Shown in pieces: positions 1 to 64,000 of a stretch of DNA of 64,000 nt. The notes under the pieces were generated by a model. That model saw only the letters and a list, made by a program, of their open reading frames with translations, was not told the DNA's origin and did not search any database. Position 1 is the stretch's first letter; the number at the start of each line of letters is the position of its first letter. The position numbers were made by a program, and so were the translations under genes. Source of the stretch: Candidatus Gastranaerophilales bacterium (GTDB taxonomy: Bacteria; Cyanobacteriota; Vampirovibrionia; Gastranaerophilales; Gastranaerophilaceae); assembly GCA_944325635.1 (NCBI GenBank), contig CALVBD010000001.1, forward strand, positions 310,001 to 374,000, read 5' to 3'.

Positions 1-274
1 AATTTTTCATGCCGGAGATACCTGCCTTCATTCAGAGTTAAAAACTTACAAGGAATTATACAGACCTAATATTGCACTTCTTCCTATAGGCGGAACTTAT
101 ACAATGGATGTGGAGCATGCAGTAGTTGCCGCTGACTGGATTGGAGCAAAAACAGTAATTCCTATGCATTACAACACATTCCCTGAAATTCAGGCAGATT
201 TGAAGAAATTTCTACAGCTTATGCAGGTAAATAATACACAGTGCTGTATTCTAAATCCTGACGAAATTAAATAG
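1..274 (+). CDS. UPF0173 metal-dependent hydrolase, C-terminal part
   Basis: The 5' end lies outside the window; the open frame runs from base 2 to the TAG at 272-274 (90 residues). It contains FHAGDT, LLPIGGTYTMD and VIPMHYNTFP, the late motifs of the metallo-beta-lactamase-fold UPF0173 (YtkL-type) family; the His and Asp residues in these blocks are expected metal ligands. The physiological substrate of this family is not established. A strong terminator follows directly, so this is the last gene of its transcript. Confidence 0.9.
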   Translation, partial: IFHAGDTCLHSELKTYKELYRPNIALLPIGGTYTMDVEHAVVAADWIGAKTVIPMHYNTFPEIQADLKKFLQLMQVNNTQCCILNPDEIK

Positions 275-300
275 TCGTGCTATTTAATATACAAATTTCA

Positions 301-357
301 AAAAATATTACCGCTGGTATTATTGTCCGACAATACATTTAGTGGTAATATTTTTTT
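301..357 (+). terminator. Rho-independent terminator after the UPF0173 gene
   Basis: Arms at 301-315 and 341-355 pair over about 15 bp with one G-U, and a run of T (351-357) closes the 3' side. A small inner hairpin (ATTGT/ACAAT) sits in the loop. Confidence 0.8.
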
Positions 358-402
358 GTCCGAAGATAAATTGAGGAACAAAAACAGATAAAGGGGATTT
401 TT

Positions 403-1383
403 ATGGATATCTTATTTATTATAGACAGAATAGAGCTTAAATACTTTGAATTTAACAACCTTGTAACTAATTTCTGGCTTATACGGGAATTTCTTACGCA
501 AAACAATAATGTATACATAACTACAATAGATAAATTACTGTTGAAAGGAAATATTGCATACACCCACTGCTATGAAAGCTACGAAAAAAACGGCAATATA
601 TTCTACGATAAACAGGATATCCTCAAAAAAATCGAAGATTTTCAGCTGGTAATGTTCAGGCAGGATCCGCCTGTTGATCTGGATTACATAAATTCGACAT
701 ATATCTTTGACTTTGTTGACAGAAAAAAAACTACTGTAATTAATGAACCGCGTTCAATAAGAGATTTTAACGAGAAACTTCACACAATAGAATTTCTGGA
801 ATTTATGCCTGAAAATATTGTAACATCCTCAAAATCAGATATTATGGAATTTCTTGATAAACATGACGAAATTATACTGAAACCGCTCAACAGATGTTTC
901 GGTGCAGGCGTAATGTATCTGAAAAAAGGAGATAAAAATACAGCAGTTATTATAAATTCAATGACAAATAACCAGTCAACACTTGTTATGGTTCAAAAAT
1001 ATATACCGAAAGCGATTTATGGCGATAAACGAGTATTAATTCTTGGCGGCAGAGTGCTTGATTATGTTGTGCAAAAACTTCCGTCTAATGATGACTTTAA
1101 ATTTAATGATCACTGTGATGCAAACATAATAAAATCCGAAATTAGCGATATAGAAAAAGCTAAATTTACACTCGTTGCAGAAAAGTTATATGATATGGGA
1201 ATTTCAATGGCCGGACTTGACGTTATTGACGGTAAAATCATCGAAATCAACGTAACAAGTCCCTGCTATTTCATAAAAGAAAATAACAACCATTTCGGAT
1301 GCAATTTAGAAAAAGAAATCGTCGAATATATATTATCCGAAGTTCATTCAAAAAAACTAGAGAGATGCCTTAACATCAGATAA
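403..1383 (+). CDS. gshB: Glutathione synthetase (prokaryotic ATP-grasp type)
   Basis: 326 residues, close to the usual ~315 of bacterial GshB, which joins gamma-glutamylcysteine and glycine using ATP. Visible family blocks are MFRQDPP (84-90; the MRKDPPFD substrate block), IILKPLNRCFGAGV (157-170; ATP-grasp lysine and glycine-rich loop), GDKRVLILGG (207-216) and EINVTSP (281-287; metal-binding Glu/Asn). The start is set by AAAGGGG seven bases before the ATG. No gshA is visible in the window. The 3' end overlaps the convergent downstream gene by 27 bp. Cytosolic. Confidence 0.92.
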   Translation: MDILFIIDRIELKYFEFNNLVTNFWLIREFLTQNNNVYITTIDKLLLKGNIAYTHCYESYEKNGNIFYDKQDILKKIEDFQLVMFRQDPPVDLDYINSTYIFDFVDRKKTTVINEPRSIRDFNEKLHTIEFLEFMPENIVTSSKSDIMEFLDKHDEIILKPLNRCFGAGVMYLKKGDKNTAVIINSMTNNQSTLVMVQKYIPKAIYGDKRVLILGGRVLDYVVQKLPSNDDFKFNDHCDANIIKSEISDIEKAKFTLVAEKLYDMGISMAGLDVIDGKIIEINVTSPCYFIKENNNHFGCNLEKEIVEYILSEVHSKKLERCLNIR

Positions 1384-2739
1384 TAAGTGCCAGTAATCCG
1401 GTAAAATAAGGGCTTTACTTTTATCCAGCGCAAGAAGAATATCTTTATGATTAGGAATTGATGCACTCATAGCAGATTCGTAAAGTTTATTCCAATATTT
1501 CACGCGTTCCATCTGGGTTTTTTGAGAATCTTTGAATGATATCTGAGAGATTTTATGATAATATCTTCTGGCAATACGGTTCTCCGCAAGTTCCTTAAAG
1601 CCATTTAGGGGCTTGATGCCTCCGTAGTCAATAACACGGCCTTCTACTTCATTATTTTTGTTAAACTGCAAATCATCATGAAAAAGTCCGTACTTATGAA
1701 GATTAATTTTCTTTGTTATAGGCGGAAGTCCTTTATCAGAAAACTCTGACAATCCAACATTATTCAATGTATTCAGATAATATACGTCAATATAATCGGA
1801 TTTTGCCATAGGATGCCCTGCAGAACGCTTGATAAACTGTGTGAGGTTACTCTCCGGATTAACTCCGTTATATTTAATTTCATCAAACATTGTCTTTTCA
1901 ATCAAATCTAAAAACTTTTTTTCTTCGTTTTTAATCTTCATTTTAGTGTAAATGTCAAGAAGAGATTTTTTATAAATTTCTTTTTTTTCAGGCGGAACAA
2001 CTTTGACAGATGCATGGTCAAGTACGTTTGTGATAACGTTCAGATAATTTTGGGGTTTAATGTTTTGAAAATATTCTTTCATCAGCTCCAGAAGAACGCC
2101 AACCTGCTCCATTGAACTTTTTACAGATTTAAAACTCAAAAGTACTTTCGGATGTATAATGTCGTTACTCTCTTTATCAAGCAAACGCATTTTAAATGTA
2201 TTTTTATATTTGCCCTGATTAAGATAGGTAAGGCTTACAGTGTCAGACTCCTTTAAAATACCCGCTGCTTTAAACCTTTTTTCCAACAATTCTCCCGCCT
2301 GCTTGGAAATAGAATCCAAAACAGATTTATCAGGAGTAAAACGTTTACGCATTTCAGTAATAATACGAGGAATTCGCTCAGGTTGAATATTTATTTTTGC
2401 AATCTTTGGTAAAAAAGCATTTATAAGATTGTTCAGATTCATATGATTTGCGTTTTCAATCTTTAAATCTTCTATTTTTGATAAAATTTTATTGGCGTCA
2501 TTTAAAGCCTCTTTTACCTGAGCAATCTTAAGGGCATTTTCTTTTTTTGACTCTGATTTAAAAAGCTCGAACAAATCTTTCGGCAGATTACCTACACTGC
2601 CTTTTTCCCGTACAGAAATTCTGCTCAAGGCCTCCAGATAGTCCGGATTTATGGTAATTCTTCTACCCATTATTCTTGTTAAGCCCTGAAAAGATTGCGC
2701 ATTTCTATATTGATTGTTATTTGAGTAACTTATTTGCAC
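1357..2739 (-). CDS. Orphan protein with protein-kinase/APH-like motifs
   Basis: 460 residues, not recognised as a named family. In order it shows an Asn-rich N-terminus ending in SFQGL (16-20), a helical charged region (40-165), a glycine-loop-like stretch YLNQGKYKNTFKM (172-184), a candidate ATP lysine in LLSFK (K204), a candidate catalytic loop FHDDLQFN (353-360; H354, D356, N360 fit HxDxxxxN) and DYGG (371-374) in the DFG position, 15 residues after D356. That order and spacing match the aminoglycoside-phosphotransferase/kinase fold. The kinase assignment is inference from motifs. No signal peptide is evident. It overlaps gshB tail-to-tail by 27 bp. Confidence 0.72.
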   Translation of the reverse strand: MQISYSNNNQYRNAQSFQGLTRIMGRRITINPDYLEALSRISVREKGSVGNLPKDLFELFKSESKKENALKIAQVKEALNDANKILSKIEDLKIENANHMNLNNLINAFLPKIAKINIQPERIPRIITEMRKRFTPDKSVLDSISKQAGELLEKRFKAAGILKESDTVSLTYLNQGKYKNTFKMRLLDKESNDIIHPKVLLSFKSVKSSMEQVGVLLELMKEYFQNIKPQNYLNVITNVLDHASVKVVPPEKKEIYKKSLLDIYTKMKIKNEEKKFLDLIEKTMFDEIKYNGVNPESNLTQFIKRSAGHPMAKSDYIDVYYLNTLNNVGLSEFSDKGLPPITKKINLHKYGLFHDDLQFNKNNEVEGRVIDYGGIKPLNGFKELAENRIARRYYHKISQISFKDSQKTQMERVKYWNKLYESAMSASIPNHKDILLALDKSKALILPDYWHLLSDVKASL

Positions 2740-2841
2740 ACTAATTTACCTTTTACTTACCAAAGATAAAATCACTCAATATAAAAAATTGCACCAATAG
2801 TGGAATAATATTAAAAATTATTAAGCAATGACGACTAATTA

Positions 2842-2862
2842 GCTATCGTTTCGAAAACAAAC
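2842..2862 (-). repeat. Half copy of the conserved-loop hairpin repeat
   Basis: Read on the minus strand, this matches the 5' arm end and loop start of the repeats at 35779 and 43508 (shared core TTTTCGAAACGATAGC). The rest of the loop and the 3' arm are missing, so it looks truncated. It lies about 100 bp upstream of the kinase-like gene. Confidence 0.6.
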
Positions 2863-2879
2863 CCAACTGATATTAAAGT

Positions 2880-3190
2880 TAACTACATTAACCTTCTCAC
2901 CTTGCGGCGAATTTACGAACTGACGATAGTCCGGATAGCGAAAGGATGGAGCCGAGAGAACGTAGCTCAAATGCGACACTTCGTGAGTGTGGAGTAAATC
3001 AAGACAGGAGAGAATAAGGGTGAGGGGCAGTACAAGGAACCTTATTATTAAACCCTTCACTCCTCACTAAAAAAAGCTGGATTGCTTCGCTATCTCTCGC
3101 AATGACATCTTCTTCCCTCGCCCAACGGGAGAGGGTGAGGGGGCAGTGCAAAGGGTCTTATTATTGTTGAACCCTTCACCTCTCGTTCCT
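2880..3190. repeat. Cluster of degenerate palindromic repeats (gene-free)
   Basis: This gene-free stretch holds at least two repeat types. One is a GC-rich element: GGTGAGGGGCAG near 3019 and GGTGAGGGGGCAG near 3134 are about 115 bp apart, each followed by a similar TTATTATT...ACCCTTCAC tail; 3116-3136 is an imperfect palindrome of the CCCTCGCCC/GGGAGAGGG type also found inside argS and queA. The second is GGATTGCTTCGC...CGCAATGAC at 3079-3107, a palindromic repeat motif common in many bacterial genomes. No convincing coding sequence was found. Confidence 0.65.
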
Positions 3191-3265
3191 ACACTTCATA
3201 TAGAAAAAAAGACGGTATTGCGCCTTTTAAGCTCACAAAGGCTTTCCCCCTTTAACAAACTTTCT

Positions 3266-4342
3266 TTATTTCACACGCGAAAAAACTTCAACATTCACAT
3301 CATCAAAGGTATTTGTGTTGAAATATGCACACGATGCGACCATTGCCGCGTTATCCGTACAGTATTTCATCGGAGGTGCAAATACTTGATAACCATCATT
3401 TTGAAGATTAAAAATTTTCTTTCTGATTTCTGAATTTGCTGCAACACCACCGGCTATAACGATTTGTTTATAGCCGTTTTCATCAGCGGCACGTTTAAGT
3501 TTTTTAAGCAGGGTAGAAGATACACATTCCTGAAAACTTGCACAAACATCTTTTACAACATTTTCCGGAAGCGCTTCTGTATTGTATTGTTTTTTTAAAT
3601 CCTTAACCAGTCTTAATACGGCAGTTTTAAGCCCGCTGAAACTGAAATTATACCCGTCAACTTTAGCCTCCGGAAGATGAAACGCCTTAGGGTTGCCTTC
3701 CTGCGCAAGCTTATCCAATCTCGGCCCGCCAGGATACGGAAGCCCTATTAAGCGCGCAACTTTATCATAAGCTTCACCGACAGCATCATCTATGGTTTCT
3801 CCGAGAATATACTGTTCGGAATAAGATTTCACATCAATAATCTGAGTATGTCCGCCGCTCACAAGAAGTGCCATAAACGGAGGTTTTAAATCAGTATCTA
3901 TATAATTGCCGCAAAGATGTGCATTAAGATGATTTACGCCGATAAAAGGTCTGTCATAAACAAGCGCCAGAGTTTTTGCAGCATTCAAACCAACCAGAAG
4001 ACATCCTACAAGCCCCGGCCCAACAGTTCCTGCAAATGCAGTGATATCCGGAGGTTCAAGCCCTGCAGTTTCCTTGGCAATATCAAAGGCTTCTTCAATC
4101 ACAACATTTATTGAATCAAGATGTTCCCGCGCAGCAATTTCAGGGATTACACCACCGAACTTTGCATGAGTTTTAATCTGTGAAGCAACGACATTTGCGA
4201 TAACCACCCTGCCGTTTTTCACAATAGCACAGGCAGTCTCATCACAACTTGATTCTATTGCCATTATATAATTGTCATATCCGCTTTCCGGCCCGATTTC
4301 AACCGGAGTTTTACTGAACAGCTTTTCTTTAATCATTTTCAT
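3266..4342 (-). CDS. tsaD: tRNA N6-adenosine threonylcarbamoyltransferase TsaD
   Basis: About 358 residues. With TsaB/TsaE, TsaD transfers the threonylcarbamoyl group to A37 of ANN-decoding tRNAs. Visible blocks are IESSCDETA near the N-terminus, VIPEIAAREH, the iron-binding HLNAH pair, LLVSGGHTQI, PGGPRLD and GGVAANSEIR near the C-terminus; the fold is the ASKHA type. The frame extends upstream to a TTG at 4360, but that region reads as a -10-like TATAAT, so I prefer the ATG at 4342 (4336 is also possible). It is divergent from obgE. Cytosolic. Confidence 0.95.
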   Translation of the reverse strand: MKMIKEKLFSKTPVEIGPESGYDNYIMAIESSCDETACAIVKNGRVVIANVVASQIKTHAKFGGVIPEIAAREHLDSINVVIEEAFDIAKETAGLEPPDITAFAGTVGPGLVGCLLVGLNAAKTLALVYDRPFIGVNHLNAHLCGNYIDTDLKPPFMALLVSGGHTQIIDVKSYSEQYILGETIDDAVGEAYDKVARLIGLPYPGGPRLDKLAQEGNPKAFHLPEAKVDGYNFSFSGLKTAVLRLVKDLKKQYNTEALPENVVKDVCASFQECVSSTLLKKLKRAADENGYKQIVIAGGVAANSEIRKKIFNLQNDGYQVFAPPMKYCTDNAAMVASCAYFNTNTFDDVNVEVFSRVK

Positions 4343-4513
4343 AGTATTATTATAATACAAATAAAAATAAATAGTTCCATGGCAAACAACAAAACGTCAT
4401 TGCGGACTTATATGTGTAGTCGGGCATACCTGCCACAGCTGTTTCAAGTAGGTTGGGCATCCTTGCCAAACATAACATTAATGAAGCGCTTTGACTTGAT
4501 AAGGGATATAAAA

Positions 4514-5797
4514 ATGCAATTTTTAGATAAAACAAAAATCAGAATAGTTTCAGGCAGAGGCGGCAACGGAATGGTAGCCTGGAGACGAGAAAAATATGTT
4601 GATAAAGGCGGGCCTGCAGGCGGTGACGGCGGCAAAGGCGGCGATGTATATTTGATAGCGGATGAAAATATGTCTACGCTTATGGACTTTAAATACAAAT
4701 CTGTATTCAAAGCAGAAAGCGGAGAAAACGGCGGAATTAAAAACTGCCACGGACGCTGGGCAAAAGATTTGTATATAAAAGTTCCTGTCGGAACTGTTGT
4801 AAAAGACGTTAAAAGCGGCAATATCATTGCTGATTTAACAGAACACGAACAGAAAGTTCTTGTTGCAAAAGGAGGCAGAGGCGGCAGAGGTAACGCAAGA
4901 TTTGCAACTGCGCAAAAAAGAGCGCCTCAATTCTGCGAACCCGGAGAACCGCCGATTGAACGCGAACTGATTTTGGAACTGAAACTTATAGCTGATGTAG
5001 GACTTCTTGGTATGCCTAATGCAGGGAAATCTACATTCATAAGCCGAATAAGTTCTGCAAAACCTAAAATTGCAGATTATCCTTTTACAACACTTATTCC
5101 AAACCTCGGTGTTGTAAGAAAACCTTCCGGAGACGGTTATGTTGTTGCAGATATCCCGGGACTTATTGAAGGTGCATCAGAAGGCGTCGGACTCGGCCAC
5201 GATTTTTTACGCCACGTTGAAAGGTGCAGATTTCTGGTTCACATAATTGACACAACAGAAGAAAACCCTGTTGAAAATTATGAAAAAATTAATCTGGAAC
5301 TATCAAAACACTCGGAAAAACTCGGCAAACTTTATCAAATAGTTGCACTTAATAAAATTGATGCCATTGATGATGAGAGAAAAAACTTTTTATACAATGA
5401 ATTTAAGAAGAAAACAGATGATGTGTTTTTGATTTCAGCGGTAACAGGTGAAAATATTGATGAACTTCTCAATTTTATGTCGCAAAAGGTTGATGAAATT
5501 GAAAAACCTGTAACAGAAATTGTCGTCGAAGAAGACCTTGCAGCATACAACAATGACGACAGCGAATATGAAATTACGAAAGCCGCAAAAGATACCTACA
5601 TAATTACCGGCGGAAAAATTTCACGTCTTGCACAGGTTACGGATGAAAGAAACGCAGAACAGGTTATCCGTTTCCAGAATATATTAACAGGTATGGGAGT
5701 TTTCGAAAAACTCAAGGCAATGGGTATAAAAGACGGTGATACAGTTATTACAGGACATTTGGAATTTGCATACTATGCAGACGAATTTTACGGTTAA
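4514..5797 (+). CDS. obgE: Obg/CgtA family ribosome-assembly GTPase
   Basis: 427 residues. The N-terminal glycine-rich Obg domain (1-158, with GRGGNG, GGPAGGDGGKGGD and GGRGGRGN) is followed by a G domain (GMPNAGKST P-loop, DIPGLIEGA G3, NKID G4) and the C-terminal OCT domain (about 340-427). Obg binds the 50S subunit and links ribosome maturation to the stress response. An in-frame ATG exists at 4379, but the first 45 codons match no Obg sequence and AAGGGA lies eight bases before the ATG at 4514, which gives the canonical start MQFLDKTKI. Confidence 0.96.
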   Translation: MQFLDKTKIRIVSGRGGNGMVAWRREKYVDKGGPAGGDGGKGGDVYLIADENMSTLMDFKYKSVFKAESGENGGIKNCHGRWAKDLYIKVPVGTVVKDVKSGNIIADLTEHEQKVLVAKGGRGGRGNARFATAQKRAPQFCEPGEPPIERELILELKLIADVGLLGMPNAGKSTFISRISSAKPKIADYPFTTLIPNLGVVRKPSGDGYVVADIPGLIEGASEGVGLGHDFLRHVERCRFLVHIIDTTEENPVENYEKINLELSKHSEKLGKLYQIVALNKIDAIDDERKNFLYNEFKKKTDDVFLISAVTGENIDELLNFMSQKVDEIEKPVTEIVVEEDLAAYNNDDSEYEITKAAKDTYIITGGKISRLAQVTDERNAEQVIRFQNILTGMGVFEKLKAMGIKDGDTVITGHLEFAYYADEFYG

Positions 5798-5840
5798 TAA
5801 CAAAAACTTTCTTGTTCGTGTTTTATAATTTACGTTAATC

Positions 5841-6905
5841 ATGAAAATACACAGTATAACAAACAGCTATAATATACAGCTTAAAGGAGATACGCGAAAT
5901 AAGCCTCCTAAAAAAGAGCACCCATTAGCCAACCAGCGGCAGCGTTTTATAATCGGCGGGAGTGCAGTTGCTCTTTTAAGTATTCTGGCATGGCTGATTT
6001 TAAGAGGAAAGCGTCCATCAAAGGTAAAAACACCTGTATCGGAACAGACAATACCAACTCCTCATTCAAAACTGAATATCCCGCCAAAGCCGACAACTCC
6101 TGAACCACCGAAACCCGAAGAGCTTCCTATAGCTCCAGCGCCTGATGCTAATAAACCGAATGTTCCACCGCTTCCGTATGAGCCTAAAATTACCCAACTT
6201 GATAATTTCAAGCCATATTTTGACGGTGAATATGAGGTTATAAAAACAAATTTTAAAAACGGAAGTACGATTACTTATAAAAAAATCAACAAAGATGAAA
6301 CATATAAAGACATTTTGGTTTTAGACAAAGATAAAAAATTAGTCCGCAGGATTACACAGTTCAAAAAAGAAAACGGACAGATGTGGTCTCGTGTTTACAA
6401 AGGTGACGAAACAAAAATTCTTGAAAACCCGAAAAATTTTCCCAAAAGCATTTACGATTCAGATTTTCTTGTAAAGGAATTCTCCGGAGAAGCTAAAAAG
6501 CCGTTAGGGAACAGTGACATTTCAGAAGGATACGAAAGATTAACCAGAGTGGCTTTTCCGAACGGAACTTCAAAGACCTATCAGGGATTTTTTAATAAAA
6601 ATAAAAAACTTCACGATTATACAATCTATTACGAAAAATTCAACAATAATCTTGGCTGTTTTGATAGAATATACGAAGCACAGCCTGAATATGTAGTTAA
6701 ATATAACTATGCCTACAAAGACGGTAAACTTTTTGGTATTGCAAAACAGGATTTATTAAAATATAACAACTGGCACGGAGAATATAAAAATAACGGATTT
6801 GATCCTTTTCCTATCTATGTTGATGTCAAAAACGGAGAAGGATTCAAAGAATTTAAGGGTAATCTCGATATACAATACCCAGAATTCAACCCTGATAACT
6901 TCTAG
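5841..6905 (+). CDS. Orphan single-pass membrane protein, proline-rich linker
   Basis: 354 residues, no family recognised. The N-terminus MKIHSITNSYNIQLKG resembles other orphans in this window (Asn-rich, ending in a hydrophobic residue then KG/QG/HG). A basic stretch precedes one hydrophobic segment (about 36-52), then a Pro/Lys-rich linker (58-115) and a C-terminal domain of about 235 residues rich in Lys, Tyr and Asn, with loosely repeated FKNGSTITYKKI / FPNGTSKTYQGF units that recall antiparallel beta repeats. This predicts an anchored protein with a folded domain across the membrane. Function unknown. Confidence 0.75.
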   Translation: MKIHSITNSYNIQLKGDTRNKPPKKEHPLANQRQRFIIGGSAVALLSILAWLILRGKRPSKVKTPVSEQTIPTPHSKLNIPPKPTTPEPPKPEELPIAPAPDANKPNVPPLPYEPKITQLDNFKPYFDGEYEVIKTNFKNGSTITYKKINKDETYKDILVLDKDKKLVRRITQFKKENGQMWSRVYKGDETKILENPKNFPKSIYDSDFLVKEFSGEAKKPLGNSDISEGYERLTRVAFPNGTSKTYQGFFNKNKKLHDYTIYYEKFNNNLGCFDRIYEAQPEYVVKYNYAYKDGKLFGIAKQDLLKYNNWHGEYKNNGFDPFPIYVDVKNGEGFKEFKGNLDIQYPEFNPDNF

Positions 6906-6940
6906 AAAGCTAAAACTGGCGCAACGCTTATTGAAGTTTA

Positions 6941-7014
6941 ACCCTCTCCCGAATTTGTAAATTCGCTAACTCTCATTAACAAATTCTACCCTCTCACAAA
7001 GAGAGAGGGGGCAG
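6941..7014. repeat. Intergenic copy of the CCCTCTCCC palindromic repeat
   Basis: Begins CCCTCTCCCG and ends GAGAGAGGGGGC, with an inner GAATTT/AAATTC hairpin and CCCTCTC/GAGAGGG pairing near the right end. Its ends match the elements near 3116, inside argS (32126) and inside queA (47646). It fills the gap between the orphan membrane protein and the amidohydrolase-like gene. Confidence 0.6.
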
Positions 7015-7084
7015 AATTCAATTAAATTTATCTATTGATTTTTCAATATTGATAAGTTAAAATAATACAACAAAAGGGGATATT

Positions 7085-8395
7085 ATGAAGTGTTATAAAG
7101 CAAAATGGATTTTGACATCTGAGGATAATGTACTTAAAGACAGCGCTATTGTCGTTGATGAAGGGAAAATCATCGACATAATTCCAAACAATCAGGTTAA
7201 TTTTGAAGAAAAATATGTCAAAGAACTTGGTAATGCGGTTATAACACCTGGTTTTATTGATATGCTAACTCAGGTTCAATATACTGACGAAAATATCACA
7301 AAACCTTGCGGTATTAAAAAGATCCTTAAAAAATTTTTTATTGATTTCAGTCGCAAATATACATTTGCAGGCGTTTCAGCTGATACATATTCTCTAAAAT
7401 GGGCGACTATTCTTTCAAAATACTTTACTATGGACAGAGCTGAAAAGATAAAATCATTTGAAAACGGCGTAAATATGGCCATAAAAGCAGGAACAACCTG
7501 TATTGCACAGGTTTCAAAAGAATTTAAATATTTTGATACTATCAACAAAATGCCTATTAAGACATACCTGTTTTTTGAAGTTTACGCAGATACTTCAATG
7601 AAAAGTAAAAAACAATTCAAAGAAATCAGAGCAAAAGTGGAAGATCTTGTTATGCATAAAGGTGAAAATACCTATATCGGCATTATGCTTAATTCAATTT
7701 CCGGTGTGCATAAAAAGCTGTGGGAACTGTTTTCAAAATATTGCAGAAAACACAATATGCTTTTAATGACAAGATTTGCCGAATCTAAAGATGAAATTGA
7801 ATGGCTTGAACACGGTTTTTCTGACATAGATTTGCTTCACAAATTTATGGGAATGCGCAAGATTACACCTTACGAAAAAGATTTAAACCCTGTAGAGTAC
7901 TTGAATAATCTAAAAGTTTTAACAAAAAAAGTTCTTGTGGCAAACGCTAATTATGCTTCAGATGAAGAACTGGAAAAACTCGCTGAAACAGGAGTAAAAT
8001 TCATATATCAGCCGTCATACAGCGAAGAGATCTGCAACAAAAAACTTCCGTTGAAAAAAGTCCTCAAATATTTTCCGCAAAATTTCGGATTTTCAACACA
8101 GAGCTTTAAACCTGATAAGGATTACAGCCTGCTGAGAGAAGCAGCTGACGCCAATGAGGATAATGAACTTGATGTTGTTGAACTTATCAAATATTTGACA
8201 ATTTATCCTGCAAGAATTTTACGTCTGGACAATTTTACAGGCTCTATTAAAATAGGCAAATGCGCAGACTTTAATGTCTTTAAACTTGAAGAAGGCGAGG
8301 ATTACAGAGATTTACTAAAAAAACACAGCCCTTATGCAACTTATTCAAACGGACGTAAACTGGTCAAAAAAGGAGATATAAGGTATACATTATGA
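7085..8395 (+). CDS. Amidohydrolase-fold protein lacking the metal ligands
   Basis: 436 residues with the overall plan of the SsnA/MtaD amidohydrolase group: an N-terminal beta-sandwich half, PGFID (55-59), a TIM-barrel-like middle, YPARILRLDNFTGSIKIGKCADFNVF near the end and a C-terminal strand. The metal site is gone: the HxH after PGFID reads LTQ (L61, Q63), the HLAES block reads TRFAES, the barrel His block reads VANANYASDEEL, and the Asp block reads STQSFKP. It is therefore probably not a metal-dependent hydrolase. Start supported by AAAGGGG upstream. It ends in a 4-bp ATGA overlap with yjbQ, so the two are translationally coupled. Confidence 0.85.
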   Translation: MKCYKAKWILTSEDNVLKDSAIVVDEGKIIDIIPNNQVNFEEKYVKELGNAVITPGFIDMLTQVQYTDENITKPCGIKKILKKFFIDFSRKYTFAGVSADTYSLKWATILSKYFTMDRAEKIKSFENGVNMAIKAGTTCIAQVSKEFKYFDTINKMPIKTYLFFEVYADTSMKSKKQFKEIRAKVEDLVMHKGENTYIGIMLNSISGVHKKLWELFSKYCRKHNMLLMTRFAESKDEIEWLEHGFSDIDLLHKFMGMRKITPYEKDLNPVEYLNNLKVLTKKVLVANANYASDEELEKLAETGVKFIYQPSYSEEICNKKLPLKKVLKYFPQNFGFSTQSFKPDKDYSLLREAADANEDNELDVVELIKYLTIYPARILRLDNFTGSIKIGKCADFNVFKLEEGEDYRDLLKKHSPYATYSNGRKLVKKGDIRYTL

Positions 8396-8808
8396 CAATA
8401 ATAAATGAAAAATTTATTGTTCACACAAAGGGAAATACCGAAATCAAAGATATTACAAGACAGGTTCAAAATGCCGTTTACAAACACTCGCTGCACGATG
8501 CGGTTGTGTACGTTTATGTTGCAGGAAGCACGGTTTCGATTACAAATATAGAATACGAACCGGGGCTTTTAAAAGATTTTCCGCAAGCGCTGGAAAAAAT
8601 TGCGCCCGCAGATATGGCATACCATCACGATGACACCTGGCATGACGGAAACGGATATGCCCATGTAAGAGCTTCGATTATCGGTAACAGCACAATGGTT
8701 CCGCTCATAGACGGAGCCCTGCAACTCGGGCAGTGGCAGCAAATAGTTCTTGTTGACTTTGACAACAAAGCCCGAACTCGAACAGTGCACGTACAAATTT
8801 TATATTAA
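8392..8808 (+). CDS. yjbQ: YjbQ family (UPF0047) protein
   Basis: 138 residues, standard family length. The diagnostic end is present: HHDDTWHDGNGYAH, RASIIGNST, LQLGQWQQIVLVDFD and the closing RTVHVQI. Some members show weak thiamine-phosphate synthase activity in vitro, but the true role is unresolved. The start ATG overlaps the stop of the amidohydrolase-like gene, so both probably come from one transcript. Cytosolic. Confidence 0.93.
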   Translation: MTIINEKFIVHTKGNTEIKDITRQVQNAVYKHSLHDAVVYVYVAGSTVSITNIEYEPGLLKDFPQALEKIAPADMAYHHDDTWHDGNGYAHVRASIIGNSTMVPLIDGALQLGQWQQIVLVDFDNKARTRTVHVQILY

Positions 8809-8834
8809 CTTTATATCGACAGTTTTACGCATGT

Positions 8835-9056
8835 CTAATCCTTAAACTTTAATAAAGTTTCAATTTCAACATCCAGAGCATCCGCAAGTTCAAGAATTTT
8901 TCCGAGTGACATATTCTGCCGTCCGCACTCAATACAGGCGATATAGTTTTGATTAACGTCAAGAATTTCTGACAGTTGTTCCTGTGTAAGATCTTTTTTT
9001 ATGCGTTCTATTTTAACATTTTTACCAAATTTTTTCAGTAATTCCTGCTTGTTCAT
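8835..9056 (-). CDS. Small XRE-family HTH regulator next to a prepilin gene
   Basis: 73 residues, essentially one HTH_3 domain: KKDLTQEQLSEILDVNQNYIACIECGRQNMSLGKILELADAL. It is transcribed away from the prepilin gene at 9144; the 87-bp gap between them holds the prepilin promoter and repeated TTATAA boxes. The layout suggests a regulator of itself and of the prepilin gene, which is inference. Confidence 0.85.
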   Translation of the reverse strand: MNKQELLKKFGKNVKIERIKKDLTQEQLSEILDVNQNYIACIECGRQNMSLGKILELADALDVEIETLLKFKD

Positions 9057-9143
9057 AAGTTATAATTATACAAAGTTTGACTTATAACTTGTAATATGTT
9101 ATAAGGTTTATATTATAAGTTATAAATTATAAAAAGAGAAAAT
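9057..9143 (+). promoter_or_regulatory. Prepilin promoter with TTATAA operator-like repeats
   Basis: A near-consensus promoter reads TTGACT (9077-9082), 17-bp spacer, TATAAG (9100-9105). Several TTATAA boxes on both strands, some forming AGTTATAA/TTATAACT dyads, overlap the -35/-10 region and extend toward the HTH start. These are good candidate binding sites for the divergent HTH protein. Confidence 0.65.
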
Positions 9144-9833
9144 ATGGAGAAGTATGCTTTTACACTTGCTGAAGTATTGATTACATTAGGAATTATCGGA
9201 GTGGTTGCAGCAATGACGCTGCCGTCTCTTGTTAACAGAACACGTCAAAAAGAACTTGAGACAGCTTTCCAAAAACAATATTCCGTTTTACAGCAGTCTA
9301 TATTAAAAATAAAAAATACAGACAATCTTAACTTTGAATGCGAAAATTATAACGGTACAAACGGTACTACCTTCAAAAAAAGACTGGCTGAGGAATATAA
9401 AGCTACAAAGGATTGCGGGTCTATAAACTATAATGTAGGGTGCGTAATTAATGAAGATGACGGAAGTTTTACATATTACAAAACGCTAAACGGAAAAACA
9501 CTTGAGAGAGCTTACTTTGATGACGGCGGTTTTATCACGATTGATGGAACGACTTTTTTTATAGAGCAAGGCCGACAGGCATACAATGAAACAGGCTTCC
9601 TTGTGAGCATTGATCTTAACGGATACAAAAAGAAACCTAACAGGATGGGGTATGATTTTTTTATGTTTCAACTAACAAAGGAAGGAAAAGTCCTGCCAAT
9701 GGGAGCCGAAAACACCTACTGGGAAGAGTCAAGAGAAGAACTATGCTCAAACACTTCTTCCTCGAGCATGAACGGATTTACCTGTGCATATTATGCCGTA
9801 ACTGACAAAGATTATTTTAAAAAACTCCATTAA
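9144..9833 (+). CDS. Type IV prepilin-like protein
   Basis: 229 residues. A very short leader (MEKY) precedes the prepilin signal AFTLAEVLITLGIIGVVAAMTLPSL: the Glu at +5 of the mature protein and the hydrophobic N-terminal helix are the hallmarks of PilD-processed pseudopilins. The globular part has paired cysteines and a block NGYKKKPNRMGYDFFMFQ, followed by VLPMGAENT, shared with the prepilins at 33326 and 37735. It is probably an inner-membrane/extracellular minor pilin or pseudopilin. No pilus assembly genes lie in this window. Confidence 0.9.
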   Translation: MEKYAFTLAEVLITLGIIGVVAAMTLPSLVNRTRQKELETAFQKQYSVLQQSILKIKNTDNLNFECENYNGTNGTTFKKRLAEEYKATKDCGSINYNVGCVINEDDGSFTYYKTLNGKTLERAYFDDGGFITIDGTTFFIEQGRQAYNETGFLVSIDLNGYKKKPNRMGYDFFMFQLTKEGKVLPMGAENTYWEESREELCSNTSSSSMNGFTCAYYAVTDKDYFKKLH

Positions 9834-9907
9834 AAACGCTCTTGTAATTAATTTATGTTCCTGATAAAATCTAAGCATTGTATAGAATCACTAGAGGGGA
9901 TATAGAT

Positions 9908-11434
9908 ATGAGTAAAAGAGTTTTATTATGTATAATGGACGGCTGGGGTATCAGCAAAAATCATCCGGAATATGATGCAACAAAATTGGCACACCCTGTG
10001 CACGTTGACGAGCTTGAAAAAGATTATCCGTCAATTACAATCCACGCTGACGGGCAATATGTAGGACTCCCTGAAGGTCAGATGGGCAACAGTGAAGTAG
10101 GTCACTTAAACCTCGGCGCAGGTCGTGTTGTTCATCAGGACTTGTCAAGAATTAACAGAGCAATAAAAGACGGCTCCTTCTTTAAAAACGAAAGATTCTT
10201 AATGGCTGTTAACCACGCTAAAAAGAATGATTCCGCACTTCATCTTTTCGGGCTTGTATCAACAGGCGGTGTACATTCTTCTTTAGACCACCTTATGGCA
10301 TTAATAAAACTCGCTGCTGATGAAGGTTTGAAAAAAGTTTACGTACACGCATTTTTGGACGGTCGTGATACGCCTCCTCAAAGTGCCTGCACTTTCTTAG
10401 AAAAAGTTGAAGCCGAACTCAAAAAATATAATCTTCCGCCTATTGCGACAATTATCGGAAGATACTATATAATGGACCGTGACAATCGCTGGGACAGAGT
10501 TGAAAAAGGCTACAATGCCCTCCTTCTCGGAGAAGGGGAACACGCTGCAACTGCATGCGAAGGGGTAAAAGCTTCTTATGCAAGAGGCGATAATGATGAG
10601 TTTGTACTTCCGACTGTTATCGGCGGAGAAGAAAGCAGAATTCACGATAATGATGCGATTATTTTCTTTAACTACAGACCTGATAGAGCAAGAGAAATTT
10701 CTAAAGCCCTCAATTTCACAGATTTTGACGGTTTTGAAAGAAAGAAAGTTCTCAAAAACCTCTGCTATATCACAATGACAAGCTACAATGAAGATTTTAC
10801 ATTCCCTGTAGCGTTCCCGAAAGAACATCTTGTAAATATCTTAGGCGATGTTTTGGAAGCAAACGGAATTAAACAGTTCAGAACTGCAGAAACAGAAAAA
10901 TACGCTCACGTAACCTTCTTCTTTAACGGTGGAATTGATGAGCCGCAGCCTCACGAAACAAGGGTTCTTGTTCCGTCACCGAAAGTTGCGACTTATGATA
11001 TGCAGCCTGAAATGAGCGCTCCTGCAGTTTGCGAAAACGTATTAAAAGCTATTGATAATCCTGAATACGGATTTATACTTGTAAACTTTGCAAACCCTGA
11101 TATGGTAGGTCATACAGGGGTTATAGATGCCGCAACAAAAGCCTGCCATGTTGTTGACGAATGCGTCGGCAAAATTGCTGATGCGTGCAAAAAACACGGG
11201 GTTGTAATGCTTTTAACAGCAGATCACGGCAACAGCGAAGTTATGGTTAACGCTGAAACAGGAAAACCTCAGACAGCGCACACAACTAATAAAGTTCCGT
11301 TCGTAATCATCAACGGACCTGAAGGACTAAAATTGAAAGACGACGGCGCTTTATGCAACATCGCACCGACAGTGCTTCAGCTTCTCGGAATTAAACAACC
11401 GAAAGAAATGGACTGTGAATCGCTAATCAAGTAA
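9908..11434 (+). CDS. gpmI: 2,3-bisphosphoglycerate-independent phosphoglycerate mutase
   Basis: 508 residues, typical for the Mn-dependent enzyme that interconverts 3- and 2-phosphoglycerate in glycolysis. The alkaline-phosphatase-fold metal blocks are present: CIMDGWG (first Asp), GQMGNSEVGH (phosphoserine), HAFLDGRDTPP, IGRYYIMDRDNRWDR, FFNYRPDRARE, NPDMVGHTG and LTADHGNSE. The ATG at 9908 has AGAGGGGA at 9893-9900; ten upstream codons are dispensable. A hairpin terminator follows at 11441. Confidence 0.97.
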   Translation: MSKRVLLCIMDGWGISKNHPEYDATKLAHPVHVDELEKDYPSITIHADGQYVGLPEGQMGNSEVGHLNLGAGRVVHQDLSRINRAIKDGSFFKNERFLMAVNHAKKNDSALHLFGLVSTGGVHSSLDHLMALIKLAADEGLKKVYVHAFLDGRDTPPQSACTFLEKVEAELKKYNLPPIATIIGRYYIMDRDNRWDRVEKGYNALLLGEGEHAATACEGVKASYARGDNDEFVLPTVIGGEESRIHDNDAIIFFNYRPDRAREISKALNFTDFDGFERKKVLKNLCYITMTSYNEDFTFPVAFPKEHLVNILGDVLEANGIKQFRTAETEKYAHVTFFFNGGIDEPQPHETRVLVPSPKVATYDMQPEMSAPAVCENVLKAIDNPEYGFILVNFANPDMVGHTGVIDAATKACHVVDECVGKIADACKKHGVVMLLTADHGNSEVMVNAETGKPQTAHTTNKVPFVIINGPEGLKLKDDGALCNIAPTVLQLLGIKQPKEMDCESLIK

Positions 11435-11440
11435 ATTGGT

Positions 11441-11479
11441 AAATGAAGAGTGGTGACAGCAGCTTCACTCTTCATTTTT
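11441..11479 (+). terminator. Rho-independent terminator after gpmI
   Basis: Perfect 12-bp stem (11441-11452 with 11466-11477), 13-nt loop, then T-rich. The ribosome binding site of the next gene starts about 5 bp further on. Confidence 0.75.
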
Positions 11480-11493
11480 ACAAAAGGACAAAT

Positions 11494-14463
11494 ATGACAG
11501 ACACGAAAACACTAGATATTGATTTTTCACTAAAAAAGAATAATATTGATGAATTGTTTTTTAACCTTTCAGAAAACCCGGAAGGCTTTAAAAACAAGGA
11601 TTTCAGATATACTCTGAGTCTTATTTATCAAATAGTGGAAGATGAATTTAAAGATGTTTTTGTAAGCCCGATTTCACCTGCAAGAAACACGAATTTCTAT
11701 CTGGTGAATGAAGGCGGCAAACTGTCATTTTTTATCACTCCGACCAATAACTTTGAATACTACCTGAAATCAAAAGGCTCTCTTTTCCGCTTTAAATCAC
11801 AGGTTCTCGGGAATGAAGTCGGTTACGCAATGAGTCTTGATCTTGTGATGGATTACTTCGGCGGTTTCGGCGATATTGTGGATATGGAATCCCTCACGCC
11901 GACATTCATCTATATGAACACTCTTGCCCATTTCGTAATGAAATTGATTGAAAAATTATATTTCATTCCGACAGTGAAACTAAAAGGCTCAATGTTCAAA
12001 ATAGTTTATGAACCGATTATTCCAAACCAGCAGGTCGCAAGAATCATCAACCAGTTTGAAGAAAATATCCCGGAAAAACTCTTTATAAAAGGCGAAAAAC
12101 CTCAAAATTTTGTAAATGACTTTATTCATAATTATATGAATTATGTTATTTATAAATTCCTTAGCATCAAGGCATACAAGTTCAAAGATGTTAAATCAGG
12201 AACTTACATGATAAAAGATCTTGAACAAAAAGCCCAGATGCGCGGCGTTGATATTGCTGAAAATATCTCACAATGGTTTGACGAACTCTATTTAGGTAAA
12301 TACGACGTAATTCCTTTCTTTAAAATTGAAAAAGTCGAGGATGAATTATTCAGACTGAAAGTATACATTAAAAACCGTAAAACCGATGAAAGTGTCTTGA
12401 TTGATGAACTTTATCATAAAGATAAGATTTTTGACGCAAATTCCTCTGATATTGCGAAAATCATAGAAAAACAGCTCAACTATGCAATCCGCTACATGCC
12501 GGAACTGGAGGATTTATTTGAGGATGAAGAAAAACTTGCACTTGATTTGAATTTGAATGAGGTTTACAAAATCATTACGCAGACGGCGTATTACCTGCAG
12601 AAAGCCCAGATTGAAGTTATTCTTCCGAAAGAACTGGTTAATATAGTTGTTCCGCGTGCCTCTATCAATGCAAAAGTTAAGGCTTCACGGTCTAAGGATC
12701 TTGCAGATTTGTTTAATAATACCTCCTCATCAAAAATTTCCCTTGATGATATTCTGGATTTTTCTTACGAAATTGCAATCGGCAACGAAAAGCTTTCACT
12801 TGAAGAATTCAACAAACTTGTGGAATCCAGCAACGGGCTTATTAAATACAAAAACAAATACGTGCTTATAGATAAAGAAGAAAGCAAAAAAATCTTTGAA
12901 CAGATTGCAAAAGCTAACTTCAAGTCAATGTCCAGAATGGAATTAATTCACGCTTCTATGTCAGGACAGCTTGCACAGTATGATTTTGATTACGATGATG
13001 CATTTGCCCGCGTAATTCAAGACTTTACTAAACCTGTTGACGTTACGCCACCTGAAAGCCTGAAAGGAGTATTAAGGCCTTATCAGCAAACAGGTCTAAA
13101 ATGGCTATGGACGAACGTTTCTAAAGGTTTCGGCGTTTGTATGGCCGATGATATGGGACTTGGTAAAACCATTCAAATTATAAGCTTAATCCTTAAAATG
13201 AAAGAGGAAGGTACTTTAAAGAAACCTGTTCTTGTCATCTGTCCTACAACATTAATGGGTAACTGGATGAAAGAGCTTCAAATGTTTGCCCCGTCACTGG
13301 ATGCGGTAATATACCACGGTGCGGAAAGACAACTTGATGTAAATCATGATGTTATTCTTACTACCTATGCAATTATGAGAATAGATGTTGAAGAACTGAA
13401 AAAACATACATGGGGTATGGTTATCGTAGATGAAGCGCAGAACATCAAAAACCCTGATACCGCACAAACACTTGCTATAAAAACATTAAAGGCTGAAGTA
13501 AAAGTTGCAATGACAGGTACTCCTGTAGAAAACAGATTAACAGAACTCTGGAGTATATTCGACTTTATCAATCAGGGATATCTGGGTTCTCTAAGAGAGT
13601 TCCAGAAAAGCTACGCTATTCCGATTGAACGCTTTAAAGAAACTTCCCGTGCTGCAAAATTAAAAATGTCTGTATCTCCGTTTGTATTAAGACGTCTTAA
13701 AACGGACAAACACGTTATTTCAGACCTGCCTGAAAAGATGGTACTAAACGAATACTGCTACCTTTCAAAATCTCAGGCTGTACTTTACGAAAAGACATTA
13801 AACGAAATGATGTCAAAGATAAGCGAATTCTCTGGCATCAACAGACGCGGAAATATATTCAAACTTATCACGGCATTAAAACAGATCTGCAACCACCCAT
13901 ATCAATTCTTAAAGTCTGGCGAAATGAGCAGAGAGCTTTCGGGTAAAATGGATAAATGTATTTCAACCGTCCAGAGTATCTTAGATAACGGAGAAAAGAC
14001 GCTTATATTTACTCAATATAAAGAAATGGGTGATATCCTGACAAAAGTTATTGCCGAAGAATGCAACACCGAACCTCTGTTCTTCCACGGTTCATTGACA
14101 GTACCTCAGAGAGAAGAATTAATTAACAAATTCCAGAATGAAGATGATTCTAAAGTTATGATTTTATCGCTGAAAGCAGGCGGAACAGGTTTAAACCTTA
14201 CAAGCGCCACCAACGTAATTCATTACGATTTATGGTGGAACCCTGCTGTTGAAGATCAGGCAACCGATAGAACATATCGTATCGGCCAGGATAAAAACGT
14301 AATGGTTCACCGTATGATTACTCTTGGAACCTTTGAAGAAAAAATTGACGAAATGTTGAAGTCGAAAAAAGAACTTGCGGATCTTGCGGTCTACGAAGGC
14401 GAAAAGATTATTACAGAACTTTCCGACGAGGAAATATACGAAATATTTACCCTCTCTGCGTAA
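11494..14463 (+). CDS. SNF2-family helicase (DEAD/DEAH-like ATPase)
   Basis: 989 residues. The C-terminal ~450 residues are a complete SNF2 motor: RPYQQTGLKWLW, ADDMGLGKTIQ (Walker A), VICPTTLMGNW, VDEAQNIKN (motif II as DEAQ), MTGTPVENR, then the second lobe with LIFTQY, LKAGGTGLNLTSATNVIHYD and DQATDRTYRIGQ. The N-terminal ~530 residues are charged and not recognised. Bacterial SNF2 proteins of this build are thought to remodel nucleic-acid-protein complexes such as RNA polymerase; the target here is unknown. Start chosen at the ATG with AAAGGA just upstream; the 17 preceding in-frame codons overlap the gpmI terminator. Confidence 0.92.
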   Translation: MTDTKTLDIDFSLKKNNIDELFFNLSENPEGFKNKDFRYTLSLIYQIVEDEFKDVFVSPISPARNTNFYLVNEGGKLSFFITPTNNFEYYLKSKGSLFRFKSQVLGNEVGYAMSLDLVMDYFGGFGDIVDMESLTPTFIYMNTLAHFVMKLIEKLYFIPTVKLKGSMFKIVYEPIIPNQQVARIINQFEENIPEKLFIKGEKPQNFVNDFIHNYMNYVIYKFLSIKAYKFKDVKSGTYMIKDLEQKAQMRGVDIAENISQWFDELYLGKYDVIPFFKIEKVEDELFRLKVYIKNRKTDESVLIDELYHKDKIFDANSSDIAKIIEKQLNYAIRYMPELEDLFEDEEKLALDLNLNEVYKIITQTAYYLQKAQIEVILPKELVNIVVPRASINAKVKASRSKDLADLFNNTSSSKISLDDILDFSYEIAIGNEKLSLEEFNKLVESSNGLIKYKNKYVLIDKEESKKIFEQIAKANFKSMSRMELIHASMSGQLAQYDFDYDDAFARVIQDFTKPVDVTPPESLKGVLRPYQQTGLKWLWTNVSKGFGVCMADDMGLGKTIQIISLILKMKEEGTLKKPVLVICPTTLMGNWMKELQMFAPSLDAVIYHGAERQLDVNHDVILTTYAIMRIDVEELKKHTWGMVIVDEAQNIKNPDTAQTLAIKTLKAEVKVAMTGTPVENRLTELWSIFDFINQGYLGSLREFQKSYAIPIERFKETSRAAKLKMSVSPFVLRRLKTDKHVISDLPEKMVLNEYCYLSKSQAVLYEKTLNEMMSKISEFSGINRRGNIFKLITALKQICNHPYQFLKSGEMSRELSGKMDKCISTVQSILDNGEKTLIFTQYKEMGDILTKVIAEECNTEPLFFHGSLTVPQREELINKFQNEDDSKVMILSLKAGGTGLNLTSATNVIHYDLWWNPAVEDQATDRTYRIGQDKNVMVHRMITLGTFEEKIDEMLKSKKELADLAVYEGEKIITELSDEEIYEIFTLSA

Positions 14464-14685
14464 CTATCGCAGCAGAGGATAATCGTCAGGGACTTTTCAG
14501 CCGTTCTGCATAATTAAAGTTGCACATCCCCACTGACGATCTTTAGTGCCGCAGTCTTTAACCAGTTGCGAGTGAGAACTGTTTACACAGTATGTTGTTA
14601 TTCTGGCCTCATCAGGAAGCGCAATAAACAAAAACGTATTTATACCGTCAAAACTCCCATTTTTACAAGTTTTATAACTAATTCT

Positions 14686-14805
14686 GCAAGAAATTTTATA
14701 GGCTGTATTGAAAGAGCAGAAAAAGCGCCGACAATATTAACTCTGCATCGGCTGGCACAGGCGCTCGGGGTTAAGATATCCGCACTTGTGGAAGATATTG
14801 ATTAA
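14686..14805 (+). pseudogene. Truncated XRE-type HTH remnant
   Basis: The 3' end of an HTH_3 gene is legible: ARNFIGCIERAEKAPTILTL followed by HRLAQALGVKISALVEDID and a TAA. The first half of the domain, including helix 1-2 and a start codon with a ribosome binding site, is not found upstream in any frame. The rest of the gap (14464-14906) holds an ATCGTCA/TGACGAT inverted repeat at about 14484-14543 and no other gene. Confidence 0.6.
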
Positions 14806-14906
14806 GTTAAAAATTATTAAATTGTAAAAGTGTTTAGCTGTTTGTGGATATACAATTTAGCATTCTTGTATTAATATTGATTTAGTAAAAATGAGGGCTT
14901 ACTAAT

Positions 14907-17018
14907 ATGAAAAAATCCGTTATTGCCATAATTTGTACACTTGCATTAATTCAGCCTGCATTTGCAGACTTTAAAGAACACTTTGACCTCGGACAGCAGT
15001 ATTTATCAAATTATCAGTATTCCGGAGCCGTTACAGAGTTCAAAAATGCACTGAGAATTAACTACCTTGATAATTCAGCAAGAATAGGACTGATAAATTC
15101 ATACCTTGCAAGAGGTGCATATTATGCAAACAACGAAAAGAATTGGCAAAAAGCGGCTGACGATTACAGAAGCGCCCTCTTTTATATGTTATACTACCCG
15201 ACAACAGAACAGGCAAAAAGTTCCTCTCAAGGAATTGCGCCTGTAACCAATAATTTAAACAGATGTCTTTCCGTCCTGAAATTTGATACGTCACCTAAAT
15301 CACGATTTGAAACAGCAAAACAACTCCGAGCAGAAGGAAATTTTGCAGCTGCAGCTTACGAATTCAATCAATCATTAGGTGATAAAGATTTAATCAAAGA
15401 CAGTTACGAACAGGTTGGAGATATTATGAGACTTCTTGGTAATGACCCGAAAGCTGCAGAATATTACAGAAAAGCAATATCGGTTTCTCCTACTGATATT
15501 AATCTCAGACTAACCTATGCCAAACTCCTTGACAAACTTGATAAGGAAGAAGCAGCTGTCGATGAATATAATTATATTTTAACCAAAAGTTCCGACAATA
15601 AAGACGTCTTATACTCTCTTGAAAGAATTTACAAGAAAAAACTAGAAGCAAGCCCTTCTGATTCCGATTTAACCTCAAACCTCGGGGCAATACTGCAAAA
15701 ACAGGGCAAACTTGATGAAGCACTTATTTATTACAAAAAAGCAGAACAGCTAGATCCTTCAAATATTAATACAAGAATTAATGTCGGAACTTTATATCAG
15801 CAAAAAGAAGACTATAAAACCGCAATTGTTGCATACGATTCGGTTTTGATACTATATCCTGATAATCTAAATGCCAATATATATAAAGCACAATGTCTTT
15901 CCGCACTTGGAAACGGTAAAGAAGCTCAGGCTGCTTATAAAAAAGTTCTGGCTCTTGACCCTTCAAATGCAGAAGCCCAAAGCGGAATCTTTGAAAGCGC
16001 TAAAAAATCAATGACAGTTCCTCAATACATCGAATATGTGAAAAAGAATTCAAACGGTCAAGACATGACAGGAATGCTCTATAACTATGGACTCGAACTT
16101 CATAAAGAAAATAAACTTGATGATGCTATAACTATATACAATGAACTCTTAAAATCTGATACGACAGGAGAAATATATATAAATCTTGCAATTGCTCAAA
16201 ACCAAAAAGGAAATTACGATAATGCGATAAATACACTTAACACTGCAAAAGTGAAATTTCCTAATAATTCCCAAATTGCAACAACAATGACATCAATAAA
16301 AGAAGAAGCTCTTAATAATAAACTGGCAAAAGCTGCAGAGTTTTATAATAATAAACAATATGAAAAAGCTATTGCCGAATACTTAAAAATTCAACCTGCA
16401 ACTGTTGATTCTATGCTTGGTACAGCCTCAGCATACCAGAATATGAATGATAATGCTAATGCTATTGAATATTATAAAAAAGCACTTGCACTAAAACCGA
16501 CGGATTCTGAAATTGCTTATTATATTGGTGCGCTCTATGCAGATGATGAAAGATACTCTGATGCTGAAGTTTATCTGCAAAAAGCACTTACGTTGAATAA
16601 AAATAACACTCAGGCATCAGAACTTCTTGCGCAAATTCAGGAACAAAATAAGGCAAATGCACTTAATGAAGCGATTGCTCTTTATGATGCTCAAAAATAC
16701 GATGAAAGTTTAGCTATGCTAAATAAAATTCTAGAAACCGATAAAAATAATGTTTATGGACTTTATTATCGCGGAATGATTTATGATTCACAGAAAAAAC
16801 TAAATGAGGCCATCAATGATTTTAAACAGGTTCTGTCACTAAATGCTAATGACTTTTTAATCTTAAATTATATGATAGCAGCAGATTACGACACACTGGA
16901 AAAATATAAAGATGCATACCAATATTACGAAATCTACGCGAATTCAAATGCGTCAGATGATGAGTATAAGCAGTATTCAAAAACTCGTATGGAAGAATTG
17001 AAACAATATGTCAAATAA
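14907..17018 (+). CDS. Secreted TPR-repeat protein
   Basis: 703 residues. A clear Sec signal peptide (KKSVIAIICTLALIQPAFA, cleavage after AFA) precedes a chain of tetratricopeptide repeats through almost the whole length, for example LYYKKAEQLDPSN-like and EYYKKALALKPTD-like units with the usual 34-residue phase. This predicts a periplasmic or surface scaffold, partner unknown. GAGGG lies 12 bases before the ATG. Its last 11 bp overlap the start of dusB, implying co-translation, although the two functions are not obviously related. Confidence 0.88.
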   Translation: MKKSVIAIICTLALIQPAFADFKEHFDLGQQYLSNYQYSGAVTEFKNALRINYLDNSARIGLINSYLARGAYYANNEKNWQKAADDYRSALFYMLYYPTTEQAKSSSQGIAPVTNNLNRCLSVLKFDTSPKSRFETAKQLRAEGNFAAAAYEFNQSLGDKDLIKDSYEQVGDIMRLLGNDPKAAEYYRKAISVSPTDINLRLTYAKLLDKLDKEEAAVDEYNYILTKSSDNKDVLYSLERIYKKKLEASPSDSDLTSNLGAILQKQGKLDEALIYYKKAEQLDPSNINTRINVGTLYQQKEDYKTAIVAYDSVLILYPDNLNANIYKAQCLSALGNGKEAQAAYKKVLALDPSNAEAQSGIFESAKKSMTVPQYIEYVKKNSNGQDMTGMLYNYGLELHKENKLDDAITIYNELLKSDTTGEIYINLAIAQNQKGNYDNAINTLNTAKVKFPNNSQIATTMTSIKEEALNNKLAKAAEFYNNKQYEKAIAEYLKIQPATVDSMLGTASAYQNMNDNANAIEYYKKALALKPTDSEIAYYIGALYADDERYSDAEVYLQKALTLNKNNTQASELLAQIQEQNKANALNEAIALYDAQKYDESLAMLNKILETDKNNVYGLYYRGMIYDSQKKLNEAINDFKQVLSLNANDFLILNYMIAADYDTLEKYKDAYQYYEIYANSNASDDEYKQYSKTRMEELKQYVK

Positions 17019-17967
17019 CCCCATAGTACAAACTTTAATACAAAGCAAAGTCTCGTTAGCACCAATGGCAGGTATAACAGATTATGTACTGAGAAGTCTT
17101 GTCAGAAAATATTCTAAATCATGCCTTCTCACAACAGAGATGATAAGCTCCGAGTTTCTGGCACAGGTCAAAGGCGGAGACATACTAAAGCGCGATGAAA
17201 ATCATTCTCCTATATCATATCAGATTAGCGGTCACAAACCTCATCTGATGAAAGCCGCAGCGGAGTATTTAACCCCATTCGCAGATATGATAGATATAAA
17301 TATGGGCTGCCCGGTGAATAAAGTTGTAAAAGGTCAGGACGGTTGTGCTCTTATGCGTAATGCTTCGCTTGCTGCAGATCTTGTGAAAGCTGTAAAAGAC
17401 GGGACAAATAAACCTGTAAGCGTAAAATTCCGTCTCGGATACACGTTTGATGAACTTAATTTTGTTGATTTCGGACAAAAAATGCAGGAAGCTGGAGCTG
17501 AATTTATCACAATCCATGGAAGAACACGTTCTCAAATGTATTCCGGTCATGCAGACTGGAAACTTATAAAAAAATTAAAAGAAAATGTTGATGTTCCCGT
17601 CTTTGCAAACGGAGATGTTACATCAACAGAAACAGCGATTGAATGCCTTGAACAGTCCGGTGCGGACGGGGTTGCAATAGGACGAGGGGTTCTGGGTGAT
17701 CCGACTCTTTTATATAGGATAGAACATTATCTTCATACAGGGGTAAAACTTCCGATTCCGCCGCTGGAAGAAAGAATTGAGATGCTAAAACAGCACCTTA
17801 ATGAAGAAATTAAATTACGCGGCGAAAATATCGGAATAAAATTTTGCAGGAAATTCTACCCTTACTATATTGCCGGAATAAAAAATGCCGCGAAAATTCG
17901 CAGCATTCTTGTCACTGAAGAAAAATATGATAATATAATCAAAACTCTTGATTTACTTTTTGTGTAA
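17008..17967 (+). CDS. dusB: tRNA-dihydrouridine synthase
   Basis: 319 residues, usual length for DusB. Family blocks are APMAGITDYVLRSLVRKY, the catalytic-Cys segment INMGCPVNKVVKGQDGCALM, VKFRLGY, ITIHGRTRSQMYSG, VFANGDV and DGVAIGRGVLGDP. The enzyme reduces uridines in the tRNA D loop using FMN and NADPH. The start overlaps the TPR gene by 11 bp; the stop overlaps the convergent gene by 15 bp. Confidence 0.95.
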   Translation: MSNNPIVQTLIQSKVSLAPMAGITDYVLRSLVRKYSKSCLLTTEMISSEFLAQVKGGDILKRDENHSPISYQISGHKPHLMKAAAEYLTPFADMIDINMGCPVNKVVKGQDGCALMRNASLAADLVKAVKDGTNKPVSVKFRLGYTFDELNFVDFGQKMQEAGAEFITIHGRTRSQMYSGHADWKLIKKLKENVDVPVFANGDVTSTETAIECLEQSGADGVAIGRGVLGDPTLLYRIEHYLHTGVKLPIPPLEERIEMLKQHLNEEIKLRGENIGIKFCRKFYPYYIAGIKNAAKIRSILVTEEKYDNIIKTLDLLFV

Positions 17968-18579
17968 TTTCCCGCTAACTGTATTAAAAAACTCCTGTGC
18001 CTCTGCAGGAGAACTAAATGCACGTTTCGGGATTATTAGAGCCGAAGTTTCTGCAACATAAGCCAGAAATAACTTTTGTGTATCGTAAAAGTCAATAATA
18101 TCACTCCACTTATAAACAAAAGACATGTCCTTGCCTGTACAAAGCAAGCCATCATCCTGCAATGTTACTTCTATATCCAGAGTTTGCTTTTTTAAACCGT
18201 TATAAATTTTCCCTGATTCCGCATGAAAAATATCGTTTTTAGATATAAACCAGGCTGCAAAAAATATAATCGCCCAGATTACAAAAACAGGCAAATTCAT
18301 TGTCCAGAAATGATCAGTAATTCCCTCCAGCAATAATGAAGAAAAATCAGATTTCATTAATTCTGAAAAAGACATTGAATATTGACCGCCAACATATTCA
18401 AAAGCCTTAAAAAAGAAGCTGATTTCCATTGCGATGCTAAAAAGTATCAATAAAACAAATATAATAATCAACGGTAAAAATTGCTTAAATTTGTATTTTT
18501 TCATACGCGGAATTTTCTGTTGAAACTTAACATAGTCTCTGCAATCATCCAGTGTTATGGTATATTTAATCTTGTCCAT
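17953..18579 (-). CDS. Two-TM membrane protein, YcxB-like C-terminus
   Basis: 208 residues with two hydrophobic segments (about 32-56 and 90-112) and a C-terminal soluble domain: VTLQDDGLLCTGKDMSFVYKW-type block, then DFYDTQKLFLAYVAETSALIIPKRAF, which resembles the YcxB family (function unknown). It begins 12 bp after the stop of the diguanylate cyclase gene on the same strand, so the two probably share a transcript. Confidence 0.75.
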   Translation of the reverse strand: MDKIKYTITLDDCRDYVKFQQKIPRMKKYKFKQFLPLIIIFVLLILFSIAMEISFFFKAFEYVGGQYSMSFSELMKSDFSSLLLEGITDHFWTMNLPVFVIWAIIFFAAWFISKNDIFHAESGKIYNGLKKQTLDIEVTLQDDGLLCTGKDMSFVYKWSDIIDFYDTQKLFLAYVAETSALIIPKRAFSSPAEAQEFFNTVSGKLHKK

Positions 18580-18591
18580 ACAGCACTCCTC

Positions 18592-20376
18592 TTATTTTCC
18601 TACTTGATTTCTACCATTATTCTTTGCATTATACAAGCGTTTATCTGCCGAGTCAATAATATCAGATGCCGACTCCCCGTCATAAGGGAAAGTCGCAACA
18701 CCAAGGCTTATCGTAACAGAAGTTTCTCTGTCGTTACTCAGTTTAAACTTCTTATCAGAAACTCTCTGACAAATTTTTTCAGCAGTAGAATAAGCAACAT
18801 CCTTCCCCGTATTAGGTAAGATAATACTCATCTCTTCTCCGCCATATCTACATACAATATCAGTTGCCCGGACATTTCGCTTCAAAGTCTGCGCAACCTG
18901 TCTCAAAACAGAATCACCTGCTTGATGCCCGAATGTATCATTAAATTTTTTGAAAAAATCTATATCCAAAATAATCATAGAAAATTCGGTTTCATATCGC
19001 TTTGAATTCTCTATCTGACGCTTCATCTGTTCCTGGAAGTACCTGTGATTATACAATTCCGTTAAGCCGTCAGTTGTAGCAAGTTTATACTGCTGTTCAA
19101 AGTCTCTTGACTTTATAAAATATTTTACGATTAATGCTGATATAAAGGCCGCAATTGCTAAAATTAAAGGATAAACAAGCTCAATCCATACGTTAAAAAA
19201 CTTCATTGCGTAATACGATGAGAGTACATAAACTAAATAAACAGACAAAGACGCAAGTGAAGCAACAAAAGCAGAGCCTACTTTCATAACAATAAATCCC
19301 GTCAGAACTGCAAGTAATATGCCTGCTGCAACAGTAAACATTTTATCAGTTTTTTTAATAAAATTATTATCAATCAGATTATTAACATAAGTTGCCTGTA
19401 CTTCCACACCGGGATAAATTCTGCTTACAGGAACCGTTTTTATATCAAAAAGACTTGATGCGGTGGTGCCAAAATAAACAATTTTATCTTTAAAATCTAA
19501 ACCAGTATCAGGAAGTTCTTTGTTTATAATTTTTATAAGCCTGTACATCGGAATATGCTCATACGTTGTTGTTGGGCCATACCAGTTAAGAATAGCACTG
19601 CCGCTGTTATCAACATAAATTTTACGATTGCCAAGAATAAGATTTGAATTTTTATCTATAACAAAATTTTTAATATCAAGATTTTCTTTATCTTTAAGAT
19701 ACTTCAGCCCAACCTTCAGACCAAGCTGAGGATAAAATTTATCCTGATACTTCACAAATAAAGGCATTTTTCTTAATATACCGTCTTCCGCGCGCGACAC
19801 ATTAATCATCCCTACATTTGAGGTTGAATTAAGAATACCTTGCAGGATAGAACGACAGTTTGTATAAGCTTGAGAATTTAAATCAACGTTGGAAGAATTA
19901 TTAATGACATTTACAGATAGTTTATCAGGCAATACTGGCGGAATACGCAAATCTTCGGATTGGTTATCAAGATTCATTGCAGTAAAAAGATTGTCATATT
20001 TTTTAAATGAATTCACCAGAGCATTATCAGCCTCAGGATTACTTTTCAGAGATTTAACAAACATTAAATCAAAAGCAATGCTTTGCGGTTTTTGCGCTTC
20101 AATATAATCAACGAGTTTTGCATAAATATCCCGTGAAAGCGGCCATTCGCCATATTTATCCAGAATATATTCATAACTTGCATCATCTACTGCAACAATA
20201 ACAATATTTTTATTAACAGATTTAGCCTTATTGTTAATCATTACGTTTTGACGTAAATCAAACGTTCTATTTTCAATGACATCAATAAAAGCATTAAAAT
20301 TTGCACTGCGAAGGCTTACAAAAATAACCAAGCAAAACAAAAATAACCAGATAGTATATAAAATTTTCTTCAGCAT
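18592..20376 (-). CDS. CHASE2-GGDEF diguanylate cyclase
   Basis: 594 residues. An N-terminal TM helix (5-24) leads to an extracytoplasmic CHASE2 sensor (FDLRQN, AVDDASYEYIL, FDLMF, YFGTTASSLFDIKTVP), then a cluster of TM helices (about 340-415) and a GGDEF domain (430-594). The active-site loop reads GGEEM (512-516) instead of GG(D/E)EF; the catalytic residues are kept and the last position is an unusual Met. An inhibitory RxxD site (RATD, 503-506) lies the standard five residues upstream. It should make c-di-GMP in response to an outside signal. A small ORF lies 7 bp upstream and a YcxB-like gene 12 bp downstream. Confidence 0.93.
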   Translation of the reverse strand: MLKKILYTIWLFLFCLVIFVSLRSANFNAFIDVIENRTFDLRQNVMINNKAKSVNKNIVIVAVDDASYEYILDKYGEWPLSRDIYAKLVDYIEAQKPQSIAFDLMFVKSLKSNPEADNALVNSFKKYDNLFTAMNLDNQSEDLRIPPVLPDKLSVNVINNSSNVDLNSQAYTNCRSILQGILNSTSNVGMINVSRAEDGILRKMPLFVKYQDKFYPQLGLKVGLKYLKDKENLDIKNFVIDKNSNLILGNRKIYVDNSGSAILNWYGPTTTYEHIPMYRLIKIINKELPDTGLDFKDKIVYFGTTASSLFDIKTVPVSRIYPGVEVQATYVNNLIDNNFIKKTDKMFTVAAGILLAVLTGFIVMKVGSAFVASLASLSVYLVYVLSSYYAMKFFNVWIELVYPLILAIAAFISALIVKYFIKSRDFEQQYKLATTDGLTELYNHRYFQEQMKRQIENSKRYETEFSMIILDIDFFKKFNDTFGHQAGDSVLRQVAQTLKRNVRATDIVCRYGGEEMSIILPNTGKDVAYSTAEKICQRVSDKKFKLSNDRETSVTISLGVATFPYDGESASDIIDSADKRLYNAKNNGRNQVGK

Positions 20377-20383
20377 AATAGAA

Positions 20384-20557
20384 TTATCCCAGATCTACAT
20401 TATCAGTATAATTTATATTTGAAGATTTGGCAACAAAATTTTTCACTATAAATCTTTTTTCGAGAATAAAATTATTTAATTTTAATATTTCTGTAGAGTA
20501 AGACAGTTCATCGGGATTTTTAAGATATCTCAAAAGACATTGTTCGTGTAAATTCAT
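20384..20557 (-). CDS. Small 57-residue protein ahead of the diguanylate cyclase
   Basis: ATG at 20557, TAA at 20384-20386. The product starts MNLHEQCLLRYLKNPDEL and ends NYTDNVDLG; it is mildly charged with no TM segment. AGGTGG lies about 11 bases upstream. The stop is 7 bp before the cyclase ATG, which favours a real operon leader gene. No homology recognised. Confidence 0.5.
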   Translation of the reverse strand: MNLHEQCLLRYLKNPDELSYSTEILKLNNFILEKRFIVKNFVAKSSNINYTDNVDLG

Positions 20558-20736
20558 AATAATCTAAACCACCTGTAAAAATACGCTCAACGGCAACATT
20601 TTTATTATTACAGAGTATAAATAATTGCACATCAACTTTTCATATAATATTGAGCAATATCTCTCATGCAAACAGAGGATTTAAGAGCAGGAATAACAGC
20701 GAACTATTTAATTATACATTATATACTTAGACTTTC

Positions 20737-20776
20737 GCAATATATATATTGCACTTTTATTTTTATGTTGTATTAT
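20737..20776 (+). promoter_or_regulatory. rpmE promoter with perfect 16-bp palindrome
   Basis: TTGCAC (20749-20754) and TATTAT (20771-20776) are 16 bp apart. A perfect palindrome, GCAATATATATATTGC (20737-20752), overlaps the -35 box and looks like an operator. The rest of the 280-bp gap is AT-rich with a weak TCAAG/CTTGA hairpin in the leader. Confidence 0.5.
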
Positions 20777-20839
20777 ATAAATAGTCGAATAGAAATTAAT
20801 ATCAAGTTTGGAATCTTGAGAAAAAGAAAGAGGTAAAAA

Positions 20840-21040
20840 ATGAAACAAGGAATTCATCCTGATTATAAAAAAACAGTTATCAAATGTGTTTGCGGTAACG
20901 AAATTGAAACAGGCTCAGTTGTAGATAACATCACTGTTGAAATTTGCAACAAATGCCACCCGTTCTACACAGGTCAACAAAAAATTCTTGACTCTGAAGG
21001 CCGCGTAGAAAGATTCAATAAACGTTACGGTAACAAATAG
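20840..21040 (+). CDS. rpmE: 50S ribosomal protein L31
   Basis: 66 residues. It is the zinc-ribbon (C+) form: CVC (C16, C18) and CNKC (C36, C39) followed by [14 protein letters not shown] lies eight bases before the ATG. A terminator follows, so it is monocistronic. Confidence 0.96.
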
Positions 21041-21069
21041 CGTTTGTTTTTGTAAAAAAATATTTACAT

Positions 21070-21105
21070 AATACCACTTTTACCTAAAAAGTGGTATTAT
21101 TATTT
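21070..21105 (+). terminator. Rho-independent terminator after rpmE
   Basis: 12-bp stem AATACCACTTTT / AAAAGTGGTATT (21070-21081 with 21087-21098), 5-nt loop, then an AT-rich tail. Confidence 0.8.
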
Positions 21106-21109
21106 TATT

Positions 21110-22339
21110 ATGCTAAACACTGCAGATAAAAGTGCTCTGGAGATAAAAAAAGAGTTTAAACATCAATTTTCATCTTCAATTTCGCCTAAAATTAAAAATT
21201 TTAACAAAAAAAGATTTATTTTGGCAATTGAAGGTATTATATCACTTATAATACCTGTAATAATGGCATATATATTTTTTGTACTTGAACACCCGGCAAC
21301 ACCGAAAGATAACAATATTGCAATAGCAAGTATTGTAGTATGCGGTTCAATCTTGCCGATAATTTCATTATATTACTACTTCTGTCCTGAAAAAATTTCA
21401 AAAGAAGAAAAACAGGAAAATAATGTTATAAAAATAGGTGATACTTTCAACAGAGCTCTATATGAGCATGGCGAAAGCTACACGAAACAAAGTCTTGAAT
21501 TAGAGGAGCAGGTTCTGGCTCTTTTCAGAATAAAAAAAAGTAATTATATCTCTACATTAAAACAAAGCCGTTTATATGAAAAATTAAAAAACTCATTTAT
21601 TTTTCCAAAATTCGACAGGCTTGCAAGGTTCAATGCACGAATTACTCTGGGCGGGTTATTTGTTTTGAAAAATACCAATGATATAGGTACAAAATACAAA
21701 ACCTCCCGAAACGGCTGTTCAATTTCACTCCGTGAAAATTCTTTCTACAATATGAAACCAAATGACTATTATCTCGTTTTGCTATTTGGAGGTCTGTTTG
21801 TGTTGACAGTTACAAATTTAATGTCTGCCAACATTACTCATTTTCAAACAATTGTAGCATATTTATTTGCTATAACATTGCTGGGTGCGTATATCATTAT
21901 GATATTTGTCAATTCGGCAGACCAATATAAAGGGGTAATCGTTGAAATAGAAACTCCGGAAAAAATTTATGACGGTCATGCCGTGCTTTTACCTGCAGGA
22001 GACAAATCCGTAAAGGAAACAAGAAAATTACTGAGAGAAGTTAAACCACCTGTAAAAGAATATAAGCTTCTTATCAATAAAACAAATGAACCGAAAATAC
22101 TATCACCAGTGCTCTTTGCTATTCTCGAAAATATTAAAGAAAACTTTAAACCTAAATACTTAAGAGCATGTATCAAAGATAATTCTCTTATAATATTTAT
22201 GGAAACAACATCTCCAAAATTAAACATTTTTGACTGGACAAAAGATATGGAAAATGCTAAGGCCTATGATCCGTTTATCAACAGACTGTTATCAGTATTT
22301 AACTTAGTTGATTATTTGTCCAAAAAATCTAAAGCGTGA
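21110..22339 (+). CDS. Four-TM protein resembling DUF3137
   Basis: 409 residues. Two TM pairs (about 34-55 with 70-88, and 226-243 with 250-268) flank a cytoplasmic segment that may be partly helical. The C-terminal part (VIVEIETPEKIYDGHAVLLP, ILSPVLFAILENIKE, ACIKDNSLIIFMET) recalls the end of DUF3137 proteins, whose role is unknown. The assignment is tentative. The start lies right after the rpmE terminator and has no strong ribosome binding site. Confidence 0.7.
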   Translation: MLNTADKSALEIKKEFKHQFSSSISPKIKNFNKKRFILAIEGIISLIIPVIMAYIFFVLEHPATPKDNNIAIASIVVCGSILPIISLYYYFCPEKISKEEKQENNVIKIGDTFNRALYEHGESYTKQSLELEEQVLALFRIKKSNYISTLKQSRLYEKLKNSFIFPKFDRLARFNARITLGGLFVLKNTNDIGTKYKTSRNGCSISLRENSFYNMKPNDYYLVLLFGGLFVLTVTNLMSANITHFQTIVAYLFAITLLGAYIIMIFVNSADQYKGVIVEIETPEKIYDGHAVLLPAGDKSVKETRKLLREVKPPVKEYKLLINKTNEPKILSPVLFAILENIKENFKPKYLRACIKDNSLIIFMETTSPKLNIFDWTKDMENAKAYDPFINRLLSVFNLVDYLSKKSKA

Positions 22340-22366
22340 TATAATAGAAAAAAATTTGGAGGATAT

Positions 22367-23062
22367 ATGGAAAAAAATAATCAGCCGGTTGTAAATTTAA
22401 TTTCAAAACCGGATAATATGTTAAAAACTGTTTATACGGCTTGCAGAACCTGCTATAGTGCAGATTACCCTATAAACATCTACGAAAGTACTGATGACCG
22501 GGAAAAAATGCTCAAATTGATAGAGCGTGTAATTTCGTCAGGACACTACTCAACAATTGAACATATTCAGGTAAGTTTTGCAATTGCAAATGTCTCAAGA
22601 GCTTGCACTCACCAGCTTGTAAGACACAGACATATGTCCTTTTCGCAAAAATCCCAAAGATATGTGAAAGAAAAAGGGCAGTTTGATTATATTATTCCGC
22701 CAACAATTGAAAAAAATCCTGAATTAAAAGAAAAATTTATATCTTTTATGGGCGAAATCTCAAAACAGTATCAGGCCTTTGTTGAAGCAGGAATTCCTGC
22801 GGAAGATGCACGATTTGTACTGCCAAATGCCGCTGCAAGCTCAATGGTTGCAAGCCTAAATTTACGAGAAATGATACACCTTGCAAATTTACGCCTTTGC
22901 ACAAGAGCACAGTATGAAATCAGATTGCTTGTCAAAAAAATGTGCGACGAGTTGATAAAAGAAGAACCATGGTTGAAGCCATATCTTGTACCGAAATGTG
23001 AAAGACTCGGATTTTGCGATGAGGATAAATCCTGCGGCAGAATGCCAACGAAAGAAAAATAA
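22367..23062 (+). CDS. thyX: Flavin-dependent thymidylate synthase
   Basis: 231 residues. The ThyX signature RHRHMSFSQKSQRYV is intact, with the flanking blocks SGHYSTIEHIQVSFAI, PEDARFVLP-like AEDARFVLPNAA and NLREMIHLANLRLC. It makes dTMP from dUMP using FAD, NADPH and methylene-THF, and replaces ThyA. GGAGGATAT directly precedes the ATG. Confidence 0.97.
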   Translation: MEKNNQPVVNLISKPDNMLKTVYTACRTCYSADYPINIYESTDDREKMLKLIERVISSGHYSTIEHIQVSFAIANVSRACTHQLVRHRHMSFSQKSQRYVKEKGQFDYIIPPTIEKNPELKEKFISFMGEISKQYQAFVEAGIPAEDARFVLPNAAASSMVASLNLREMIHLANLRLCTRAQYEIRLLVKKMCDELIKEEPWLKPYLVPKCERLGFCDEDKSCGRMPTKEK

Positions 23063-23140
23063 TATAACGCACAGCACACTGCAATATACTGAAATTGTGC
23101 AAATGCATAGGAACAAATCCGCATAGCTGTGAATTTAATC

Positions 23141-23182
23141 AAAAGGACTCACTAAGTTAAAATTAGCGAGTCCTTTTTTTTG
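23141..23182. terminator. Terminator between thyX and the pectate lyase gene
   Basis: AAAAGGACTC...GAGTCCTTTT stem extended by CTAA/TTAG across one mismatch, followed by T8. It sits between convergent genes. Confidence 0.8.
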
Positions 23183-23209
23183 TTTGATATTAAAGAAAGT
23201 TATAGTTTA

Positions 23210-24709
23210 TTAAGAATGCTTTAGGAAGTTAATCATTTTCAGTATATTCAACCAGAACAAATCTCTTGATGGAACAGGCATTTTATTCTGATTTTTTGTA
23301 ATATTATCAACTAGACTGTTCATATACACTTCCAAATTTGTGTAATCTTTTTTAACCTTATTAAATTCACTACCGTCTTTTGGATTTTTAGGATTTAAAC
23401 CGTGAGTACGCTCCCAGGTATCAGGGATACCATCTCCGTCAGAGTCTTTTAGTGCCGAAGCTTTTTCATAAGGTTTGTATCCGCCAACATCAGCCGGAGA
23501 ATCAATAATTCCACCAGTACTTCCTCTCGAGCCTTCATGCGGGAATTTATTTGTCGTTATATTTAAAACAAGTCTGATATCAACATCATCTTTTTTCTTT
23601 GATGCACCTGCATAACGTAAAACATTTATAAAAGCCCTGTTTGCAGTATGCAATGTAACCGGAGCATGGAAAAATTGCCGCCAGGAAAGATTTGGATTTT
23701 TACCTTCTTTAATATACTGTTGATTTGGATAAACTCCCATCCAGTTATCATTTGTATGTAATGGATTGTTATAGACAAAGTTACCGTATAAATAAAGCTT
23801 AGGAGTTATAGTACTGCTGACCTTTTGATTATCATCATAGAGTCTTATAATCTGGCTTCTTGTCGGTAAAAGCGAAGCCGGCCCGCTTTTATAGTAATTA
23901 TTTACAAGATTAAATCTGCCGCGCAAAATTCCTTCTGAAGAATTATCATCCCAGTTAATTATAACGTTATTTCTAAAATCCACCAGCTGAGCAAATGAAC
24001 TGCTTTTTAAGCTCATATTTTCAAAGTAAGGATTTTGACGTGCATTGCTGACAAATAAATTGTGGTGGAAAGATGAGGACAATCCGCCAAGCTTTGCACC
24101 GGCACCGTTATAACCTTCGTTAGTCCGGTTTAGAGCCTCACTGATTATACACCACTGCATTGTTAGTAATGCATTATTTTGAATATTTATATTCTGCATT
24201 GTAGACCAGCTGATTGAACAGTGATCAATCATAATTCTCTGCCTGTTTTGGACAACAAGTGCTGAATTCTGACTTGCTTCCCCGAGTCTTAAACGCAAAA
24301 ATCTAATAATAACATTATCAGCATTAATAATAAGCGGATAGTTTTTGATGCATATTCCTTCTCCCGGTGCGGTCTGACCGGCTATTGTAATATTATTGTG
24401 TTTAATCTCCAAGGGAGCATTAAGAGCAATAACACCAGATACATCAAATACGACAGTTCTTCTTCCAGACTGAGAAACAGCATAGCGCAATGTTCCCGGA
24501 GAATTTCCGTCATTTAAAGTAGTCACATGATAGACCTTGCCGCCTCTGCCGCCCTGAATAAATGCTCCAAAACCTTCGGCTCCCGGAAAAGCAAAATATG
24601 TTTTAGGAACGAGTATCATCATACAAGTTACAAATATAAGGCAGGCTAAAAAAGCAATACCCAATAGTATCAGTAACGCAAGGTTTCTTTTTGAAATTTT
24701 ATGTTTCAT
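23210..24709 (-). CDS. Pectate lyase-like beta-helix protein, membrane anchored
   Basis: 499 residues. One N-terminal TM/signal anchor (about 10-33) leads into FPGAEGFGAFIQGGRGGKVY, the conserved start of PL1-type pectate lyases. Parallel beta-helix features follow: TVVFDVSGVI, NITIAGQTAPGEG, IMIDHCSISWS and HHNLFVSNARQNPYF (candidate catalytic Arg). The C-terminus has a calcium-binding DSDGDGIPDTWE repeat then THGLNPKNPKDG, common in pectate lyases of gut polysaccharide users. Predicted to act outside the cytoplasm on pectin-like polymers; substrate inferred. Divergent from the GH13 gene. Confidence 0.85.
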   Translation of the reverse strand: MKHKISKRNLALLILLGIAFLACLIFVTCMMILVPKTYFAFPGAEGFGAFIQGGRGGKVYHVTTLNDGNSPGTLRYAVSQSGRRTVVFDVSGVIALNAPLEIKHNNITIAGQTAPGEGICIKNYPLIINADNVIIRFLRLRLGEASQNSALVVQNRQRIMIDHCSISWSTMQNINIQNNALLTMQWCIISEALNRTNEGYNGAGAKLGGLSSSFHHNLFVSNARQNPYFENMSLKSSSFAQLVDFRNNVIINWDDNSSEGILRGRFNLVNNYYKSGPASLLPTRSQIIRLYDDNQKVSSTITPKLYLYGNFVYNNPLHTNDNWMGVYPNQQYIKEGKNPNLSWRQFFHAPVTLHTANRAFINVLRYAGASKKKDDVDIRLVLNITTNKFPHEGSRGSTGGIIDSPADVGGYKPYEKASALKDSDGDGIPDTWERTHGLNPKNPKDGSEFNKVKKDYTNLEVYMNSLVDNITKNQNKMPVPSRDLFWLNILKMINFLKHS

Positions 24710-24837
24710 ACTTCCCCCAATAGTCCAATTTTATTGTATAAATTTCTACCCTGTCAGGCAAAATATTTACATTAATACATATTTATAGATTTTATTTAAT
24801 ATATAATAAAAATATACACCGGATGAGGGGATATTTT

Positions 24838-26895
24838 ATGAATTTAAAGAAATACGCAGCACTTTTATTATCAGCTTTGGTTATGTTAAATTTTACGATA
24901 CCGTTAACTCTTGCGAATGAGACCTTGACGGATAAAGAGAACGGCATTCAAAAACTCAATGCAGCACTCACTCAGCGTGCTATTCCAGAATCTATTGAAA
25001 AAGAAATGAAAGAATGCATTAAAAAGATTTACGGGGCTGATAAAGTTGATGAAATATACTCTCACATATATATGCTTGCACAAAAAGCAAAAGCTGAACG
25101 TCCTGATTATCTTTTAAAAGATGATTTAACAAGAAGTTCAGATTGGTACAAAGATGAAATTATATATATGTTTTATGCCGATCAATTCGGAGTTCGCTCC
25201 ACTATAAAACCAAATACATTCAAAGATACAATCGGAATGCTCGATTATCTTAAAGATCTTGGTGTAACAACCATATATATTTTGCCTTTTGCAGACTCTC
25301 CTATGGGAGATGCAGGATTTGACATAAGAAATCCTCGCAATGTAAGGACTGATTTGGGCGGACTTGATGAATTTAAACAATTTATAAACGCCGCCAGGGA
25401 AAAAGGATTTAAAATTAAAGCAGACTTAGTCTTAAACCACTTTTCAGATCAGCATGAATGGTTTAAACAGGCACTTAAAGGTGATTTGGACAAACTTCAC
25501 TATTTCGTTGTAAAAGAAGAAATGCCACAATTTACCAAATACAAAGATGACAAACTCGGATGGGTTGTTGAATATAAAGAATCCGACGGCAGCATTTCAA
25601 AACGACGACTTATTTTTCCGGAACAAACTGAACATAATTACAGAAAAGTTACAATTAACAATAAAAATTATTATGTATACCACACGTTTTATCCTTTCCA
25701 ACTTGATATAAACTGGGAAAATCCGGACGTTTTATATTATAATCTTGAAACTATTACCTTCTGGGCAAACCTTGGTATAGATATTTTTCGTATGGATGCT
25801 ATTCCATATCTTATGAAAGAAAACGGAACAAATGCGGAAAACCTTCCGAGAACTCACGAGACAATCAAATTACTCAGCCTTTTTCTTCAATCAATTGCCC
25901 CGCGTTCGGTAATTCAGGCAGAAGCTTGTCAGCTTCCTAATAAAATTCTTCCTTATTTTGGCAAAGAAAGAACTTTTACTGAAACTATAAATAATGAAGA
26001 AAAAGAAATCACCAGAACTGATGAAGTTCAGATTGCATATCACTTCCCGTATATGCCGGCAATCTGGGCATCATTAATTACAGCTGACAACAGTTATTTC
26101 TGGAAAGCCCACAAACAAACCCCGGATATTCCATCTACAGCTTCCTGGGCAATATTTTTACGAGTACACGATGAATTAACACTTGAAATGGTCAACAAAA
26201 AGACCCGAGAACTCATATATGAAGATCTTGAACCTAAAGGAGCAGAATTTAGAAAGGGCTTCGGTGTCAGCGGAAGAATGGCAAATTTCCTTGATAATAA
26301 CCCTGACCGCATTGCAATGGCTTTTTCAATTCTAATGTCGCTACCTGGAATTCCAATCATCTATTACGGTGATGAAATAGCAAGCCAGAACAATTTTTAT
26401 AATGCAAAAAGATTCGCACGCCTCAGAGAAATGAGAGAGAAAAATAAAAATTCAAAAAACAGCACAGAATTACTTTCTTATTTTGACAGCCGTGACATAA
26501 ATAGAGGTGCGATAAGAGCAAAAAACTTTTATAATGCGCAGGAAAACAGCAAAGTTTATAAAAGGGTTAAACAGCTTATAAAAGTCAGAAAAGAAAACCC
26601 TGTGATTTCACGCGGAACCTTCACTCAGGTAAAGACAAAATCACCTGAAATCTTTGCATATACAAGAACATACAAAGATGAAAAAGTTATTATAATAAAT
26701 AACCTTTCAAACGACAAAATTCAGGCAGAAATAGAACTACCAACAGATACAATTTGGACTGGAGATAAAGATGTTCTATTAACAGACTTGCTGAATAAAA
26801 GAAAGTTAAAAGTTTCAATCTCCACCACAAATAAAAAGATGACACTATTGTTAAGACCATTTGACACAGCATGGTTAAAAATGGAGAATAATTAA
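24838..26895 (+). CDS. Secreted GH13 (alpha-amylase superfamily) enzyme
   Basis: 685 residues. A signal peptide (about 1-27, ending TLANE) is followed by a GH13 barrel: FYADQFGV, KADLVLNHFSDQHEWF, GIDIFRMDAIPYL (nucleophile Asp), VIQAEAC (acid Glu), FLRVHDELTLE (stabilising Asp) and GIPIIYYGDEIA, then a C-terminal beta domain. Block spacing resembles the amylosucrase/trehalose-synthase branch more than simple amylases; the exact specificity cannot be read. GAGGGG before the ATG at 24838 fixes the start; five in-frame codons upstream are unlikely to be used. Confidence 0.88.
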   Translation: MNLKKYAALLLSALVMLNFTIPLTLANETLTDKENGIQKLNAALTQRAIPESIEKEMKECIKKIYGADKVDEIYSHIYMLAQKAKAERPDYLLKDDLTRSSDWYKDEIIYMFYADQFGVRSTIKPNTFKDTIGMLDYLKDLGVTTIYILPFADSPMGDAGFDIRNPRNVRTDLGGLDEFKQFINAAREKGFKIKADLVLNHFSDQHEWFKQALKGDLDKLHYFVVKEEMPQFTKYKDDKLGWVVEYKESDGSISKRRLIFPEQTEHNYRKVTINNKNYYVYHTFYPFQLDINWENPDVLYYNLETITFWANLGIDIFRMDAIPYLMKENGTNAENLPRTHETIKLLSLFLQSIAPRSVIQAEACQLPNKILPYFGKERTFTETINNEEKEITRTDEVQIAYHFPYMPAIWASLITADNSYFWKAHKQTPDIPSTASWAIFLRVHDELTLEMVNKKTRELIYEDLEPKGAEFRKGFGVSGRMANFLDNNPDRIAMAFSILMSLPGIPIIYYGDEIASQNNFYNAKRFARLREMREKNKNSKNSTELLSYFDSRDINRGAIRAKNFYNAQENSKVYKRVKQLIKVRKENPVISRGTFTQVKTKSPEIFAYTRTYKDEKVIIINNLSNDKIQAEIELPTDTIWTGDKDVLLTDLLNKRKLKVSISTTNKKMTLLLRPFDTAWLKMENN

Positions 26896-26958
26896 TAATA
26901 AAAAATTTACCTTGCTCAATCGCATTTTATATTTCAAGGTTCAGGCAAATTTGATTTT

Positions 26959-27261
26959 TTACAGAATAGAACATATATCCTGATATGTTGTTAATACTCT
27001 CAAAATTCTAAGAATTTTGTTGTCTATTATTCTGTAAATTATTAAATAAGTCTTTTTAACAATATAAAATTTTACATCAAAATAAGTAAAGTCCTCTCTT
27101 GATTTTCCAAGATAAGGATGTTTACAAAGCATTTCAAATGTTTTATTGAATAATTTCACAAATTTTATCGCTGCATTTTTATTGTCTATCGCAATATAAT
27201 CCGAAATTATTTCAATATCCTTATAAGCTTTACCTGTAATTTCAAGTTCCAAATTATTCAT
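26959..27261 (-). CDS. parE: RelE/ParE-family toxin
   Basis: 100 residues with the ParE layout: LEITGKAYKDIEIISDYIA, NKTFEMLCKHPYLGKSR, FKYFDVKFYIVKKTYLIIYRI-type core and ILRVLTTYQDI at the end. It overlaps the antitoxin gene by 8 bp. ParE toxins poison gyrase; RelE relatives cut mRNA. The choice of ParE rests on the partner. Confidence 0.85.
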   Translation of the reverse strand: MNNLELEITGKAYKDIEIISDYIAIDNKNAAIKFVKLFNKTFEMLCKHPYLGKSREDFTYFDVKFYIVKKTYLIIYRIIDNKILRILRVLTTYQDICSIL

Positions 27262-27490
27262 ATTTTTGAGTTAACTTTTTCAAAGCTGAATGTCCGTCTA
27301 AAATAACAGCATCATTCCAACCTTCTTCAATTTCGCTGTTTAACTCAGCGATTCTTTCCGGTGCAATTTTATCTTTAGAAGCCATCATTCGTAGCGCTTC
27401 TCTAATAACTTCGCTGACAGAATTATATAATCCAGATGCGACCTTATCCTGCACAAATTTTTCTAATGTCGGAGTTAAAGATATATTCAT
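27254..27490 (-). CDS. parD: ParD-family antitoxin
   Basis: 78 residues from the ATG at 27490 (GAGGT just upstream; a frame start at 27502 overlaps that site). MNISLTPTLEKFVQDKVASG then SVSEVIREALRMM is the ParD ribbon-helix-helix DNA-binding domain; the C-terminal half should wrap the toxin. First gene of the pair, so probably autoregulated. Confidence 0.88.
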   Translation of the reverse strand: MNISLTPTLEKFVQDKVASGLYNSVSEVIREALRMMASKDKIAPERIAELNSEIEEGWNDAVILDGHSALKKLTQKYE

Positions 27491-27554
27491 ATAATACCTC
27501 ATTTATAGCAATATATATTACTATTATAGCATTTAGTGTTATTATTTTCAACTA

Positions 27555-27665
27555 TTACTCGAATACACTAGCAGCCCTCGTCCTCAAGTTGTTCGCGTTC
27601 AAACTCTGACCTGACTTCGTCAGGTTGATCTCCTCCCGGGGGGATATTTTTGACAATTATAAAAA
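27555..27665 (-). other. Short hairpin-bearing gap downstream of tRNA-Arg(CCT)
   Basis: No gene. It holds ACCTGAC GAA GTCAGGT (perfect 7-bp hairpin, about 27612-27628) and a CCCGGGGGG run at 27637-27645. It could be the 3' part of the tRNA transcript or a repeat remnant. Confidence 0.35.
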
Positions 27666-27740
27666 TGGCCTTGGTGGGAGTCGAACCCACGACCACCGGT
27701 TTAGGAAACCGTCGCTCTATCCTACTGAGCTACAAAGCCG
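27666..27740 (-). tRNA. tRNA-Arg (anticodon CCT)
   Basis: The acceptor stem GGCTTTG pairs with CAAGGCC (one G-U), the D arm is GCTC...GAGC, the anticodon loop is TTCCTAA (CCT) and the T arm contains GTTCGACTC. CCA is not encoded. It reads AGG codons. A GAGGGAAA/TTTCCCTC hairpin separates it from the upstream tRNA. Confidence 0.95.
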
Positions 27741-27810
27741 TGTCAGAGGGAAATAATTTCCCTCTTCGGTTATATACACAACCGGCTGTCAACCGATTTT
27801 ATTATACATC

Positions 27811-27884
27811 TACGCCCGACGGGAGTCAAACCCGTGACCTTCGGCTTCGGAGACCGACACTCTATTCAACTGAGCTACGGGCGC
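27811..27884 (-). tRNA. tRNA-Arg (anticodon CCG)
   Basis: The acceptor GCGCCCG pairs with CGGGCGT, the anticodon loop is CTCCGAA (CCG), and the T loop TTTGACT departs from the usual TTCGA. No CCA encoded. It reads CGG codons and lies 70 bp upstream of tRNA-Arg(CCT), probably in the same transcript. Confidence 0.93.
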
Positions 27885-27904
27885 ACATGTTGTGTTTATA
27901 ATAA

Positions 27905-27935
27905 CATAAAAAAGGCAGTTTTTAAAACTGCCTTT
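27905..27935 (-). terminator. Terminator after the lemA-family gene
   Basis: AAAGGCAGTTTTTAAAACTG-type hairpin (27911-27935) with a T7 run on the minus strand. Confidence 0.8.
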
Positions 27936-27942
27936 CCTTTAT

Positions 27943-28545
27943 TTATTTCATATAATCTGCTGCATTTATTGCTTTTCGTTCTTGTTCATTTTCCACTTCA
28001 AAGAACGGAAGCTGCTTTATTGCAAGCATTCCCGCGATGACAGATCCAGGGAAGATTTCTACTGCGTTATTCAGTTCCAGAACAGCTGAATTATAAAATC
28101 TTCTTGCTGCCGCAATGTGTTCTTCCTGCTCATTATAGGTCTGCATTGCCATAATCATAGTCTGGTCAGATTTCAATTGCGGATAATTTTCTACAGACAC
28201 CAATAACTGCCCCATTTTTCCACTGATTATATTGTCAAGCTTTAATTTTTGTTCTGCATTGTTTAAATCTGCCGGTAATTTTGCAGCCTGTGCTCTCAGT
28301 TTTGTAATTTCTTCAAGCAAACCTCTTTCGTGCTGCATAAATTTGTTTGCAATAAACAAAACATTCGGAATCAAATCGTAACGTTTTTTCAACTGAACAT
28401 CAATACTTGAAAATGCTTCTTTCGCCTTGTTTTTCTTTTTGATAAGCGATACGTAGAATGAATATGCAACAATTATTGCAAGAACTACTAGGACAAGCAC
28501 AATCAAAGAAACTAAGTCAGAGAAATTAATAAAAACTTTTTCCAT
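27943..28545 (-). CDS. LemA family protein
   Basis: 200 residues: one N-terminal TM helix (about 8-32), then the coiled-coil LemA core with SSIDVQLKKRYDLIPNVL, SVENYPQLKSDQTM and ARRFYNSAVLELNNAVEIFPGSVIA, all classic family blocks. LemA function is unclear; the protein is usually anchored with the helical domain outside the cytoplasm. It lies 12 bp after the LCP gene, forming a likely operon. Confidence 0.94.
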   Translation of the reverse strand: MEKVFINFSDLVSLIVLVLVVLAIIVAYSFYVSLIKKKNKAKEAFSSIDVQLKKRYDLIPNVLFIANKFMQHERGLLEEITKLRAQAAKLPADLNNAEQKLKLDNIISGKMGQLLVSVENYPQLKSDQTMIMAMQTYNEQEEHIAAARRFYNSAVLELNNAVEIFPGSVIAGMLAIKQLPFFEVENEQERKAINAADYMK

Positions 28546-28557
28546 AAAACCTCATTT

Positions 28558-29913
28558 CTATTTTCCTGCCACAATAACGGTAAAGTCAGTTTGACCACAA
28601 TAATAGTTTACAGGCTCATATACAAATTGATAACCTGCAATTGAAGGAGTTTTTTTCTTTAACCAATTAAAATATTCATTTGTAACAATACTTGAATGAG
28701 CAATAAATTGAGTATGGGTTTTAGAAATATTACCGGTGCAGGCAATATTAACACCTGCAGCAGTCAATTCATTTTTTACAATCTCAGCTTCATCAGCCCC
28801 AGCCTGCGAATACATAATACCGGCGGATAAAACCATATTTTCGTCAGGTTGGACTTTTTCACGGTAAATAAGCCTGTTAACAACTTCCTGTGATTTTTGA
28901 GGATCTAAAATCCAGTAGCTTATATAACCTTTTTTATTAGGTTCACCTGGGAGGGTAGCAATTTCAATTTTATCCATATCAATATGTTTTGTAAGAGCAG
29001 CATACTGTGAAAGTTCATACAATGACATATTTGTCTTTACATACTTTTTAGTTACGTCTATAATGTCAGGAATTTTCGTAATTGTTTCTGGTTTTTGCAA
29101 TTCATTAAGCAAACCACGTAAAAACCATTGCTGACGGTGTGTTCTGCCAATATCACCCAGAGCATCATGGCGAAATCTTAAATACCCCACAGCCTGCTCA
29201 GGAGAAAGTCTGTGCTCACCTTTAGAAAGGTCTATATGAAGCTTTCCTGAATAATCATGATACCTCATAGGTTTTTCGACATAAACATCAACTCCGCCCA
29301 AAGCTTCAACAATAGCCTTCACAGCGTTATCATGAACCATAATATACCTGTCTATATGCACACCCAAGGTATCTTCAATTGTCCGGATTGTCATACCGAT
29401 ACCGCCGATTGCATGAGCGGCATTAATCTTTTGAATTCCATTGTTATCAGGCAAATAGACTTTACTGTCACGTGGAATTGAAATTGCATTAATAGATTTG
29501 GTTTTAGGATCGACATTCACGAGAATAATCGTATCAGTTCTGGTTCCGGTCCACAAATCGTTGTCATTATTGCTTGCATCCACACCGAGAAGAAGAATAT
29601 TCTGTCTTTTAGGACCAAACGGCAGCGAGAATTCAGCCTTTTCTTTAACATCATTATCTTTATTCACACTATTAAAAATTTTTGTGATAAAAGAATTTTC
29701 ACCAAATTGCTTTTTAATAAACTCAGCATTACTTGAGCAGAAAAAAATAGCAGCAACAACACAAATAAAAATAATAAACATAATTATAATCGCACGTATA
29801 AAGGTTTCTTGCTCTTCCTGCTGTTGTTTAATTTTATTTAAATAATCATTTCTTTTTGAATTTTCATCAGGTCTGTAGTCCTGTGTACGTTCCTCATTTG
29901 AGTTAATAGTCAT
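28558..29913 (-). CDS. LytR-CpsA-Psr (LCP) family envelope protein
   Basis: 451 residues. A cytoplasmic charged N-terminus (1-40), one TM helix (41-63), then the LCP domain: NILLLGVDASNN, RTDTIILVNVDPKTKSI, SIPRDSKVYLP, INAAHAIGG and LRFRHDALGDIGRTHRQQWFL with its conserved Arg residues. The C-terminal ~90 residues (VLSAGIMYSQAGADEAEIVKNEL onward) match the LytR_C domain. LCP enzymes transfer undecaprenyl-linked polymers onto peptidoglycan or other acceptors; the polymer here is unknown. Confidence 0.93.
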   Translation of the reverse strand: MTINSNEERTQDYRPDENSKRNDYLNKIKQQQEEQETFIRAIIIMFIIFICVVAAIFFCSSNAEFIKKQFGENSFITKIFNSVNKDNDVKEKAEFSLPFGPKRQNILLLGVDASNNDNDLWTGTRTDTIILVNVDPKTKSINAISIPRDSKVYLPDNNGIQKINAAHAIGGIGMTIRTIEDTLGVHIDRYIMVHDNAVKAIVEALGGVDVYVEKPMRYHDYSGKLHIDLSKGEHRLSPEQAVGYLRFRHDALGDIGRTHRQQWFLRGLLNELQKPETITKIPDIIDVTKKYVKTNMSLYELSQYAALTKHIDMDKIEIATLPGEPNKKGYISYWILDPQKSQEVVNRLIYREKVQPDENMVLSAGIMYSQAGADEAEIVKNELTAAGVNIACTGNISKTHTQFIAHSSIVTNEYFNWLKKKTPSIAGYQFVYEPVNYYCGQTDFTVIVAGK

Positions 29914-29996
29914 GTTAAAATTTCCTCTGTATCTTCTTATTAGAACATTTTAATATAAAACTTTTTCCGAGCCATACAATATATTATGTATTTTCT

Positions 29997-31370
29997 CTAA
30001 AAAACTCTGATTAAAAACAGGGTAACCAGTGAAAAGTAAACAGCCAGCCCGACAACATCAATAGTAGTAGCAATCACCGGCCCTGAAGCCACCGCCGGAT
30101 CAACATTTATTGCCTTAAGCGCAAATGGTGTAAATGTTCCGATAATAGTAGCCATAGTCATGTTAATAGTCATTGCAACACCAACGACTATACCCAACAA
30201 TACGCTGTGCTGCCACCCCCAGGTCGCAAAAGTTACAAGAACACCGAATAACCCGCCAATCAAAAAACCGATTAAAGCTTCCCTTAAAATATGGTGAAAA
30301 GCTGAACTTAAAGTAACCTGTCCTGTAGAAAGCCCTCTCACCATAAGAGTAATACTCTGTGTTCCAATATTACCGCCGAGGCCTGCAAGAAGCGGCATAA
30401 AAATTGCAATAATCGGCAATGCTGTCAGAGTATGTTCATAAAAATGCGCAACATTGACGGCGACAAACTCACCGAGCAATGTAATAAAAAGCCATGGAGT
30501 TCTTGCTCTGATAGCATTAAAGATATTCCCGGTAAGGATTTCATCTTCATCAACAACCTCCGTTGATATACCTGATGACTGATAAATTTCTTCTGTTGTT
30601 TCTTCTTCAAACAAATCGTGTACATCGTCCCAGGTTATCATCCCTTTTAATCTGTTATACAAATCTACGACAGGCAGCGCATTATATTGGTATTTCATAA
30701 ATTCATCAATAATATAATCGCTGTAATCATCGACGTGAAGTTTTACGATATCCGAAATCATGATATCTTCGACTTTTTGATTTATCGGGGAGGTTAAAAG
30801 TTTTCTTAATGACACAACCCCGAGAAGATGATTTTGTTTATCCGTCACATATACGTAATAAAGTTCCATGTTATCCTGTTCAGCTTTAATTCTTATATGA
30901 TTTAAGACATCCTGAACGCTCATATCAGAGTTAACTGTTAACACTACTGGGTTCATAATACCGCCTGCAGTATCTTCGTTATAGGTTAACAATTCTCTTA
31001 CTTCTTCTGAGAATTTATGCGGAAGTTTATCGAGGTACGTTTCGCTCTCATCATCTTCCATATCACCAAGAACATCGGCAGCAGCGTCGTGCGGCAGTCT
31101 TGTAAGAATTTTTGAAGCTAATTCTTCATCAATATCACTCAAAAGTTCTACCTGAGTTTGAGCAGGAAGATATTCCATCAAATCGGCGGCTTTATCAATA
31201 TCGAGAAGTGTAAAACACTTAAGCCGCTCATCAGGTTTCAATTCCTGAAAAATATCAGCCAAATCCGCAACATGATATCCGTTCAGCTCTTCTTTGAGCT
31301 GTTCGTTAGTTTCATCATCCATAATTTCGCGGATTCTTTCAATTATATTTTCCAGATTAATCATATCCAT
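29997..31370 (-). CDS. mgtE: Magnesium transporter MgtE
   Basis: 457 residues. Superhelical N domain (about 1-130, EYLPAQTQVELLSDIDEE and LPHDAAADVLGDMEDDE), paired CBS domains (131-255, IMNPVVLTVNSDMSVQDVL and VEDIMISDIVKLHVDD) and five TM helices (about 280-457) with GLGGNIGTQSITLMVRGL and VDPAVASGPVIATTIDVVGL. Mg2+ channel gated by intracellular Mg2+ through the N/CBS domains. Confidence 0.95.
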   Translation of the reverse strand: MDMINLENIIERIREIMDDETNEQLKEELNGYHVADLADIFQELKPDERLKCFTLLDIDKAADLMEYLPAQTQVELLSDIDEELASKILTRLPHDAAADVLGDMEDDESETYLDKLPHKFSEEVRELLTYNEDTAGGIMNPVVLTVNSDMSVQDVLNHIRIKAEQDNMELYYVYVTDKQNHLLGVVSLRKLLTSPINQKVEDIMISDIVKLHVDDYSDYIIDEFMKYQYNALPVVDLYNRLKGMITWDDVHDLFEEETTEEIYQSSGISTEVVDEDEILTGNIFNAIRARTPWLFITLLGEFVAVNVAHFYEHTLTALPIIAIFMPLLAGLGGNIGTQSITLMVRGLSTGQVTLSSAFHHILREALIGFLIGGLFGVLVTFATWGWQHSVLLGIVVGVAMTINMTMATIIGTFTPFALKAINVDPAVASGPVIATTIDVVGLAVYFSLVTLFLIRVF

Positions 31371-31458
31371 ATTATATTACAAACATAAATTTCAAACGAA
31401 CACCGGTGAAATAAATGCATGTTTATGCTAACATTCAATTACAGGAGAGAAAAAGATT

Positions 31459-33210
31459 ATGATAAAAGATTACTTTTTAAACGAAATAGAAACAGCCGTT
31501 GAAAAGGCGATTAAAGATAATAAATTAGGCGGAATGTCAGAGTATAAACGAGGGACTCTTTTAACCGAACGCCCTAAAAATGCTGATTTTGGTGATTTTG
31601 CAATAAATGTATCATCTCTTGCAAGATTTGCAAAAATGGCGCCGCCGATGATTGCAAATACTATCCTTGAATATGTTGATAAAGACGACAACGATTACTC
31701 TGTTGTCGCCGGCTTTATAAATTTTAAAACAGGGAAAAAACTTCTCGTAAATTCAATAAAAGAAATCTTTGAAAAAGACAAAAATTACGGAAAACCGGAA
31801 AACGTTAAAACTGAAAAAATTATCTTAGAATACGTTTCAGCAAACCCGACCGGGCCTTTCCACATAGGCCACGGACGCTGGGCTGCAATGGGTTCAGTCC
31901 TTGCCAATCTTTTAAAATTTTACGGACACGACGTTTATCAGGAATTTTATATTAATGATGCAGGTTCACAGATTACAAAACTCGGAAACTCGCTTGCAAT
32001 TCGCGTACGTCAGCAGTTAGGCGAAGATATTGATTTTCCGACAGATGAAATCGAAAGAAAAAATTACTACCCCGGAGATTACTTAATTCCTGTTGCCAAA
32101 AAATATATAGAAATTAACAATTTAACCTCCCTCGCCCCTTGCGGGAGAGGGAATGAGGGTGAGGGGTACCTTGATATAAAAAAACTCTCTGACTTTGCAA
32201 AAGCTGAAATGGAACGTCTGCAAAAAGAACTTCTTGAAAACTTCCGCGTTCACTTTGATAATTTTTATTCTGAATTGACTCTTCATAAATCAGGTAAAGT
32301 TGATGAATGTGTTCAAAAGCTCAAAGAAAGCGGCAAAATTTATCAAAAAGACGGGGCAGACTGGTTTAAATCCTCTGATTACGGCGATGATCAAGATAGG
32401 GTAATCAAAAAAGCCGATGGCTCAAATACCTATCTCACTGCGGATATTGCATACCATATCGATAAACTAGAACGCGGATTTGACAGAATGATTAATATCT
32501 GGGGAGCTGACCATCACGGATATGTTGCGAGAGTAAAGGCATCAATAGAAGCTCTTGGTTACGATCCGAATAAACTCGAAATTCTCCTTGGTCAGCTTGT
32601 TAATCTTGTAATTAACGGAAATGAAGTCCGCATGGGCAAGCGTAAAAACATGGTTACTCTTGATGATTTAATTGATGAAGTCGGCGTTGACGCAACACGT
32701 TTTTGGATGTCAATGAGAAACATTGATACAACTCTTGATTTTGATATTGAACTTGCAAAAACCAACAGCGACGAAAACCCTGTATTTTATGTTCAATATG
32801 CGCATGCTAGAGCCTGCTCGATTTTACGAAATGCCATTGAAGAAAAAATTAACTCTGAAACAGGTGAAAAATCGCCTGCACCAATGTCAAAATCGGAACT
32901 CGACGAAATCATAAATAATTATTCTACAGAAACTATTTTACCAACTCTTGACACTGCAAAGAAATTAATACTCAAACTTGAAGAATATAAATCAATGATA
33001 AAAACATCGGCAGAAACAAGACAGGTTTATACTATATGCAGATACGTACAGGAACTTGCTGCGGAATTTCATTCATTCTACAACGCAAACCGAGTAATTT
33101 CTGATGATAAAGAAATGATGAAAGCCCGCTTAGCACTTGTGGTTGCTGTTAAAAAAGTATTAAATAATGCACTTGATATTCTCGCAGTCACCGCACCTGA
33201 GAGAATGTAA
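31459..33210 (+). CDS. argS: Arginyl-tRNA synthetase with an in-frame repeat insertion
   Basis: 583 residues, class I. The HIGH motif is FHIGHGRWAAMGS; the KMSKS-equivalent is RMGKRKNM; the C-terminal DALR anticodon domain ends VLAVTAPERM-like (LDILAVTAPERM). About residues 223-236 read SLAPCGRGNEGEG, which has no counterpart in ArgRS and is the translation of a GC-rich palindromic repeat (32126-32166); the frame stays open on both sides. The insert lies in a surface region before ENFRVHFD, so the enzyme should tolerate it. Good AGGAGAGAA ribosome binding site. Confidence 0.96.
   Translation: MIKDYFLNEIETAVEKAIKDNKLGGMSEYKRGTLLTERPKNADFGDFAINVSSLARFAKMAPPMIANTILEYVDKDDNDYSVVAGFINFKTGKKLLVNSIKEIFEKDKNYGKPENVKTEKIILEYVSANPTGPFHIGHGRWAAMGSVLANLLKFYGHDVYQEFYINDAGSQITKLGNSLAIRVRQQLGEDIDFPTDEIERKNYYPGDYLIPVAKKYIEINNLTSLAPCGRGNEGEGYLDIKKLSDFAKAEMERLQKELLENFRVHFDNFYSELTLHKSGKVDECVQKLKESGKIYQKDGADWFKSSDYGDDQDRVIKKADGSNTYLTADIAYHIDKLERGFDRMINIWGADHHGYVARVKASIEALGYDPNKLEILLGQLVNLVINGNEVRMGKRKNMVTLDDLIDEVGVDATRFWMSMRNIDTTLDFDIELAKTNSDENPVFYVQYAHARACSILRNAIEEKINSETGEKSPAPMSKSELDEIINNYSTETILPTLDTAKKLILKLEEYKSMIKTSAETRQVYTICRYVQELAAEFHSFYNANRVISDDKEMMKARLALVVAVKKVLNNALDILAVTAPERM
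32126..32166. repeat. Palindromic repeat inserted in frame in argS
   Basis: The CCCTCGCCCC...GGGAGAGGG palindrome (23 nt at 32129-32151) is, on the reverse strand, identical to 23 nt within queA (47695-47717). It is followed by GAATGAGGGTGAGGGG, as in the intergenic copy at 3134. Confidence 0.85.
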
Positions 33211-33228
33211 AAAAGAAAGGAGATTTAG

Positions 33229-33997
33229 ATGAGAAATCTAATTATAGCTGAAAAAACACTGAAGGGGGGAGGGCTTATCTAGGCTAAATCCCTTTCATAA
33301 TCAGGCTTTCACTCTTGCTGAAGTTTTGATTACATTAGGAATAATAGGAATAGTGGCAGCATTAACACTTCTTTCACTGGTTCAAAACAACAGGAACAAA
33401 GAATTACAAACCGGATTGAAAAAGGGATATTCTGTAATAAGCCAGGCACTTGATATGTATCAGGCAGATACAGGAGAAAGAATAAAAGACGACGGAAGTC
33501 TGGCAAATCAGGAACTTGGAAAAAATCTCAAAAAATATTTAAAGGTTATTAAAGATTGCGGTTATGCATATTCTGGCGAAGGAGAAGATGCAAAAGGATG
33601 CATACCTAATGACAGTACTTCAAGAGAAGAAGGTGTCGCTTCATACAAAACATATAATGGCCGCACATCAATGAAATCTCAGCTGTTTGATGACTCACAA
33701 TTTATACTAAACGACGGAATGATTATACTCACAGAAAATATTGGGGAAGATAATCCTCTATATATATCTGTAGACGTAAACGGGTATAAAAAACGTCCTA
33801 ACAGATTAGGACAGGACTTATTTATGTTTCAAATTGATGAGAATGGAAAACTATTGCCTATGGGCGTAAAAAATACAGATTACTACGACGAAAATGACAG
33901 CTATTGCTCAAAAAATTCTTCCAGCAATGTGAACGGAGCAGGTTGCACATATAAAGCCTTGACTGAAGATGACTTTTTTAAAAACTTACCAAAATAA
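33229..33997 (+). CDS. Type IV prepilin-like gene, out of frame at a G6 tract
   Basis: AAAGGAG lies six bases before the ATG at 33229, which reads MRNLIIAEKTLKGGGLI then TAG. The prepilin signal (AFTLAEVLITLGIIGIVAA) starts at 33300 in the +1 frame and continues to 33997; no ATG/GTG precedes it in that frame. Removing one G (or adding two) from the run at 33264-33269 joins the two frames. The globular part contains NGYKKRPNRLGQDLFMFQ and LLPMGVKNT, matching the prepilins at 9144 and 37735. Either a phase-variable gene in the OFF state or a frameshift; 18 bp after argS. Confidence 0.75.
33264..33269 (+). repeat. G6 homopolymer in a prepilin leader
   Basis: Six G between codon 12 of the ATG-started frame and the prepilin signal. 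A 5- or 8-base run restores one continuous reading frame. Confidence 0.7.
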
Positions 33998-34025
33998 AAA
34001 GACCCGCTCATAAAGCGGGTCTTTT
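33997..34025. terminator. Bidirectional terminator between convergent genes
   Basis: AAAAGACCCGCT / AGCGGGTCTTTT perfect 12-bp stem, 5-nt loop, T run on both strands. Confidence 0.9.
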
Positions 34026-34037
34026 ACTCTATCTATA

Positions 34038-34712
34038 CTATAAAACCGGGACATCCACAGGCTCTACAAGAATAACATTTAGTACATCATTCGCAAATAT
34101 ATTCACATCAGCGCCCTTTCGAATTAAATCCGCGATACTATCAACAATAAAATATGCACCGCCGCCTATCGCGCCGCCAAGAGCACTCAACGGAACCGTC
34201 ACATACTTTGCAGCACCATCATTTACAATATCATTGCCCCATTCGGTTGCGTTTTTGGTAATTTCAACTGTTTTATCCCAGTTTTGTTTAACCGCATCTC
34301 CATAACCTTTTGTAGTGGTAATTCCTCCGTCATAAGTCATATCAGTTCTTCCGACAATATTCAAAGAAAGCGGAAGCTGTCTGCCTGTCGGAGTTACAAC
34401 ATGGTCAAAATCAAGATATAATATTGCACCTTTTGATAATCTTTTTGCTGGAACAATTTCTCTGACACTTCCCCGGACAAGTGAACCCGACGGAAGAATT
34501 ACATCAGAATCCGCAGTCTGATCCGTTAACAAGATTGCGGAAAAATCTTTTCCTTCAGAGTTAACCGTACTTATTGAATTCAACATTTGCAGCTGGAATT
34601 TAGTTCCGGCAGGAATTCGTTTTGTTTTTGCTTTCGCATTAAAAGGTGCAGCAAATGCGCACTGTGTAAATACCAAAATTGATAAAATTATAGCGAAAAT
34701 TTTTAATTTCAT
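34038..34712 (-). CDS. Secreted protein of unknown function
   Basis: 224 residues from the ATG at 34712 (GGAGGG upstream). Signal peptide 1-22 (KIFAIILSILVFTQCAFA, cut before APFN). The body has a beta-rich block (LPSGSLVRGSVREIVPAKRLSKG, LYLDFDHVVTPTGRQLPL) that recalls periplasmic barrel domains of the TrbI/VirB10 type, then a glycine-rich, weakly hydrophobic stretch (LSALGGAIGGGAYFIVDSIADLI) and DVNIFANDVLNVIL. Periplasmic or surface; family not recognised with certainty. Confidence 0.7.
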   Translation of the reverse strand: MKLKIFAIILSILVFTQCAFAAPFNAKAKTKRIPAGTKFQLQMLNSISTVNSEGKDFSAILLTDQTADSDVILPSGSLVRGSVREIVPAKRLSKGAILYLDFDHVVTPTGRQLPLSLNIVGRTDMTYDGGITTTKGYGDAVKQNWDKTVEITKNATEWGNDIVNDGAAKYVTVPLSALGGAIGGGAYFIVDSIADLIRKGADVNIFANDVLNVILVEPVDVPVL

Positions 34713-34807
34713 TATTAAGCCCTCCATTGTGTTATTATTATTCTAAATAAATATAAAATAAATGCAATAACCTTGCCATATATTAAGAAAATTGATAAGA
34801 TTTACAT

Positions 34808-35743
34808 ATGGCAAACTTGGATAAAATTCAGGAATTACAAGAAATTTTACAGAATGACGCTGAAAATTTTCAGGTAAGAAGGGAACTTGCAGTTATTTTG
34901 CTGGATAACGGTTTTACCAAAGAGGCGCTTCAGCATTTTATATGGCTGACAAAATATTTTCAGGACGATGCTAAACTCTTTTATAATATAGGAATTACCT
35001 ATGAAAAATTAAAAAACTTTGAAAAAGCAAAAGAGGCATATATAAAATCATCGGCACTCTCACCTGAAGATACGGATGCATTGTATAATCTCGGGCTTGT
35101 GTATACTGAACTTCAGGAGTATGACAAAGGTATAAGGTGTTTTGAGAAGGTTTTAGAAAAGGACACAAACGATTCCAATTCATATTTTAATCTGGGGATT
35201 TGCTATTTAAAAAAAGGCGATCCGGTAAGCGCAATGATGAATTTCCAAAGTACAATTGACTTAAATAATGATGATTTATATGCACATTTTTACCTTGGAA
35301 ATATTCTAAAAGAAATGGATGATTCCTCTGCCGCCGCAGAAGAATTTAAAAAAGTTCTGGAAATCTCACCTGATTACAGCTGGGCATATTATAATCTGGC
35401 TGTAATCGACTTTGAAAACGGATACTATGAAGAAGCTGTATATAAACTTGAACAGGCTTTGAAATATAATCCGAAAGATCTGGAAGCCTACATAAATTAC
35501 ATAAAAATAATGGCAAAACAAGGGCTTTACGATGGGGCAAGAGAAGTTGCAGAACGCGCTATTGCGGAATTTAACGATACGGGAGATTTATATTATCTTG
35601 AAGCACAGATAGATAAAAAACTTGGCAATCTTGATGACTGCAGGAAAGAATTAAATCTTGCAATGCAGTATTCTGACAAACTTTCGGTTCCGCAAAAACA
35701 AATCCTCGATGAACTTGAAGAAATTTCAGATACCACGGAATAA
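34808..35743 (+). CDS. Cytosolic TPR-repeat protein
   Basis: 311 residues without a signal peptide. At least seven tetratricopeptide repeats run through it (KLFYNIGITYEKLKNFEKAK, ALYNLGLVYTELQEYDKGIR, SYFNLGICYLKKGDPVSAMM, AHFYLGNILKEMDDSSAAAE, AYYNLAVIDFENGYYEEAVY). A protein-interaction scaffold with unknown partner. The conserved-loop hairpin lies 36 bp after its stop. Confidence 0.88.
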   Translation: MANLDKIQELQEILQNDAENFQVRRELAVILLDNGFTKEALQHFIWLTKYFQDDAKLFYNIGITYEKLKNFEKAKEAYIKSSALSPEDTDALYNLGLVYTELQEYDKGIRCFEKVLEKDTNDSNSYFNLGICYLKKGDPVSAMMNFQSTIDLNNDDLYAHFYLGNILKEMDDSSAAAEEFKKVLEISPDYSWAYYNLAVIDFENGYYEEAVYKLEQALKYNPKDLEAYINYIKIMAKQGLYDGAREVAERAIAEFNDTGDLYYLEAQIDKKLGNLDDCRKELNLAMQYSDKLSVPQKQILDELEEISDTTE

Positions 35744-35778
35744 CAATTATGGTGCGGTATACTATTCTTTAGTTAATA

Positions 35779-35858
35779 CAGACAGGGTGTGTTTGTTTTC
35801 GAAACGATAGCGGGAGCATGTGCGGGAGTGTGTTGAGAAAATAAATACACCCTGTCTG
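35779..35858 (+). repeat. Conserved-loop hairpin, copy 1
   Basis: Arms 35779-35800 and 35837-35858 pair over 22 bp with only two G-U positions. The 36-nt loop (35801-35836, starting GAAACGATAGCGGGAGC) matches copy 2 at 43530-43565 with one difference, but the outer 12 bp of the stem (CAGACAGGGTGT) are unrelated to copy 2. It follows the TPR gene and precedes proS; no T run follows, so it is not an ordinary terminator. See findings. Confidence 0.85.
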
Positions 35859-35969
35859 CCTCTTAAGCCTCACTTATACAAAGGAGAGTTTGTATTTAGA
35901 AATGTTTTAAATATATTTTGAGCATGGTACAATATAGCCATAAATAGAAGAAAAGAGGAATTAATAATT

Positions 35970-37703
35970 ATGAGAATGTCGAAATTATTTGTACAAACCC
36001 TGAGAGAATTTCCGTCAGATGCTGAAGTTATTTCGCATAAAATGCTTGCAAGAGCAGGTTACATCAGGAAATTAACCTCGGGTGTCTACAACTATTTACC
36101 CCTGATGTGGAGAGTATTGAAAAAGATTGAAAATATCGTAAGAGAAGAAATGGACTCAGCGGGCGCTCAGGAACTTTTGATGCCGTTTGTCCAGCCGAAA
36201 GAACTCTGGGAAGAATCAGGCAGATGGGACGCTTACGGTAAAGAATTAATGAGACTGAAAGACCGCCACGACAGAATTATGTGTCTCGGTCCGACTCACG
36301 AAGAAATTATTACGGCAATTGCAAGAGACGGTTTAAAATCCTACAAACAAATGCCTGTTAATTTATATCAAATTCAATCAAAATTCCGTGACGAAGTTCG
36401 CCCGAGATACGGGCTGTTACGCGGAAGAGAATTCATTATGAAAGACGCATACAGCTTTGACACATCAGAAGAAGGACTTGACAAAGAATATCAAAATATG
36501 GCGCGTGCTTATAAAAGAATTTTCGACCGCTGCGGGCTTGATACTAAAATGGTTCAGTCTGATTCAGGTGCAATCGGCGGAAGCGTTTCTCATGAATTTA
36601 TGGTAATTACTGACACAGATGCCGGCGAAAATGATGTATTCTACTGCGAATGCGACTATGCTGCTAATTCAAATCACGCTGTGTCAAAACTGCCTGAGGC
36701 TGTAGTTGACGGAAAAGATTACTTTAAAGAAACAAAAATTGTCGATACTCCGGAAACACATTCTATTGAAGAATTGAGCAAATTCTTAAGCATTCCGTCC
36801 ACATTGATTTTAAAATCATTAGTCTATATAGTGGATAAAAATCCTGTAATTGCACTTATCAGAGCAGACAGAACCGTTGAAGAAACAAAGTTAATGAATG
36901 CTGTCGGCGGAAATGAAATAAGAATAGCCTCTGCCGCTGAAATTGCAGAACTTATGGCTGATCACGGATTTGATGCAGTTCCGGGATTTATCGGCCCTAA
37001 GGGAATGCAAGACATTCCGATAATTGCGGACGAAACTGTACGTGATATGAAAAATTTTGTTGTCGGAATTAATCAAACGGACAAACACCTTGTCGGTGCA
37101 AATCTCGCTGACCTTGGAATTGATAACCTGAAATTCACAGACATCCGACTTGTAGAAGCAGGAGACTTCTGTCCTGAATGCGGAAAGCCTTTAAAAGTTA
37201 CTCAAGGGATTGAGGTCGGAAACATCTTTAAACTCGGCACAAAATATTCAAAACCGATGAATGCTGTTTATCTTGACAAAAACGGCAAATCACATCCGTA
37301 TATTATGGGCTGCTACGGTATCGGAATTTCAAGAACAGCAGCGGCAGCCGTTGAAGCTCACAATGATGAGCACGGCATAAAATGGCCGATTTCAATCGCA
37401 CCTTATCACGTTGTAATCGTACCTGTAAATATTCAGGATAAATTACAAATGGAAACTGCTGAAAAAATGTATGAAGAACTTAAAAAAGCAGGCGTTGAAG
37501 TTGTTCTTGATGACCGAGACGAACGCGCGGGGGTTAAATTCAAAGACGCAGATTTAATCGGCTTCCCTTACCGCGTGACAGTAGGAAAAACTATCAATGA
37601 AGGGCTTGTGGAATATAAAACAAGAGAAACCGGCGAAATTGAAACAGTTAAACCGGAAGTCGCTGTTGAACATCTGATTGAGATAGTTAAAAATATTAAA
37701 TAA
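35970..37703 (+). CDS. proS: Prolyl-tRNA synthetase (bacterial type)
   Basis: 577 residues, class II. The catalytic core has RAGYIRKLTSGVYNYLPL, RDEVRPRYGLLRGREFIMKDAYSFD and MGCYGIGISRTAAA; between motifs 2 and 3 is the INS editing domain (about 225-385, YbaK-like, KSLVYIVDKNPVIALIRADRTV). C-terminal anticodon domain from about 480 (APYHVVIVPVN). AGAGGA upstream favours the ATG at 35970 over that at 35976. Terminator at 37708. Confidence 0.96.
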   Translation: MRMSKLFVQTLREFPSDAEVISHKMLARAGYIRKLTSGVYNYLPLMWRVLKKIENIVREEMDSAGAQELLMPFVQPKELWEESGRWDAYGKELMRLKDRHDRIMCLGPTHEEIITAIARDGLKSYKQMPVNLYQIQSKFRDEVRPRYGLLRGREFIMKDAYSFDTSEEGLDKEYQNMARAYKRIFDRCGLDTKMVQSDSGAIGGSVSHEFMVITDTDAGENDVFYCECDYAANSNHAVSKLPEAVVDGKDYFKETKIVDTPETHSIEELSKFLSIPSTLILKSLVYIVDKNPVIALIRADRTVEETKLMNAVGGNEIRIASAAEIAELMADHGFDAVPGFIGPKGMQDIPIIADETVRDMKNFVVGINQTDKHLVGANLADLGIDNLKFTDIRLVEAGDFCPECGKPLKVTQGIEVGNIFKLGTKYSKPMNAVYLDKNGKSHPYIMGCYGIGISRTAAAAVEAHNDEHGIKWPISIAPYHVVIVPVNIQDKLQMETAEKMYEELKKAGVEVVLDDRDERAGVKFKDADLIGFPYRVTVGKTINEGLVEYKTRETGEIETVKPEVAVEHLIEIVKNIK

Positions 37704-37707
37704 CTCC

Positions 37708-37735
37708 AAAAAGCCTGCAGTAAGCAGGCTTTTTT
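37708..37735. terminator. Terminator between proS and a convergent prepilin gene
   Basis: AAGCCTGC AGTAA GCAGGCTT hairpin followed by T7; A-rich on the other side, so it can serve both strands. Confidence 0.9.
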
Positions 37736-38430
37736 TAAGGGAGATTATTGAAATAATCTTTCTCTGTTAATGCTCTAAATGTGCAGGCAATTCCGTTTTG
37801 CGCATTAGATGAAGTCGGCGAGCAATATGTATCCAAATCGTCGAAAACCGTACCTTCAGCCCCCATAGGCAAAAGTTTTCCGCTGTCGTTCATTATCTGA
37901 AATGTAAACAAATCATGCCCCCATGCATTCGGATTTTTCTTATAACCGTTAATATCAACAGATATAAGGATACTTCCTACACCTGAACCTCCCAAATCAA
38001 TTGACGAAGTATTATCTTCAATCAAAAGTACCATGCCGTCCGCTAAAATAAATTGTCCGTCATCAAAAAATTTAGAAGAAACTTTTCTGTTTTTCGAAAA
38101 TGTTTTATATGTATTAATAATAAAAGTACCGCTCTCATCAGTAGCTCCTGCAATACAATCTCCTAAACTACAATCTTTCAATATTTTAAAATATTTTTTA
38201 TAATAGTTTGCAAAAGTTCGGTCTGCATAAGTATCTCTTTTCGCAACGAAGCCCTGATCTGCATTAAGAGATTGCAAAGCCTGAGTCAGTACAGAATATG
38301 ATTTTTGCAGGGCTGTTTTATACTGAGCGCCATGAGTTTTATTAATCAAAGCAGGCAAAGTCATTGCGGCAACCACACCAATTATCCCTAACGTAATCAA
38401 CACCTCCGCTAATGTAAAAGCTTTACGCAT
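37735..38430 (-). CDS. Type IV prepilin-like protein
   Basis: 231 residues. Leader MRK then AFTLAEVLITLGIIGVVAA; globular domain with paired Cys, SVDINGYKKNPNAWGHDLFTFQ and LLPMGAEGT. The closest relatives in the window are those at 9144 and 33229. AAGGAGG six bases before the ATG. A strong promoter and a divergent HTH gene lie upstream. Confidence 0.9.
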   Translation of the reverse strand: MRKAFTLAEVLITLGIIGVVAAMTLPALINKTHGAQYKTALQKSYSVLTQALQSLNADQGFVAKRDTYADRTFANYYKKYFKILKDCSLGDCIAGATDESGTFIINTYKTFSKNRKVSSKFFDDGQFILADGMVLLIEDNTSSIDLGGSGVGSILISVDINGYKKNPNAWGHDLFTFQIMNDSGKLLPMGAEGTVFDDLDTYCSPTSSNAQNGIACTFRALTEKDYFNNLP

Positions 38431-38553
38431 TTTTCCTCCTTAATATTTCTTAATTGCCCGATAAATTATTGATATATTGTTAATTATATATTAACATAAT
38501 AACATATTCAGGCGATAATATCAATACATTAACATTCAGTTTATAATTTAAGA
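38431..38553. promoter_or_regulatory. Prepilin promoter/operator region, divergent with HTH gene
   Basis: On the minus strand TTGATA (38524-38519), 17-bp spacer, TATTAT (38501-38496) drives the prepilin. TGTTAAT TATAT ATTAACA (perfect 7-bp inverted repeat, about 38478-38496) abuts the -10 and is a likely operator. Confidence 0.6.
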
Positions 38554-38790
38554 ATGGCAATTAATATTGATATTGATACTCAAACGGATATAAACGAACT
38601 TGTCAGATTGCTGCTTTTCCGAAACAGAATAACAATAGCCGAGCTTGCACGACGAATGAGCGACTTGAGCGGAAAAGAATATTCTAGGTTTAATGTGAGA
38701 GCCAAAATAGAAAAGGGCTCGCTAAAGTTCTCTGAAATGATACTTATATGCGAAATATTAGGATACAAAATAGATATTCACGAAAAATAA
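38554..38790 (+). CDS. Small HTH DNA-binding protein next to prepilin genes
   Basis: 78 residues. INELVRLLLFRNRITIAELARRM...FNVRAKIEKGSLKFSEMILICEILGYKIDI fits a compact HTH of the lambda-repressor type with an extended second helix region. Flanked by two prepilin genes: divergent from 37735, convergent with 38814. Confidence 0.75.
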   Translation: MAINIDIDTQTDINELVRLLLFRNRITIAELARRMSDLSGKEYSRFNVRAKIEKGSLKFSEMILICEILGYKIDIHEK

Positions 38791-38818
38791 AAAGCGGACT
38801 TAAAAGCCCGCTTTTATT
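38786..38818. terminator. Terminator between the HTH gene and a convergent prepilin gene
   Basis: AAAAGCGG / CCGCTTTT stem with A and T runs on both sides; overlaps the end of the convergent prepilin gene. Confidence 0.75.
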
Positions 38819-39633
38819 TCGGTAAATTTTTCCAGTATGTAAGGTTAGGATTATCAGGATTTTTATCAATCAGCGCATATTCCATACACCCAAATCCATT
38901 GTATCTATTAGCTTTCTCTTTTACAGTGCACACATTAACAGCACCAACACTTCCACCAAGCTCCTCATCATCTTCATATGAACCAGTACTACCTCCGCCA
39001 ATATTTTTTGGAGTGATAATTTTATCATTTGAATCTATATCAAATGTAAATACATCAAAACCGAGTCTGTTAGGGCCTTTACCTGTGCCATTAGTATCTA
39101 TATAAATTCTTGCATTTCTATAAGTTGTACTTCCAAAGAAGAAACACATCCCGTCATTGGTCACAATTGCTCTATCAGAGACGACATCCGTGCTAAAATA
39201 AGCATCCTTATTCCCGGTATAAGTTTTGTAAGTTACCGGAGTTGAATTCCCGGAGCAAGACAAATACGAATTTTTGTAAGTACAAAACCTGCCGCCGACA
39301 AGGTATTTTTTAAATGCATCTATGTATTCATATCGCTTCGCTTCAAGCTCTTGATCATTTGCTGATAAATCTTTAATAATAAAATTCTGATAAACACCGC
39401 TGTAATCCCCTACCATACGCATATGAACATTCCACAAAATAGAATAAGCCTTCTTAAAACGTGTCTGCAATTCCTGATTTCTATGATTTGCAACCAATGA
39501 AGGCAGTGTCATTGCTGCCACAATACCGATTATACCAAGTGTTATTAGAACCTCTGCAAGAGTGAAGGCCGATTTTAGCCTTAAATTATGCTGCCCCCCC
39601 CCCCGCAAATCCAGTCATAGCAATGGTTTCCAT
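38814..39633 (-). CDS. Type IV prepilin-like gene, out of frame at a G11 tract
   Basis: AAAGGAGG lies five to six bases before the ATG at 39633, which reads METIAMTGFA, enters a run of 11 G and stops at TAA two codons after it. The prepilin frame (QHNLRLKSAFTLAEVLITLG onward, to 38814) is one base off; 10 or 13 G would join them. The only in-frame alternative is a TTG at 39608 without its own ribosome binding site. The globular part (DTNGTGKGPNRLGFDVFTFD, ending NPNLTYWKNLPK) matches the prepilin at 45802. Strong sign of slipped-strand phase variation, shown here OFF. Confidence 0.8.
39594..39604 (-). repeat. G11 (minus strand) homopolymer in a prepilin leader
   Basis: Eleven consecutive C on the plus strand between start codon and prepilin signal. 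Tracts this long are classic slippage sites; 10 or 13 would be the ON lengths. Confidence 0.9.
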
Positions 39634-39661
39634 ATCTTCCTCCTTTAATATCTTTATTACT

Positions 39662-39690
39662 ATTATAAACTATATTTTTCAAATCCGCAA
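39662..39690 (-). promoter_or_regulatory. Promoter of the G-tract prepilin gene
   Basis: Minus-strand TTGCGG (39690-39685), 17-bp spacer, TATAAT (39667-39662), about 30 bp before the ATG at 39633. Confidence 0.6.
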
Positions 39691-39726
39691 CCGCAAAATT
39701 TTTTATTCACGCACTTTAAACAAAAT

Positions 39727-40500
39727 ATGAACCTCCCCAAATTTATCCCTATTAATGATATAGAAATTTCTGCACTACAAAAAACCCGCCAAATTTTTGC
39801 AGATTGCTACCTTACAAGTTCATTGAATTCATTTTGCAGAACAGAAAACGGACGTAACCTTCTAAAACAAAACATTTCAAAAGCCATAGACGGCGAAGGA
39901 TTTAACATTCATTTTCCACAGGTAAAATCAAAACCGCAAGATGTATTTATTACAGAAAAAGAAATAAAGAATTTATATCTTACCGACAGATTTTCTAACA
40001 TAGTACACCATGGTTACGAAGAAAATAATATACAAAAAGCTGTGGAACTCGCCATGGATAAATTAATAAACAAATATCCCTCTTTGAAAAGTTTTATTTG
40101 CCTGTATGCCAATTGTGTCGAAGATTTTGAATATAATTTCCCTTCCGTTTTTATGAAAGCATTTACTGGATATAAACCGATTACAATTAACGAAAAAACT
40201 ATACGAATGAGTTTAAAATCAAAGAAGGATAAAGTATTTCAGCTTTTTGAAGAAATGGAAAAATCCAAGGGTGATTTTAATTTTGTCGCAGGAACAGGAT
40301 TCCGCTTTAAAAAAGGTTTTGATGACTGGCACTGCTTCACAGTTGAAAATGTAGATATGAAAAATAATTCTGTAACAATCTACAACGGTAGAAAATGTGA
40401 AAGCACAAAAATCGATTTCAAAACATTCATAGAAAAATTTAAATACCTCACAGGCTATATTTCAAAGAATTTCACAGAAAAAACTAATCCGCCTCTTTGA
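39727..40500 (+). CDS. Calpain-like (papain-fold) cysteine protease candidate
   Basis: 257 residues. ADCYLTSSLNSF (25-36) matches the calpain block GDCWLLAAL around the catalytic Cys (C27); DDWHCFTVENVD (199-210) supplies the His (H202), and VTIYNGR (216-222) the Asn (N220) at the RNPWG position. Order and spacing fit a C2-type triad. No signal peptide, no recognised extra domain, no clear ribosome binding site. The assignment is from motifs only; target unknown. Its 3' end overlaps the convergent flippase-like gene by 17 bp. Confidence 0.65.
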   Translation: MNLPKFIPINDIEISALQKTRQIFADCYLTSSLNSFCRTENGRNLLKQNISKAIDGEGFNIHFPQVKSKPQDVFITEKEIKNLYLTDRFSNIVHHGYEENNIQKAVELAMDKLINKYPSLKSFICLYANCVEDFEYNFPSVFMKAFTGYKPITINEKTIRMSLKSKKDKVFQLFEEMEKSKGDFNFVAGTGFRFKKGFDDWHCFTVENVDMKNNSVTIYNGRKCESTKIDFKTFIEKFKYLTGYISKNFTEKTNPPL

Positions 40501-41479
40501 TATCTTTCATTGAAATATTAAATTTCAAAAGAAAATATCCGCCAAAAATCACAAGGATTATCATTAATAAAGTCTGATGAACAGTAGACACAGCAAGAGC
40601 CGTAGATTTTTCAATACCGAAAATTCCAAGCGCCATAAGATATGCAACCTGATAAGGTCCCAAAAACACAGAAGTTGAAGGAATCATTGTTGAGAAGGAT
40701 ATCAGACTAAGTACAAAAAGTCCTGCAGAAAATCCTAAACCGAGCCCGAAACTGTCAACGATTAAAAACGCAACATAAGCTTCAATTCCCCACACAATAA
40801 GGCTCGTAATACATGCTATTGTCCAGTATTTAGGGTAGCCAAGAACCTCAAACCCTTCCATAAAAGACTTTACATGACAGCATAGATTTTCAACAATGCC
40901 AACCGCTGAAGCCGAAAACTTTTCCGGAAGCTTTTTACATCCGCAAGAAAGTTTTTCGCAAATAAAATCTACTTTATCAAACTTAAAAATAAGATAAAAA
41001 ACTATCAAACTTCCTACAAATAAAGCACCTATACCGTACGCGATATGCAAAATCCACTGCTGCTTACAGTATAAAAATATTGCAGCCAAAAGCATTAGAA
41101 AAACGCTAATTCCATCAAGTGTTCTTTCCAGAATAATAGAGCCGAAAACTTTCATCTTCTTTTCACCCTTAACAGAGCCGAGATAATATGCTCTATAAAC
41201 ATCACCTGCACGTGCAGGAAGAAAAATATTCAGCATGCTGCCAACAGTAAAAACTTCACCCAGATGAAGTGATGAATATTTTGAATCATTCAACAAAAGC
41301 GCCTTCCAGCGGATACCTCTTATATAAAGCGTCAAAACATACAGCGGTACAATAAGCCATATATGCTTAAAATTAAATGACTTAAATGTATTCAAAAGTT
41401 CGTGCCAGTCAATTTTATAAAAAATTATACACAGCAGCGCTATTGTAATAACTAAAGCCGCTATCTTCCTCTTTTTCAT
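40484..41479 (-). CDS. Lysylphosphatidylglycerol synthase-TM/flippase-like protein (UPF0104)
   Basis: 331 residues with about eight TM helices. RGIRWKALL near residue 50, then FLPARAGDVYRAYYLG and ERTLDGISVFLML are the conserved blocks of the LPG_synthase_TM (YbhN/AglD) family; only the membrane part is present, without a synthase domain. Probably moves or exports a lipid-linked substrate. Integral inner-membrane protein. Confidence 0.88.
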   Translation of the reverse strand: MKKRKIAALVITIALLCIIFYKIDWHELLNTFKSFNFKHIWLIVPLYVLTLYIRGIRWKALLLNDSKYSSLHLGEVFTVGSMLNIFLPARAGDVYRAYYLGSVKGEKKMKVFGSIILERTLDGISVFLMLLAAIFLYCKQQWILHIAYGIGALFVGSLIVFYLIFKFDKVDFICEKLSCGCKKLPEKFSASAVGIVENLCCHVKSFMEGFEVLGYPKYWTIACITSLIVWGIEAYVAFLIVDSFGLGLGFSAGLFVLSLISFSTMIPSTSVFLGPYQVAYLMALGIFGIEKSTALAVSTVHQTLLMIILVIFGGYFLLKFNISMKDIKEAD

Positions 41480-41521
41480 AACAATTTAATTTTACCACAA
41501 ATATTGAGATAAAGGGAACAA

Positions 41522-41988
41522 ACTAGTGTGCAAATGGCACTAGTCTATTTTATATATGGGGCTTGTGCAGCCCCAAACCCCGCACCGGATATTCTTTCTT
41601 TTTGTTGCGATGCAAAAAGAAAGAATATCGGCTAAGAAAGAAAAACACGCTATATTACAGCGCTGCTTTGCAGCGCAAGACCGAATGGATGTCGTTAAAT
41701 GCTGACGCATTTAACCTTTCAGCCTCACTATCGCACTTCGTGCACGTTCGGCAACCGGTCGCAGACCGGTCTGGTGTGCGTGTGCGTAAGCACGATAGCA
41801 CACCTTAAAAGGCTGAAGGCTTTGCCTTCAACTACTTCCATTTGATTCCGCGGCGCGTAGCGACGCTGTAAACTTTTGCGCTTTTCTCTTTCTTTGGTTC
41901 ATTTCTTTCTCTTTTAATCGCAATAAAAGAGAAAGAAATGAACATACAAGAATAGACTTGTGCCTCTTTTGCACTAGCCTATTCTCTT
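41522..41988. repeat. 470-bp hairpin-rich noncoding element
   Basis: It is bounded by imperfect ~26-bp terminal inverted repeats (CTAGTGTGC...GTCTAT left, ATAGACTTGTGC...ACTAG right). Inside are many short-loop hairpins: GGGGCT/AGCCCC (41558-41574), a 16-bp stem at 41589-41628, GCGCTGC/GCAGCGC (41660-41676), GTTAAATGC/GCATTTAAC (41694-41715), ACCGGTC/GACCGGT (41754-41770), GTGC/GCAC (41782-41793), GAAGGC/GCCTTC (41815-41829) and a perfect 20-bp stem at 41897-41943. GC content is clearly above the flanks. An 81-codon ORF (41563-41808) lies across the hairpins and is probably not translated. Confidence 0.75.
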
Positions 41989-41990
41989 AG

Positions 41991-42021
41991 TTGCATAATT
42001 TTTTTTATCTGTTATTATAAT
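41991..42021 (+). promoter_or_regulatory. Promoter upstream of a structured leader
   Basis: TTGCAT (41991-41996) and TATAAT (42016-42021) with a long 19-bp spacer, just after the hairpin-rich element. Confidence 0.4.
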
Positions 42022-42072
42022 AATTGAAATGGATACATTAATTACCTCAAAATTGCATTTGCATCATATCAA

Positions 42073-42155
42073 CCTGAAAAGGCTGTAGAATTGATGCTGC
42101 GCAATTTTTAAATATTTTTAGGTAATTCAATTCTTTAATAAACGGCCTTTTCAGG
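42073..42155 (+). ncRNA. Structured 5' leader of the orphan membrane protein gene
   Basis: CCTGAAAAGGC (42073-42083) pairs perfectly with GCCTTTTCAGG (42145-42155), and inside it AGAATTGA (42087-42094) pairs with TCAATTCT (42127-42134), giving a two-stem closed structure 58 bp before the ATG at 42213. No T run follows, and no known riboswitch class is recognised. Confidence 0.5.
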
Positions 42156-42212
42156 AGCCCCGTAGAGCGCAAAAAGGTCACACTGTTTTATGAAAAGAAT
42201 TGGAGAACATAA

Positions 42213-43511
42213 ATGACAATTACAGGTATTATATCCGCGATAGGAAATAACAGCAGCATTTACCCGCTTTTGGTCAGAGATTGCGGAATAGAAGTTCCGA
42301 CAAAAGTTTATTTAACATATAAAGAAAACGAAAACGATAAAAAAATCCAAAAACTTGCAACAAGAGAAAGATTTCTTGACGAATACATAGGCTCTGCAAT
42401 CTGGCTCGGTGGAATCCCGCTGGTTGAATATGTTGCAAATAAATTCATTAAGGCAAAAGGGTTTAACCCAAATATTAATCTAAAACTTTTAAAAGAAGAA
42501 GAATGCCAGGGACTTGAATACAATATTAAAAAATTTGAAAAATTGGCGCCTGAAGCTGTTGAAGATTTAAAGAAATTAACTGGCAGTATGGCGAAAAACA
42601 CTTATAAAACACTTCTTGGCGCAAGATTTCTTGCTGCAACGCTGATTCCTATTGCAGTAATTGGCTTTATTCTTCCTAAAATGATTTTTGCTTCCTCTGC
42701 CAGAAAAATTTCTGAAATGAGAAGAAAAAAAGAAAAGTCCCAAGAAGGATTGCAGCAGCTACCTTCTTGGGCGGGAAAAAAGGCTAAGGATACAACCTTT
42801 ACAGGCAACTTAATGTCAACTTTAGCAAACTTTTCCACCAAAGAAAAAATGGAAGTGATTGACGGCGGCTATGCTCTAGGACGCATTGTGACCGCAAGAA
42901 AAGGTCCTGACGGCAACCGTAATGAAGCAAAAGATATTGCATTTAAAATGGCAGGCATGATGTATTTGAATTACGTTGCGCCGCAACAGATTGAAAAAGG
43001 GTTGAACTTTTTCTGTAAAAAGGTCTTTAAACTTAACACAAACCTTGATCCTCTCATGCTTGAGGACAAAGATTTTATAAACCAGATAAAAGAAGGAAAA
43101 TTACAACTTCCAAACTCAGACAGTGCAAAGGATTTACTTGACTTTGTCGACAATAACCCGAAAAGCTTGTTTGTAAAATACGCAGAAAAGTTTGAAAAAA
43201 TTAAGCTTCTGAAAAACGGAATACGCGACCCGAGGGCGTATGTAAATATCAAAAAGCTTGCGGAATTCAAAAAAGACATAGAAGAATTTTCTAAAAATTC
43301 ACTCTCTTCTAAATCTGTAAAAACTTTTGCAAAACGCGCAAAAGGCGTCAAGACATTTAATATACTTGCAAATGTCGGGTTAAGCAGCTTTCTTCTTGCA
43401 TATTGCCTTCCGAAAGCCCAATTTGCATTTAGACGTCTTGTTACAGGCTCGGAACTCGAACCCGGAATTGTCAACGCAAACATGGAACCGCAAAAATTTA
43501 ATCGGAATTAA
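42213..43511 (+). CDS. Orphan membrane protein
   Basis: 432 residues, family not recognised. Hydrophobic segments lie at about 52-66, 130-155 and 385-402; the rest is Lys/Glu-rich and mostly helical. TTGGAG lies seven bases before the ATG. It is expressed behind a structured leader, and its stop codon falls inside the 5' arm of conserved-loop hairpin copy 2. Confidence 0.75.
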   Translation: MTITGIISAIGNNSSIYPLLVRDCGIEVPTKVYLTYKENENDKKIQKLATRERFLDEYIGSAIWLGGIPLVEYVANKFIKAKGFNPNINLKLLKEEECQGLEYNIKKFEKLAPEAVEDLKKLTGSMAKNTYKTLLGARFLAATLIPIAVIGFILPKMIFASSARKISEMRRKKEKSQEGLQQLPSWAGKKAKDTTFTGNLMSTLANFSTKEKMEVIDGGYALGRIVTARKGPDGNRNEAKDIAFKMAGMMYLNYVAPQQIEKGLNFFCKKVFKLNTNLDPLMLEDKDFINQIKEGKLQLPNSDSAKDLLDFVDNNPKSLFVKYAEKFEKIKLLKNGIRDPRAYVNIKKLAEFKKDIEEFSKNSLSSKSVKTFAKRAKGVKTFNILANVGLSSFLLAYCLPKAQFAFRRLVTGSELEPGIVNANMEPQKFNRN

Positions 43512-43587
43512 CCTGTTGATTTTGTTTTCGAAACGATAGCGGGAGCATGTGCGGGAGCGTGTTGAGAAAATAAAACCAACAGGTTAA
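43508..43587 (+). repeat. Conserved-loop hairpin, copy 2
   Basis: Arms 43508-43529 and 43566-43587 pair over 22 positions with one mismatch and one G-U. The 36-nt loop (43530-43565) is the same as in copy 1 apart from one T/C; the outer stem (TTAACCTGTTG) is different. The TAA of the upstream gene lies in the arm. Confidence 0.85.
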
Positions 43588-43603
43588 TAATCTTCTCTAA
43601 ATA

Positions 43604-43635
43604 AAAAGAGCAGAGAATAAATCTCCGCTCCTTTT
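43604..43635. terminator. Bidirectional terminator, imperfect stem
   Basis: AGAGCAGAGA / TCTCCGCTCC-type stem with A run before and TTTT after, between convergent genes. Confidence 0.65.
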
Positions 43636-43657
43636 ATATAATAATACTAAATACGTC

Positions 43658-44290
43658 TTAAGCTAAAACGAGTTCTTTTTCTTCACTCATTACTCTGTCA
43701 CCGAGAATAGTATTCTTTATTTCAGCTAAATCCTGCTGCATTAATCTTCTCGGAGACCCCTCTTCCATAGAGCGGTTTCTGAGCAAGTATGACGGATGAA
43801 AAATAGTTATTGCTTTATATTCAACACCGTCAACAGTTACTGTCATCCATTTGCCGCGGACTTTTGATATTGTCTGTTTTTTATCAAGTTCAACAAATGA
43901 TTTTAAAGCCGTAGCACCGCAAAGAACAATTGCTTCCGGTTTAATAATATCAATTTGCGCATCTAAAAATTTGCGGCATGCTGCCTTTTCTTCATCAGTC
44001 GGAACTCTGTTTTCAGGCGGTCTGCATTTAACGGTATTAATCATATAAATATCGTTTTCTCTTGAAATTCCTGCTTCTGCAAGAAATTCATTCATCAACT
44101 GACCTGCTCTGCCAACAAACGGCATGCCCAATTCATCCTCAACTTCTCCCGGAGCTTCCCCGATAAATACAATTTTTGCAGTAGACGGATTACCGTCAGA
44201 AAATACTACGTTATTTCTGGTTTTTGCAAGCGGACAAGCCTTGCAGCTTTCACACTTCTGTCTTACAATCTCCAGGCACTGACTCTTCAT
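43658..44290 (-). CDS. udg: Uracil-DNA glycosylase, family 4 (Fe-S type)
   Basis: 210 residues from the ATG at 44290, which has GAGGAGAG upstream; the open frame extends to 44335 without support. Four Fe-S cysteines lie in CESCKACPL and in KCRPPENR...AACRKF; catalytic and binding blocks are IGEAPGEVEDELGMPFVGRAGQLMNEFL and TIFHPSYLLRN. It removes uracil from DNA. The start overlaps the AGCS gene by 41 bp, implying coupled translation. Confidence 0.94.
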   Translation of the reverse strand: MKSQCLEIVRQKCESCKACPLAKTRNNVVFSDGNPSTAKIVFIGEAPGEVEDELGMPFVGRAGQLMNEFLAEAGISRENDIYMINTVKCRPPENRVPTDEEKAACRKFLDAQIDIIKPEAIVLCGATALKSFVELDKKQTISKVRGKWMTVTVDGVEYKAITIFHPSYLLRNRSMEEGSPRRLMQQDLAEIKNTILGDRVMSEEKELVLA

Positions 44291-45770
44291 TTTTTCTCTC
44301 CTCTTTTTCCTTATTGTTTTTAAATAAGCCAACATTATATTTTTTACAATAGCGCTTCAATTCCTTCATAACAACATCCGAAAGTATGAAAACCGCTATC
44401 AAATTCGGAACCGCCAAAAACAGAGTAAACGCATCTGAAAGATTAATTATACTTTTAAAGTTCATGGCAGAGCCGATTACAATGAATATACAATATATAA
44501 CCTGAAAAGTCCTCGTTGTCAATTTTGTATCGCCGAAGAGGAAGTTCCAGCCCTTAATTCCGTAATATGAACCGCAAAGCATTGTTGATAAAACAAAACA
44601 GCTTGCCATAAATGTTAACAGAATAGGGAAAAACGGACATACCGTACCGAATGCTTTAGAGGTTAATTCAATCCCTGCAAGTCCTGTGTTTTGCAGATAA
44701 ACTCCGCTCACTACAATAACAAAAGCTGTTGCAGAGCCGACGATTACAGTATCAACAAACGGCTGGAGCATGGCAATAAACGCCTGTGCAACAGGTTTGC
44801 TTGTTTTAACTGCAGAAAATGCAATAGGTGCAGTTCCGAGTCCAGCTTCATTAGCGAACATTGCTCTTCTAAATCCCCAGAGCATGCATGCAAACATGCC
44901 GCCTTCCATAGCGCGAGGCTTAAAGGCTTCCGTTATAATTACATGAATTGTATGCGGGAGATGGTGAATATTCATCAAACAAACCACAAATGCTGAAGCC
45001 ACATATAATGTACACATCACAGGCGTAACTTTTGAGGTAAACTTTCCGATAGCCTTAATCCCGCCAATTATTGTAAAATATGTAATTACAGCAACAATCA
45101 GGCCTAAAAGCCAGCTTTGGTTTGCAAAGAAACTTTTGTCGCCTCCTGTCACTTCCGTAATCTGGGTTGTCATGGCATTAATCTGGAATAAATTCCATCC
45201 GCCAATCATTGCAAAAATACAGCACACCGCATAGATTTTTGCAAGATAGGGTGAAAATTTTCCAAGAAGTTTATGATTTTTTAAACCTGCTTCAATATAA
45301 TACATCGGTCCGCCCGCAACAGTTCCGTTTTTATTTATTTTACGGAATTTCAGCCCGAGAAGCACTTCTGCAAATTTCAGCGCCATTGAGAAAAATCCTG
45401 CAATAATCATCCAGAAAATTACCCCCGGACCGCCGACAGAAACAGCAGCAGCAGATCCTGCGACATTTCCTATACCGGCAGATGCGGAGATTGTTGCCGT
45501 AAGCGCCTGAAAAGATGAAACTTCTCCTTTTTTCTTTTTTACTATAATATCTTTATGCTCATAGTTTTTGGTAATAAGTTTAAGCGCGTGCTTAAATCCC
45601 CATACACCAATGAACCTTGTACGAATAGTAAAATAGATTGCGGCAGTCATCAAAAGCGCAACAAGAAATTCCACCCTGACACCATGAATCGTCACGTGGC
45701 TGAATATTATCCCTGAAATTTTGTCGGCTATCGGTGATAAAAAGCTATCTATTGCACTATCTAAATTCAT
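44250..45770 (-). CDS. Alanine/glycine:cation symporter (AGCS family)
   Basis: 506 residues, about ten TM helices. Family blocks are SSFQALTATISASAGIGNVAGSAAA, GPGVIFWMIIAGFFSMALKFAEV, GGPMYYIE and RAMFANEAGLGTAPIA. Na+- or H+-coupled uptake of Ala/Gly. Same transcript as udg. Confidence 0.95.
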   Translation of the reverse strand: MNLDSAIDSFLSPIADKISGIIFSHVTIHGVRVEFLVALLMTAAIYFTIRTRFIGVWGFKHALKLITKNYEHKDIIVKKKKGEVSSFQALTATISASAGIGNVAGSAAAVSVGGPGVIFWMIIAGFFSMALKFAEVLLGLKFRKINKNGTVAGGPMYYIEAGLKNHKLLGKFSPYLAKIYAVCCIFAMIGGWNLFQINAMTTQITEVTGGDKSFFANQSWLLGLIVAVITYFTIIGGIKAIGKFTSKVTPVMCTLYVASAFVVCLMNIHHLPHTIHVIITEAFKPRAMEGGMFACMLWGFRRAMFANEAGLGTAPIAFSAVKTSKPVAQAFIAMLQPFVDTVIVGSATAFVIVVSGVYLQNTGLAGIELTSKAFGTVCPFFPILLTFMASCFVLSTMLCGSYYGIKGWNFLFGDTKLTTRTFQVIYCIFIVIGSAMNFKSIINLSDAFTLFLAVPNLIAVFILSDVVMKELKRYCKKYNVGLFKNNKEKEERKNEESVPGDCKTEV

Positions 45771-45801
45771 CGTGATTATATTTTAGCATGAACATGACAA
45801 C

Positions 45802-46560
45802 TTATTTCGGTAAATTCTTCCAGTAAGATACATCAGGATTATCGGGATTTTTGTCAAGCATAGCATAGATGGTGCAGCCAAAACCGTTATACTTGTTACC
45901 TGTCTGTTTAATTGAGCAATCAGCAGTAGTACCGGTTTCATCACTATCAGTTACAAGATCGTCGCCCCCGCCTCCAAAGGCTTTAGGCGGAATAATTTTA
46001 TCATTTGCATCAACATCTAATGCAAATAAATCAAACCCTAATCTGTTAGGTCCTTTCAGAGCCCCGTTTGTATCAACATAAATTCTGTTATTTCTGTATT
46101 CTGTGTTGCCAAAGAAAATTGTAATACCGTCAGGAGCAACAACCACCCTGTCAGTAACAGCATCTGCTGTCAAATGTGCCGTATTTTTTCCGTCATAAGT
46201 TTTGTAATCAACAGGATTACTTTTATTCATACAGGACAAAATTGCATTCCCCCATGTGCAAATTTTCCCGCCGTTAACATATTTCATAAATGCTTCTATA
46301 TATTTATACCTGAGTGCCTTTTCGCTCTCATTATCGGTCATAATAACATCTTTCTGTATAAAAGTACCGTAAACACTACCATAATCAGCAATCATTCGCT
46401 GATGTATATTCCATATAACAGACTGTGCTTTTTTGAACCGAACCTCCAATTCTTTTGCCTTGTAATCAGCCATCAACGCAGGCAATGTCATTGCTGCAAC
46501 AACTCCGATTATCCCGAGAGTTATCAAAACTTCCGCGAGCGTAAAAGCGTTCTTTTTCAT
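45802..46560 (-). CDS. Type IV prepilin-like protein
   Basis: 252 residues. Leader MKKN then AFTLAEVLITLGIIGVVAA. The body (IWNIHQRMIADYGSVYGTF, VDTNGALKGPNRLGFDLFAL, ending NPDVSYWKNLPK) is closely related to the G-tract prepilin at 38814, forming a second prepilin subfamily. AGGAGGA precedes the ATG. Divergent from an HTH gene. Confidence 0.9.
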   Translation of the reverse strand: MKKNAFTLAEVLITLGIIGVVAAMTLPALMADYKAKELEVRFKKAQSVIWNIHQRMIADYGSVYGTFIQKDVIMTDNESEKALRYKYIEAFMKYVNGGKICTWGNAILSCMNKSNPVDYKTYDGKNTAHLTADAVTDRVVVAPDGITIFFGNTEYRNNRIYVDTNGALKGPNRLGFDLFALDVDANDKIIPPKAFGGGGDDLVTDSDETGTTADCSIKQTGNKYNGFGCTIYAMLDKNPDNPDVSYWKNLPK

Positions 46561-46605
46561 ACTCCTCCTAAGATTTATTACATAATATTATTACTAATAA
46601 TAAGT

Positions 46606-46634
46606 ATAATATGATAAGTAATAATATATGTCAA
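46606..46634 (-). promoter_or_regulatory. Consensus promoter of the prepilin at 45802
   Basis: Minus-strand TTGACA (46634-46629), 17-bp spacer, TATTAT (46611-46606). The surrounding 100 bp carry TAATAATA/TATTATTA-type repeats reaching to the HTH gene. Confidence 0.65.
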
Positions 46635-46664
46635 TCATGTAATATCTAAGTTTATAATATTAGG

Positions 46665-46874
46665 ATGATAGTATTTAAACTTGATGATTTAATCTGGCAG
46701 CACAGAACGACAGCCGAAGATATCTTTCAAAAAACAGGTATCGGCAAATCAACGCTTTCTACAATCAGAAATAATAAAAATATAAATATAAGTATTTACA
46801 CCCTTAACAAATTGTGCAAATACTTTAACTGCAAAATTTCTGATTTAATGGAATATGTTCCGGATAATGACTAA
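46665..46874 (+). CDS. Small XRE-family HTH regulator next to a prepilin gene
   Basis: 69 residues: a single HTH (DIFQKTGIGKSTLSTIRNNKNINISIYTLNKLCKYFNCKISDL). Divergent from the prepilin at 45802, the third such pair in the window. The stop touches the convergent queA stop. Confidence 0.85.
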   Translation: MIVFKLDDLIWQHRTTAEDIFQKTGIGKSTLSTIRNNKNINISIYTLNKLCKYFNCKISDLMEYVPDND

Positions 46875-47986
46875 CAGATATACATGCAATCCCCGTAGCT
46901 GAAAAATCTGTATCGATCTTTTATTGCTTCTTTGTAGGCTTCAAAGATAAAATCTTTCCCCGCCAATGCGCTCACAAGCATTAAAAGCGTAGATTTCGGC
47001 AGGTGAAAATTCGTTATAAGATTATCGATGACTTTAAATTCATACGGCGGATAAATGAAAAGTTCGGAATGGTCGTGACAAGCCTTTATTTCGCCGTATT
47101 TTTGATAAGCTGTTTCAAGGGTTCTGACCGTCGTAGTTCCGACCGCAATTATTTTCTTTCCTTCTGATTTTGCTTTATTAATCGCATCTGCCGCATCTTG
47201 TGTAATTTCAAAAGTTTCAGAGTGCATTTTATGGTCTAACACATTTTCGCATTTTACCGGACGAAAAGTTCCCAGCCCGACATTTAGAGTAACATAAGTA
47301 ATTCCGACACCCTTATCTTTTAACTTTTGAAGAATTTCCTCCGTAAAATGCAGCCCCGCAGTCGGTGCGGCAACTGAACCTTCATCTTTTGCATAAACTG
47401 TCTGATATCTTTCAAAATCAAGCTTTTTAATATCTTCCGTCTGCATTTTACGCTCAATATAAGGAGGAAGCGGAATATTTCCGTTTCTGTGCAGAACATC
47501 AAGAAGATTTCCGTCATAAATAAGTTTCACCAGCCACTCGCCGTCATCTTCAAGTCTTTGGATAACTTCAACAGATAATTCATCGCTGACTTTGACGATT
47601 GTACCTGATTTAACGCGTTTGGAGGGCTTTATTAATACCTGCCAGCACCCCTCACCCGATGCACTAAATTCACTTTGTTCATCAAGTGCATCTTCCCTCT
47701 CCCGCAAGGGGCGAGGGTTTATATCTGATTGTTTCAACAGAAAAATTTCAATCTTTGCGCCGGTTTCTTTTGTTCCGTAAAGACGCGCCGGCATAACCTT
47801 GGTATTATTCAATACAAGAAGTGAATTCTTATCTATTAAATCCACAATATCATAGAAATGTTTATGAGAAATTGAATGCTTGTCCCTGTTGAGTACAAGC
47901 ATTCTTGAATTTTCCCTTTTATCAGCCGGAAGCTGGGCTATAAGTTCCTCCGGTAAATCATAATCAAAATCAGATAATAGTAACAT
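46871..47986 (-). CDS. queA: S-adenosylmethionine:tRNA ribosyltransferase-isomerase with repeat insertion
   Basis: 371 residues. Family blocks are LPEELIAQLPADKRENSRMLV, VLNNTKVMPARLYG, VAAPTAGLHFTEE, VTLNVGLGTFRPV and ITNFHLPKSTLLMLVSA. It makes epoxyqueuosine in tRNA wobble positions. Residues ~88-113 (PRPLREREDALDEQSEFSAS plus GEG) match no QueA sequence; they are the translation of the palindromic repeat at 47646-47719 and keep the frame open. ATG at 47986 preferred over an upstream TTG that overlaps the previous gene. Confidence 0.95.
   Translation of the reverse strand: MLLLSDFDYDLPEELIAQLPADKRENSRMLVLNRDKHSISHKHFYDIVDLIDKNSLLVLNNTKVMPARLYGTKETGAKIEIFLLKQSDINPRPLREREDALDEQSEFSASGEGCWQVLIKPSKRVKSGTIVKVSDELSVEVIQRLEDDGEWLVKLIYDGNLLDVLHRNGNIPLPPYIERKMQTEDIKKLDFERYQTVYAKDEGSVAAPTAGLHFTEEILQKLKDKGVGITYVTLNVGLGTFRPVKCENVLDHKMHSETFEITQDAADAINKAKSEGKKIIAVGTTTVRTLETAYQKYGEIKACHDHSELFIYPPYEFKVIDNLITNFHLPKSTLLMLVSALAGKDFIFEAYKEAIKDRYRFFSYGDCMYIC
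47646..47719. repeat. Palindromic repeat inserted in frame in queA
   Basis: Contains CCCTCTCCCGCAAGGGGCG (near 47695) with the same 23-nt palindrome as in argS, preceded by a GATGCACT/AGTGCATC hairpin (47658-47692) and CCCCTCACCC at the left end. Confidence 0.85.
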
Positions 47987-47987
47987 T

Positions 47988-48305
47988 TTACAACTTTCCG
48001 TCAAATCCGCACATCCAGAAAAAGAAACTAGAAATTCGACTTGCGAGATTTGGCTTTTTATAAAATAATTTTATATCTTCCGCACCTTCTTTTGTAAGCT
48101 GCCAGTTATTACGTGAAAAATCATTTACCGGAATTTTAATAGTTCGTGAATAAAGAGCATTCTGGATTTCTTCATTCGCAAATTTTGAACGCAAGTCGCT
48201 GACTTTACCGCGTTGTTTTACGTAGATATATTTTGTAAACTCTGATGCACGCTGTTCAAAACGCATGCCCCGATATCTTTCGACTAAACGGTTAAGGACT
48301 TTCAA
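47988..48305 (-). CDS. Small protein of unknown function between queA and yidC
   Basis: 105 residues, basic, no TM until a weakly hydrophobic C-terminus (ISSFFFWMCGF). No family recognised. It lies 3 bp after yidC and 1 bp before queA, so it belongs to the same transcript. Confidence 0.7.
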   Translation of the reverse strand: MKVLNRLVERYRGMRFEQRASEFTKYIYVKQRGKVSDLRSKFANEEIQNALYSRTIKIPVNDFSRNNWQLTKEGAEDIKLFYKKPNLASRISSFFFWMCGFDGKL

Positions 48306-48308
48306 CCT

Positions 48309-49406
48309 TTATTTTCCTTTCTTGTTATCATCAACAATTTCGGCTTCAATTACCTTATTGCCGTCAGAGGCCGTGACTTTCTTTGCAGCATCTTCACGTT
48401 CAAGCTGTTTATTAATTATTACCGTCTGCAATACCTGAACAATATTGCTTACAATCAAATAAATAAACACACCTGCAGGAATAGGAACTATTACAAATGT
48501 ACCTATAATCATTACAGGCATGAAGGTTCCCATTGATTTCTGTATAGCTTCCTGTGTCGGATCGAGTTCTGCCTTATTCTTGTTGGTCGCCATAATAAGC
48601 TTCTGCGAAAGCCACATTGTAATACCAAAAAGAACAATCAGAGCCAATACATCCCAGTGGAATTCTTTTTTAATTTCAACAGTAGGAACAGATGCTATTA
48701 AAAGTCCATCCTGACGTTTAAAGGTTATGTTTTCCATCTCTTTTGTATTAACATCTGTTATTGTTATTTCTGCCTTTTCAATTTTGTCAAGCTGGCTGAA
48801 TTTTAAATCAAGATGATCAAGACTCATTTTGAAATCAATATTTTCGCCAGGTTTAATATCGCCCTGAACTTCAAGAGCATTTTTAGGTTTTGTAATTTTT
48901 ACATTATTAAGAACTTCGTCCGGAAGATAAACTTTTGCAACCTTACCCGGAATAAATGTATCATACTTAGATGTTCCCATTTTACCGTCATTAGAGATAC
49001 CTGCGCTTGCGCGGAGAGTCGTGTCTAATCTATCTATAAATAAGAATTTGGAATTACCTGCAGCCTGAATAAATGCGGGATTCATCAATGCTGAATACAA
49101 AAGGATGAATATAGGCATTTGAATTAACAAAGGCAGACATCCGCCCATAGGATTAAAATTATGTTCTTTATAGAACTCCATCATTTTTTGCTGCATAACC
49201 TGCGGATTTGACTTATATCTATCCTGAATTGCCTTCAATTTTGGCTGGAGGTTCTGCATCATCTTCATAGAACGCTGCTGGGATGCGTTCAGTGGCCATA
49301 ATGCCGCTCTTACAATAAGAGTTAGTACAACAATCGCTAACCCATAGCTTCCGACAAAAGAAGCCAGTATCTTTAATAATTCAATGGTTAAACCTACAAA
49401 ATCCAC
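48309..49406 (-). CDS. yidC: Membrane protein insertase YidC/Oxa1 family
   Basis: 365 residues from the GTG at 49406 (AGAGG and AGGGAAA upstream); 42 extra in-frame codons toward 49532 have no family support. Core blocks are YGLAIVVLTLIVRAALWPLNASQQRSMKMMQ (with the groove Arg), PLLIQMPIFILLYSAL, FHWDVLALIVLFGITMW and IPAGVFIYLIVSNIVQVLQ. About 120 residues (~130-248) are inserted between the second and third core TM helices and are beta-rich (KPGENIDFKMSLDHLDLKFS); I recall a similar insert in cyanobacterial YidC. Inner membrane. Confidence 0.93.
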   Translation of the reverse strand: MDFVGLTIELLKILASFVGSYGLAIVVLTLIVRAALWPLNASQQRSMKMMQNLQPKLKAIQDRYKSNPQVMQQKMMEFYKEHNFNPMGGCLPLLIQMPIFILLYSALMNPAFIQAAGNSKFLFIDRLDTTLRASAGISNDGKMGTSKYDTFIPGKVAKVYLPDEVLNNVKITKPKNALEVQGDIKPGENIDFKMSLDHLDLKFSQLDKIEKAEITITDVNTKEMENITFKRQDGLLIASVPTVEIKKEFHWDVLALIVLFGITMWLSQKLIMATNKNKAELDPTQEAIQKSMGTFMPVMIIGTFVIVPIPAGVFIYLIVSNIVQVLQTVIINKQLEREDAAKKVTASDGNKVIEAEIVDDNKKGK

Positions 49407-49566
49407 TTTCCCTAATCCTCTCTTAACAAGTGTAAAATCTTTCCCTAAAAGCTTAATATAAAATTTTAGCAAAGTCAAATTATAATAAGTTTTTATTGCG
49501 TTAAAAGTGTTTTTATAATATAAAAATACCATATTAATTGTTTTATTATGAAAAGGAGATTAAACT

Positions 49567-50397
49567 ATGCAAAGTGAATTAAAGAAACTTTTTTACGACT
49601 CTTACATATCAAAAGACCAAAAGCATAAAGTGATAAAAATACTGGGTGTAAAATGTAAATTTAGACGCAGAAACTTTAACGAAGATATTTATGAAATGTG
49701 CCATCAGATACTGACAAAACTGTCACTGCCGGATAATATTTTTAGATTAAACAACACAAAATTTTATGTACCAAACTATCCTCTTGATACAATTCAACGC
49801 TGGATTGTAGATAAGTCAGAATTTTATGAAGAAGAACTGTTAAAAGAACTTGAACACATAATCCCTAATGATGCAGTAATATGCGATATAGGTGCAAATA
49901 TCGGAAACCACTCTTTATATTGGGCGTCAAATATGCAAATCAAAAAAATATATGCATTTGAACCTGTTGATACAACATATAACATTTTAGAAAAAAATAT
50001 AAAAATTAATAATCTTGAAAACATTATAAAGCCACTAAACATAGGTTTAAGTGATGAAAAGGGCACGGGAATTATAAACATTTATTCAAATGACAATATA
50101 GGAGGAACCAGTATTAAAAAATCCAACAAAAATAATGGAGGAATAAAAATTGATAAACTTGATAATATTAAAATTATAGAAGAAAAACTTGATTTTATAA
50201 AAATTGATGTAGAAGGTCATGAACTTCTTGCTTTAAAAGGTGCAAAACAAACCATTAATAAATACAAACCATTAATATTTATAGAAATATTTCCTGAAAA
50301 TTTCGAGGAATTAAATAAACTTTTATTGTCATACCAATATAAATTAACACAAAAATTTTGTGATAATAATTACCTTTTTGCGCCTGATGAAATATAA
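49567..50397 (+). CDS. FkbM-family methyltransferase
   Basis: 276 residues. SAM-binding block VICDIGANIGNHSLYWA (104-120), IYAFEPVDTTYNILEKN, then LDFIKIDVEGHELLALKGA, the FkbM signature, and IFIEIFPENF. Probably modifies a glycan or lipid; substrate unknown. AAAGGAG lies nine bases before the ATG. Locally more AT-rich than its neighbours, as often seen for surface-glycan genes. Confidence 0.9.
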   Translation: MQSELKKLFYDSYISKDQKHKVIKILGVKCKFRRRNFNEDIYEMCHQILTKLSLPDNIFRLNNTKFYVPNYPLDTIQRWIVDKSEFYEEELLKELEHIIPNDAVICDIGANIGNHSLYWASNMQIKKIYAFEPVDTTYNILEKNIKINNLENIIKPLNIGLSDEKGTGIINIYSNDNIGGTSIKKSNKNNGGIKIDKLDNIKIIEEKLDFIKIDVEGHELLALKGAKQTINKYKPLIFIEIFPENFEELNKLLLSYQYKLTQKFCDNNYLFAPDEI

Positions 50398-50440
50398 TCA
50401 CACCAGTCGAAAATCAGTCGCAAAATAAAATTTTAACATA

Positions 50441-50478
50441 AAATAAAGGCTTTAGAAAATCTCTAAAGCCTTTATTTA
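50441..50478. terminator. Bidirectional terminator between fkbM-type gene and tRNA-Pro
   Basis: Perfect 16-bp stem AAATAAAGGCTTTAGA / TCTAAAGCCTTTATTT with a 5-nt loop. Confidence 0.9.
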
Positions 50479-50482
50479 TAAA

Positions 50483-50559
50483 TGGTCGGGATGACACGAT
50501 TTGAACGTGCGACCCCCTCGTCCCAAGCGAGGTGCGCTACCAAGCTGCGCCACATCCCG
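50483..50559 (-). tRNA. tRNA-Pro (anticodon TGG)
   Basis: Acceptor CGGGATG/CATCCCG, anticodon stem CCTCG/CGAGG around loop CTTGGGA (TGG), T loop with GTTCGAATC. CCA is encoded, unlike in the two tRNA-Arg genes. Preceded 5' by a partial copy of itself (see next). Confidence 0.96.
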
Positions 50560-50593
50560 ACGGTATTTAGTTTTCAAATGTTTCACATTTGAA

Positions 50594-50661
50594 AGGTGCG
50601 CTACCAACCTCTCGTGAAACATTTCGCAGGATTGTTTCACTCGGCAGAGTGCCACATCCCG
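50594..50661 (-). pseudogene. Partial 5' copy of tRNA-Pro with a hairpin insert in the D arm
   Basis: Minus strand: CGGGATGTGGC (tRNA positions 1-11; 50661-50651) and TTGGTAGCGCACCT (50607-50594) match tRNA-Pro, but the 5 nt between them are replaced by 43 nt (50650-50608). The insert carries GTGAAACA/TGTTTCAC (50614-50640) and CACTC/GAGTG (50638-50651) hairpins. Between this copy and the real tRNA lies CAAATGT TTC ACATTTG. Confidence 0.8.
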
Positions 50662-50733
50662 AGGCTCAACTGAACATCTGTTCAGCGGGCTTCTCTAATT
50701 TAACGCAAACATTTTTTCGCGTCAAGAGTTTTT

Positions 50734-51573
50734 TTAACCGTAAAGTCTGTTTTTTAATTTATCTTCAACAAAAGCGTATTTTGTGCTTATGCCAAGACCT
50801 ATTCCTGCAAGAAGATATGTTGCCCATGCAAACAGGTAATTACGTTTTAGAGCACCAAGATTGATTGATTTTCCAAGAGTTTTTCCAGCCTGTTTAATGC
50901 CACGCAAAGAGGCAAGACCTTCTTCTGCTATTGTCGGAAGAAAAGCACAGAACCCTAATACTCCGGCATTTCGTTCAACAAAATTCTTTTTCCCGTCTTG
51001 TCTTGGCGGCAGCAAACTGCTTGCAAACAATGCCGCAGCTGGTGCAAATACGGCATATCTTCTTGATTTTTGAAGCAATTTTAAAAACCCGTTTTTAGCA
51101 TTTGCGGCATGCCCTATTTCATGTGGCAGAAGGGCCGGTTTTGATTTTGGAGCAACAGCAAGCTTTAAGTCATCACTGTAAAAAGCATTCTTACCGTCTG
51201 CGACTATGGCAAACTCATTCGCATACGCAGGACCGTATTTTTGAATAAATTTTGGCAAATTTTCTCTTGAAACAAGTTTTACGTCAATATTCAAGTTATG
51301 CTTATCGCACATGTCTTTGACAACTTTACAGACATTTTCCTCATTCGTGAATTCTTTTCCGTTAACAAGCTTATGTCCTAACCATTCAGACACTTTATTT
51401 AATGAAGAAGCAACGAGCTGCAAAAGACCTGCCGTTATTGCAGTCTTTGCGACATCTGCACCTTCAGATAATCCTGGGCTATCCATTTGCGGAGCATAAT
51501 AAGGATTGCCGTAATACAGCGGGTAATCAAAACTCACACGATTAGGATAATTATAATTTTGCACCTGAAGCAT
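50734..51573 (-). CDS. Membrane-associated zincin metalloprotease candidate
   Basis: 279 residues from the ATG at 51573 (AGGAG upstream). Tyr/Asn-rich N-terminus (MLQVQNYNYPNRVSF), then LLPHEIGHAANA (HEIGH at 151-155, the HExxH zinc motif), a hydrophobic pair after it (about 173-190 and 203-215), AEEGLASLRG (E217/E218 as possible third ligand) and a last TM (about 240-258). The plan recalls M48/M50-like membrane peptidases, but I cannot place the family. Confidence 0.7.
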   Translation of the reverse strand: MLQVQNYNYPNRVSFDYPLYYGNPYYAPQMDSPGLSEGADVAKTAITAGLLQLVASSLNKVSEWLGHKLVNGKEFTNEENVCKVVKDMCDKHNLNIDVKLVSRENLPKFIQKYGPAYANEFAIVADGKNAFYSDDLKLAVAPKSKPALLPHEIGHAANAKNGFLKLLQKSRRYAVFAPAAALFASSLLPPRQDGKKNFVERNAGVLGFCAFLPTIAEEGLASLRGIKQAGKTLGKSINLGALKRNYLFAWATYLLAGIGLGISTKYAFVEDKLKNRLYG

Positions 51574-51683
51574 TATATTCTCCTGCACTTCTACACTAAA
51601 ATTAAACCGCTTAAAGCAATTTTATTGCCAATTTTTCATATTATTTTACAAATCTTATAACATATCCATGTTAAAATAAAAAT

Positions 51684-52106
51684 ATGAAACATACATTTGA
51701 ACAAAAAGTTTTTTATTCGGATACTGATGCATACGGCGTTGTCTGGCACGGATCATATTTAAGATGGCTGGAAATGGGCAGAGTGTACCTTTGCGAAATG
51801 ATGGGGCATAATCTGATTGAACTTAAAGAACAAGACATTGTGCTTCCTGTTACAAACCTGAATATCAGATATAAAATGTCAGCCAAATTAAATGATGAGA
51901 TTGTAATCGAAACGGAAATTTCAAAGTTTAACGGGTTTTCCGTAACGTTTAAGCAATGCATCAAATCAAAGGAAACTGGCAAAAAATATATTGAAGCCGA
52001 AATTGATGTTGTCGCAATATCCAATGACGGTAAATTGTATAGACGAATGCCGCAGGTTCTTGCTGAATGCTTTGAAAGGGCTCTAAAATGTCCGGTACTC
52101 GCTTAA
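51684..52106 (+). CDS. ybgC: YbgC/FadM-type acyl-CoA thioesterase (4HBT fold)
   Basis: 140 residues. The hot-dog thioesterase block YSDTDAYGVVWHGSYLRWLE contains the catalytic Asp (D15) and the His-Gly motif; VTNLNIRYKMSAKLNDEI follows. Hydrolyses acyl-CoA. Its last 19 bp overlap the next gene, so three genes (thioesterase, pseudouridine synthase, coaE) form an overlapping operon. Confidence 0.9.
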   Translation: MKHTFEQKVFYSDTDAYGVVWHGSYLRWLEMGRVYLCEMMGHNLIELKEQDIVLPVTNLNIRYKMSAKLNDEIVIETEISKFNGFSVTFKQCIKSKETGKKYIEAEIDVVAISNDGKLYRRMPQVLAECFERALKCPVLA

Positions 52107-52822
52107 ACAAGTATATTGCTTCTTCCGGCCTATGTTCAAGAAGAAAAGCCGATGAACTTATTGAAGAAGGCAGAGTCCTCGTTAACGGTAAAAAAGTAAC
52201 GGAACTTGGGTTTCTTGTCCAGCCGAAAGATAAAGTTTTTGTTGATAAAAAACTTATCCATCCTGTAAAACATGAATATTACAGGTTTTATAAGCCTGCC
52301 GGCTATATTACTACAGCAGATGACGAAAAAGGCAGAAAAACAATTTACGATTTGCTTCCGGAAAACTTTCAGAGTTTAAAACCTGTAGGAAGGCTTGATA
52401 AGGATTCTACAGGGCTTTTAATTCTCACAAACGACGGAGACCTAATAAACGAACTAACCCATCCGTCTGTTAAGGTGCCTAAGGTTTATCTTGTTTCAAT
52501 CAACGGACAAATTCACAGACATGAACTTGAACAGCTTGCTAACGGAGTAGAAATAGAAAAAGGCAAAATCGCTTATGCTGATATTTCGGTTATAGAGATG
52601 ACAAACGAAAAAACGACAATGCAGATAACTCTTTATCAGGGATTGAATCGGCAGATAAGAAAAATGTTTGAATATGTAGGCTATGAGGTAAAATCATTAA
52701 AAAGAATTCAGCATGCCACTATTACATTGCAAGGATTAAAACGCGGGGATGTAAAACCAATAAAGCCGCAGCAGATAAAAGAACTCAAAAATTTTCTTAA
52801 CAGGATTTCGAAAAATGCTTAA
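52088..52822 (+). CDS. RsuA/RluB-family rRNA pseudouridine synthase
   Basis: 244 residues. N-terminal S4 domain (TRLNKYIASSGLCSRRKADELI), catalytic block GRLDKDSTGLLILTNDG (Asp), then GLNRQIRKMFEYVGYEV. Modifies 16S or 23S rRNA; RluB is the more likely match but is not proven. Overlaps coaE by 8 bp. Confidence 0.92.
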   Translation: MSGTRLNKYIASSGLCSRRKADELIEEGRVLVNGKKVTELGFLVQPKDKVFVDKKLIHPVKHEYYRFYKPAGYITTADDEKGRKTIYDLLPENFQSLKPVGRLDKDSTGLLILTNDGDLINELTHPSVKVPKVYLVSINGQIHRHELEQLANGVEIEKGKIAYADISVIEMTNEKTTMQITLYQGLNRQIRKMFEYVGYEVKSLKRIQHATITLQGLKRGDVKPIKPQQIKELKNFLNRISKNA

Positions 52823-53387
52823 AATTGCATTAACAGGCAATATTGCCTCCGGCAAATCAACAGTTCAAAATATCTTAGAAAAAAAGGGATATAAGGTATT
52901 AGATACCGATAAAATCGCCCATGTTCTTCTTGATGAAATTGATGATGTAAAAATTGAATTTCCTGAATGTGTTGAAAACGGAAAAATTTCGCGGGAAAAA
53001 CTTGGCAGAGTAGTTTTCTCAAATAAGGAACAGAAAGAGAAACTTGAAAAAATTATCCATCCCGAAATCAGAAATAGAATAAACATGTTTTTCATTGAAA
53101 ATTCAGGGGAAAAAGTCTTATTTGTCGGGATACCTCTTTTATATGAAACCGGCATGACGGATTTATTTGACAAATCTCTTCTTATTTATACTGATGATGT
53201 AATACGAGAAAAGCGTTTAATTTTGAGGAACAAATATTCACGTCACCATGCCCGTTTGAGAATGAATGCACAAATTTCACAGGACGAAAAAAGACGCCTG
53301 TGCGACTATGTAATTTTCAATAACGGAACAATTTCTGAGCTGGAAATTGCTGTTAACAAATTTTTATCACAAATTACACCGGAATAA
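52815..53387 (+). CDS. coaE: Dephospho-CoA kinase
   Basis: 190 residues. P-loop LTGNIASGKST, VLDTDKIAHVL, LGRVVFSNKEQKEKLEKIIHP and VFVGIPLLYETGM-like FVGIPLLYETGM are the CoaE blocks. Last step of CoA synthesis. The 3' end overlaps the convergent CHAP-like gene by 14 bp. Confidence 0.95.
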   Translation: MLKIALTGNIASGKSTVQNILEKKGYKVLDTDKIAHVLLDEIDDVKIEFPECVENGKISREKLGRVVFSNKEQKEKLEKIIHPEIRNRINMFFIENSGEKVLFVGIPLLYETGMTDLFDKSLLIYTDDVIREKRLILRNKYSRHHARLRMNAQISQDEKRRLCDYVIFNNGTISELEIAVNKFLSQITPE

Positions 53388-54195
53388 ATACTCTTGCACC
53401 GTCTTTGATATGGTTTGTGACACCATCGCTTACAGCTTGTCCGTTGCCGAGGGTAACTTCAACGTGTCCGGCATTGCTGCTGTATCCGGAAACACCTCTA
53501 TCATAAACAAGAATACATCCTGCCGGCAATGAGGATAGATTAAGATTATCTGTTGAAACTTCTTTAAAGTTTGGGTTACGAGAAAGAATAGATGCATATT
53601 CATAACCGTTACCTCTTTCTCCTGTACCTAAACCAGTTCTATCAAGAGCCTGTCTTACATATTTTGCACAATATCCTGTAAATCCGACAGCATTATTAGC
53701 AACATCTTTTGCAAGAGCTCCGCCCTTTTCTTTATCATATCCGGATTCTTCTAATTCAGGTAAATTAGTCTTCGTACTGATTGTTGACGTATTTGCTTTA
53801 GCCGCCGATATAGAAGTTGATTTCGAAGAGGTTAATGACGACATACGATTAAAGAAATTCTGCGTCATGTTTGTTGTTGCATTTACAGAGGCCAATAAGG
53901 TGAATACATCAAGAACCTTGTTAAGTGCACAGAAATTATATATTCCAAAATTAGAATATGGTACACAGAAAGTATTAAACATCGGATAAGAAGGCACAAA
54001 TCCGAAATTAGAATATCCTATTGACGGAAATCCGCAAACAGGAACTTGTGGAATTGCCGGAGCACAGCCACCAAAGCCAAAACCAAACAGAGAGCCGTTA
54101 TAAAAATTATTTCCCCCCATACAAGGTGTATTATATGGTCTCTGGTTGAAATAATTATTTTGAATATAAGTTGTATGACCGACTGATCTAAACAA
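53374..54195 (-). CDS. CHAP/NlpC-like cysteine amidase candidate
   Basis: 273 residues; TTG start at 54195 with AGGGGAT seven bases upstream. The first ~95 residues are rich in Phe, Tyr, Gly, Pro and Cys without charge, then a Ser/Thr linker, then a catalytic-type domain: FTGYCAKYVRQALDRTG (C176), GCILVYDRGVSGYSSNAGHVEV (H244) and NGQAVSDGV. Order Cys then His with a CHAP-like spacing suggests peptidoglycan amidase/endopeptidase activity. No classic signal peptide is seen, so the low-complexity N-terminus may direct location. Confidence 0.72.
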   Translation of the reverse strand: MFRSVGHTTYIQNNYFNQRPYNTPCMGGNNFYNGSLFGFGFGGCAPAIPQVPVCGFPSIGYSNFGFVPSYPMFNTFCVPYSNFGIYNFCALNKVLDVFTLLASVNATTNMTQNFFNRMSSLTSSKSTSISAAKANTSTISTKTNLPELEESGYDKEKGGALAKDVANNAVGFTGYCAKYVRQALDRTGLGTGERGNGYEYASILSRNPNFKEVSTDNLNLSSLPAGCILVYDRGVSGYSSNAGHVEVTLGNGQAVSDGVTNHIKDGARVFIPV

Positions 54196-54270
54196 TTTTT
54201 CTATCCCCTTAATCCCCTGTATTTATATAAAGGATTTTAAGATAAAAAAATTGCCTAATATTAACAATTG

Positions 54271-54600
54271 TTAAAATATAATAATAGCCGCTTCAGCCTT
54301 GCCGGAATCAACCATACTTAACGGCTCATTGTAATCCTCAGTTAAAGAGTAATCATCAGTATCTAAACCAAAGAGTTTTTCGACATTTAACGGATCTTCT
54401 CCTGTAAAAAGATAAAACTTATTTACATTTTTCATATAAAGCCCGAAAGACTCTTTCTTGTTAAGCTCTTTGATAAACTTTTCCTTAACTTCATTTTTTG
54501 AAAATCCGTCAAATGTCAAATCTTGCATTTTATAATGAGCTTTCAGAGTCTCTAAAAGCACATAAGGTTCAATCCACTTTTTAATGATATAATGCGACAT
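54271..54600 (-). CDS. Small soluble protein downstream of the ABC exporter
   Basis: 109 residues, no recognised family; mixed alpha/beta with LFTGEDPLNVEKLFGLDTDDY and a short hydrophobic end AEAAIIIF. It starts 2 bp after the ABC exporter stop, so the two are co-transcribed. Confidence 0.7.
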   Translation of the reverse strand: MSHYIIKKWIEPYVLLETLKAHYKMQDLTFDGFSKNEVKEKFIKELNKKESFGLYMKNVNKFYLFTGEDPLNVEKLFGLDTDDYSLTEDYNEPLSMVDSGKAEAAIIIF

Positions 54601-54602
54601 TC

Positions 54603-56441
54603 CTAAACCTCTTGTACCTCTTCCTGTGACTTAAACTGCATTTCGTAAAGTTTTTTATAAATACCGTCCTGTATATGCATTAATTCATCATGGGTACCGA
54701 GTTCTGCAAGTTCACCCTCATTAACGACAGCAATTCTATTTGCATTTTTGATGGTAGATAGCCTATGCGCGATAACAAAAACCGTTTTATTCTGAATAAG
54801 GTTATCAAGAGCTTTTTGTACAATAGCCTCAGACTTGTTATCCAAAGCGGATGTAGCTTCATCTAAGATAACTATAGGGGCGTCTTTCAGCATTGCACGG
54901 GCAATTGCTACACGCTGTCTCTGACCGCCTGATAAAGTCGTCCCCCGCTCGCCAACGTATGTATCAAGCCCCTTATCCAAAGTGGCAATAAATTCATCCA
55001 GATGAGACATTTTGACAACTCTTTCAAGTTCTTCTTCCGTTGCATGTTCGTTTCCCATCATAATGTTTTCTCTGATAGTTCCGGAGAATAAGAAATTATC
55101 CTGAAATACAAATGAAATTTGGTCTCTAAGCGAATTCAATTCAAATTTTCTGATATCAATGCCATCAAATGTCACAGACCCTGATGTTACATCGTAGAAT
55201 CTCGGGATAAGACTCACAACCGTACTTTTGCCGCCGCCGGAATTCCCGACAAGAGCAATCGTTTCGTTCTTATTGACTGTAAGGTTAAAGTTTTTAAGAA
55301 CAGGAGTATCTTTTTCATATTCAAAGTATACATTTCTAAACTCAATTGAATTTTCAAGCCCGTGAGCTTTAATTGCATTCGGAGCGTTCTTGATATGCGG
55401 CTGCAAATCAAACAATTCGAATACACGCCCCATTGCAACAAATGTTCCCTGCAGACTGGTAAGAGTATTACCGAGAGTTTTTGTAGGTTTATATAAAAGA
55501 AGCAATGATGTTACAAATGAAGCAAAGCTTCCTGCAGTCATCTGCCCTGATAAAATCAGGTGGTTTCCGTATGCCATAACAATTGCAATACCAATAGAAC
55601 ATACAAAATACATAATCGGAGACATCCAACCGACACGTTTGGTCAAAGACATTGCAAGGTCAAACTGCTGATGAATTTGATTTTCAAATTTCTTATTTTG
55701 ATCGTCCTGCAAGTTATATGCAGCAATAATCTTATTGCCCGCAAAGGTCTCATTAAAGTTTGTAGTCATATTACCGCCAACAACCATGCTAGCGTTTGAT
55801 ACTGATTTAATCTTCTTTCGTATAAAAATAACCGGGGTAATAGCAATTGCCATAATAGTACACCCGATAATAGCAAGCTGCCACGAATTATACAACAGAA
55901 CGCCAACAAGCCCTACTAATCCGAAAAATGTTGCAATAAAAGATTTTAAACTTTCAATAATGCTTTTGGAAGCAGTATCCGGATCGGATAAAAATCTAGT
56001 AAGAACAAGACCTGAAGAATTTACATCATAAAACTGAGGGTCTAAACGCGTAAGTTTTTTAAATAAATCAACTTTCAAAGAGTTAGAAACCTTCTGGCCT
56101 GTCCAATCCGTTAAATAATTACTTATATATTTCAATACACCCTGAAATAAGGCAAAACCGACTATACCGAATGGAATAATCGCGGCAAACGCTGCCTGAA
56201 TATGTATCGGATGCCCCCAGAGCATATAAACTTTCTCAGGATCTCCATTTATAACTAAATCCAAATATGGCTTTAAAGAAAGAGCTACAACACCATCCAA
56301 CAACCCCAGAGGTATTGCTATTAATAAGTTCAAAAAAGCTCTGCCCATGACAGGTTTTATATAAGGAAAAATCTTTTTCAAAAGATATCCGTACTTAAAC
56401 GCATCCTTTGAAACGGTATTCTTTAAAACATAATCTGACAT
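54603..56441 (-). CDS. MsbA-like ABC exporter (TM and ATPase fused)
   Basis: 612 residues. Six TM helices (about 30-330), then a nucleotide-binding domain: ALVGNSGGGKST (Walker A), FVFQDNFLFSGTIRENI (Q loop), TLSGGQRQRVAIARAM (signature), APIVILDEATSALD (Walker B) and VIAHRLST (H loop). Homodimeric half-transporter of the lipid A/lipid flippase type; substrate not determined. Divergent from ugd. Confidence 0.92.
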   Translation of the reverse strand: MSDYVLKNTVSKDAFKYGYLLKKIFPYIKPVMGRAFLNLLIAIPLGLLDGVVALSLKPYLDLVINGDPEKVYMLWGHPIHIQAAFAAIIPFGIVGFALFQGVLKYISNYLTDWTGQKVSNSLKVDLFKKLTRLDPQFYDVNSSGLVLTRFLSDPDTASKSIIESLKSFIATFFGLVGLVGVLLYNSWQLAIIGCTIMAIAITPVIFIRKKIKSVSNASMVVGGNMTTNFNETFAGNKIIAAYNLQDDQNKKFENQIHQQFDLAMSLTKRVGWMSPIMYFVCSIGIAIVMAYGNHLILSGQMTAGSFASFVTSLLLLYKPTKTLGNTLTSLQGTFVAMGRVFELFDLQPHIKNAPNAIKAHGLENSIEFRNVYFEYEKDTPVLKNFNLTVNKNETIALVGNSGGGKSTVVSLIPRFYDVTSGSVTFDGIDIRKFELNSLRDQISFVFQDNFLFSGTIRENIMMGNEHATEEELERVVKMSHLDEFIATLDKGLDTYVGERGTTLSGGQRQRVAIARAMLKDAPIVILDEATSALDNKSEAIVQKALDNLIQNKTVFVIAHRLSTIKNANRIAVVNEGELAELGTHDELMHIQDGIYKKLYEMQFKSQEEVQEV

Positions 56442-56556
56442 ATAAATAAAGTCCTCTAATCTCTAATCAACGTATTTTAATTATCGCATAAACAAATCAT
56501 TTTACAAAACATGGGTTTTATACTAAGATTTAAACAGGATAAAGGAGAGTTAAAGC

Positions 56557-57855
56557 ATGCAAATTTGTGTTATTGGAACAGGATATGTCGGACTTGTTGT
56601 AGGAACCTGTCTTGCGGAAATGGGAAATAATGTTATCTGTATTGATAATGATAAAAGGAAGCTTGATCTTTTGGAAAAGGGGATAGTGCCAATTTACGAA
56701 CCGGGTTTGGAAGATTTAATTAAGGTAAATGTAGGTGAAAAAAGATTACAATTTTCATCAGATTTAAAATATGGTGTTGAAAATTCACAAGTTTGTTTTA
56801 TTGCTGTAGGTACTCCTCAAAGCGAAGACGGTGCTGCTGATTTACAATATGTTGAAGCCGTTGCAGAAAGCATAGGTAAAGCCATTAACGGATATAAAGT
56901 TATTGTAGATAAGTCCACAGTTCCTGTAGGAACTGCAGAAAGAGTTACTGCAATTATAAAAAAATATACAAATCACGAATTTGATGTTGTTTCAAATCCT
57001 GAATTTTTAAAACAAGGTGCCGCTGTAGATGATTTTTTGAAGCCTGACAGAGTGGTAATCGGTTCAAATTCACAACGTGCTACCGAAATTATGCAGGAAT
57101 TATACTCTCCATTCTTGCGAACCGGGAATCCTGTAATTATCATGGATGTAAAATCTGCTGAAATGACCAAATATGCTGCAAATTCCTTTCTGGCTGTAAA
57201 AATATCTTACGCAAATGAAATTGCGAATATCTGTGAAGCAGTAGGGGCTGATGCCGAAATGGTTCGAATCGGCATGTGTTCAGATAAACGCATCGGCTCA
57301 CAGTTCTTATTCCCTGGACTAGGTTACGGAGGAAGCTGTTTTCCAAAAGATGTAAAAGCCTTATTAAAAACCGCAAAAGATAATAACTGTGATTACCAAT
57401 TGCTCCAAGCCGCAGACGACGTTAACCAAAAACAACGTCAAATTTTTATAGATAAGCTTTTAAAACGATTTGGCCACGATTTATCGGGATTAACATTCGC
57501 GGTATGGGGTCTCGCGTTTAAACCTAAAACAAACGATATGAGAATGGCACCGTCAATTACAATAATAAATGCACTACTGGAGCATGGTGCGAAAGTTCGG
57601 GCGTATGATCCTAAAGCATTTGACTTAGCAAAAGAAATCTGGGGCGATAAAATCACTTATGCGAATAATTCATACGAAGCGTTGAAAGATGCGGATTGTA
57701 TGCTTTTACTCACTGAATGGAACGAATTCAGACGTCCTGACTTTGATAAAATAAAATCCTTACTGAAAAATCCAATTATATATGATGGCAGAAATCAGTA
57801 TGACAAAGACAGAATGTCTCGTCGAGGATTTGAATACCACTGCATAGGCAGGTAA
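56557..57855 (+). CDS. ugd: UDP-glucose 6-dehydrogenase
   Basis: 432 residues. NAD-binding VIGTGYVGLVVGTCLAEMG at the N-terminus, VDKSTVPVGTAE, NPEFLKQGAAVDDFLKPDR, the catalytic-Cys block PGLGYGGSCFPKD, and FAVWGLAFKPKTNDMRMAPS. Makes UDP-glucuronate for surface polysaccharides. AAAGGAG lies nine bases before the ATG. Confidence 0.95.
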   Translation: MQICVIGTGYVGLVVGTCLAEMGNNVICIDNDKRKLDLLEKGIVPIYEPGLEDLIKVNVGEKRLQFSSDLKYGVENSQVCFIAVGTPQSEDGAADLQYVEAVAESIGKAINGYKVIVDKSTVPVGTAERVTAIIKKYTNHEFDVVSNPEFLKQGAAVDDFLKPDRVVIGSNSQRATEIMQELYSPFLRTGNPVIIMDVKSAEMTKYAANSFLAVKISYANEIANICEAVGADAEMVRIGMCSDKRIGSQFLFPGLGYGGSCFPKDVKALLKTAKDNNCDYQLLQAADDVNQKQRQIFIDKLLKRFGHDLSGLTFAVWGLAFKPKTNDMRMAPSITIINALLEHGAKVRAYDPKAFDLAKEIWGDKITYANNSYEALKDADCMLLLTEWNEFRRPDFDKIKSLLKNPIIYDGRNQYDKDRMSRRGFEYHCIGR

Positions 57856-57858
57856 GGC

Positions 57859-57887
57859 TTGACATTCGTCTGTGATTAAGTTAGATT
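57859..57887 (+). promoter_or_regulatory. Promoter of the tRNA-Leu transcript
   Basis: TTGACA (57859-57864), 17-bp spacer, TAGATT (57882-57887), 16 bp after ugd and upstream of both the partial and the complete tRNA-Leu. Confidence 0.6.
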
Positions 57888-57922
57888 AATAAATGCGGTT
57901 GTAATAGACGGCAGATTTAGTG

Positions 57923-57998
57923 AAAACTAAATATCTTTGGGCCTGTGGCAAGGACTCCGAAATTTGATTAAGTATCAAATTTTGGAGGGTGGTAGACG
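57923..57998 (+). pseudogene. Partial 5' copy of tRNA-Leu with a hairpin insert in the D arm
   Basis: A 27-nt unit (57923-57949: leader AACTAAATATCTTT plus tRNA positions 1-11, GGGCCTGTGGC) recurs exactly at 58028-58054. In the first copy the 5 nt GAAAT of the D arm are replaced by 40 nt (57950-57989), then TGGTAGACG resumes. The insert forms a 14-bp stem with one G-U and a 5-nt loop (57955-57987). Confidence 0.85.
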
Positions 57999-58043
57999 AC
58001 GGATACCAATGAGCCACGGTTCCTACAAAAACTAAATATCTTT

Positions 58044-58125
58044 GGGCCTGTGGCGAAATTGGTAGACGCACTAGACTTAGGATCTAGCGCAGCGATGTGT
58101 GAGAGTTCGAGTCTCTCCGGGCCCA
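58044..58125 (+). tRNA. tRNA-Leu (anticodon TAG)
   Basis: 82 nt with a variable arm. Acceptor GGGCCTG/CGGGCCC (one G-U), anticodon stem CTAGA/TCTAG around CTTAGGA (TAG), T loop GTTCGAGTC. No CCA encoded. Terminator follows. Confidence 0.96.
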
Positions 58126-58133
58126 TTTTTTTT

Positions 58134-58159
58134 AAAAGACCTATTAAGGTCTTTTTTTT
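58134..58159 (+). terminator. Terminator after tRNA-Leu
   Basis: AAAAGACCT ATTA AGGTCTTTT hairpin followed by a T run. Confidence 0.9.
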
Positions 58160-58222
58160 ATTTGGCAAAAAATTTTATGTTCTATTTTTTATAACAAAAC
58201 AATGTATAAATAAGGATAACAA

Positions 58223-58546
58223 ATGCAAATTAGAAATGACATAAGAAACGTAAGCTTTCATGGTTTTGCAAAATTCAAAGCAGAACATCATAAAGCAAAT
58301 CACATGGCAAAAAAAATAAAGAAAGCATTGCCTGACAGTTTTGTTTTTTGGAATAAAAAGAACAATCAGAAAAAGACGTTTTATATACTGACTGGGAAAC
58401 ATCAGGACAAATTTGTATCACAGCTTGATAATGTTGACATATATGATTTAAAACAAAATATTGAAAAATATCTGAATGAAAAAGCTAAAAAAATAAGTCT
58501 AAAAAAACTTGAAAAACAAATTGAAAGCGGCAAGTTAAAAATTTAA
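58223..58546 (+). CDS. Small basic orphan protein with the SFxG N-terminus
   Basis: 107 residues, lysine-rich, MQIRNDIRNVSFHGF at the start as in other orphans here. Mostly helical C-terminus (KKISLKKLEKQIESGKLKI). No TM or signal peptide. Function unknown. A GGCAAGTTAAA hairpin overlaps its stop. Confidence 0.65.
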   Translation: MQIRNDIRNVSFHGFAKFKAEHHKANHMAKKIKKALPDSFVFWNKKNNQKKTFYILTGKHQDKFVSQLDNVDIYDLKQNIEKYLNEKAKKISLKKLEKQIESGKLKI

Positions 58547-58561
58547 CCTGCCGCAATAAAT

Positions 58562-59017
58562 TTATTTATAAACATTTATCAACGAGATAAGCATGACAAT
58601 ATCGTCGTCGATTTTATCATAATCACTATCAGGAATAATAATTTTTTTAGAATTAAACTCTTTTACAAACTCCTGACTAACCGACTTTTCTGACGGATAT
58701 TCCGCAATATAAAGATATAAATCTTTAACTTTATTTAGGTAAGCACGGTTTAGCTTCGTCAACGCACTATCACCTTTTCGATATTTTTTCTCGAGAGTAA
58801 TAACCTGAGCAAAAACAGAGTTTTTATCGTTTTTTTGCTTATAAAGAAAATAATCTTCTCTAAATGATGTGTAATGCTTAGAAAGCCTGCCTGAATCCGA
58901 ATTAATAATATTGCGAAGTAAAACTTCATCCTTTTTCTGCTTTTCATTTTTAATATCAGCACAAAATGCAGGAAGAGAAAAACAGAGTATAAGAAGCATT
59001 GTAAATATCTTTTTCAT
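58562..59017 (-). CDS. Small secreted helical protein
   Basis: 151 residues from the ATG at 59017 (GAGGT upstream; the open frame starts at 59047). Signal peptide KKIFTMLLILCFSLPAFCA, then a charged helical body. Unknown family; periplasmic or surface. Confidence 0.75.
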   Translation of the reverse strand: MKKIFTMLLILCFSLPAFCADIKNEKQKKDEVLLRNIINSDSGRLSKHYTSFREDYFLYKQKNDKNSVFAQVITLEKKYRKGDSALTKLNRAYLNKVKDLYLYIAEYPSEKSVSQEFVKEFNSKKIIIPDSDYDKIDDDIVMLISLINVYK

Positions 59018-59033
59018 AAAAATAACCTCATAT

Positions 59034-59186
59034 TTATTTACGATCAAAAATTTCAGGGTGAGCAGAATTTGATAATTTTATTTCGTAATACTCGTTTTTA
59101 TCAATATTCACACCCATATTCTTAATATTACAGAGTTGTTTTCTTTTGATTTTATTTTTAATAATATTATCAATAAAAGATTTCAT
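59034..59186 (-). CDS. Possible 50-residue small protein
   Basis: ATG at 59186, TAA at 59034-59036; product MKSFIDNIIKNKIKRKQL, ending NSAHPEIFDRK. It lies 16 bp upstream of the secreted-protein ATG on the same strand. No clear ribosome binding site, so only tentative. Confidence 0.3.
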   Translation of the reverse strand: MKSFIDNIIKNKIKRKQLCNIKNMGVNIDKNEYYEIKLSNSAHPEIFDRK

Positions 59187-59356
59187 AAAAACATTTTACC
59201 ACAAAGTAAACATTTATTAATAGCGGCTTGCAAAAATTTCTACTTTGTACTACGATTACAATACTTGCGTGCGTCGGTATATTTTTGTGGAAAATATTTA
59301 CAGCCGATTAAGGAATTTAAAAATAGTAATTAAGTTAAATATAAAGGAAAAAAGAA

Positions 59357-59710
59357 ATGAACCCTATTATTGATGAATTAGAAAAACCTTATATGGAAAA
59401 AGAAGTTCCGGATGTAAACCCGGGCGATACAGTAAGAGTATTCGTTAGAATCGTTGAAGGAAACAAAGAAAGAATTCAGGCTTTTGAAGGTACAATTATA
59501 AAAAAACACGGTTTTGGCATAAACAAAACTATTACTGTAAGAAAAGTATTCCAGGGTGTTGGTGTTGAACGTGTATTCCTTCTCCACTCACCTAGAATCG
59601 AAAAAATCAATATCGTAAGACGCGGTGATGTAAAACGCGCTAAATTGTACTACCTGAGAGAACGTTCAGGCAAAGCTACAAGAATTAAGGAAAAAATTGA
59701 AAAGAAATAA
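59357..59710 (+). CDS. rplS: 50S ribosomal protein L19
   Basis: 117 residues: [56 protein letters not shown] and [25 protein letters not shown] are L19 throughout. AAAGGAA lies eight bases before the ATG. Overlaps rbgA by 14 bp; rplS-rbgA-rnhB is a widely conserved order. Confidence 0.97.
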
Positions 59711-60551
59711 GCTTCACATACACTGGTATCCGGGGCATATAGCCAAAGCCGAAAGAAAACTGAAAGAACAGCTTTCTTTAGTGGATGCAGTAATTGAAGT
59801 TATTGATGCAAGACTGCCGTTATCGAGCAGTTATACAAATATTACGGGGCTGTTAGGCGACAAGCCCCGTTTAATTTTGCTTAATAAATCGGATTTGACA
59901 GAACGCAATGAAATCAATAAATGGGTTAAATTTCTGGAAGAAAAATACAGTGCGCCTGTTCTCCTGTGTGATGCAAAAAATACTAAAGACCTTAATATAA
60001 TAATCAAAAAAGCAATCGAATTGGCTGAACCGAGAATTCAGGCAATAATGAAAAAGGGGCTTTTGAGACGGCCTGCAAGAGTTATGGTTGTAGGCATGCC
60101 AAATGTCGGAAAGTCCAGCATCATTAATAAATTAACCCGTTCATCAAAAACTAAAATAGGTGCAAAAGCAGGAGTTACACGACAGCAGCAGTGGGTGAGG
60201 ATTAATCCGCAGCTGGAACTTCTTGACACTCCCGGAATTATTCCGATGAGGCAGGATAATCAGGAAGTCGCAGCTAAGTTAGCTTTTGTAAATTCAATAT
60301 CTGAAAACGCATACACAAATGAACCTGTAGCGCAGGAACTTCTTGAAGCTCTGGATGAACGTTATCCGGCTGAAGTGAGAGAATATTATAAAATTCAAGA
60401 TGAGCCTTTGAGCCTGGAAAATATTGCATTAAAAAGGAATTGGCTTATTAGCGGCGGAGAAGCCGATATAACAAGGACTTCTGCCTATGTTTTGCGGGAT
60501 TTTCGAGAAGGAAAAATCGGAAAGTTTATTCTTGATGACATGGAGGAATAG
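59697..60551 (+). CDS. rbgA: Ribosome biogenesis GTPase RbgA/YlqF
   Basis: 284 residues; TTG start inside rplS. Circularly permuted GTPase: G4 LLNKSDL comes before G1 [12 protein letters not shown] and G3 LDTPG. The N-terminal [12 protein letters not shown] block (with the catalytic His) and the C-terminal RNA-binding region are present. Acts in 50S assembly. Confidence 0.94.
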
Positions 60552-61247
60552 GTGGAACTTACAAAAGATTCACATATTATAAAACTTTTTGCATACGATT
60601 TATATTACAAAAACCATATAGTAATCGGGACAGATGAAGCCGGCAGAGGGCCTGCTGCAGGAGGAGTCTTTGCAAGCGCGGTTTGCTTTTATAAACGCTC
60701 ACGAGAATTAATAGAAAAGCTTGCAATTTTAAACGACAGCAAACAGCTTTCTAAGAAAAAACGAGATATTTTATATGAGATAATTTTGAATGAAACAATT
60801 AATTCAACAGTATGCATTGATGTAGAAGAAATTGAAAAAATAAATATATTAAATGCATCCTTAAAAGCAATGAAACTGGCTGTTGAAGATGTCTTGAAAC
60901 GTGCGTCGCTTTCTGATGCATTAGAGGGAAATCTGTCAAAATTCTTAGTGCTTGTGGATGGCAATAAGATGATTAAAAATTTTGACATGTGCTCACAAAA
61001 ATGGGTTGTGAAAGGAGACAGTAAATCTGCCTCAATAGCAGCCGCAAGTATTTTGGCAAAAGTTACGCGTGACAGGTATATGGAAGAACTTGACGCAAAG
61101 TATCCACAGTACGGCTGGGGAAAAAACGCAGGATACCTCACAAAAGAACATATTGCCGCAATTGATAAATACGGGCTTACAGAATATCACCGCCCCTCTT
61201 TTTTGCGGAAACATTTTGAAAAACAGGAACAGCTTAGTCTGTTTTAA
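60552..61247 (+). CDS. rnhB: Ribonuclease HII
   Basis: 231 residues; GTG start with GGAGGA five bases upstream and the rbgA stop adjacent. IGTDEAGRGPAAGGVFASAV (first Asp-Glu pair), LNDSKQLSKKKR, VDGNKMI and KGDSKSASIAAASILAKVTRD are intact. Removes RNA from RNA/DNA hybrids. Confidence 0.96.
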   Translation: MELTKDSHIIKLFAYDLYYKNHIVIGTDEAGRGPAAGGVFASAVCFYKRSRELIEKLAILNDSKQLSKKKRDILYEIILNETINSTVCIDVEEIEKINILNASLKAMKLAVEDVLKRASLSDALEGNLSKFLVLVDGNKMIKNFDMCSQKWVVKGDSKSASIAAASILAKVTRDRYMEELDAKYPQYGWGKNAGYLTKEHIAAIDKYGLTEYHRPSFLRKHFEKQEQLSLF

Positions 61248-61261
61248 AATACAATTAATTC

Positions 61262-61603
61262 TTACATTTTTCTTCTAAACATAAACAAAGTAAGAACTCT
61301 GAAAAACGGATTGCTTGAAATATCATCGAAAATTTTTCTGGCATTTTCGACATTTTGTGCACCAAAAGTATCGTTTAACTTTGTTGAAATAATATTATTT
61401 AAATCATATTTCATCATTTGTGCTTTTTCTTCAGGAGTTAATTCAGCTTCGGGTTTACCAAATGGAATTAAAATCCCGATAAATATCATGAAATAACCAA
61501 ATACATTATATATTATTGTGTTAACACTATTGTCCGTCTTAATTAAAACAAGTGCTATTCCACAAAAAATACATATCGAAAAACCACACAACTTTTGTAA
61601 CAT
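61262..61603 (-). CDS. Small two-TM membrane protein
   Basis: 113 residues, TM helices at about 5-21 and 29-48, then a soluble region beginning KPEAELTPEEKAQMMKYDLN. No recognised family. It starts 12 bp after glgA on the same strand. Confidence 0.7.
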   Translation of the reverse strand: MLQKLCGFSICIFCGIALVLIKTDNSVNTIIYNVFGYFMIFIGILIPFGKPEAELTPEEKAQMMKYDLNNIISTKLNDTFGAQNVENARKIFDDISSNPFFRVLTLFMFRRKM

Positions 61604-61615
61604 TATAATCTCCTG

Positions 61616-63058
61616 CTATTTACATAATTCCCTGTACATATTCAGGTATTCAGCAGAACTTTTCTTCCATGAAAAATCAGCTTCCATAGCAGATTTTCTC
61701 ATCGCGTTAAGTGTGTATTTGTCTTTATAAACATCGAGTGCAACATTTATCGCCTGCATCATATCCCATCCGTCATAACGCCAGAATTTAAATCCTGTGG
61801 AATCATTCAAAGGATAACCGACAACAGTATCTTCAAGCCCGCCGGTTGCTCTCACAACCGGCAATGAGCCGTATCTCATCGCAATTAACTGACTCAAACC
61901 GCACGGTTCAAATTTGGACGGCATAAGGTAAAAATCACTTCCGGCATATATAAGATTTGCCAGATCCGCACGGTATCCGATATATGCCCTGATATTTGAA
62001 GAGTTATTGGAAAGCCAGATTAGCAAATTCTCGTAATCAGAATTTCCGCTTCCTAAAAATACAAAATCCGCATTTGTATTTTTCAAAGCATTTTCAGCCT
62101 GCCTTATCAAATCAAAACCCTTTTGAGGCACCAATCTTGAAATACAAGCGAAAAGAGGTCTTTGAGGGTTATATTTCAGTCCGAATTCCTCGCAGACTTT
62201 CTTTTTATTTTCTTCCTTATTACCGATGGATTTAATATCGTAGTTTTTCAGTATTGATTTGTCAGTCTTAGGATTAAAGACATCGTAGTCAATACCGTTC
62301 AGGATGCCGCGGAGCTTATGCTGAGCACCTCTGAGGGTGTAATCCATTCCCTCGCCGTATTCGCCTGTCAGGATTTCCTTTGCATAAGTAGGCGAAACCG
62401 CAACAACTCTATCTGAATAATTTATGGCACCTTTCATCCAGTTAACTTTACCGTAATGCTCAACACCCCATTCGTTATAGACAATATCTTTTCGCATATT
62501 TGCAAAATCCAGGACATCTTCAAACCAGACACCTTGATATGCAAGATTATGAATTTCAAAAACGGTTTTTGTATTTTTCCAGTAATCGTCAAACCTGTAG
62601 TTGCTTTTGAGATAAACAGGAATCATCGCAGTATGCCAGTCGTTTGCATGGATTATATCGGCTCTGAAATTGAGAAGTTTAGCATATTCCATAACTGCAA
62701 GCGAGAATGCAATATATCTTTCGTGTTCATATCTCGGATCAAGCCACTTTGGATAAACATCCTGAAAACATGTGAAATACCAGTCGTTATGGACAAAAAA
62801 TACATTAATGTCAGTTCCCGGAAGTTTGCACATAAATAAACGGAACTTATGCCCCATATTTCCGAAAGTAAGCCACAATTCAGAATTTTCCAGTTCTTTT
62901 ATCCCGAATTTTTCCTGATTTATACAGCCGTGTAACGGAGTAAAAATTGCAATTTCTGCATTTTTTTCAAGATATTTAGGCAAACTGCCAACAACGTCAG
63001 CCAAACCTCCTGCTTTTGAAAAAGGTGCCACTTCTGCCGCTGCAAATAAAACTTTCAT
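61616..63058 (-). CDS. glgA: Glycogen (starch) synthase
   Basis: 480 residues, GT5. AAEVAPFSKAGGLADVVGSLP (ADP-glucose binding KxGGL), IIHANDWHTAMIP, FEIHNLAYQGVW, CISRLVPQKGFDLI, and FEPCGLSQLIAMRYGSLPVVRATGGLEDTV (the E-x7-E region). Elongates alpha-1,4-glucan. ATG overlaps the previous stop (TAATG). Confidence 0.97.
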   Translation of the reverse strand: MKVLFAAAEVAPFSKAGGLADVVGSLPKYLEKNAEIAIFTPLHGCINQEKFGIKELENSELWLTFGNMGHKFRLFMCKLPGTDINVFFVHNDWYFTCFQDVYPKWLDPRYEHERYIAFSLAVMEYAKLLNFRADIIHANDWHTAMIPVYLKSNYRFDDYWKNTKTVFEIHNLAYQGVWFEDVLDFANMRKDIVYNEWGVEHYGKVNWMKGAINYSDRVVAVSPTYAKEILTGEYGEGMDYTLRGAQHKLRGILNGIDYDVFNPKTDKSILKNYDIKSIGNKEENKKKVCEEFGLKYNPQRPLFACISRLVPQKGFDLIRQAENALKNTNADFVFLGSGNSDYENLLIWLSNNSSNIRAYIGYRADLANLIYAGSDFYLMPSKFEPCGLSQLIAMRYGSLPVVRATGGLEDTVVGYPLNDSTGFKFWRYDGWDMMQAINVALDVYKDKYTLNAMRKSAMEADFSWKKSSAEYLNMYRELCK

Positions 63059-64000
63059 TATGCCTCACTTTCTTTTGTCGATACATTTGATGTCTCCGTA
63101 TCTTCAGCATTATCGGTTTCTTCCTGATGTTTTTCACCGTTTGTAACATCAATACTGACTTGTTCTCCATCATTAGGTTTTGGAGCAAATTCCTCTGCAT
63201 CCGGATCTTCCATTGGAATGTAGTGACTGTCATCAGTATCAAAGTTAAATGTAATTCCGTGTTTATTCATAAAATACTGAGCCTGCGCTAAACAGATTTG
63301 TGCACTCTCATTCTGACCACGGAATCTTAAAACTTTATACATATTATATTTAAAGAGCAGCAAAAGGTATTCATTAGAACCTTCAGATTTCTCGAGTTGA
63401 ATGAGAGAATTATTAACAATACCGTATGTAACGATATATTTACCCTGAGCCAAATTCAATTCACTCATAATGTACCATGCAACATACAGCAGATTTGTCA
63501 TGCCGTTTTCATTTGCTGTTTTGATAATTCTGTAAATAATAAGCGATGCCTTTTGAAGAGAATTTAACTTAATATAACAATAAGCAATCATCAAATCCGC
63601 AAACAGTTCAAATTGATATAACCCATTGCATTTTGCAACAATTTTTGCCTCATAAATTTCTTCGGCAAACATGTTGTAATCTCCGGTACATTTTGTGAAA
63701 GCTTCCAGAATATGGAAGATTACGGCAGAGAATTTATCGCTGTCCGAGGCTAATGACCCGTCATAGTTAGGAGTACGGCCAAATATCAAATCCTGAAATG
63801 CTATAAAAATATCATAAGAATGCGGCACATTCGTCAAATCTGTTCTTACAATATTCAAAAATTCCTGAACATTGCCTTTTAATTGCAGAACATTAACAGC
63901 AGCAACATAACCGATTGTATTTATGACAATAGCTTCAAATTGCTCTTTTGTCATATAATCAGGTTTTAATTTTTCAAGATTTTCCTGATTTACAACATTT
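63058..64000 (-). CDS. TPR-like helical protein, 5' end outside the window
   Basis: An ATG lies at 63954, but it has no ribosome binding site and the frame stays open to the window edge (reading NVVNQENLEKLKPDY), so the gene probably starts beyond it. At least 298 visible residues of paired helices (IAYCYIKLNSLQKASLIIYRII, LLYVAWYIMSELNLAQGKYI), TPR-like, then an acidic tail (DDSHYIPMEDPDAEEF onward). Coupled to glgA; function unknown. Confidence 0.72.
   Translation of the reverse strand, partial: NVVNQENLEKLKPDYMTKEQFEAIVINTIGYVAAVNVLQLKGNVQEFLNIVRTDLTNVPHSYDIFIAFQDLIFGRTPNYDGSLASDSDKFSAVIFHILEAFTKCTGDYNMFAEEIYEAKIVAKCNGLYQFELFADLMIAYCYIKLNSLQKASLIIYRIIKTANENGMTNLLYVAWYIMSELNLAQGKYIVTYGIVNNSLIQLEKSEGSNEYLLLLFKYNMYKVLRFRGQNESAQICLAQAQYFMNKHGITFNFDTDDSHYIPMEDPDAEEFAPKPNDGEQVSIDVTNGEKHQEETDNAEDTETSNVSTKESEA

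Follow-up and report, generated by a model that had tools for sequence, protein, structure and literature searches.

A dispersed family of palindromic repeats with a conserved apical core and a variable stem in Gastranaerophilales

Two hairpins in a 64,000-nucleotide stretch of a Candidatus Gastranaerophilales bacterium genome (the whole analysed stretch is called the window) carry nearly the same loop on stems that appear to be gene-specific, which raises the question of what kind of element keeps its loop and its pairing but not its stem sequence. Both hairpins were present as originally described, and their 36-nt loops differed by one base. Copy 1, on the plus strand, consists of a left stem arm at 35779..35800 (CAGACAGGGTGTGTTTGTTTTC), a conserved 36-nt apical core at 35801..35836 (GAAACGATAGCGGGAGCATGTGCGGGAGTGTGTTGA) with tandem G-A/A-G pairs and two GC-GNNA-GC units, and a right stem arm at 35837..35858. 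Copy 2, on the same strand, has its left arm at 43507..43529 (ATTAACCTGTTGATTTTGTTTTC), its core at 43530..43565 and its right arm at 43566..43588; all four arms were assigned by folding. In copy 1, 22 of 22 stem pairs form, one of them G-U, and copy 2 has a single A-C mismatch between its arms. The RNA fold z-scores were -7.9 and -6.1, respectively, with all shuffles worse, and a 24-nt core occurred twice in the window against 0.00 expected. Matches to a covariance model spanned 35776-35861 (98 bits) and 43505-43590 (97 bits). A third copy, truncated to half an element, was found at 2842..2871 on the minus strand, and the orthologous site in genome G006 (L119) holds a full copy.

The two hairpins are members of a larger set, namely about 30-40 genomic copies of an approximately 80-nt repeat with a 36-nt core and a variable stem of about 22 bp. 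In the 2.0-Mb genome (13 contigs), BLAST returned about 30 matches to copy 1, and the covariance model, built from 23 copies of this genome, returned 41. Direct reading of the sequence, in sections, covered about 40% of this genome. The covariance-model search of relatives that had been proposed for the hairpins found further copies in the genus and in four other genera. Copy number was patchy: the 13 species of the genus had 72, 62, 41 (own genome), 41, 30, 6, 1, 1, 1, 0, 0, 0 and 0 copies. With the same model, the repeat was detected in 19 of 146 genomes and 5 of 41 genera of a family sample; in an order sample, it was present in 26 of 192 genomes and 5 of 45 genera. In Rfam, neither window copy reached the gathering score of any family, and permissive matches lay far under threshold. 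The exact core pattern was absent from the viral contigs searched, and a phage origin was rejected for this reason. As far as could be checked, the family, which is present tens of times in the genomes of some gut bacteria, is previously uncatalogued. Its copies are short, palindromic, dispersed, devoid of coding capacity and variably present among relatives, as in MITEs. At 13 loci compared for clean empty sites, no clear insertion junction that would reveal a target duplication was seen, and several of the compared intergenic spacers differed beyond the element itself. No transposase with ends matching the repeat was identified. In genome G005, short tandem arrays of the hairpin with a period of about 135-160 nt lie at contig ends (L125 15953-16320; L128 31-258; L138 9962-10133; L139 1-220), where they probably break the assembly.

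Among 112 distinct copies of the genus, the outer stem was variable yet paired, and the inner TTTGTTTTC/GAAAATAAA was nearly fixed. The core begins with tandem G-A/A-G mismatches, followed by AAC/GTT-type pairs and then by ATAGC-GNNA-GC ... GC-GNNA-GC. In other genera, AAC/GTT is replaced by GGAC/GTTCC or GAC/GTC and the first unit is GC-GGA-GC, and these replacements of pair types indicate that the core is structured. GC-GNA-GC is the motif of very stable DNA mini-hairpins. Drawn either as a nested internal loop or as two mini-hairpins, the core keeps 92-100% of its pairs; the nested form is favoured by two double changes from GC to AU, found in different species. attC sites keep their outer ends and vary in the loop, whereas this repeat has the reverse pattern of a kept core and a variable outer stem; identity with attC was rejected.

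The outer stems of the window copies had been thought to share no sequence. This was not borne out, as each agrees with the family stem consensus GGAACAGTTGTATTTG at about 10 of 16 positions. Agreement with the consensus is 61-63% over the 11 outermost stem positions in the window's genome, and the identity of the outer arms to it is 59-69% across four genomes. Pairing holds in 95% of cells of the genus copies, and two-sided changes number 423, versus 93 in shuffles. Outer-arm pairing in the four genomes was 92-94%, and it dropped to 57-66% once arms were dealt to other copies. The stems trace back to a single ancestral consensus (GGAACAGTTGTATTTGTTTTC); at each locus, the two arms have since diverged together.

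Two origins had been put forward in the original prediction: a 3'-end RNA element, and a mobile element that inserts into existing hairpin loops. The positions of the copies bear on both. Convergent spacers contain 29 of the 94 intergenic copies, codirectional spacers 45 (18 sharing the strand of the genes, 27 on the other strand) and divergent spacers 20, compared with 118, 332 and 185, respectively, among all spacers of at least 100 nt. Copies are hence somewhat enriched in convergent spacers, and they have no strand preference relative to genes. Downstream of the gene at copy 2 lies first the hairpin and then, as a separate structure, an ordinary terminator. Gene orientation is ignored, 20 of 94 copies are in divergent spacers and copy 2 lies upstream of an ordinary terminator, none of which agrees with a 3'-end RNA element; the orientation data and the distinct terminator led to the rejection of a terminator or 3'-UTR element. 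If the loop had instead entered pre-existing hairpins or terminators, the stems would be those of the host genes, as their gene-specific appearance in the window might suggest. In G002 and G008, the gene at the copy 2 site leads straight into its ordinary terminator, and the TPR-to-proS spacer that harbours copy 1 is short in G002, G010, G007 and G008; neither stem nor loop is present at these sites. Relatives that lack the loop at the two window loci also lack the stem, and therefore the stem arrived with the loop. Moreover, the ordinary terminator of copy 2 is a distinct downstream hairpin, and the stems have a family consensus in common. Insertion into hairpin loops is thus refuted at both window loci, and we regard it as extremely improbable for the family. 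What survives of the earlier proposal is that the pairing, rather than the stem sequence, is kept and that the element is dispersed; neither of the origins offered for it finds support at the window loci.

The pairing could still be kept by selection acting through compensatory substitutions, as in a functional RNA with a regulatory, 3'-stabilising or small-RNA role. We compared orthologous copies in G000, G005, G006, G009 and G004 at about 25 loci. In 275 outer stem pairs, there were 40 compensated double, 31 single and 6 other changes, counted mostly from one species pair per locus in alignments fitted to the model; because ortholog pairs have a common history, these counts do not represent independent events. 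Independence would give about 13 doubles, one third of them pairing. At the locus c25/c81 (G004/G009), each arm has gained an identical insertion of 2 nt, which inflates the count of doubles by up to 7. In 29 of the 40 double changes, the substitutions were not transitions on both sides, and therefore had no simple G-U intermediate. The per-site change between orthologs was highest in the outer stem (about 22%), against 7.8% in the flanks and 5.6% in the loop; the stems are therefore not slowed as purifying selection predicts.

The loops also changed in place. Sixteen of 42 ortholog pairs have the loop inverted relative to its flanks; with c55/c109 counted, the inversions affect 10 of about 25 loci, copy 2 among them, and at c50/c87 the inverted loop lies between flanks that are 97% identical. 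In the G006 ortholog of copy 2, the core and inner stem are inverted and two stem pairs are changed on both sides (A-T to C-G and G-C to A-T). The A-C mismatch of the stem is not inverted, and the boundary of the inversion therefore falls within the stem. Arm homogenisation and spacer inversion are thus both seen at orthologous loci, which is the signature described in the literature for polymerase template switching between the arms of inverted repeats. Template switching is reported to produce arm homogenisation and spacer inversion, with transversions favoured in bacteria (PMC8604942), and multi-base compensatory changes with loop inversion (PMC8794818).

These results weigh on the RNA reading from both sides. 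Its covariation is strong, the sense strand folds at -13.8 kcal/mol versus -3.8 kcal/mol for the reverse complement, and core changes from A-U to G-C and from GC to AU keep the pairing. On the sense strand of the element, outer-stem mismatches of the G-T type (about 59) exceed those of the A-C type (18), so that G-U is favoured over A-C, an excess that pure arm copying does not predict. However, gene-orientation preference is absent, with the 20 copies in divergent spacers noted above, and in-place inversion is so frequent that it would ruin a strand-specific RNA. Stem evolution outpaces that of the flanks, loops nearly match the flanks, Rfam gave no match and copy number ranges from 0 to 72 among species of one genus. 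The original statement that compensatory change means a kept structure is therefore not upheld in the sense of selection, since the double changes between orthologs are mostly transversional and accompanied by loop inversions in stems that change faster than their flanks, as template switching would lead one to expect. A functional RNA is, in our judgement, an unlikely explanation of the family. A minority of the copies may have an RNA role, and selection may act on an active element, in view of the G-T excess and of a core conserved between genera.

Core inversion at 10 of about 25 loci might also be expected if a site-specific recombinase flipped the core between the arms as a programmed switch. 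Yet the arms vary by locus, with no common site beyond the inner TTTTC/GAAAA; the inversion boundary at copy 2 lies inside the stem, as shown by the A-C mismatch; and every gene arrangement occurs, without the logic of a promoter switch. We consider such a switch very unlikely. Template switching is favoured over it because flips and arm copying are explained together.

The neighbours of the copies give clues to how the repeat may have spread. In G004, a REP (GTAGGTCGGATTTACTAATCCGAC) lies within 80 nt of 24 of 27 sampled copies, at 11-23 nt, and in G009 a REP lies within 80 nt of 15 of 27 copies; the corresponding numbers in G000, G005 and G006 are 1-3 of about 25 copies each. The sub-lineage of the window itself is thus almost devoid of REP adjacency, which speaks against a general role of REPs in the spread. 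REP matches on both sides were found at 7 of 27 copies in G004, 1 of 27 in G009, 1 of 25 in G005 and 0 in G000 and G006. Inverted REPs flank some G004 copies on both sides, for example in L209 and, with degenerate ends, in L206, L192 and L193. The REP that neighbours the hairpins of G004 also adjoins a RAYT fragment of that genome. RAYTs associated with other REPs occur in G000 and G006 (NF047646 matches at 4e-38 or better), and G008 has a RAYT-type gene and zero hairpins; in the draft assemblies of G005 and G009, no RAYT was found. In the family sample, RAYT was present in 12 of 19 hairpin-bearing genomes versus 45 of 127 others (p=0.025, with kinship ignored). The position of 24 of 27 G004 copies beside RAYT-type REPs suggests REP-assisted spread in the G004/G009 sub-lineage, with RAYT REPs carrying the hairpin as cargo.

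Alternatively, the repeat might represent the interior of REPINs (REP doublets mobilised by RAYT) whose REP ends have decayed in most lineages. The inverted REPs that flank some G004 copies and the presence of at least one REP at 24 of 27 are in line with this, as are REP-like neighbours in other genera (2 of 4 copies in G118 and 1 of 5 in G090). Nevertheless, most copies in G000, G005, G006, G061 and G156 have no adjacent REP traces although their stems are intact, and the spacing and orientation between hairpin and REP vary. REP palindromes are tagged at the foot by GTAG (or CGTC). The hairpin has no GTAG at its own foot, this tag being carried by the separate neighbouring REPs in G004 and G009, and it does not have the two conserved inverted end REPs around a less conserved spacer that define a REPIN. 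We judge a REPIN interior to be a possible but rather improbable origin. A REP-like palindrome (GTAGGTTGGGCATCCTTGCCAAAC) lies at 4448-4471 of the window and is the sole one found there. The RAYT genes at L061 1357-1893 and L062 192-722 have their own REPs, and in each case REP-like palindromes lie both inside and outside the coding sequence. In L028 (G000:C1:549465 region), a REP (GTAGGTTGGGCATACCTGCCCAAC) breaks up one hairpin copy, which points either to insertion of the REP into the hairpin or to replacement of the right half of the hairpin.

Taken together, the repeat is probably a non-autonomous dispersed palindromic element of MITE/REP-like type that belongs to one bacterial family, with RNA-like covariation that is mostly mutational and arises via template switching, and with spread by a single-stranded DNA route. 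A hairpin unit of an approximately 22-bp stem and a 36-nt core has dispersed into numerous intergenic sites and, within a single genus, into prepilin leader-coding regions. During replication, the nascent strand would leave its template arm for the opposite arm of the inverted repeat and later return. Such a switch would copy one arm onto the other, giving homogenised arms and apparently 'compensatory' changes, and a switch spanning the loop would leave it inverted. Movement may proceed by a single-stranded DNA route, presumably as cargo beside the REPs of a RAYT (REP-associated Y1 transposase) in at least the G004/G009 sub-lineage. The sense strand of the element was the C-rich strand in 67 of 98 copies (p=3.5e-4, with orthologs counted and thus non-independent), a bias that was clear in G000 and G005 and not in G009 (15 of 29). 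REP adjacency, the RAYT association and this bias are consistent with a route that is single-stranded and linked to replication. Most of the copies look non-functional. Some selection on the core of the active element is likely, because the loop changes slightly less than the flanks and the G-A pairs and GNNA units are kept across genera. A more speculative proposal, to which we give a low probability, is that the 36-nt core is a strand-specific ssDNA signal for a putative transposase or for RAYT acting in trans, with the loop rather than the ends as the recognition site; if true, the repeat would be a new class of ssDNA-mobile hairpin.

Several known systems resemble the repeat in part. In chloroplasts, minute hairpin-loop inversions flip the loop between close genomes while the stem stays, at single conserved loci; the flipping is the same here, but it affects a dispersed family rather than single plastid loci. 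Rickettsia palindromic elements are palindromic repeats that also occur in frame within coding sequence, whereas in-frame copies of the present repeat are confined to the prepilin leaders of one genus. Like the REP/REPIN and RAYT (TnpA_REP) system (Bertels & Rainey 2011, PMC3116915), the repeat consists of short non-autonomous extragenic palindromes in tens of copies, with ssDNA hairpins and compensatory arm changes, as reported for REPINs; some copies adjoin true GTAG-tagged REPs, and RAYT is present in several genomes. In REPINs the ends are conserved and the spacer is less so, whereas this repeat has a conserved apical core and a variable outer stem, lacks a GTAG tag of its own, inverts its loop in place and is without REP ends in most sub-lineages. 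It is a new dispersed palindromic repeat family whose architecture is reversed relative to REPINs. Arm homogenisation, multi-base compensated changes and spacer inversion are also known from template switching or quasipalindrome correction (PMC8604942, PMC8794818, PMC7202029). Unlike the loop inversions cited in that work, which are mostly short (about 4-8 nt), the present ones involve 36-nt loops in many dispersed copies of one family.

Covariation is the standard proof of functional RNA structure, and the strong covariation of this family is better explained by template switching. RNA-discovery pipelines can hence use the family as a natural control, and its loci densely document how arms are copied and loops flipped in bacteria. 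An uncultured lineage also gains a dispersed repeat family, in which REPs may carry a hairpin as a passenger.

In the genus g51, most copies are in frame with prepilin genes and occupy the part that encodes the leader, whichever way they are oriented. Related hairpins in the leader-coding region of many prepilin genes were seen in L258-L268 and L296 (G156), L285 (G093) and L289 (G120), for example VVEKTIPVYRIRVNKAFTLAEVLITLGIIGVVAAMTIP; they are in frame in both orientations and contain no stop codons. The similar flanks of the g51 copies suggest that they spread with the prepilin gene family, probably in part by gene duplication. Prepilin-like genes with runs of about 9-11 G/C near their starts were also observed (L160, L153 (G009), L261 and L289; spacers in L182, L184, L186 and L187), and the FTLAEVLITL signature beyond the run makes them candidate phase-variable pilin genes.
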